The notes below the pieces were generated by a model. The model did not search any database and had not been told where the DNA came from. It was given only the letters and a program-made list of their open reading frames with translations. The translations under genes were made by a program, and so were the position numbers. Positions 1-27,730 of a stretch of 27,730 bases of DNA are shown here, piece after piece. The stretch comes from a virus. The stretch covers positions 1 to 27,730 of IMG/VR virus record IMGVR_UViG_3300037153_000518, one strand, 5' to 3'. How positions within the stretch are numbered: position 1 is the first letter of the stretch; each line of letters opens with the position of its first letter.

Positions 1-748
1 CCGACCCGTTGAGGTCGTGGAAGATCGGAGTGGCGTTGTTGTCGTAGGCGCACTCGTACTTCCAGCGGATGTGGCGGGTGCCCTGGATATCGCGGAGCAT
101 GATCCGGCCGCTGGCGTTGAGGTTCCCGCCCGTGCCGACGAAGCCCACCTCCGGGCTGGTGACCGCCTCGCCGCCGCTTCCGCCCCGCGCGCCACCACTC
201 CCGTTGTCGTCGTGGGCCCAGTAGTAGCGCGCCCCGCTGTCACCGTTCAGCTGCATGAACAGGCTGGTGTTGATCCCGCTGACGGCGAAGCTGTAGATGA
301 TCTCGACGTGCCGGAACAGGCTCGGAATGGCCTGCGTGAGCGAACTCCCGCTGCTCGGCGCCTGGGTCGCGAACCGCTGGGGGAGGAGGTTCAGGTCCTC
401 GGCGAGGGTCGTCGCCGCGACGGTGGCTCCGGGTCCGAACGCCCTGGGTGTGGTCCCGGCGTACGCGGCCCGGACCCCGTTGTTGATCGTGAGGGTGTTC
501 GTCCCGGGCACGTTCCCGGTGATGAGCTGGTACTCGTACCCGAGGGCCAGCGGGTTGTTGGGGTCATAGCCGGGCGGCAGGATGATGACCGAGGTCGGCA
601 GGATCACCGACGGCGCTCCGAAGTTCGCGCTCGACCCCAGGACCAGCGTCGTCTGCGAGTTGGTGATGGGCGCCGCCACCGTGCTCTGCGCGCTGGCGTC
701 GAGGAACGTCCGGCCCACTCAGGCGAACTCGATCAGGGAGTAGGGCAT
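1..748 (-). CDS. Tail fibre-like protein, 3' part outside window, in-frame TGA at codon 10
   Basis: The minus-strand frame opens with ATG at 746-748 behind a good AGGAG Shine-Dalgarno (SD) site and reads MPYSLIEFA, then TGA at 719-721, then stays open to the window edge. A GTG directly after the TGA could restart the same frame, but no clear SD precedes it. Past the stop, the protein begins with a module common in phage fibres and tail proteins (STVAAPITNSQTTLVLGSSA, then a YEYQLITG stretch and GATVAATTLAEDLN). It then continues as a glycine- and asparagine-rich beta-type sequence. It lies 36 bases downstream of the tail hub gene, where receptor-binding genes are expected. Fibre is an inference from position and composition. 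Either the stop is real (9-codon leader, restart or readthrough), or it is a mutation or base error. Confidence 0.6.
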
Positions 749-784
749 GGGCGCTCCTGGGCGGCTTGACTCAGGCGGGTCGGC

Positions 785-2800
785 TCAGCCGCCGAGCTGG
801 ATCGCGTAGATCGTGTAGCTGTAGATGTAGGCGTAGTCGGCCGTCCCGTTGAGGCTGTTCCAGATCAGGTCGATCTGGTACGGGCCGCCGGCCGCGACCG
901 CGTTGAGCTTGAACACCGTCGCCGTCGTGAAGGTGGGGTTCAGCGTGTCGTAGTTGGCGTCGATCTGGCCGACGCAGGTCGCCAGAGCCCCTCCGTGGAA
1001 GCGGCAGTAGACGGGCGCTCCGATGTGTCCCGAGGGGGAGGCGTTGACGACCGTGCCGGTGAGCTGAGCCAGGATCAGGACGTTGGTGGTGCGGTCCGAG
1101 ATGCTGAAGCTCGCGGACGTGACGACGTACTCGCCGCCCTGTCCGCTGACCGGCGTGCCGGTCGAGACCCCGAACGTCTGAGGTGGGCTGGATATCCAGT
1201 CCACCTCGGAGGTCGCGATGACGCTCGCCGCGGCGATCAGGCCCAGCGAGTCGAAGAGGGGCGTCCCGTCGGCCTTGCTGGCCCGGAACCCCCACTGCGC
1301 CGGCGAGATGCCGTTGGCGGGCAGGTTGCCCATCTCCGCGCGAACGATCCCGTTGGGGTCGATCGCCTCGAACTCCTGCTGGCCCAGCGACCACAGCGTC
1401 GAGCGCAGGCCGGTCGCCGTGGTCACTCCAGTGCCGCTCTGGAGCGACCCCGTGAGCGTCTGGTCGAGGTTCAGGGCGGCGGCCGTCACCTGGAGCGAGT
1501 TGAGCGCCACCCGGCTCACCAGCGAGCGGACCAGGTTGTCCACGTCCGTCTGGTTGGTGACGGGGATGCTGCCCGCCTCGATGTCCTGGGTGATCCCGTC
1601 GTAGGCGACGGTCTGACAGATGAACGGGCCGATGTAGCCGGCGACCGCACCCGTCTCGGGCATGGGCGTCGTACCCGGCTCCCAGAAGCGGACCAGAGCC
1701 CCGCCCGGCTGGCTCATGTGGACCCGCTGCGGGAACGTGGCCGGCGTGGACTTGAGCGTCACCCGCGTCCAGGTCTGGTCGAGGGTGCCCAGCACCCCGT
1801 TCGCGATGAGGTCGAGGGTGGCCTGGTCGGCGACGCCGGGGACCTGGAGCGGCGGGTCCAGCGTCCGGACGCCGATGATGGCCTGGCTGGTGCCGTTGGC
1901 CGTGGTCTTCACGTACTGGCTGCCGTTGGTGGGGTCGAGGCCGCCCACCGCCGGCACCTGATTGATCCGGTCGGTGATCTCGCCGCCGTTGCTGACGCGC
2001 TCCGAGTAGTGCTGGCCGCCCATCAGCGTGTACTGGGCAGCCGAGCCCTGGGCCTGCAACCACACCCGCCCGAGATCGTCACAGTGCCAGTACCACGTGG
2101 GGCCGAGCGCGCTCCTGGCGGTGTCGAGCACCTGGTTGACCTTCTGGCCCCGGAAGTCCACCGTCCCGCTCTGGGCGATCGGGACGCCGGTCGCGATCGG
2201 GACCGAGCACGGGTCGCAGAAGCAGTGCCCGGTCAGGGCGACCGCGTCCCGGACCACCTGGGCGACGTCCGTCGGGCCCGTGTAGAGCAGCTGGGTCGCG
2301 ACCCGGGTCAGCTCGGCGGCGAACGGGGTGAGCAGGATGCCGTGCTTGGTCCCGGCCGACGAGAACGTGTCCGGGAAGCCCTCAATGATGCCCGAGTAGA
2401 CGAAGCCGGCGTACGGCGCCTTGACGCCCGAGACCGGGTTGTCCACCTCGGTCAGCCGGATCACGTTGCCCTGGGTCAGCCCGAGCCCGACGCCGCCCCA
2501 GTTGGCGCCGCCCCACACGAAGCCGCCCCACAGCGTCGAGCCCTGGCCGACGGTCTCGATCTCCAGCGTGATCTGGTCGGGGCCGCCGTTCGCCGTCATC
2601 ATCTTCCAGGACGGCCGGTTGAGTACCCGGAACGTGGCCGGGCTGAGCGGGGTGACGCCGTCGTTGGCGTAGGCGTGGGCCAGCAGCGGGACCACGCCTG
2701 TCGGCAGCGGCCGGCTCCAGGTCGAGACCAGCGGCGGGCCGCCGAGCTGGAGCGGGTGCAGGCCGGTCCAGCCCGTTGAGCCCGTTAGCGCGGTCGGCAT
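785..2800 (-). CDS. Minor tail protein, probable tail hub / tail-associated protein
   Basis: This 671-residue protein follows the tape measure, distal tail and tailspike genes, the usual place for the baseplate hub of siphovirus tails. Residues about 55-160 resemble the N-terminal hub region of many siphoviruses: an ITLEIETVG strand, a W/G-rich loop, GNVIRLTEV, then YAGFVYSGIIEG. A DVAQVVRDAVALTGH segment and an RGQKVNQVLDTARSALGPTWYWHCDD segment follow, typical of hub tail-protein domains. The C-terminal 250 residues are serine-, threonine- and glycine-rich beta sequence that may mount a fibre. The start is fixed because an in-frame TAG lies just upstream of the ATG. The ATG overlaps the stop of the preceding 27-codon gene as TGATG. 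Hub identity is inferred from order and pattern, with no catalytic motif seen. Confidence 0.75.
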   Translation of the reverse strand: MPTALTGSTGWTGLHPLQLGGPPLVSTWSRPLPTGVVPLLAHAYANDGVTPLSPATFRVLNRPSWKMMTANGGPDQITLEIETVGQGSTLWGGFVWGGANWGGVGLGLTQGNVIRLTEVDNPVSGVKAPYAGFVYSGIIEGFPDTFSSAGTKHGILLTPFAAELTRVATQLLYTGPTDVAQVVRDAVALTGHCFCDPCSVPIATGVPIAQSGTVDFRGQKVNQVLDTARSALGPTWYWHCDDLGRVWLQAQGSAAQYTLMGGQHYSERVSNGGEITDRINQVPAVGGLDPTNGSQYVKTTANGTSQAIIGVRTLDPPLQVPGVADQATLDLIANGVLGTLDQTWTRVTLKSTPATFPQRVHMSQPGGALVRFWEPGTTPMPETGAVAGYIGPFICQTVAYDGITQDIEAGSIPVTNQTDVDNLVRSLVSRVALNSLQVTAAALNLDQTLTGSLQSGTGVTTATGLRSTLWSLGQQEFEAIDPNGIVRAEMGNLPANGISPAQWGFRASKADGTPLFDSLGLIAAASVIATSEVDWISSPPQTFGVSTGTPVSGQGGEYVVTSASFSISDRTTNVLILAQLTGTVVNASPSGHIGAPVYCRFHGGALATCVGQIDANYDTLNPTFTTATVFKLNAVAAGGPYQIDLIWNSLNGTADYAYIYSYTIYAIQLGG

Positions 2801-2883
2801 CAGCTACGCTCTGGGCGCCGGGCGGGCGGCCCGCAAGGGACCCCGGCTAGCCTGCGGTGAAGTCCCGATAACCCCGTGGGCAT
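2800..2883 (-). CDS. Possible 27-residue basic microprotein filling the tailspike-hub gap
   Basis: An ATG at 2881-2883 overlaps the tailspike stop as TGATG. The frame reads 27 residues beginning MPTGLSGLHRR and ends in TGA, which again overlaps the hub ATG as TGATG. Both junctions copy the coupling used elsewhere in this block, for example between the major tail protein and the next gene. The product is arginine-rich (7 of 27 residues) with no acidic residue except one Glu near the end, and one Cys. I do not recognise it. It may be a real coupled peptide, a relay that carries ribosomes to the hub gene, or chance in GC-rich DNA where open frames are common. Confidence 0.45.
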   Translation of the reverse strand: MPTGLSGLHRRLAGVPCGPPARRPERS

Positions 2884-4262
2884 CACACGTACGGCGTCTG
2901 CGCGCCGTCCTGATTCCAGTTGGTGCCGTCGTAGAGGAAGCTGATCGTGGACCGCTTGTTCGCCGTGTTCCCGGTGTCCGACCATGAGACCTTGTACACC
3001 GCATTCCAGCCGACCGTCCAGCCGCCCGTGCCGTTCTGGATGAGGGTGTAGGTGAGGCGCTGGCCGGTCGCCGGGTTGGCCGGCGCCCCGGCTACCCGGT
3101 TGGCAGTCAGTGTGATGCTGTAGTACTCGGCATTGCTGGCGTCCACGCCAGCCACGAAGTTGGTTTCGCCGGGAGTGTTAAAGCTCCGCTTGAGGTCGTG
3201 CGAGACGGTCAGGTGGGTGATCCGCGTCCCCTGGCTGCTGTCGGTGCAGAGAAGGGTCCTCTGGTTCGTGGCGCCATTCCCCATCGCATAGATCGCCTGC
3301 TCGGCGGTTAGCGTCGTGCCGGTGATCTGGTCGACGATGCTGTTCGTCGCGCCCTGCGGGGAGACGCCCATCGCGATCAGATTCTGCTGCGCATTGGCGT
3401 TGCTGATGACGAGCAGGTTGGTCACGTTCGAGTTGCCGGTGATGTTCGAGAAGACGGTCCCGAAATTGCCGAACAGCGACCCTACTAGCACGCCATTGAC
3501 GGCGTTCTCGACGTGGATCTCCTTGACCGTGCCCGCGCCGCCGCAGTCGATCTGGATGGCCGATGTGAGTTGCGTCGAGCCGGTAGCGAACACGGTGATG
3601 CGACTGACCTCGCGGAAGGGCGTGGTCGCGCCGGACCGAGTGGTGATTGCCAATCCCACCGCACCAGCGCCCGTGGCCGTGCCGCTGAAGATCTCCACAT
3701 CATCGATCGAATAGTTCTGCGGCGTGGCCCCGGTGGCCGGTGCCTTGATCTGGACGCCGAACGAGCCGTAGTTGCGGACCATGCACTCGAAGACGCCAGA
3801 GTTCTCGTTGATGCCCTCGCTGTAGATGCCGGTCGAGGCGGCGATGTTGTTGCAGTCCACGGCCAGGCCCCGCGCCCTGCAGCCCACCCCGATCCCCCCC
3901 GCTGCGCCGAGGCGCAGCACAGGGGTTCCGGTCGGGAAGGTCCCGAGCGCCTTCACGAAGCTGGAGTTCCGGCCGACGCCGCGGAGTTCGACGCCGTAGG
4001 GCACCACCGGCTGGGCGGCCAGGCCATAGGTCCCGGCCGGTATATACACGATCCCCCCGCCCCCGCTCGACGCCGCATTGAAGGCAGCGGCAAAGGCGGC
4101 GTGGCTGTCCGTGGCTCCGGTCGGGTCCGCCGGCCCGTACTGGTCGTTGAGGACGTTGTACATCGTCGGCCCGACGGTGATCCGCTGGACGCCGAGCAGG
4201 TCGGCCGCGTGCGCCGGCTGGCCATCGACCAGGGCGGTGTTGACGGCACCGGGGAAGGCCAT
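2883..4262 (-). CDS. Tailspike-like protein with pectate-lyase-type right-handed beta-helix
   Basis: This 459-residue protein has the N-terminal signature of the pectate lyase 3 / tailspike fold: YGPADPTGATDSHAAFAAAF at about 42-61, then GGIVYIPAGTYGL at about 69-81, then a GVELRGVGRNSSF turn. The middle (about 100-370) is a run of short beta segments rich in N, G, T and V, as in right-handed beta-helices that cleave or bind host surface glycans. The last 80 residues (from ITLTANRVAG through NGTGGWTVGWN to SFLYDGTNWNQDG) look like a widespread phage fibre C-terminal domain, perhaps for trimerisation. ATG at 4262 has a strong AGGAG site. It sits between distal tail and hub genes rather than after the hub. 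Parts look slightly less GC-rich than the flanks, which would fit acquisition. Enzyme activity is inferred; no catalytic residues are assigned. Confidence 0.8.
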   Translation of the reverse strand: MAFPGAVNTALVDGQPAHAADLLGVQRITVGPTMYNVLNDQYGPADPTGATDSHAAFAAAFNAASSGGGGIVYIPAGTYGLAAQPVVPYGVELRGVGRNSSFVKALGTFPTGTPVLRLGAAGGIGVGCRARGLAVDCNNIAASTGIYSEGINENSGVFECMVRNYGSFGVQIKAPATGATPQNYSIDDVEIFSGTATGAGAVGLAITTRSGATTPFREVSRITVFATGSTQLTSAIQIDCGGAGTVKEIHVENAVNGVLVGSLFGNFGTVFSNITGNSNVTNLLVISNANAQQNLIAMGVSPQGATNSIVDQITGTTLTAEQAIYAMGNGATNQRTLLCTDSSQGTRITHLTVSHDLKRSFNTPGETNFVAGVDASNAEYYSITLTANRVAGAPANPATGQRLTYTLIQNGTGGWTVGWNAVYKVSWSDTGNTANKRSTISFLYDGTNWNQDGAQTPYV

Positions 4263-4278
4263 TCAGTGCTCCTGGAAT

Positions 4279-5148
4279 TCACAAAAGCCACCTGTTTGAG
4301 TAGCTGGCCCCGATCGTGCAGCCGGTCGCGGTGCCGCTGGCCGGCGTCAGGGTCGCCGACATGGCGTTGACCTGGCCGGCGGGACCGTAGAGCAGGGGGA
4401 AGCCGGAGCCCACGACGTCGTACCCCTTGCCGGCCGCGTCCGTGACCTGCATGGCGTCGGTGTCGATCGTGATCGTCCAGGCCGTGCTCGCCGCCAGGTT
4501 GCCCGGAAACGCGATCGTCAGCGTCTCGCCCTTGGTCGTGTTGGACAGCGAGAACGAGGAGATCGGGGCCGCGTTCGTGTTCGGGATCGTCAGCGTCCAG
4601 ACGGGCTTGGTCCAGACCGAGCCGGCGTAGGCGACGTTGAAGGTCGACGCCGAGCCGCTGGCCAGCCCCTGGGGAGAGAGCGTGGTCGCGGCGATGTCGA
4701 GGAAGTACGGGATCGGGCAGAACAGCTCGAGGTCGAAGGCGTGATAGAACGGCGGGAAGCTCTTGACCCAGACCTTGTTCTTGAGCCCGCTGAACTCGGC
4801 CAGGATGTAGGTTGAGCCGTCGAACGAGAGGCGCTGCTGCCCGGCCTGCTCGAGCAGCCCGACCTGGGCGCCGAAGGACGCTGACGGCGACGCGCTGGCC
4901 TCGAGATAGCGCATGGGCAGCGTCAGGACCCTCGCCTTGCGGTCCCGGCCGAGGACGACGGAGGCGGCCCGCCAGGCGAGCTGCGCCGGCGTGAGCTGGA
5001 CGTGGTCGTCGTCGTACTTGAGCTGCTGCCACTGCCAGTTGGTGCCGTCGTTCAGGTTCATCGACCCGAACGCGCCCTGGCCGTTGGGCCAGTTGAGGCC
5101 GCCGAAGGTGCACGTCAGCGGCGTGCCGGTGATGATCGGCTGCGGCAC
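4279..5148 (-). CDS. Distal tail protein-like (Dit-like)
   Basis: A 289-residue protein starts at GTG 5148, which shares its G with the tape-measure stop (TAGTG). It begins MPQPIITGTPLTCTFGGLNW and has a beta-rich N-terminal half (WQWQQLKYDDDHVQLTPAQL, SGLKNKVWVKSF) and an FDLELFCPIPYFLDI segment resembling the end of the Dit N-terminal domain. A galectin- or Ig-like C-terminal half follows, with WTLTIPNT, TIAFPGNLAAST and WTITIDTDAMQVT strands. Position directly after the tape measure is the Dit position in siphoviruses. The same frame runs back unbroken into the tape-measure frame, so a naive caller reports a 1184-residue fusion. I regard that as an artefact of an apparent +1 break near 5400. 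Confidence 0.75.
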   Translation of the reverse strand: MPQPIITGTPLTCTFGGLNWPNGQGAFGSMNLNDGTNWQWQQLKYDDDHVQLTPAQLAWRAASVVLGRDRKARVLTLPMRYLEASASPSASFGAQVGLLEQAGQQRLSFDGSTYILAEFSGLKNKVWVKSFPPFYHAFDLELFCPIPYFLDIAATTLSPQGLASGSASTFNVAYAGSVWTKPVWTLTIPNTNAAPISSFSLSNTTKGETLTIAFPGNLAASTAWTITIDTDAMQVTDAAGKGYDVVGSGFPLLYGPAGQVNAMSATLTPASGTATGCTIGASYSNRWLL

Positions 5149-7833
5149 TACGTCAGCCCGTAGGCGCGGTTGCGAAAGCGCGGCGCCTGGAGGGCGTCGC
5201 GGATCTGCTGGAGGAGCATGTTCTGCTCCTGCAGGAGCTCGATGGTGCCGTCGTCCGCAGCGTAGCCGGCGCTCGGCACGGTGATCGGGCTGGCCGAGGT
5301 CGCCGAACTCGTGCCCGCGTAGCCGCTCCCGGTCATACCGCCGAGGGCGCCCGGCATCGACACCGCTCCAGCGAGCTGCGCGGCGGCCGACCGGGCCGAC
5401 ACCGGCCGCGAGCCCGCCCGCGTACATCCGGATGAAGTTGGGCGCCCACATGTCGGCCTCGGCGCCCGGCCCGAGACGAGTCGGCGAGTGGAAGCCGAGC
5501 CAGTCCGCGATCACGCCGCCGATCGAGCGCACCGCCTGCGCGATGGCGCCGGCCGCGGCGCCGATCCCCTTCCCGATGGCCTGGATGAGGTTGTAGCCCC
5601 AGCTGTAGGCTTCGCCGGCCCGATCGGCGAACCACCCGCCGAGGCCGCCGAAGATGCCCGTGATCGTGTTCCAGGCTTCGTGGACCTTCCCGCCGATCAC
5701 CGAGCTGACGCGACCCCACATGTCGCCAGCGGCCCCCGCGATCTGGTTCCATACCCCGCCCAGCCAGGTCGTAACGGCGTTCCAGACGGATTCGATGACC
5801 GCCTTGGCGTAGATCACGCGCTCCTCGATCGCCGTGCTGACCGTTCCCCAGACCGCCGTGGCCACGCCGGCAACCCACTTCCATCGATCCGACAGCCACG
5901 TCGTGATCGCGGTCCAGATGGCGATGGCGTCGTCGCGGGCCTTCTCGAAGGTCAGGCGGATCGAGTCCACGAGGAACTTGAAGTAGTAGTTGTGGTTGTA
6001 GAGCCAGGAGAAGAAGCCGACGACCCCGTTGACGAAGCCGGAGACGATCGCGATGGCTCCGTTGATGCCGGCCCGGAAGATGCCGGTGATCGCGTTCCAA
6101 GCGGCCGTCAGGATGCCGTGCACCATCGAGCCCAGCGCCGAGAAGGCTCCTCCGATCGCTTCGATCCCGTGGTGGACCTGGGTGCCGAGCCAGGAGAAGA
6201 GGTTGCCAGCATCCGTGACCGCCGCGTGCCACACGCTGCCCAGGAACGCCGTGATCTGCGACCAGTGCGTGTACAGCTCGTAGATCCCCACCGCCACGAT
6301 CGCGACGGCCGCCATGATCGCCAGCAGCGGCCAGGTCGCGGCGATGGTCGCGATGGCGGCGGCGGCCATGCTCACCGTGTAGGCGCCGATGGCGACCACC
6401 AACACGCTCCCGATGGCGACCGCCAGCGGGATGCTCACCTGCTGGTTCTTGCCCAGCCAGTCGACCAATCCCTCGATCGCTCCCATCGCCTGGATGACGT
6501 ACGGGATGAGCTTGGTCCCGAGCGCGATCGCTCCGGCCTCCAGCCCGTACTTCCACTTGTCGATGTGCTGGTTCAGGGTGCCCTGGATCGACGACCAGCC
6601 CGCGACGTGGTTCCCTGCCTCCGTGGTCGCCCCCGACACGGCCTTGATCGCCGTGTTGGTGTAGCCGGCGTTTTCGCCGGTGAGCATGAGGGCAGTGTTC
6701 AACGTCGTGCTGTCGCCCGTGGCGGCCTTGAGCGCACCAGCGTAGGTCTGCATGAGTTGCGCACCCGACTGCTGCGCCGAGCCGATCCCGTGGGTGGACG
6801 TCATGAGCGTGGCGAACTGGCGGGCCTGGCCGGCCTGCTCGACGTTGAGATCCTTGGTCGCCTTCGTGAAGTCGCCCATTGAGACGGACCCGTCGATGAC
6901 CGCGGCGCCCAGCTTCTGGACCTCCGGCGGGAGGCCCTTGAGCGCCGTCTGCATCTGGAGGATCACGGTCCCGCTGGAGCCCATGTCGGAGCGGATGCGG
7001 TCGGCGATCAGCTGCAGCGTCCCGGCCAGGCCCTTCGACCCCAGATCGTTGGACAGCTCGCGGGCGTTGAGGCCGAGCAGCGCCAGCTCCTTGTTCTGGG
7101 GCGCCGTGGTCGTCTGCAGGTGCTGGATGGTGTGGGCCAGGTTCTGCGTCGCCTGGTCGGCCGACATGCCGTGCACGGTCATGCTGGCCACGTCGGCGGT
7201 GATCTCGGCCAGGGAGAGGTGGGCGGCCGAGGAGATCGGGAGCACCGAGTGCAGGGAGCCGGTCAGCTCGGCGAAGGTGGTCTTGCCCTGGCTGACGGCC
7301 GAGATCAGCGTCGTGGTCACCTGCGCTGCCGCCGACGCCGGCTCGTGGTAGTCGATCATCGCCGAGGTCACGGCGTCCGTGACCACCTTCAGGTCCGCCC
7401 CCTCGGCCTTGGCGCCCTCGGCGGACGCCCGCACCACATCGAGGCCGCCCTTCGCGAAGGTGTAGCCGGCCGAGGACGCGACGTAGTAGGCGTTGGCGAG
7501 GTCCATCGCCGAGTCGCCGACCTGGCCGGCCATGTCGAGCAGCCCCTGGCGGACCTGGCCGATGGCGCCCTGCTGCTCGCCCGCCGACGTGACGAGGCGG
7601 TTGGTGGCCGTCTCGAAGTCCTTCGCCATCTTGACCGAGGCCACGCCGATGACGCCCACGGCCGCGGCGGTTCCGAACAGCGCCACCTTGCCGACGGCGG
7701 CCAGCCCGTTGAAGGCGGTCCCCATGCCCGTCGTCTCGGCCTTCGCGACCGCGCCGGCCTCGCCCATGCCGGCCATGAACTGGGTGGCGTTGAGCATCAG
7801 CGACGCCACCAGAGGAGGCAGGTAGTCGGCCAC
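5148..7833 (-). CDS. Tail tape measure protein, with apparent +1 frame break near 5400
   Basis: The start is GTG at 7833 behind GGGAG. The first 811 residues show the classic tape-measure plan: an N-terminal ASLMLNATQFMAGM segment, a hydrophobic helix near 50-66, long Ala/Gln-rich helical stretches, a hydrophobic cluster near 465-520 (IPLAVAIGSVLVVAIGAYTV and on), W-rich pseudo-repeats near 650-740, then DWLGFHSPTRLGPGAEADMW. After GGLAAG (codon ending at 5401) the frame becomes arginine-rich nonsense. Skipping one base restores a typical tape-measure end of about 83 residues (SARSAAAQLAGAVSMPGALG, then ELLQEQNMLLQQIRDAL) that stops with TAG at 5148-5150. The intended protein is therefore about 894 residues. 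It sets tail length and lies in the tail tube. The break is programmed, mutational or a sequencing error. Confidence 0.85.
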
Positions 7834-7852
7834 GGCGCGCTCCCGGTGCTAC

Positions 7853-7868
7853 CCTCCCGCGCGGGAGG
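7853..7868. promoter_or_regulatory. Perfect 16-bp palindrome between divergent genes
   Basis: CCTCCCGCGCGGGAGG is a perfect palindrome in the 40-base gap between the tape-measure start and the plus-strand gene at 7874. Its right half supplies the GGGAGG Shine-Dalgarno of the plus-strand gene, six bases from the ATG. It could be an operator for a dimeric regulator, or an RNA hairpin that hides the ribosome site. Which one cannot be told from sequence. Confidence 0.5.
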
Positions 7869-7873
7869 TCGCG

Positions 7874-8194
7874 ATGGCGAAGATCAGCAGGACGTTCGGG
7901 TGGCGCCCGGGCGCCAAGGTCCGCGTGGAGTTCGACGACGATTGGCTCTGCGTCCGGGGCACGTTCGGCGCTCAGCAGGCGCGGGTGCCGATCGCGGACG
8001 TGGAGACGGTCACGGTGGAGGTGACCGCCCTCGGCCAGGGGCCGTCGAACATGCGCCAGACCTACGTGCAGCTCGTCGGCAAGGGCACCGTGCTCGGGCG
8101 GGCGGCCGTGAACACGATGGTGGGCCGGGCGGGCACGGCGGACGAAGCGGCCGAGTGGATCAGGCAGGAGTTGGCGCGGCGGCGCCCGACCTAG
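7874..8194 (+). CDS. Small PH-like domain protein on the opposite strand
   Basis: This 106-residue plus-strand gene sits inside an otherwise minus-strand block. ATG at 7874 follows GGGAGG at ideal spacing, and no credible minus-strand frame occupies the interval. The protein reads as a compact beta fold (VRVEFDDDWLCVRG, ARVPIADVETVTVEV, YVQLVGKGTVLGRAAV) ending in a helix (TADEAAEWIRQELARR). That is the pattern of bacterial pleckstrin-homology-like domains: seven strands then a helix, with an Ip-x-x-dI turn. No signal peptide or membrane segment is seen. Function is unknown. It could be a moron gene expressed separately from the virion operon. It ends tail to tail with the gp10-like gene, sharing the palindrome CTAG as both stop codons. 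Confidence 0.7.
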   Translation: MAKISRTFGWRPGAKVRVEFDDDWLCVRGTFGAQQARVPIADVETVTVEVTALGQGPSNMRQTYVQLVGKGTVLGRAAVNTMVGRAGTADEAAEWIRQELARRRPT

Positions 8195-8604
8195 CCCATC
8201 ACGGCGTAGCGGAAGTTCTTCGCCATGATGGCCGGGATGCGGGGCACGACGGAGCGGAACCCGGGCTCGAAGTACGGGTACTTCTTGGACGGGTCGAAGT
8301 GCCTGCCCAGCGAGTCGGGGCCTGCGAACCCGAGCTCGATCCGCCGCCCGTAGACGGCCGTCGGGCCGATCTGCGTCTGCCAGCCGCCCACGCCCCACGG
8401 CGTAACGGGGTCGTGCCGGATACTGCGACGCAGTGTGCCGGTCACGACCTCCGGTCCGGGTCGCCCGCTGGCGCGCTCCTTGGTGGCCTTCTCAATCTCC
8501 GACGCGATCTCAACCGTCGCCGATCGGGCCGCGGACGACGCACGGGCGCTCGCCCGGTCCAGAGCAGCCACAAACTCGGTGACGCCTGTCCAGACGATGC
8601 TCAC
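8191..8604 (-). CDS. HK97 gp10-like protein (tail completion / minor tail)
   Basis: The 137-residue protein starts at GTG 8604, overlapping the chaperone stop (GTGA). A longer frame upstream only overlaps the chaperone gene and is not plausible. Features of the HK97 gp10 family are visible: an N-terminal helix (TEFVAALDRASARASSAARS), a KATKERASGRPGPEVVTGTLRRSIRHDP region matching the family's P-x-x-TG-x-L-x-x-S-I motif, a YGRRIELGFAG strand, and a KKYPYFEPGFRSV end that matches the usual RPF/YPYF-type ending. These proteins join or complete the tail in HK97-like phages. They normally lie before the major tail protein. Here the gene lies after the tail chaperones and before the tape measure, a displaced order. 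Confidence 0.8.
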   Translation of the reverse strand: MSIVWTGVTEFVAALDRASARASSAARSATVEIASEIEKATKERASGRPGPEVVTGTLRRSIRHDPVTPWGVGGWQTQIGPTAVYGRRIELGFAGPDSLGRHFDPSKKYPYFEPGFRSVVPRIPAIMAKNFRYAVMG

Positions 8605-9310
8605 TGCTCGGCCTCCATCGCTCGGTGGTTGATCCGAACCTCCCGCATGCCGCCCGGCAGATCGCGGGTCGTCATCCCGCTCCCGGGCCGCGCCTGTTCG
8701 GCCTCGGCCACCGTTTCGCCGATGGCCAGCAGCCAGTCCAGGCGCAGGGCGGACGCCTCGTCGATCTCGGTCAGGCTGACTCCGAGCTTGAGGAGACAGT
8801 AGGTGCGCCACTCGTCAGGGAGACCGTCTGCGGGGCCTCCGTTGAGGGAGTTGCGGAGCCGTTGGAGGGCGCGAAAGGGCTGGCCGTGGCTTTGTTCACC
8901 TCCGCGTCGAGGAACAGGTCGTTGACCAGCGGGCCGACCACCAGGCGCAGCGCATCGAGCGACCGGGCTGGAAGGTCGAGGAGGCCGTCCAGGGTGAGGG
9001 GGATGGGCTCGCCGTTGACGGTGAAAGACCACGACTCGACCAGCGCCACGGCGGCGAGGTCGCCGGCGAGCTGGTAGCAGTCGGCCTCCTCGTTGGTCAT
9101 GTCGTACTGGAGCTGCTGCTGGGCCGCCTGCTTGTCTGGGGTCGGCTTGCCGTCCGGCCCGTCGTCCATGCTGGCGATCTCTCGGCCACGATCGACGATC
9201 TCCGGCCGGACGCCGCGCATTGCCTTGGTGAGCGGGCGGCGCTGGCGCTCGGTGACGTCCTCCGGCCTGCGGAGCTCCGCCCACGCGCCGTTGGGTAGGT
9301 CGATTCTCAT
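8601..9310 (-). CDS. Tail assembly chaperone G-T fusion made by -1 frameshift
   Basis: The G frame is read from ATG 9310 to the heptamer at 8873-8879. After a -1 slip, the second frame continues with RALQRLRNSLNGG and ends at 8601, giving about 236 residues (146 + 90). The extension (EWRTYCLLKLGVSLTEIDEA then LDWLLAIGETVAEAEQA) is the helical T-type part that binds tape measure in lambda-like systems. The second frame has no credible start of its own near the join. G plus G-T pairs just before the tape measure are a conserved siphovirus feature, here with one gp10-like gene and one opposing gene in between. Confidence 0.85.
8771..9310 (-). CDS. Tail assembly chaperone G-like protein (unshifted product)
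   Basis: Reading without a slip gives 179 residues from ATG 9310, whose start overlaps the previous stop as ATGA. The N-terminal part resembles phage tail chaperones: MRIDLPNGAWAELRRPEDVT, RRPLTKAMR, then a helical core with W93 and the beta pair FTVNGEPIPLTLDGLLDLPA. After residue 146 the unshifted tail is only a low-complexity S/T/P/A stretch ending SSSSESA, as expected when the functional extension lies in the other frame. It probably coats the tape measure before tube assembly and is not in the virion. Confidence 0.8.
   Translation of the reverse strand: MRIDLPNGAWAELRRPEDVTERQRRPLTKAMRGVRPEIVDRGREIASMDDGPDGKPTPDKQAAQQQLQYDMTNEEADCYQLAGDLAAVALVESWSFTVNGEPIPLTLDGLLDLPARSLDALRLVVGPLVNDLFLDAEVNKATASPFAPSNGSATPSTEAPQTVSLTSGAPTVSSSSESA
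8873..8879 (-). promoter_or_regulatory. Slippery heptamer C CCT TTC for -1 frameshift
   Basis: On the minus strand the bases read CCCTTTC, phased as AG-C CCT TTC in the G frame (codons 145 Pro and 146 Phe). This is a textbook X XXY YYZ site. Both tRNAs can re-pair after moving one base back (CCC TTT). The frame entered is the one that encodes the T-type extension. Confidence 0.85.
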
Positions 9311-9531
9311 GGGGTGGTCTCCCTGATCTCCAGCGCCGTGTTCCGGGCGACCTCCAGCAGGCGCTCGTCGCCGGCCCGCTCGACGTACAGCTTCACGAAC
9401 CCGCCCGCCGGGGCGTCGATGACGACCCTCGTGACGTTCTCCTCGACGGTCACCACGCCGGCGTCGAGGAGAGCCTGGAGGAACCGGCGGCCCGCGATGA
9501 CCTTGTGCCGGGTCACCTGGGTAGCGGACAT
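9307..9531 (-). CDS. Small phage protein, 74 residues, unknown
   Basis: ATG at 9531 overlaps the preceding TGA as ATGA, and its own TGA overlaps the next ATG the same way. The protein reads as an alpha/beta fold: HKVIAGRRFLQALLDAGVVT helix, NVTRVVIDAPAGGFVKLYVE strands, then DERLLEVARNTALEI. I do not recognise a family. Tight coupling between the 71-residue gene and the tail chaperone suggests a tail assembly role, but that is only context. Confidence 0.65.
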   Translation of the reverse strand: MSATQVTRHKVIAGRRFLQALLDAGVVTVEENVTRVVIDAPAGGFVKLYVERAGDERLLEVARNTALEIRETTP

Positions 9532-9746
9532 CAGGCCACCTCCACGCCGATGGACTCGGCGAACGCGGGGGTGGCGGCCTTCAAGTGGTCGAGGCATGCC
9601 TCGATCCGAGCGCGCGGGCCAGCGTCCATGTGCTCCAAGTCGCCGATGCAGCACTCCGACAACTCGCGGACTGCGGCCAGGAACTCCACGACAGGCTTCC
9701 CGTTGGCGACGTGGAACTTGACGGTGAGGTCCGCGAAGGCGTCCAT
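9531..9746 (-). CDS. Small phage protein, 71 residues, unknown
   Basis: ATG at 9746 overlaps the major tail protein stop as TGATG. The product begins with a short beta segment (LTVKFHVANGKPVVEF) and is then helical (AAVRELSECC, ARIEACLDHLKAATPAF). It has two adjacent Cys and a third near the C-terminus, but not a recognisable metal motif. Longer versions of this frame cross the major tail protein and are shadows. Position between tube protein and chaperone suggests a tail assembly or regulatory role, unproven. Confidence 0.65.
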   Translation of the reverse strand: MDAFADLTVKFHVANGKPVVEFLAAVRELSECCIGDLEHMDAGPRARIEACLDHLKAATPAFAESIGVEVA

Positions 9747-10930
9747 CACTGGTACGTGGAGGCCGCGACGGCGTTGCCGAGCTTCAGCGTGCACACGCCG
9801 TACCCGCCCGAGCTGCCCACGTCGGTCGTGTTGCCGATGAACTGGCCCTCGCAGTCCCACGCCACCCACGACTTGCCCCGGTTCAGCTTGGCCTTCTCGT
9901 ACGCCGCCTTGGTCGTGTGGATGACGAGCTGCTGGGCCGTCAGGCCGGCCCCGACCGTGAAGTTGAGGTCGAGCGAGGGCTGCGTGTTGCCGACGAAGCG
10001 CAGGTACTCGGTGTCCGTCAGGTCGGCGACCAGCGAGAGCTTGAACTTGACCTCGATGGTGCCGATCCACACGCTGCCGTACTGCTGGGTACCGGTCAGC
10101 GTCGGCACGAGCTCCATCGTCCGCGTGATGGTCACGTCGCCGTCGGCCACCGTCGAGACCACCGTGCCGCCGATGGTCACGATGCCGGACCACGAGGGGG
10201 TCGGCGTGATCGCCGTGAACGACTGGGTCGGCTTGGCCACCTGGACGGACGCCACCAGCCCGGTCGCCTTGCTGGTGTGTTCGAGCAGGCCCTCGGCGCT
10301 GAACTTGATCTGCGTCTCGTGCCACTGGACGCCCGCGAACTGCCGGGCGTTGGTGGCGTTGTAGTAGTCGTAGAGGGTGTTCGACTTCGGCTGGCCACCG
10401 CCGCTGACGCTGTTGAGCACGTTGCCCACGTGCCAGCTCGTCGGCCCGATCACGAGCGTGACGCCCGACCCCGAGGTCGTCGCGGCCTGCGAGAGGACGA
10501 TCGTGGTCGCGTTGGTGACCGACTGGATGACGGCGCCGGACGGGACGCCGACGGCGCCGATCGTCTTGCCGACGTCGGCCGAGGTGAACGCGGCGGTGGC
10601 GCTGGTGACGGTGGTGGTGGAGTTCAGGACGCCGTCGCTGACCGACCGGCTCGCCGAGGTCGTCAGGTCGCCCAGGATGCCGAACAGCGGCCATCCGAAG
10701 GTGTCCGCGAAGATCGGGCCGCCGATCTCGACCGACGTGTTGTGGTAGGTCGGGATGTCCCCGTACACCTTCGGAAAGGCGCCCTGGAGCACCTCGACCG
10801 GGACGTACTTGATGACATCCTCGGGGGAGAGCGTCTTCACCGGCAGGAACGCCGACGGCGGGGTCACCGGCGTGCCCTTCGTCGCCTCCAGGGCCACGCC
10901 GGCGAATGAGAGTGGGGTTGCCAGCGGCAC
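9746..10930 (-). CDS. Major tail protein (tail tube)
   Basis: A 394-residue protein starts at GTG 10930 with GAGGAG upstream, a site that also holds the previous stop. Tube-protein features include the N-terminal LSFAGVALEATKGTPVTPPSAFLPV segment, EVLQGAFPKVYGDIP, and ADTFGWPLFGILGD, as in major tail proteins of actinophages. The C-terminal half carries long strands (YGSVWIGTIEVKFKLSL, YLRFVGNTQPSLDLNFT). Residues about 96-162 (TTTVTSATAAFTSADVGKTI to GVTLVIG) form an inserted repeat-type beta module seen in many phage surface proteins and probably displayed on the tube. It polymerises into stacked hexamers around the tape measure. Confidence 0.85.
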   Translation of the reverse strand: MPLATPLSFAGVALEATKGTPVTPPSAFLPVKTLSPEDVIKYVPVEVLQGAFPKVYGDIPTYHNTSVEIGGPIFADTFGWPLFGILGDLTTSASRSVSDGVLNSTTTVTSATAAFTSADVGKTIGAVGVPSGAVIQSVTNATTIVLSQAATTSGSGVTLVIGPTSWHVGNVLNSVSGGGQPKSNTLYDYYNATNARQFAGVQWHETQIKFSAEGLLEHTSKATGLVASVQVAKPTQSFTAITPTPSWSGIVTIGGTVVSTVADGDVTITRTMELVPTLTGTQQYGSVWIGTIEVKFKLSLVADLTDTEYLRFVGNTQPSLDLNFTVGAGLTAQQLVIHTTKAAYEKAKLNRGKSWVAWDCEGQFIGNTTDVGSSGGYGVCTLKLGNAVAASTYQ

Positions 10931-10934
10931 TGGG

Positions 10935-11243
10935 CTACTCCTCCTGGGCGGTGCTCGCCGACGGCGTGGCGGCGCTCTTGCGGGTCCGGGGATTGACGGG
11001 AGGCTCCGCAGGCGCTTCCGGCGACGCAGGCGCCCGGTACACGACCGCGGCGCCCGGCCAGTCCAGCGCCAGCCGGTCCCAGCCGGTGGGCGGCTCGTCC
11101 GTCGTCACCTCCAGCCGTGCGTGCTCGATCGGCTCAGCCGCCTCGTACTCGACGACATCGCTCGGCTGGAGGCGGCGCGCGATGGGCGGCTCGGGGAAGT
11201 CCTCCTCGACGGGCCCGGTGAAGCGCTGGCGGAAGGTGGGCAT
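10935..11243 (-). CDS. Small acidic/proline-rich phage protein, 102 residues
   Basis: ATG at 11243 follows AGGAG. The sequence starts MPTFRQRFTGPVEEDFPEP and has an R-x-L-x-PSDVVEYEAAEPIEHARLEV beta part, then a proline- and alanine-rich low-complexity tail. Similar small proteins occur near connector and tube genes of actinophages, but I cannot name a function. Four bases separate it from the major tail protein start, so the two are probably co-translated. Confidence 0.65.
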   Translation of the reverse strand: MPTFRQRFTGPVEEDFPEPPIARRLQPSDVVEYEAAEPIEHARLEVTTDEPPTGWDRLALDWPGAAVVYRAPASPEAPAEPPVNPRTRKSAATPSASTAQEE

Positions 11244-11265
11244 GGGCTACGCTCCTGGGGTGCGG

Positions 11266-11505
11266 ATGGCGCACGGTTCTCCGGCGATGCAGATGGCGCT
11301 CCTCGACCGCTCGGCCACGGAGGAGCCGTTGCCTGTCGTGACGTGGGCTCGGTGCAAGTGCGGCGAGGTGCTGTTCGACGACAGCCGCCTGCGTCCGGTA
11401 GAGACGCGCCGGCAGCGGGTCCTCTGGCTCGTGTGTCCGAGCTGCCGGACCTGGGTGGCGCCCGACTCTGCGGCGAGCCGGCGGCTACGGCGGGACGCGG
11501 CCTAG
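11266..11505 (+). CDS. Small zinc-ribbon protein on the opposite strand
   Basis: This plus-strand frame of 79 residues lies between two minus-strand genes, in an interval with no good minus-strand frame. Two cysteine pairs, C30-K-C32 and C57-P-S-C60, separated by a beta hairpin (GEVLFDDSRLRPVETRRQRVLWLV), form a likely zinc ribbon. The C-terminal end is basic (SRRLRRDAA). ATG 11266 is used because a GGGG-type site lies upstream; an in-frame GTG just before it is also possible. It is divergent from the 102-residue gene with 22 bases between starts. A nucleic-acid-binding accessory role is plausible but inferred. Confidence 0.6.
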   Translation: MAHGSPAMQMALLDRSATEEPLPVVTWARCKCGEVLFDDSRLRPVETRRQRVLWLVCPSCRTWVAPDSAASRRLRRDAA

Positions 11506-11511
11506 CCCTGG

Positions 11512-11626
11512 CGCTGAGCGGGGCAGGCCCTACACGGAGCCCCCATCGGCGCGCGTCCGCGCCCCCAACCTGACGGCCGCTGGCCTCCCTCGCGAGCCGT
11601 CTACCTCGGGCCTGCTCCGCTCAGCG
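11512..11626. repeat. 19-bp inverted repeat at the end of two convergent genes
   Basis: The left arm at 11512-11530 (CGCTGAGCGGGGCAGGCCC) is complementary to the right arm at 11608-11626 apart from one position, which can form a G-U pair in plus-strand RNA. The 77-base loop holds another hairpin at 11548-11563 (GGCGCG-CGTC-CGCGCC). The structure lies between the plus-strand zinc-ribbon stop and the minus-strand basic repeat gene, and its right arm overlaps the end of that gene. It may act as a two-way terminator although no U-tract is evident, or it may be a scar of insertion. Confidence 0.55.
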
Positions 11627-11867
11627 GCGGCGCTTCCGGCGCCCCTTCACGCCGCGGTGCGGGTGCTTGTGGCCGCGCATCCGGGCGCTGAGCTTGGCCC
11701 GCGCCGCCGCGGGCGGCGGCGCTGAGCGGCTTGTGCTTCATCGCCCGCATCCGCGCGGACAGCTTGGCGCGGGCCGCCGACGACATCGGCTTGCGCTTCA
11801 TGGCCTTCATGCGCGCCGAGAGCCGCGCCCGCGCCGCTGCGGACATGGGCCGGCGCTTGCGGGCCAT
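11621..11867 (-). CDS. Small basic repeat protein, NUMOD3-like repeats, frame broken
   Basis: ATG at 11867 lies four bases after the previous stop. The frame encodes about 20-residue repeats: RPMSAAARARLSARMKAM, KPMSSAARAKLSARMRAM, then KPLSAAARG. There the frame is lost. A +1 shift inside the GC hairpin at 11697-11714 restores ARAKLSARMRGHKHPHRGVK and a GRRKRRR end with TGA at 11621-11623. Unshifted, the frame runs as P/A-rich nonsense to TAG at 11601. The repeats resemble the NUMOD3 DNA-binding motif of homing nucleases (S-x-E-x-R-A-K-I-S-x-x-L/M-K), without a nuclease domain. The product is extremely basic, so DNA or RNA binding is likely but not shown. The break may be an extra 10-base insertion (or 1-base error). 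Confidence 0.6.
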
Positions 11868-11871
11868 CAGC

Positions 11872-12393
11872 TCACGCGGTGCCGCCGCTGATCCACTCCA
11901 GCGCCTCGAAGGTGACGACTGACCAGATCGCGACCTGGTTGTTGACCAGCTTGGGGAGGTCGGAGCGGACCCGGACGTCGGCGGCTTCCGTCGTGTTCCC
12001 CTCGGCCGCCATGAACAGCTGCTCAGGCTGGGTGGCCGTGCCGAGCTGCTTGTCGCTCTCCAGCCGCACGACGATCGCGTCGATGAGCTCGTCGTGGTCG
12101 TCCTGGGCCAGGTGGACGACGCTCTGGTTCGAGGCGAAACGGACGACGAGATCGACCGTGTAGTAGGCCATCTTGCCGCCCGGCGGCGCGCCCTGGAGCG
12201 TGACGCGGGTCCGGTGCTGGTCGGTGATGTAGGGAAAGCAGATCGCGCCCGAGGCAGTGCCGGCCGGCATCGAGTGGAAGAAGTCCGTCCCCGGCATCCA
12301 GCGCTCGGCACCCGTGTAGGTCGTGCCGAGCCCGGCCACGGCTGGTGGCGCGAACCACTGCGCGACCGCGTTCCGGACGAACTTGCGACCCAT
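11872..12393 (-). CDS. Tail terminator / tail completion-like protein
   Basis: ATG at 12393 overlaps the previous stop as ATGA. The 173-residue product begins MGRKFVRNAVAQWFAPPAVA and has a strand-rich middle (RTRVTLQGAPPGGKMAYYTV, DLVVRFASN) and a conserved HDELIDAIVVRLESDKQLGT helix. It ends AIWSVVTFEALEWISGG, which matches the pattern of small tail terminator or joining proteins in actinophages (final beta strand with W-x-x-V-F-E). Order after the connector and before the tube gene fits. Exact assignment as terminator is inferred. Confidence 0.65.
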   Translation of the reverse strand: MGRKFVRNAVAQWFAPPAVAGLGTTYTGAERWMPGTDFFHSMPAGTASGAICFPYITDQHRTRVTLQGAPPGGKMAYYTVDLVVRFASNQSVVHLAQDDHDELIDAIVVRLESDKQLGTATQPEQLFMAAEGNTTEAADVRVRSDLPKLVNNQVAIWSVVTFEALEWISGGTA

Positions 12394-12803
12394 CAGGCGA
12401 CCAGCTCTGCCAGGCCATCGGCCGAAGCCCGCCAGGCCGACACGTCGGGCCAGAAGCCGCAGAGCGGCAAGTCCTCGATCCGGTCGCTGTTCGGAGTAGC
12501 GGCGTACCACGGGAAGTCGCGGCAGACCGGCGGCCGACGCTCGTAGGCCGTGCAGCGTCGCTCGACATAGTCGAAGTGCCGGCAGCGGTTGTACGTGAGC
12601 TCGTCGGACAGGTCGGCGGACAGCGAGGGAAGGGTCTGCCGGGCGTCTGCGTAGCTGATCTCGACGAGATCGTCCAGCGCCCACAGGTAGTCGGCGGAAA
12701 GCTCCTCGCCCCGGGAGCGCGCTACTCGCCCGGCGGTCTTGTACTCCCGCTTGAGCACGACGACCGAGCAGCAGTCTCCGCAGCCGTTGCAGGACCCGGT
12801 CAT
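12393..12803 (-). CDS. YkgJ-type cysteine-cluster protein
   Basis: A 136-residue protein starts at ATG 12803, overlapping the connector stop as ATGA. It has the full family pattern of YkgJ/UPF0153 zinc- or iron-chelating proteins: C5-x2-C8-x2-C11-C12 at the N-terminus, C74 (NRCRHFD), C84, then AYERRPPVC94RDFPWY, and C115. The C-x-x-C-x-x-CC plus Y-x-x-RP-x-x-C-R motif is distinctive. The family probably binds a metal or an Fe-S cluster; its biochemical role is poorly known. It is not a usual structural phage gene, yet both ends are coupled to head-tail genes, so it must be made with virion proteins. Longer frames here are shadows. Confidence 0.85.
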   Translation of the reverse strand: MTGSCNGCGDCCSVVVLKREYKTAGRVARSRGEELSADYLWALDDLVEISYADARQTLPSLSADLSDELTYNRCRHFDYVERRCTAYERRPPVCRDFPWYAATPNSDRIEDLPLCGFWPDVSAWRASADGLAELVA

Positions 12804-13711
12804 CAGCCGTAGTAGGGCAGCACGAGCGGCTGGAGCTGCATCTCGGCCAGCGCGAGGTCCGCGATGGCGCCGCCCTCGTCGGTCGCTTCCTTGACCGCGT
12901 GGGCGTCGATCGACTCCAGCACCAGCCCGGCCGAGCCGCGCGTCTTGATGAACGCCGAGGTCGCCAGGACCGCCGCCTTCTTGGCCCGCGCCGGCAGGTT
13001 GGAGACGCTGATGCCGACCGTGAGGTGATCGCTCGCCAGCGCGCCCACCAGCGGGACCGTGGCCGGGCCGGGCCCCGTGCTGCTGGTGTACGTCGAGGCG
13101 ACCACGATCGTCTCGGTGCGCCCGGAGTCGTAGATCGTCAGGTTGGTCCCCGCGTAGACGCCGAGCGGCGACTGGAGCTGCAGGGAGGTGTCGCCCGCGT
13201 GCGCAGTCGCGCTGAGGAGCGTGCAGACGTAGCCGTTGACGTAGCTCCACCGGCAGAACACCCGGTCGCCGGGCCCGAACTGCGAGACGAACGGCGGCGA
13301 GGAGCCCGCGACGATGACCGGCATCCAGATCACGTTGTCCTGGAACCAGGCGTCCGCTGCCGCTGCCGCCGAGACCGCCTGCACCCGGGACGGCGTGGCC
13401 CCGATGAAGAAGCTGTCGATCTCCTGGACCGGCACGCCGCGGGTCGGAACCCGCACGTAGCCGTCCCGGGTCACTCGCGCCCGCGCGGTCTCGATGTCGA
13501 GCGTGGCGCCGAGCGTGTAGTGGACGTAGCCGTCCATCCACGACGACGCCTGGCCGATGAGCGTGGCCAGCATGTCGTCCTGCTGCTGCTGGCTTCCGCC
13601 CGGCACGAGGCTGGTGAGGTCCACGTCCGTCGGCGCGGCCCGGTACTCGGCGGTCGTCAGGTAGGGGACCGTCGCGAGGCCGGCAGCCTGGGGGGCGACG
13701 ATGAGCGGCAC
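12803..13711 (-). CDS. Head-tail connector (adaptor) protein
   Basis: GTG at 13711 starts a 302-residue protein a few bases after the previous stop. The N-terminal part (PYLTTAEYRAAPTDVDLTSL, then DMLATLIGQASSWMDGYVHY) is the helical fold of gp6/gp15-type connectors that bind under the portal. A beta module follows (about 150-240: NGYVCTLLSATAHAGDTSLQ, GTNLTIYDSGRTETIVVAS, VPLVGALASDHLTVGISVSN), as found inserted in connectors of many actinophages. The end returns to helices (ARAKKAAVLATSAFIKTRG). It probably forms a ring that connects portal and tail. Confidence 0.75.
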   Translation of the reverse strand: MPLIVAPQAAGLATVPYLTTAEYRAAPTDVDLTSLVPGGSQQQQDDMLATLIGQASSWMDGYVHYTLGATLDIETARARVTRDGYVRVPTRGVPVQEIDSFFIGATPSRVQAVSAAAAADAWFQDNVIWMPVIVAGSSPPFVSQFGPGDRVFCRWSYVNGYVCTLLSATAHAGDTSLQLQSPLGVYAGTNLTIYDSGRTETIVVASTYTSSTGPGPATVPLVGALASDHLTVGISVSNLPARAKKAAVLATSAFIKTRGSAGLVLESIDAHAVKEATDEGGAIADLALAEMQLQPLVLPYYG

Positions 13712-13714
13712 AGG

Positions 13715-14068
13715 CTACCCGGCGGTGGCCGGCTCCTTCGCGGCGGCGTCGTAGCCCCGGAGAAAGTCGCGGGCCTCCCGACTGCGGGGGTGGAGGCCGT
13801 CCGGCACGCCGCGCGGGAGGTGCTCGCCAGCGGCCTGCTGGCCAGCCCGGTACCAGTCGGTCGGCGGCTCCTCGGACTCCTGGGTCGCGGCGGCCGGGAC
13901 GCCCACCTCGTACGGCTCCTCGCCCACGTGGCGGGACCAGACGCCGTGGCGGATCAGCTCCTCGCCGATGTGGTCGGGCACCTCGAAGATGCCGTCGCGC
14001 AGGGCGGTGAACTCGTGGCCGTCGTGCCCGAGCGTGGTGGTGGCCGGGTTGCTGTGGCGGATGTGCAT
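13715..14068 (-). CDS. Small protein after the capsid gene, 117 residues
   Basis: The start is taken at ATG 14068, behind GAGG and after the capsid 3' hairpin; the longer frame to 14167 overlaps the capsid gene. MHIRHSNPATTTLGHDGHEFTALRDGIFEVPDHIGEELIRHGVW resembles small post-capsid proteins of actinophages with a short SH3-like beta region (dG-x-f-x-vP-x-x-v/I-G-x-x-L). The rest is a charged, probably disordered tail with a short helix (SREARDFLRGYDAAA). Function unknown; head completion or decoration is possible. Confidence 0.65.
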   Translation of the reverse strand: MHIRHSNPATTTLGHDGHEFTALRDGIFEVPDHIGEELIRHGVWSRHVGEEPYEVGVPAAATQESEEPPTDWYRAGQQAAGEHLPRGVPDGLHPRSREARDFLRGYDAAAKEPATAG

Positions 14069-14095
14069 GGGCGCGCCTCGCTGAGGGGTGGAGGC

Positions 14096-14121
14096 GGTGG
14101 GGCAGCCGGAGCCGCCCCACC
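14096..14121 (-). promoter_or_regulatory. Strong RNA hairpin with UCCG tetraloop downstream of capsid gene
   Basis: Minus-strand RNA forms an 11-bp stem (GGTGGGGCGGC pairing with GCTGCCCCACC, one G-U) closed by C-UCCG-G, a stable UNCG-type tetraloop. It lies 8 bases after the capsid stop at 14130. No U-run follows, so it is more likely an mRNA 3' stabiliser or processing element than a full terminator. Confidence 0.6.
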
Positions 14122-14129
14122 GTGGAAGG

Positions 14130-15698
14130 TCAGTTGATGCCGTTGCCGATCCCCGTGAGGGCCGCACAGCCCGAGGGGAAGAAGTTGCGGAAGGTCTCGA
14201 TCGACCTCACCTCGAGGTCGTACCTCGGGCCGCCCGTGGTCCCCGTCCCGCGGCTCATCGCGTACTCGAGCTGGGTGTACTCCTGCTGGCACTCGACGTC
14301 GAAGACCGCGTTCACCTCGTTGTTGGGGAACGGGAGCACCTCGGTGACCATCAGGATCACGCCCGGCGGCAGGTTCGGCATCGTCTCCATCTCGATCGGG
14401 AAGCCGTTCGCCGCCTTGTTGATGTACTTGGTCTGGAACTGGCCGCCGGTCGCCGCCTGGCGGAAGGCCATGTCCTCGCCCTGGAGGAACGTGGTGAAGG
14501 CCCCGCTCTTGACCATGGCCGCGCTCACGTCGAGGTGCTGCTGGGCGCTCATCAGCATCCGCGTCGGGCTGATGCCGGAGCTGTTGTAGAGCGACAGGAG
14601 CAGGGTGTCGATCTCCGACACGGTGCCCTGCGAACCCGTGATCTTGGCCCCGGCCAGGTCGGTGAAGAACGCCCCCGAGCTGGTGCCGGTGCCGCGCTGC
14701 ACCTGGACCCCGGTGGACGAGGAGATGTCGCCGGCCATCGTCGCCAGCAGGCCCGGGAAGGCGTTGCTGTCGGCCGACGTGTCCACGAACGCCGCGCCGC
14801 CGGTCCGGATGTTGAGGCCACCGCCGGCCCGCGCGGTGACCAGCTGGGGCAGGCTCGTGGTCGGGTTGGTCGCGTCCGCGTTGGGGAGCGCCGTGACGAC
14901 CGGGCTGACCGGCGCCGTGGTCGTGCCGGCGAAGTAGTACGCGGTGTTGGAGGCGCCGACGTACCAGTCGTACGCCACCGCGCCCGCGACCGCCGCGACG
15001 GTGGCCTGGGCCGTGTGCGTGGAGAGGCCGTCGGTGGGGGTCGTGGCAGTGCCGTCCGCCGAGGTGACCGTGCCGCCGCCGGCAGCGGTGCCGGCCGCCG
15101 TGCCCGCCGCGTTGGAGAGCGCGTAGAAGTAGCCCTCGATCGTCCGCACGGCCACCACGAAGTGGACCGCGGTCGTCTGGGCGATCGAGCCGCCGGTCGT
15201 GGCCGTCGTCACGCTCGGGGTGCCCGGCGTCTGGAGCGCGAAGTTCTGGCCGCCGAGCAGCAGCCGGTCCTCCGCGATCATCAGCGCGAACAGCAGGTTG
15301 ATGCCCGAGCGCGCGCGGAGGTCGTCGAACCCGCGCGCGAGCGCCTGCGCGTCCATCTGGACCGTGTCGCCGAGGGCGATCGGCTCGTAGGTGGCCGCGT
15401 AGTCGGTCTCCTGGGTCTGGACAACGGCGCCGGCGGCGCCGAAGCCCACGAAGGGCGAGGCGTTGCCGACGTTGATGCCGGTGATGGCCTTCCAGTGGCT
15501 GACCGTGGAACCGACCGGCGCCATCTTGCGGCTCAGGCGATTGCGCCACGGTGAGCGCACCGGAACCAGGAACTTGGCCGGCGCGGCGAGCTCGTACCCC
15601 TGGAGGCCGGTGGCGACGGTGTAGCCGGTGGTGAGCGCCTTGCTCATCGGCTCCCGCATCTGGTTGAGCGTCTCTTCGGTGACGCCCGCGAGGTCCAT
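14130..15698 (-). CDS. Major capsid protein with inserted Ig-like domain
   Basis: This 522-residue protein has HK97-fold signs: an N-terminal helix (EETLNQMREPMSKALTTGY), FLVPVRSPWRNRLSRKMAPVGSTVSHWKAI, an E-loop-like KAITGINVGNASPF region, a spine-helix candidate (FDDLRARSGINLLFALMIAEDRLLLGG) and a C-terminal PPGVILMVTEVLPFPNNE, then RYDLEVRSIETFRNFFPSG part. Residues about 158-275 form an extra beta domain (HFVVAVRTIEGYFYALS, then VAGAVAYDWYVGASNTAYYF) of Ig or fibronectin type, probably exposed on the shell surface. This explains a size above the usual 300-400 residues. No N-terminal delta domain is obvious, fitting a separate scaffold gene. Confidence 0.88.
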   Translation of the reverse strand: MDLAGVTEETLNQMREPMSKALTTGYTVATGLQGYELAAPAKFLVPVRSPWRNRLSRKMAPVGSTVSHWKAITGINVGNASPFVGFGAAGAVVQTQETDYAATYEPIALGDTVQMDAQALARGFDDLRARSGINLLFALMIAEDRLLLGGQNFALQTPGTPSVTTATTGGSIAQTTAVHFVVAVRTIEGYFYALSNAAGTAAGTAAGGGTVTSADGTATTPTDGLSTHTAQATVAAVAGAVAYDWYVGASNTAYYFAGTTTAPVSPVVTALPNADATNPTTSLPQLVTARAGGGLNIRTGGAAFVDTSADSNAFPGLLATMAGDISSSTGVQVQRGTGTSSGAFFTDLAGAKITGSQGTVSEIDTLLLSLYNSSGISPTRMLMSAQQHLDVSAAMVKSGAFTTFLQGEDMAFRQAATGGQFQTKYINKAANGFPIEMETMPNLPPGVILMVTEVLPFPNNEVNAVFDVECQQEYTQLEYAMSRGTGTTGGPRYDLEVRSIETFRNFFPSGCAALTGIGNGIN

Positions 15699-15732
15699 GC
15701 TGGTTTCGTCTCCGGGTGGGCGCGCTGCATCC

Positions 15733-15785
15733 GTCCCTGGGGGACTGAGCGGTGCGCGCGGCGGGATCAGCCCGCAGGCGCGGGC
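15733..15785 (-). promoter_or_regulatory. Hairpin cluster in capsid mRNA leader
   Basis: In the 94-base gap before the capsid gene, minus-strand RNA can form GCCCGC-GCCT-GCGGGC (15770-15785), or the competing GCGGG-CTGAT-CCCGC (15761-15775), and further on GTCCC-CCA-GGGAC (15733-15745). The first two share bases and exclude each other. This is among the longest non-coding gaps in the operon. A role in processing, attenuation or stability of capsid mRNA is possible but inferred. Confidence 0.45.
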
Positions 15786-15792
15786 CGGTGGT

Positions 15793-17511
15793 CTACTGCT
15801 GTCGCTGAGCGAAGGGACTGGCCTGGACGGCCAGGGCTCGGCTCACGACGTCGCGGTCCTGGGGCGACAGGCTCTCCAGGGCCTTGGTGACGGCCGCGTC
15901 GTCGCCGCCGGGGATTGCGGGCTGCGCGATCGGCATCGGCGGGCGGAGGACCATGTAGTGGTCCTGGCGGTTGGCCGCGCCGTTCAGCAGGGGTCCGCCC
16001 GGCATCGGCTGGCCGGCGATCTCCTCGACGCGCTTCTCCAGCGCCGTCATCCCGTCCTGCAGCGGCTTGACCGCTCCCTCGACGGATCTGGCGACGGTGG
16101 ACTCCAGCGCCTTGGCGAACGGACCCTCGGCCAGCGCCTTGGCGAGCGCCTCGGCGTCCAGTGCGGGCGGAGCGGCCGGGGCCGGCTGGCCCTCGGCGGT
16201 GGGGTTCTCGGTGCTCTTGGCGAGCTGCGGGTTGGCGTCCGGCGCGGTCTCGGCCCGCTTGGCCTCCTCCATGCCGGGCAGTTCGGTACCAGGGCCAGGC
16301 GTCTCGACGGTCTCCTCGGGCGGACTCTCCAGGCCGGGCAGGCCACCGCGGTCCTGGCGAGCCGACTCGGCGTCCGCTCGGCCCGAGCCGTCGGCCAGGC
16401 TGCCGCCGGAGGGCTGGGGGAGTTCCTTGGCGATCCGGTCGAGGCTCTCGCGGATCGGGGTCAGCCTCTCGTCGAGGGCCTTGCTCAGATCGTCAGCGGT
16501 CACGTCGGTTCCTCCTGCTGCGGCCGGGAGCGGGGTGTCCACGGCGCTGGGTTCCGGCCCGGCGTCCTCGCCGAGCAGTTCGGTGAGCCGATCGCGAGCG
16601 GCGCTGATCGCCTCCATGCTCTTGGCGCTGAGCCGGCGCCCGGCCTTGGCCACGCCGTCGGCGTCCGGGCTGACGGCCTCCTGCTGCTCGGTGAACGCCA
16701 GCCGGGCGACGATGCCCAGCGCGGCGTTGAGTGCGCAGCAGGCGTCGTCGAGGTCCCAGGCGCTCTCCAGGTCGTCCGGGTCCGCGCCGGACTCAGCCTC
16801 GGCGCGCTCCCGGTCGGCGGCGTTCTCCAGCCGATCCTTGAGCGCGGCGAGCTGGGCCGCGACGGTGCGCAGGTTGGCGGCGTCCTGGGCCTCCCAGGCA
16901 GGGGAGCCGGGCACCTCCTCGGCGCCGTCGAGGGCCTTCTTGGCCTCGCCGCTCCCGAACTTCTTCTGGGCCGCCTTGATCTTCGGCATGGCCGCCCGGG
17001 CGATCTCCGCCGCCTTGCCGTCGCCGTCCAACTCAGCCGACGCGCGCGCCGCAGCGTTGTCGGCGTGCGCCTTGTCGTGCACCGGGTAGTGGCGGAGGCT
17101 GCGCGGCGTCGTCCGGCCCTCGCTGTCCTTCTCGCCCCCGGCCTCGATGTGGGCGAAGGCCGAGTCGGGAAGGTCGTTGATCTCCTTGGCGCTCATCTCG
17201 GCCTTCGCCACCTCGTGCGCGTGGCCGTGGTCCGCGTCCCCGTCGTGGCTGTGCTCGTGCTCGTGAGTCTCGTCGTCGCCCTGTGCGCCGAGCGCCGGGT
17301 GCGGATGGCTGTGGCGGCCGGTGAACGGGCCATGGGCGGCCTTGAGCACGACGTCCACATCCACGTGGGGCTCGCCGGGCAGCGACTTCATGAGCAGCGG
17401 CGCGGTGCCGTTGGCGGGCCCGAGCACTCCGTCCACGCGCTCGATCTCGGCCTTCACGATCTCGGTGATCTCGTCCTCGGGCTTGACGCCGGTGCTTCCT
17501 CTGCCACTCAT
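15793..17511 (-). CDS. Putative scaffold protein with His-rich region
   Basis: ATG at 17511 overlaps the protease stop as ATGA. This 572-residue protein lies between protease and capsid, the scaffold position. Residues about 60-99 hold eleven histidines alternating with E and D (ETHEHEHSHDGDADHGHAHE), a likely metal-binding stretch. Residues about 113-185 (LPDSAFAHIEAGGEKDSEGR, TTPRSLRHYPVHDKAHADNA, then AMPKIKAAQKKFG) match a small domain common in phage capsid-cluster proteins. The rest is Ala/Glu/Pro-rich with helices, and a coiled-coil candidate lies near 460-510 (VKPLQDGMTALEKRVEEIAG). Scaffolding is inferred from order, low complexity and helical content. Confidence 0.65.
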   Translation of the reverse strand: MSGRGSTGVKPEDEITEIVKAEIERVDGVLGPANGTAPLLMKSLPGEPHVDVDVVLKAAHGPFTGRHSHPHPALGAQGDDETHEHEHSHDGDADHGHAHEVAKAEMSAKEINDLPDSAFAHIEAGGEKDSEGRTTPRSLRHYPVHDKAHADNAAARASAELDGDGKAAEIARAAMPKIKAAQKKFGSGEAKKALDGAEEVPGSPAWEAQDAANLRTVAAQLAALKDRLENAADRERAEAESGADPDDLESAWDLDDACCALNAALGIVARLAFTEQQEAVSPDADGVAKAGRRLSAKSMEAISAARDRLTELLGEDAGPEPSAVDTPLPAAAGGTDVTADDLSKALDERLTPIRESLDRIAKELPQPSGGSLADGSGRADAESARQDRGGLPGLESPPEETVETPGPGTELPGMEEAKRAETAPDANPQLAKSTENPTAEGQPAPAAPPALDAEALAKALAEGPFAKALESTVARSVEGAVKPLQDGMTALEKRVEEIAGQPMPGGPLLNGAANRQDHYMVLRPPMPIAQPAIPGGDDAAVTKALESLSPQDRDVVSRALAVQASPFAQRQQ

Positions 17512-18119
17512 GGGGTGCTCCTGTCGAAGGTGAGGGTGGGGTCCGCCGGCTGCCGCTCGGCGCTGCCCTGCGGGCTCATGCCGTTGATGAGGCCGGCCCG
17601 CACGAGAGCCCAGGCCCGGTCATTCCAGATGGTCCCAATCAGCCAGTCGCCGGCCTTGATGAGGGTGTCCGGACGTACCTGCCAGGCTGGGCCGCGGTAG
17701 ATGTACGACTCGACGACGGTGCCGTGCCCCTCGGTGCCGTCCTCGTGGTACAGCCCGACCGAGCGCGACTTCGCCATCCAGGCCCAGGCGGTCTCCTCGA
17801 TGACCTCTGGGCGCGCGTAGTCGCGGCGCCCGTCGGCGGCCTTGGCGACGTCGGGCTTGAGTGCCGGCCACGCCAGCATCAGCGTGTAGCGCCGCTCGGG
17901 CTCGGCCTTCAGCAGCGGGCCAACAGCCGCAGTCTTCGCCACGTCGTCGAAGGCGCCCGCCCCGAGCGAGGAGAGGATGTTGCGCGCCGCCGTCTCCACG
18001 TCGATCCCCTGAGCGTCAGCGGCGCCCTGGAGGATGAGCAGGGTGATGTTCCGGGCGTCGCCATGGTCGTCCACCGGGGTTCCGGTGCCGGCCCCAACGC
18101 AGCCGCATGACAGGCAGAT
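17508..18119 (-). CDS. XkdF-like prohead protease, ATC at the expected start
   Basis: The conserved core matches XkdF-type phage serine protease: YTLMLAWPALKPDV, PEVIEETAWAWMAKSRSVGL, YHEDG, GHGTVVESYIYR, GDWLIGTIWNDRAWALVRAG, then INGMSPQGSAERQ. The His of YHED and the S of SPQG are catalytic candidates. The N-terminus CLSCGC, then DDHGDARNIT and LQGAADAQGIDVETAARNIL, looks like family members that, as I recall, begin MCLSCGC. Here the codon before the first Cys is ATC (18117-18119), placed seven bases after a perfect AGGAGG (18127-18132) inside the portal stop region. No ATG/GTG/TTG fits; the first upstream GTG lies well inside portal. With ATC the protein is 203 residues. It probably processes scaffold and capsid. 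Confidence 0.72.
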   Translation of the reverse strand: MCLSCGCVGAGTGTPVDDHGDARNITLLILQGAADAQGIDVETAARNILSSLGAGAFDDVAKTAAVGPLLKAEPERRYTLMLAWPALKPDVAKAADGRRDYARPEVIEETAWAWMAKSRSVGLYHEDGTEGHGTVVESYIYRGPAWQVRPDTLIKAGDWLIGTIWNDRAWALVRAGLINGMSPQGSAERQPADPTLTFDRSTP

Positions 18120-18121
18120 GG

Positions 18122-20833
18122 TCAGACCTCCTGGCCCGGCAGTGGGCTGGGGTAGAGCGAGCACCTGCAGCGCGGGTGCTGAGGCGGGGCTGAGGCGCCG
18201 CCCGGGAAGCTGGCCGACAGCGGGATCACGCCGGCCGCCTCGTTCCGGGCGCAGATCGGGCACGGGTTGAACGTCATCCAGCCCTTGCCGCCGATCCCGT
18301 TGAAGGCGTACGTCTCCAGGCTGGCCGCCGAGGTCGCCCGCGCCAGCTCCGTCTGGGCGATGACCAGGGCGCGGTCGCCGTCGCCGAGGAGGTCGGCCAG
18401 GCCCCGGGCGATCGCGTCCACGGAGTCGCCACTGGACGCGCCCTGGGCCAGGATCTCGGCCAGGCGGTCCAGGGTCGTGTCGCTGATGCCCTGGATGACG
18501 ACGCCGGCCTCCTGCAGCAGCTCCGCGAGCCCAAGCGCCTGCTCGGCGGCGGCGGGGTTCCCGGGCGTCCAGGCCGACCAGTCGATGTCGGTGGCCGGAT
18601 CGCTGGATGACGCCGGGAGGCCGCCGCCCCGGAGCGCCGTCAGCGCGGCCCCGACGCCCAGCCGCCAGCCGTCCTGGTAGAGCGCCCGCAGGAGCGCCGC
18701 GAGCCCGTTGAGGTCGAGGTGCAGGCGACTGCGGAGGAACTCGGCGGCGAAGGTGCGGAGGTCGGCCGAGACGGTCGCGGCGCCGGCCTTGGCGACCGGC
18801 TGAGCGGCCAGCCAGGCGGCGGCGACGGCGTCCGGGTCCAGGGCCTCGGCGAAGAGGTCTCGGACCGCGTCCGCGTAGTGCTCCTCAGCGGCGAGGAGCT
18901 GCGGGTGGAGCGGCCTGTCCTCCAGCGCCTTGCGCAGGAAAGGGAAGCGGAAGGCCGCGTCCACCTCCTCGGCGCTCTGCGCCTTCTCCAGCCGCGTCCA
19001 GATCGCCGCGAGCTGCTCGCGCGGGACATCGACGCCTGCGGCCTGTGCCCACTCGCCGCGGAAGCGCCGCGGCTGGAGGCCCTGGTGGACCCGCTGCCCG
19101 GCGTTCAGCCGCCAGCGATCGAGGGCCTTGGCGACCCCGCCGCCCGCGCCGCCGAGGCCGCTCGCCGTGTCCTCCGACTGCTGGCCCGCGATCTGCGGTG
19201 CTGCTGGCGGCTGGACCGCGGCCTGGCGCTTCGAGCGCAGGTCCTCCTTCTGAGCGACCACGCCCGTCGGGGCCGTGTACTCGCCCGGCGTGAGGTCGGC
19301 GGCCGGCTCCACGCTGCCCGCCTCGGGGCCGGCGGTGTTGGGATCGATCGCCCCGGCGATCTCCTCGATGCTCTTGAGCGGGATGGCCCCGGCGCGCGGG
19401 CTGAACACGAAGCGCGGAACCGGGTGCTCGGGGTCGATCTCCTTGCCGAGGACGTCCTGGCGGACCTCGTCGGGGCTCTCCGCGCCCATGAACACGTATA
19501 GCTGGTGCGCCTGCGCCTCGGCGAGGCGGTCCTCCTTCTCTCCCCCGGTGTCGAACTCGAAGTCCACGTCGGCGAGGCCGAGGTCTTCGTTCGTGACCCG
19601 GGTGGCGATGCCCGTCGCCCACTTCAGGATCGGCTGCGTGCCGATGCGAAACTGGACGTCCACCTGGGTCTCGCCGGTGCTCCGGTTGACGTCCTGGACG
19701 ATGCCGAGGTCGTGGGGGGTGATCCCGAACGCCGACGCCGTCTTCCGGGTGAGGTAGATCGGGAACTTCTCGTCGAAGACCTTCTGCGGATGGAACATCG
19801 GCTTGGAGCCGGCGGGGATCCACTTCACCTTGTGGAGCTGGGATTGGTCGCCCTCCATGACCACGTCCCACGCGGCCTGGAACTTGACGATCTCCTCGGG
19901 GTCCGACTGGTCGGGGGGCGCCTCCATGAACGTGTCCGGCAGGGCGCCCTCCGTGAACGCCTGCAGGAAGTGCCACTGGAAGCGGAGGTCCGTGTTGCCC
20001 GTCAGCAGCAGCCACTCCATCGGGGGCAGCCCGTACGGCGACTCCGGCAGCGGCATGAAGGGCTCGTAGATGACCGACGACTCCGTGAGCCAGAGCGCCG
20101 GGACGCCCGCCACGAACTGGACGTAGGCGGGGGCCTCGCCGTAGGGCCGGCGGCCGTAGTAGTCGAGCAGGGGCGCGATGGTCGGCCCAGCGACCGGGTC
20201 CAGGGCGCCGAGCTGGCCTCCGCGCGTCCGACTCCGGTAGATAACCGGCGCGTCGAAGCGCAGCATGTCCTCCAGCAGGAGCGCCAGCCACGAGTCGAAG
20301 TAGTGGGTCCGGTCCGGCCGCGACCAGAACTTGCGCGCCGCGGCGATCTGGTCGGAGACGTCGTCCTCGACGCCCTCCTTGGGCACGATCCGCCAGTCGA
20401 AGGAGCGGACGTCGCGCTTGATGTGGTCGATGCAGAGCCGGGAGACGTCCCAGGCGTCGATGATCGCCTTCAGGGTGTCGAAGCTCGGCCGGCCGCGCTC
20501 GTTGGCACGGGGCCGGGCGCCGACGTTGTAGCCGGCGGGGAAGTCGTGCTTCCGCGGCGGCATCCCCTGCGGAAAGAACTGCTGGATCGGCCGGCCGGGC
20601 GAGAAGGCACCGCCCGTCTGCATCCCCTGCTCGCGCAGCGCCTGCTCCTGGGCGGGCGACGGCGTGGACAGGCCGAAGCCCGTCAGACCGGAGTTGCCCG
20701 TGGAGAGGCCGACCATCGACGCCGACGAGCCCAGGTTCTGGGTCGCCGAGATCAGGCGGCCGGCGTCGGGCGCGGGGGCCGCCTTCCGGAGCTCGCCCCA
20801 GGCGGCCCGAGCCGCGTTCGAGAGGCGGCCCAC
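18122..20833 (-). CDS. Portal protein fused to MuF head morphogenesis domain
   Basis: GTG at 20833 abuts the terminase TAA. Residues about 100-490 are portal-like: NERGRPSFDTLKAIIDAWDV, CIDHIKRDVRSFDWRIVPKE, a clip/wing region (VQFVAGVPALWLTESSVIYE), GLPPMEWLLLTGNTDLRFQW and the crown-side helix ITPHDLGIVQDVNRSTGETQ. A linker rich in P, A and G follows. The last 82 residues form a MuF-type domain: ALVIAQTELARATSAASLET, KGWMTFNPCPIC (C858, C861), then QHPRCRC (H886, C889, C891), likely metal binding. At 903 residues it is about twice a normal portal, consistent with the fusion. It forms the DNA entry ring, and the MuF part would sit in the head interior or act in assembly. Confidence 0.9.
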   Translation of the reverse strand: MGRLSNAARAAWGELRKAAPAPDAGRLISATQNLGSSASMVGLSTGNSGLTGFGLSTPSPAQEQALREQGMQTGGAFSPGRPIQQFFPQGMPPRKHDFPAGYNVGARPRANERGRPSFDTLKAIIDAWDVSRLCIDHIKRDVRSFDWRIVPKEGVEDDVSDQIAAARKFWSRPDRTHYFDSWLALLLEDMLRFDAPVIYRSRTRGGQLGALDPVAGPTIAPLLDYYGRRPYGEAPAYVQFVAGVPALWLTESSVIYEPFMPLPESPYGLPPMEWLLLTGNTDLRFQWHFLQAFTEGALPDTFMEAPPDQSDPEEIVKFQAAWDVVMEGDQSQLHKVKWIPAGSKPMFHPQKVFDEKFPIYLTRKTASAFGITPHDLGIVQDVNRSTGETQVDVQFRIGTQPILKWATGIATRVTNEDLGLADVDFEFDTGGEKEDRLAEAQAHQLYVFMGAESPDEVRQDVLGKEIDPEHPVPRFVFSPRAGAIPLKSIEEIAGAIDPNTAGPEAGSVEPAADLTPGEYTAPTGVVAQKEDLRSKRQAAVQPPAAPQIAGQQSEDTASGLGGAGGGVAKALDRWRLNAGQRVHQGLQPRRFRGEWAQAAGVDVPREQLAAIWTRLEKAQSAEEVDAAFRFPFLRKALEDRPLHPQLLAAEEHYADAVRDLFAEALDPDAVAAAWLAAQPVAKAGAATVSADLRTFAAEFLRSRLHLDLNGLAALLRALYQDGWRLGVGAALTALRGGGLPASSSDPATDIDWSAWTPGNPAAAEQALGLAELLQEAGVVIQGISDTTLDRLAEILAQGASSGDSVDAIARGLADLLGDGDRALVIAQTELARATSAASLETYAFNGIGGKGWMTFNPCPICARNEAAGVIPLSASFPGGASAPPQHPRCRCSLYPSPLPGQEV

Positions 20834-22333
20834 TTACGCGGCGTGCCCGTCGGTGGTCGTGGTCCGTGCAGCGGCCATCTGTCGCCACGCCTCCTCGAAA
20901 GCCGCTCCCCGGCCGCTGCCCGTGTGGTACGCGAGCAGCAGCGCGTCGGCGTCGTCGGGCGAGCGCCCCAGCCGCTCGCGAGTCTCGTCCTTGGGCTCGA
21001 CCTTGACGCGGCCCGAGGCGTCGAGCGCGTACTTCGGCGCGAGGAGCTGGGCGACCGTGCCGTCGTCCACCTCGGAGAGGTCCCAGCCGCCGGTCATCGA
21101 CAGCTCACGACCCACCTCCCACCAGAGTTGGTCGCGCAGGCGCGGGAAGCGCTTGGGCCTCGTGCTCGCCTCGCCCACGTTGACCGGCACGATGACCGCC
21201 TTGTGGTGGCCCTCTGAGCGCAGCGAGCGGAGGTGGCCGACGACGCCCCAGCCCCAGCCGATGACGTCCACCTTCACGCGGGTCGCGCCCGTCTCCGCGA
21301 TGGCCTGCATGACGAGCCCGACGACCTCCTCGGAGCGCCGGGAGCGGTTGCGCCAGACCCGGGCCGCCCGGACGCCGCGCCGCTCGCGCACAACCGTCTG
21401 GTCGCCGCCGGCACCAACGTCGACGCCGAGCTCGACGGGCACGAGGTCGGCGGCGGGCAGCTCCTCGCGGGCAATCCTGCAGCGGGCGGCAGCCGAGGCC
21501 GGCACGACGCCGTCGTCGGCGTCCTCGGGGAAGACGCCGCGCACCTTGGACAGGTAGAGCGGCGACTGCTCCCCCCACTCGTGCGCCTTCTCGGCCACCC
21601 AGGTCGGGGAGACGAGCATCGGCAGGAGCCAGTCGGGGACCAGCTCGCCGGTGAACGCCGGGGTGTCCTCGGCCCCGATGTGGATCACGTGCCAGCCGGA
21701 GCCGGGCTTGCAGACCTCGGCGAAGTGGCTCGCCGGATCGTCGGGGTTGCCGATCGCGAGGATGCGGCTGTCCTCGTTGGTGGTGAGCGTCGAGGCCGCG
21801 TCCCACAGCGCCTTCGGGATGCCGCCGGCCTCGTCGAGCACGACCAGCACCCAGCGCGCGTGGATGCCCTGGAAGGCGGTCGGGTCCTGGTCGGCCGGCT
21901 TGCGCCCGAAGCCGATCAGCTCGTTGCCGAGCAGCCATTCCGTCTGGTTCACCCGGCCCGGCAGCGCGCCGTCGGCCTTCTTGAACGCCCGCTGGATCTC
22001 GCGCCAGAGGATGCCGCGCACCTGGGCGAAGGTCGGTGCCGAGGTGACCGCGAACGCCTCTCCGGGCGGGTGGCGGCCGAGGTGCGAGCACACGACCCGC
22101 GAGGCCAGGAAGGACTTGCCCGCGTCGTGGCAGGAGTGGACCGCCACGCGCCGGTGGGCGTCCAGGGCCTCGCAGACCTCTCGCTGCTTCGACCACAGGA
22201 ACTCGCCGAGGACGTCGGTGATGTAGGCACGCGTGTCGTGGAGGGGAACGGGAGGGTCGAGGAGGTCGGCCGCGACCGCGAACGGGCTACGCGGCCCCGT
22301 CGAGCGCCCGGAGGTGGCGAGACGCGACTGCAT
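20834..22333 (-). CDS. terL: Terminase large subunit
   Basis: This 499-residue packaging motor has Walker A SCHDAGKS at 67-74, Walker B VLVVLDEAG at 162-170, and a coupling motif ILAIGNP at 191-197. The RNase H-like nuclease shows acidic residues in ELGVDVGAGGDQT (D305), TRVKVDVIGWGWGV (D356) and SPDDADALLLAYH (D460-D463). ATG at 22333 follows GAGG. The gene overlaps the small subunit by 47 bases, more than the other junctions, so a later start is possible, though the N-terminal residues look family-like. It binds portal and cuts and pumps DNA. Confidence 0.95.
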   Translation of the reverse strand: MQSRLATSGRSTGPRSPFAVAADLLDPPVPLHDTRAYITDVLGEFLWSKQREVCEALDAHRRVAVHSCHDAGKSFLASRVVCSHLGRHPPGEAFAVTSAPTFAQVRGILWREIQRAFKKADGALPGRVNQTEWLLGNELIGFGRKPADQDPTAFQGIHARWVLVVLDEAGGIPKALWDAASTLTTNEDSRILAIGNPDDPASHFAEVCKPGSGWHVIHIGAEDTPAFTGELVPDWLLPMLVSPTWVAEKAHEWGEQSPLYLSKVRGVFPEDADDGVVPASAAARCRIAREELPAADLVPVELGVDVGAGGDQTVVRERRGVRAARVWRNRSRRSEEVVGLVMQAIAETGATRVKVDVIGWGWGVVGHLRSLRSEGHHKAVIVPVNVGEASTRPKRFPRLRDQLWWEVGRELSMTGGWDLSEVDDGTVAQLLAPKYALDASGRVKVEPKDETRERLGRSPDDADALLLAYHTGSGRGAAFEEAWRQMAAARTTTTDGHAA

Positions 22334-22934
22334 GGCCTACCTCGCGCTGGCGGGCGCTGAGGGCCAGCTCCGGGTCCTCCAGCAGCCGCCGGATCACGTC
22401 CGCGAGCAGCGCCCCCTGGCGCTCGGCCAGCCGGACCCGCCGCTCCTCGATGCCGATCTTGATGGCCGTGGCGCAGACATCGACGAGGTGCTTGCGCTCC
22501 TCGCGGTAGAGCACGACCCACACGTTCGGCGCCGCCCGCTGCGTCGTGTCGGTGCCGGGGAACTCGGAGGAGCCCTTCTCGACCTCCTCGGCCCGGCCCC
22601 ACACGATCTCCTCGGGCGACAGCTCGCGCACCCGCTGCTCCAGCCAGGCGACGTGCCCGGCCGTGCGACAGACCTCCTCCAGCAGCGCGTCGGCGGGGTC
22701 GATGTCGCGGGGGAGCCCGTACGTCACCACGGCCAGGCGGGCCTCCTCGGCTGCGAGCCGTCTCTCGGCCGCGGCGCGTACCTGGGGGGCGCCGCCGCCG
22801 TGCATGTCGCAGACCTCGGCTCCGCGCACCGGCCGATTGCGGCACGGGAGTCCGTCGCGACGATGGCCGAGGCAGCGCTCGTGCGTCTGGCCGCACTGCG
22901 TGCATGGGGTACCGCGGGGGGATCGGCGGCGCAT
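22287..22934 (-). CDS. terS: Terminase small subunit-like, with zinc-binding N-terminus
   Basis: The 215-residue protein precedes the large subunit. The first 50 residues carry C11-x2-C14, C21-x2-H24, C31 and C42-x2-H45 in the pattern seen in actinophage small terminases (CTQCGQTHERCLGHRRDGLP, CRNRPVRGAEVCDMHGGGAP, then QVRAAAERRLA). The rest is helical, with LLEEVCRTAGHVAWLEQRVREL and a C-terminal ALLADVIRRLLEDPELALSA segment. It would recognise phage DNA and regulate cutting. Start is ATG 22934, a few bases after the previous stop. Confidence 0.8.
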   Translation of the reverse strand: MRRRSPRGTPCTQCGQTHERCLGHRRDGLPCRNRPVRGAEVCDMHGGGAPQVRAAAERRLAAEEARLAVVTYGLPRDIDPADALLEEVCRTAGHVAWLEQRVRELSPEEIVWGRAEEVEKGSSEFPGTDTTQRAAPNVWVVLYREERKHLVDVCATAIKIGIEERRVRLAERQGALLADVIRRLLEDPELALSARQREVGHAVASRHLRALDGAA

Positions 22935-22938
22935 CGGG

Positions 22939-23313
22939 TCAGGTCCGGACCGGATCGACTACGAACGAGCCGACCTCGATGGACTGCACCGGGTCGCCGT
23001 CGGGAGCCTGCCACTGGTACTGCCACACGCCCGGCAGCGCGGTCGTGTCGAGGTCGGCCTCGAACAGGCCGAGGCTCACACCCTGGGTGGTCGCCGAGCG
23101 GACGATGGGCGCCGGCGGGGCCGAGGGCGACCCGCTGGCGCTGTGCCGCACGCCGTCCGGGGTGAACCAGAGCAGCGTGATCGTGGAGGGGTCGGCGGGG
23201 TGGCCGTTGCGGTCCTTGAAGCCGTCCGTCAGGACGCCCTGCGGGTTGACGTACCAGGTGGCCACGGTGACGAGCGCTCCCGCGTTGTACGGGCCCTGCG
23301 TGGTGACGCTCAT
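22939..23313 (-). CDS. Small Ig-like beta-sandwich phage protein, 124 residues
   Basis: ATG at 23313 directly abuts the TAG of the repeat-protein gene (TAGATG). The protein shows the beta-sandwich pattern of many small phage proteins: YNAGALVTVATWYVNPQGVL, DPSTITLLWFTPDG, LGLFEADLDTTALPGVWQYQ, then a QSIEVGSFVVDP end. Similar proteins occur next to terminase and tail genes of actinophages, often unnamed. It may decorate the virion or partner with the RY-repeat protein just upstream. Confidence 0.65.
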   Translation of the reverse strand: MSVTTQGPYNAGALVTVATWYVNPQGVLTDGFKDRNGHPADPSTITLLWFTPDGVRHSASGSPSAPPAPIVRSATTQGVSLGLFEADLDTTALPGVWQYQWQAPDGDPVQSIEVGSFVVDPVRT

Positions 23314-24762
23314 CTACGGCTCCCGGTCGTGCGCCCCGACGGTGGAGGCGAGGCGGTCATGGGCGCCGACCACGGCCAGCAGCCAGTCGTGGGCGCCGAC
23401 GGTCCCGCCGGGCGCGACCGACAGGCGCAGCACGTAGCGACCCCGGGCGTTGCGGAGGCCCCGGCCCGTCAGTAGATAGCGGCCCGCGACGTTGCGCCAG
23501 GTCGCCACCCGGACCCCGTAGCGGGCCTGGACGTTCCGGAGGCTGCGGACGACCGCGCCGTACCGCGCCGCCGCGTTGCGCCAGGCGCCGGCCGTCAGCC
23601 GGTAGCGCAGCTGGGCGTTCCGCCAGGCTCGCCCGACGGCGACGTACCGCGCCTGGATCTGCCGGAACGCGAGCCCGGGAGCGAGGATGCCGTAACGGGC
23701 CTGGGCGTTCCTGAATGCTCGTGCCGTGAGGCGGTAGCGGGCCTGCAGGTTCTGCAGGCCGCGCGCCACGAGTGCGTACCGCACCGCGGCGTTCCGCCAG
23801 CCGGTCGCCACGACCCGGTAGCGGCCCTGGGCCTGCCGCCACGCCTGGACGGCGATCTTGTACCTGGCCTGGACGTTCCGCCACGCGGCGCCGGAGACGG
23901 TCAGCCGGTAGCGAGCCTGGACGTTCCGGAGCCCGGTCGCGAGCAGGCGATAGCGACCCTGGACGTTCCTGGCCGCGCCGACGACCAGCGAGTACCTGAG
24001 TTGGACCTGACGGAACGACCGGGCGACCAGGCCGTACCGAGCCTGGCTGTTGCGCCAGGACCGCGCGATGACCGGGTACCGGAGCTGGACATTCCGGAGT
24101 CCGCGTACGGCGAGCACGTAGCGCGCCGCCGTGTTTCGCCACGCCCGAGCGACCAGGGCATAGCGCGCCTGAGCCTGACGGAATGCCTGGACCGTGAGCG
24201 AGTAGCGAGCCTGGGCCTGACGCCACGCCCGCACCACCAGGGCGTAGCGGCCCTGAGCGTTCCTCCAGCTCCGGGCGATGACGACGTAGCGGGCCTGCGC
24301 GTTGCGGAAGCCCTGGACAGCCAGGGCGTACCGGCCCTGGACCTGACGCCAGGCCCGAGCGATGACCGTGTAGCGAGCCTGGGCGTTCTTCAGACCCCGG
24401 ACGGCGACCCCGTACCTCGCCTGCGCGTTGCGCCAGGCGGTGGCCACCAGGGCATACCGGGCCTGAGCGTTGCGAAGCCCACGGGCGACCAGCCGGTACC
24501 GGCCCTGAGCATTGCGGAGGCCGGCGACCACGAGTTGGTAGCGGGCCTGGACGTTCCGCCACGAGAGCGCCACCAGAACGTAGCGGAGCTGCGCGTTCCG
24601 GAATGACCGGGCGACGAGGGCGTACCGCGCCTGAGCGTTCCGCCAGCCCTGGACGATGAGCGGGTACCGGGCCTGCGCGTTGCGCCAGGCAGTCGACAGG
24701 GCCAGGAGCCGGGTGCCGAGCAGGGATGGGCGTTTGGGCTGGCCGCGGCCGAAACGCGCCAT
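23314..24762 (-). CDS. RY-repeat protein: thirty 14-residue repeats without acidic residues
   Basis: This 482-residue protein has a 25-residue basic leader (MARFGRGQPKRPSLLGTRLL, then ALSTA), thirty tandem repeats (residues 26-449) and a 33-residue end with three VGAHD units. Repeat consensus is [W/L/F]-R-N-A/V-Q-A-R-Y-x-L-V-A-R-[S/G/A]. R7-Y8 is present in all thirty copies. Only repeats 19 and 24 are longer, by two residues. I see no Asp, Glu, Cys, His or Met inside the repeats and about three Arg per unit. Polarity alternates over RYALVAR (beta-like), yet 14 also equals two heptads. The start is ATG right after TAG. Context with fibre-like genes suggests a surface or tether role. I know no family with certainty. 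Confidence 0.85.
   Translation of the reverse strand: MARFGRGQPKRPSLLGTRLLALSTAWRNAQARYPLIVQGWRNAQARYALVARSFRNAQLRYVLVALSWRNVQARYQLVVAGLRNAQGRYRLVARGLRNAQARYALVATAWRNAQARYGVAVRGLKNAQARYTVIARAWRQVQGRYALAVQGFRNAQARYVVIARSWRNAQGRYALVVRAWRQAQARYSLTVQAFRQAQARYALVARAWRNTAARYVLAVRGLRNVQLRYPVIARSWRNSQARYGLVARSFRQVQLRYSLVVGAARNVQGRYRLLATGLRNVQARYRLTVSGAAWRNVQARYKIAVQAWRQAQGRYRVVATGWRNAAVRYALVARGLQNLQARYRLTARAFRNAQARYGILAPGLAFRQIQARYVAVGRAWRNAQLRYRLTAGAWRNAAARYGAVVRSLRNVQARYGVRVATWRNVAGRYLLTGRGLRNARGRYVLRLSVAPGGTVGAHDWLLAVVGAHDRLASTVGAHDREP
23416..24687 (-). repeat. Coding tandem array, 42-bp period, 30 units
   Basis: This array encodes residues 26-449 of the RY-repeat protein. The repeated codons differ a lot at third positions between units, so the array is conserved as protein rather than as recent DNA copies. 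The most conserved stretch is the codons for RNAQARY. Confidence 0.9.
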
Positions 24763-26469
24763 CTACATGAGGCTCCCGCTCAGCGGCCGGGGTTGGCTCC
24801 AGGGCTGCGTGCTGGGCGGCACCGAGATCAGGTACCGGCAGCCGGCGTTCCGCCACCCGGCCGTCGGGACAGTGATCGCGTACCGGGCCTGGGCGTTCTT
24901 CAGGCCCGGGCTGGACAACGTCAGGGCGGCCACGTTGACGGCGTAGGGCGCGCTGCTGTTCGCCGTCCAGGCCACCCCGATCATGGAGTTGCCGTAGGTG
25001 GCGGTCAGGAAGTCCTTGGCCTCGGTGCTCGTGCTGAGCGTGGACCACGAGCTCGCCCAGCCGCCGCCGGACGTCCACTTGAGGTACCGGATCGAGTGGC
25101 TGGCGTCGGTGTCCAGGACGAAGGCCCAGACCGATGTCCCGTCGGATACGAGGGGGACGCCACTGCCCGCCTGCTGCCCGGTCAGGCCGGTGCTCGGCAG
25201 CGTGACCTTCGCGCCCCAGGAGCCACCGTGACCCGAGTAGCGCACGTGTTCGAGGACGGTCCCGGAGTTGCGCCTGACGACGTGGACGTCGGTGTCCGAG
25301 ACGCGGCAGATACCCCAGTCGTTGGGGTGGTTGTGGGCGCTGGAGAGGTTGGGGACCGCGGCCCCGGCAGTGGTCGAGGTCGGCCACTGCGTCGCCGACG
25401 CGGACTCCGCGAAGCGCAGGCCGGCGTTGTACGTATTCCCCCCGCTCGGCGTGGTCCCGTTCTCGTCGCCGAAGCAGTAGACGGCGAGCATGAAGCCCGA
25501 CGCCAGGGGCACGACCGCGCTCTGCCAGGGCGCGCCGGTGACGGCGTTGTCGAAGCTCGTCGGCTTGACGCCGCCGTTGTTCCCGGCCCAGCTCGGGTCC
25601 TGGTTGGCGGTGCCGTTGTCGACCACGCCGCTGGCGTAGCCGCTGACCGGCTGGAAGTTCTCCTCGTTGACCCACCACCAGCGGTTGGTCGAGCTGAGGC
25701 CGATGCTGAGGGCCTGGGGGAAGTCGGGAGCGTCCTCGACGCCCGGGGCGGTGTCGTTCCAGCCGCTCCCGCCGCCTCCGGAGTGGACGTTGGCGTCCCA
25801 GGTGATCGTGGTCGCGGCCGTGAGTCGGGCGCGCTCGGTCGTGTGGATGTAGTGGCTGTCCTGCTGGGTCAGCAGGTGCACCACGTCGACGGAGCTGATG
25901 CTGCCGTAGCCGACCGCGAGCAGGCGGCCGTCCACCGGAAACTCGCCGTACCCGCCGGGGTTGTTCTTGCCCCCGGCCAGGTTGATGCCGAGGCCCAGCG
26001 AGGTCCCGTCAGCGATCGACGGCGAGGGGGAGCCGGTCGCCTCCGACCAGGTCGCCGTGGTCAGGTCGGCGCTGCTGCTGACGTAGGCCCGGACCCTGGT
26101 CGCCTCGATGATCTCGTAGGTCGAGCCGGCGGCCAGTGCGGTCCCGAGCCAGCTCCCGGTGGCGCCGTTGTCGATGACCGGGAGCACAGTCGACGTGTTG
26201 TTGCCGATCGTGAACGCCTGGCCGGAGCCCGTGCCGCCCGTGATGATGCAGGCGTAGCCGAGGTACTGGCCGGCGGTCCAGGTCTTGCCGGTGTCGGCGA
26301 GCTGCGACTTGGACCCGCTCGTGGCCGTGCCGCTGTCGACCTTGCCGACGTAGGTGAAGAACCACCATCGGCCGGTGTTCGCGGCGTAGACGAGGTGGCC
26401 CTGAGCGATGCCCCCCGTCGCGCCCTTGATGGCCCCCAGCGTCGAGGAGCTGACGATGGTGGCGGTCAC
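24763..26469 (-). CDS. Beta-rich surface/fibre protein ending in two RY repeats
   Basis: GTG at 26469 follows GAGGA and the previous TAG. The 568 residues are G/S/T/W-rich. Residues about 42-125 hold a module common in phage fibre proteins (GTATSGSKSQLADTGKTWTA, then GSGQAFTIGNNTSTVLPV and GSTYEII). Residues about 380-520 look like beta-propeller blades (DTDVHVVRRNSG, VSDGTSVWAFVLDTDASHSI, RYLKWTSGGGWASSWSTL). The C-terminus has LKNAQARYAITVPTAG and WRNAGCRYLISVPP, two units of the 14-residue repeat of the next gene, then a P/S tail. Receptor binding or fibre is inferred; no enzyme motif is assigned. It is a paralogue of the partial protein at 26942-27730. Confidence 0.7.
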   Translation of the reverse strand: MTATIVSSSTLGAIKGATGGIAQGHLVYAANTGRWWFFTYVGKVDSGTATSGSKSQLADTGKTWTAGQYLGYACIITGGTGSGQAFTIGNNTSTVLPVIDNGATGSWLGTALAAGSTYEIIEATRVRAYVSSSADLTTATWSEATGSPSPSIADGTSLGLGINLAGGKNNPGGYGEFPVDGRLLAVGYGSISSVDVVHLLTQQDSHYIHTTERARLTAATTITWDANVHSGGGGSGWNDTAPGVEDAPDFPQALSIGLSSTNRWWWVNEENFQPVSGYASGVVDNGTANQDPSWAGNNGGVKPTSFDNAVTGAPWQSAVVPLASGFMLAVYCFGDENGTTPSGGNTYNAGLRFAESASATQWPTSTTAGAAVPNLSSAHNHPNDWGICRVSDTDVHVVRRNSGTVLEHVRYSGHGGSWGAKVTLPSTGLTGQQAGSGVPLVSDGTSVWAFVLDTDASHSIRYLKWTSGGGWASSWSTLSTSTEAKDFLTATYGNSMIGVAWTANSSAPYAVNVAALTLSSPGLKNAQARYAITVPTAGWRNAGCRYLISVPPSTQPWSQPRPLSGSLM

Positions 26470-26472
26470 GGG

Positions 26473-26934
26473 CTATTCCTCGAAGTCGAGATTGGCCTCG
26501 TAGTTGCACGTGGTCATGCCCGACTGCGAGATCAGGCGGAGCTCGAAGAAGTCGGAGGCCGACATGCTCACCTCGCGACCCAGCGGGAACTGGTAGACGA
26601 GACCAGCCGTGGGGGAGACCAGCCAGGACTTGAGGATCGCCACCCCGGCGCCGTCGGACGTGTCGTTGATCCTCGCCGTGGTGATGCTGGCGGTGTCCCC
26701 CGTCAGCCAGGGCTTCGGCGTGTAGGTCGAGCCGCCCGAGCTGGCGCCGGTGGCGCGCACCAGTTCCACGCGGACGGGGACGGCACCGGAACCGGTGGCT
26801 GTGGAGTCGAATGTCACGTCGAAGCCGATCACCGTGCACGTGATCGTGGAGCCCGTGGCTAGCTGACAGGCCACCTTGGTCGTCGATGCGGCCAGCGAGG
26901 TCAGGCCCGAGGTGACGGTGAACTTTCGAGCCAT
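26473..26934 (-). CDS. Beta-rich phage protein, 153 residues
   Basis: ATG at 26934 follows AGGAGG. The sequence (MARKFTVTSGLTSLAASTTK, then GSTITCTVIGFDVTFDSTAT, VPVRVELVRATGASSGGSTY and VYQFPLGREVSMSASDFFEL) is a single beta-rich domain. It is of the kind found in virion proteins of high-GC phages, with RVELVRATGAS as a recurrent string. No signal peptide. It lies between two paralogous fibre-like genes, so a structural role in the same surface complex is plausible. Confidence 0.65.
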   Translation of the reverse strand: MARKFTVTSGLTSLAASTTKVACQLATGSTITCTVIGFDVTFDSTATGSGAVPVRVELVRATGASSGGSTYTPKPWLTGDTASITTARINDTSDGAGVAILKSWLVSPTAGLVYQFPLGREVSMSASDFFELRLISQSGMTTCNYEANLDFEE

Positions 26935-26941
26935 GCGCCTC

Positions 26942-27730
26942 CTACCAGAGCGAGGCCCGGCTGATGGCCTGCCGGGCGTAGAGCAGCGGAACCGGCGGCG
27001 GCGCGGCGGCCGTCAGGCTGACGACCCCCGAAACCAGGCTGGTGCTCTGGTGCCACAGGACCACGATCTGGTTGTTGCCCACGTCGCGAGCGCAGGAGAT
27101 GAACGTCCTGGTCTGCGTCGAGGACTCCAGCGTCGTCCAGGCTCCGTCCCACGACGCGCCCGCCGACGACCACTTGATGTACTGGACCGAGTTGGCCGCG
27201 TCGGAGCCGATCGCGAACAGCCAGACGTTGGTCCCGTCCGTCGCGAGCGCCGTGCCCGTGCCCGAGGCGGTCGAGAACGCCGGGATGCTCTGGCCCGCGC
27301 CCCAGCTGGTGCCGTTCCAGCGGCGGTGGACCCAGGACCCGGTGCTCGAGCGGTAGACCACGTGTACGTCGCTCGTGGTCCGCGCCACGCAGCCCCAGGC
27401 GTTCTTGTCGACCGCCGTCACGGCGCCGGTGACCGACGTGTTGCCGCCGGTGCCGCTCCAGGACGTCCCGTTGTACGTGTAGAAGCTGAGGCCCGTCCAG
27501 GTCGAGGCCGCGGTCCCGTTGTCGGCGATCAACGCCATGTTCCCGGCTGTCGCGGTGGGGAAGAGGTAACCGGACTTCACGACCGACGCCTGGCTGTTGT
27601 CGATCACCGCCGACGTGGCCCATGTCGGTGCGGTCGCCTGCTCGCCGGTGCCCGGGTCTGCGGTGGAGCGCGTCCACGACGTGTCCTGGTTGGTGTCGAG
27701 CGCGCCGTTGGTCAGGTAGACCCGGTTGTT
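26942..27730 (-). CDS. Partial beta-propeller-like surface protein, 5' end outside window
   Basis: The frame is open from the window edge to TAG at 26942, giving 262 visible residues; an internal GTG at 27607 is not needed as a start. Visible blades: VYLTNGALDTNQDTSWTRST, DVHVVYRSSTGSWVHRRWNG, TALATDGTNVWLFAIGSDAA, then NSVQYIKWSSAGASWDGAWT. These align well with the C-terminal half of the protein at 24763-26469 (VHVV-R, SDGT-VW-F, SIRYLKW-S), showing paralogy. The end (PPPVPLLYARQAISRASLW) lacks clear RY repeats although LLYARQAISR is weakly similar. Likely virion surface protein. Confidence 0.65.
   Translation of the reverse strand, partial: NNRVYLTNGALDTNQDTSWTRSTADPGTGEQATAPTWATSAVIDNSQASVVKSGYLFPTATAGNMALIADNGTAASTWTGLSFYTYNGTSWSGTGGNTSVTGAVTAVDKNAWGCVARTTSDVHVVYRSSTGSWVHRRWNGTSWGAGQSIPAFSTASGTGTALATDGTNVWLFAIGSDAANSVQYIKWSSAGASWDGAWTTLESSTQTRTFISCARDVGNNQIVVLWHQSTSLVSGVVSLTAAAPPPVPLLYARQAISRASLW

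Follow-up and report, generated by a model that had tools for sequence, protein, structure and literature searches.

The window analysed here, a stretch of 27,730 nucleotides that constitutes a single 27.7-kb IMG/VR record and may be a fragment, carries on its minus strand a gene for a 482-residue protein (P0001, here the RY protein) composed of 14-residue repeats marked by 30 RY dipeptides. The features of this locus, in the order in which the minus strand reads, are as follows.

24763 to 26469, minus strand: upstream gene (P0002), 568 residues; a proposed adhesin, propeller-like by eye, with no family match
24820 to 24906, minus strand: two repeat units at the C terminus of the upstream protein (GLKNAQARYAITVPTAGWRNAGCRYLISV), both with Asn at position 11
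24773 to 24777, minus strand: GGGAG, a possible ribosome-binding site 10 nt upstream of the ATG of the RY gene
23314 to 24762, minus strand: RY-repeat gene, 482 residues, with 30 RY units and coding-type codon-position GC; proposed fibre shaft or 'rope' protein
24688 to 24762, minus strand: N-terminal segment of the RY protein, MARFGRGQPKRPSLLGTRLLALSTA, of low predicted confidence
23413 to 24687, minus strand: repeat array proper (residues 26–450), as defined by column statistics and the predicted strand in each unit
23317 to 23397, minus strand: C-terminal tail past the array, with three VGAHD motifs and the sole acidic residues of the RY protein
23320 to 23324, minus strand: GGGAG, a possible ribosome-binding site 6 nt upstream of the ATG of the next gene
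22939 to 23313, minus strand: small downstream protein of 124 residues, a homologue of the small domain fused to a related array (L106); proposed fibre-to-virion adaptor
20834 to 22934, minus strand: terminase small- and large-subunit genes, lying after 22939–23313

The plus-strand frame across 23314–24762 is interrupted by stops, and the gene is read from the minus strand, where the thirty 14-residue units and the coordinates reported in an earlier reading of the letters alone (the sequence-only reading) were both found to be correct. Codon-position GC (0.74/0.55/0.90) is of coding type and resembles that of the neighbouring genes. The ATG lies immediately after the TAG of the upstream gene, and the TAG of the RY gene directly abuts the ATG of 22939–23313. 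Successive RY dipeptides are separated by 14 residues in 27 cases and by 16 in two, with the 30th unit incomplete, and the array follows the consensus RY-x-L-V-[AV]-R-[AGS]-[WLF]-R-N-[AV]-Q-A. Composition shuffles (n = 2,000) gave at most 13 RY dipeptides and a longest 14-spaced chain of 3, compared with 30 and 19 in the RY protein, which places the pattern far from chance. The protein contains 18% Arg, with a net charge of +87 and a computed pI of 12.0. Residues 1–458 are entirely without Asp or Glu, so that the acid-free stretch, put at about 424 residues in the sequence-only reading, is in fact longer; acidic residues occur only at positions 459, 469, 479, and 481, and the longest such run in any other protein of the window is 82.

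Comparison of the units with one another revealed a mean identity of 0.60 for DNA and 0.51 for protein, with adjacent units no more similar than units far apart. From codon usage, units that agree in a residue should also agree in its codon in 56.2% of pairs; the observed figure is 55.4%, indicating that synonymous sites are saturated and that selection acts on the protein. Protein-level selection had already been proposed from the DNA divergence of the units, and the synonymous sites are indeed as diverged as independent draws. The array is old and maintained by selection at the protein level, and is not recently amplified DNA.

Protein searches for relatives of the RY protein yielded nothing useful. 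Relatives were located by scanning viral contigs with a degenerate DNA pattern covering three or four consecutive units, which identified six (L046, L055, L056, L103, L106, and L108) with the repeat R-[FY]-x-L-x-V-R-x-[YFW]-K-D-x-x-T. The core-family consensus is R-[FY]-x-[LIV]-x-[VA]-R-x-[YFW]-[KR]-D-x-x-[TA], and the pattern that also includes the RY protein is R-[FY]-x-L-x-V-R-x-[YFW]-K/R-D/N-x-x-x. A profile made from the arrays of K-D type (L046, L055, L056, L103, and L108), with the window gene held out, scored 249.9 bits against the RY array. As any 14-residue repeat may score against a 14-residue profile, a control was run in which the 14 columns of the array were permuted identically across all units, and the best of 300 permuted versions reached 38.6 bits. 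Over all fetched ORFs the window gene scored 395.6 bits and unrelated periodic frames no more than about 60. Judged by these sequence scores, the RY protein belongs to a phage protein family built of a 14-residue repeat. The remark in the sequence-only reading that no named family matches holds, as the Pfam, PHROGs, and NCBIfam libraries contain no model covering the RY protein or the core repeat, and nothing relevant was found in the literature on a 14-residue phage repeat. No close relative of the window phage with the array was found in IMG/VR, so the conservation of the RY gene itself could not be traced, and the genes around related terminases (L005–L042) include no such array.

Other periodic proteins were considered and set aside. 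The wider period-14 arrays (L043, L044, L045/L048/L050, L047, L052, and L057) did not score clearly above column-permuted controls, and L051, which lay outside that control, was withdrawn from the family. The C-terminal arrays of Aeromonas Casjensviridae tail proteins (PYGLxAGYLPDLVx) share with the RY protein a 14-residue period and Tyr-x-Leu, and belong to a virion tail protein, but as homologues they scored like the column-permuted controls. A match to Escherichia phage PhiR12_3 is a coincidence arising from a 7-residue WSLVAGR repeat; the 41 stretches from a scan of GTDB genomes looked low-complexity or wrong-frame, with no credible array among them; and weak matches in PHROGs and Pfam (DUF481 for L043; phrog_22698 and phrog_25070 for the RY protein) were judged to be effects of periodicity. 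One of the rejected arrays, L044:1829-6106 (plus strand), is a 1426-residue protein with many 14-residue DSTGSYSxNL units; genes for an HNH endonuclease and a portal-like protein lie downstream of it, and its homology to the RY repeat is unsupported.

The arrays from IMG/VR (L046/L054/L109, L055, L056, L103, L106, and L108) share with the RY protein the period, the R-[FY]-x-L-x-V core, an aromatic residue at position 9, a basic residue at position 10, high positive charge, and a small downstream neighbour. They differ in having Asp at position 11 and in being usually fused to an N-terminal region, whereas the RY array has Asn or Gln there and is a separate gene. Position 11 is Asp in 26/31 units of L046, 21/23 of L055, 17/21 of L056, 21/26 of L103, and 14/16 of L108; before the 30 RY sites of the window gene it is Asn in 24 and Gln in 6, and never Asp. 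The K-D motif is therefore usual in the core family, not defining, and absent from the RY protein, where the change to Asn or Gln explains most of the lack of acidic residues in its array. Among the arrays compared, the acid-free state is a property of the window phage, a variant, and not of the repeat. All core-family arrays are strongly basic, at +1.1 to +2.7 per 14 residues, a range of more than twofold, and the RY protein is the most basic member seen of this unnamed family. Unit lengths in the core family are 12, 14, or 16 residues, with some of 15, and the change is located at positions 7–10.

In the relatives, the array forms the C-terminal part of a protein, behind a large N-terminal region (L103, 1011 residues; L046, 849; L108, 491; L056, 703), and the regions joined to the arrays are beta-rich. 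Just ahead of the array in L103 is a segment, GVFGGLLLALSSLLVPGS, to which the N-terminal segment of the RY protein is similar by eye. L046 and L056 each have a further, distinct gene upstream that ends in a few units, as does the upstream gene of the window, where the two units fall within the last 50 residues. A small adaptor-type gene, its product probably Ig-like, follows the relatives' arrays at once, or is fused to them. The gene after the L103 array matches PF23148, 'Podophage GP4 fiber-tail adaptor protein gp77' (E = 1.4e-24), and also the GP4 chain 8jou D (E = 2e-5). The L106 array is joined in frame to a homologue of the 124-residue window protein (BLASTP, 39% over 38 residues, E about 2e-4, a short match), and the order that follows there, small protein, TerS, TerL, and portal, is like that of the window, TerL and portal being assigned in L106 by position and eye only. 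The corresponding order in the window is array, 124-residue protein, TerS, TerL, and a portal-MuF fusion; this last gene (18122–20833, minus strand) encodes a portal with a C-terminal minor-head (MuF-like) domain. The arrays of L046, L109, and L106 lie in clusters with terminase, portal, MuF-like, or capsid genes. The RY protein had been thought unusual for a phage structural gene, a view that the relatives do not support: their arrays lie among virion genes, joined to beta-rich domains and beside fibre-tail adaptor-type proteins.

This context bears on whether the RY protein could be a protamine-like polycation, internal to the head or associated with packaging, that neutralises DNA and is encoded beside the terminase. 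Its 18% Arg, 458 acid-free residues, and net charge of +87 would suit such a role, as would its position one gene before the terminase small subunit. However, the related arrays are fused to large beta-rich regions and adjoin a fibre-tail adaptor, most of their units keep Asp, and the RY array, unlike protamines, has many ordered positions with aromatic or beta-branched residues; a DNA-neutralising role is consequently judged improbable. A further possibility is that ribosomes read through the TAG between the upstream and RY genes, or that this TAG is an assembly error, yielding an adhesin-array fusion of approximately 1050 residues like L103. The two ORFs share a frame, the TAG alone standing between the last sense codon and the ATG, and the relatives are fusions. 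The GGGAG preceding the ATG, the same TAG-ATG layout at the next gene boundary, and an upstream protein that already ends in its own two units and a Pro-rich tail argue for separate genes, and readthrough is given little weight.

The upstream gene is paralogous to the right-end gene of the window (26942–27730, minus strand; 36% identity over 143 residues), which is without repeat units, so that these are confined to the one of the two adhesin-like homologues that adjoins the array. A gene for 153 residues sits between the two paralogues. Searches for relatives of the upstream protein produced no useful one, the single weak match (28%) having no array. The 124-residue downstream product has no match in Pfam or PHROGs, PF23148 (Gp77) included, and probably adopts an Ig-like fold.

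AlphaFold was run on eight units with a 22-row repeat alignment and on the full-length RY protein with 10 rows, alignments that included arrays which later failed the homology control. The 8-unit model had a mean pLDDT of 65 and a pTM of 0.52, and the full-length model a mean pLDDT of 67 (70–79 in the better half, below 50 for residues 465–482) and a pTM of 0.63. Both models are all-beta with no helix and have one strand of approximately 12 residues per unit. The solved fold nearest to the 8-unit model is the SufB/SufD beta-helix (Z 8.9, r.m.s. deviation 2.3 Å over 118 residues), and that nearest to the full-length model is curli CsgA (Z 33.1), where an r.m.s. deviation of 9.1 Å over 355 residues means agreement in general arrangement only; tailspikes came next, with CBA120 TSP3 in second place (Z 15.7, 4.2 Å over 308 residues). 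A search of BFVD gave no confident full-length match. The predictions point, with moderate confidence, to a flat, curli-like solenoid with two units per coil. Like the RY model, CsgA has a strand-turn-strand coil and Asn/Gln positions that would stack, but its coil is of about 22 residues, whereas the RY protein, with a modelled coil of 28, is Arg-rich and phage-encoded. The curli repeat has the consensus S-x5-Q-x-G-x-G-N-x-A-x3-Q, and on inspection none of the RY units fits it. The authors of a study on phage LSH1 warn that poor beta-helix models beside phage adhesins may be artefacts (PMC13243795).

The sequence-only reading had left open a beta solenoid or meander and an extended helix, and had proposed structure predictions of the full protein and of 5-repeat pieces; those described above, both of moderate confidence, favour the former. 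A two-heptad coiled-coil rod (14 = 2 × 7) would be consistent with the mostly nonpolar positions 9, 12, 2, and 5, spaced 3-4-3-4. With no helix in either AlphaFold run, Pro and Gly at positions 3 and 7, Gly, Ser, or Ala at position 8, beta-branched residues at positions 4–6, and unit lengths that mostly shift by two residues and so break the heptads, a helical rod is very hard to sustain.

Collectively, these data make it reasonably probable, if far from certain, that the product of the RY gene forms the repetitive shaft, or 'rope', of an external fibre of the phage particle, a tail-side fibre being the best reading. Each unit would form one beta-strand and two units one coil of a flat beta-solenoid, so that 30 units would stack into a rod of some 15 coils, with a length of roughly 7 nm at 0.48 nm per coil, or would make a far longer rope if the array is extended. 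The C-terminal side of the array would attach to the virion via the adaptor candidate encoded at 22939–23313, and the adhesin-like upstream protein would dock by its two C-terminal units, which would supply further strands at an end or edge of the array. The positive surface might, more tentatively, help to retain the fibre on the acidic adhesins or on anionic host-surface polymers. In a more elaborate and rather doubtful form of this arrangement, the C-terminal units of the upstream protein would insert as extra strands of the shaft solenoid, and the change from Asp to Asn or Gln at position 11 would have spread across all 30 + 2 units because of homotypic stacking in one continuous and wholly positive ladder, amounting to modular fibre assembly by repeat complementation.

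A different role for the charge would be that the array is itself the adhesin, with a multivalent grip on anionic host polymers such as teichoic acids, capsule, or LPS. All core-family arrays are strongly basic (+1.1 to +2.7 per unit) and most other virion proteins of the window are acidic, in agreement with such a role. The argument is nevertheless one from charge, which varies more than twofold across the family, and the neighbouring domains look like specific binders, so that adhesion by the array itself seems unlikely. Binding of nucleic acid or glycans by the array is possible, since the high positive charge is common to the core family.

Several known fibre modules are comparable to the fibre arrangement preferred here. 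Fibre I of Ralstonia podophage GP4 reportedly contains an elongated rope protein. Its module (gp77, fibril 8JOU_g, and adhesin) resembles the window in placing a repetitive or fibril protein beside an Ig-like adaptor and an adhesin, and its adaptor family is common to L103, whereas the adaptor candidate of the window has no Gp77 match. Searches of the RY array against PDB chains (phmmer and profile searches) gave no sequence match. In phage LSH1, gp34-gp35-gp36 are interpreted as an adhesin, a fibril, and an attachment protein with an Ig fold, with the fibril matching GP4 chain 8JOU_g, a three-gene set comparable to the module in the window (PMC13243795). BcepIL02 gp56 (Lessievirus) and the Gordonia phage proteins Phendrix 92 and Vasanti 28 are likewise repetitive, of probable beta structure, and directly beside a Gp77-like gene, but their repeats have periods near 20 or 24 and do not match the 14-residue profile. 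The repetitive Gp77 neighbours of BcepIL02 and BcepMigl gave no match to the GP4 PDB chains. In Gordonia phages, the minor tail proteins at L113:6295-8364 and L114:6291-7790, beside Gp77-like genes, consist of repeats of approximately 24 residues (AVRNVxxSGxxAxGTGxAPAGTV), a further repeat of fibre type with no Pfam match.

On the preferred reading, the RY protein is of a known kind, the repetitive phage fibre protein, and what is new is a variant within a previously unnamed repeat family. The analysis defines this unlisted phage family by a clear consensus and ties it to a fibre-adaptor gene. As an extreme and simple member, with 30 near-ideal units and one residue class missing, the RY protein is suited to structural work, and it may be relevant to repetitive stretches that flank phage adhesins and model poorly, as described for LSH1 (PMC13243795). 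If it is a stackable acid-free solenoid, ideas on charge ladders and fibre design could usefully be tested on it.

Two further observations were made elsewhere in the window. The tape-measure ORF at 4279–7833 (minus strand) seems to cross an out-of-frame Arg-rich stretch into a second, Dit-like domain, a possible frameshift or assembly error. At 11601–12311 (minus strand), a tandem 60-bp repeat gives rise to a Lys/Arg-rich repeat (KRRPMSAAARARLSARMKAMKRKPMSSAARAKLSARM) close to where the ORF ends.
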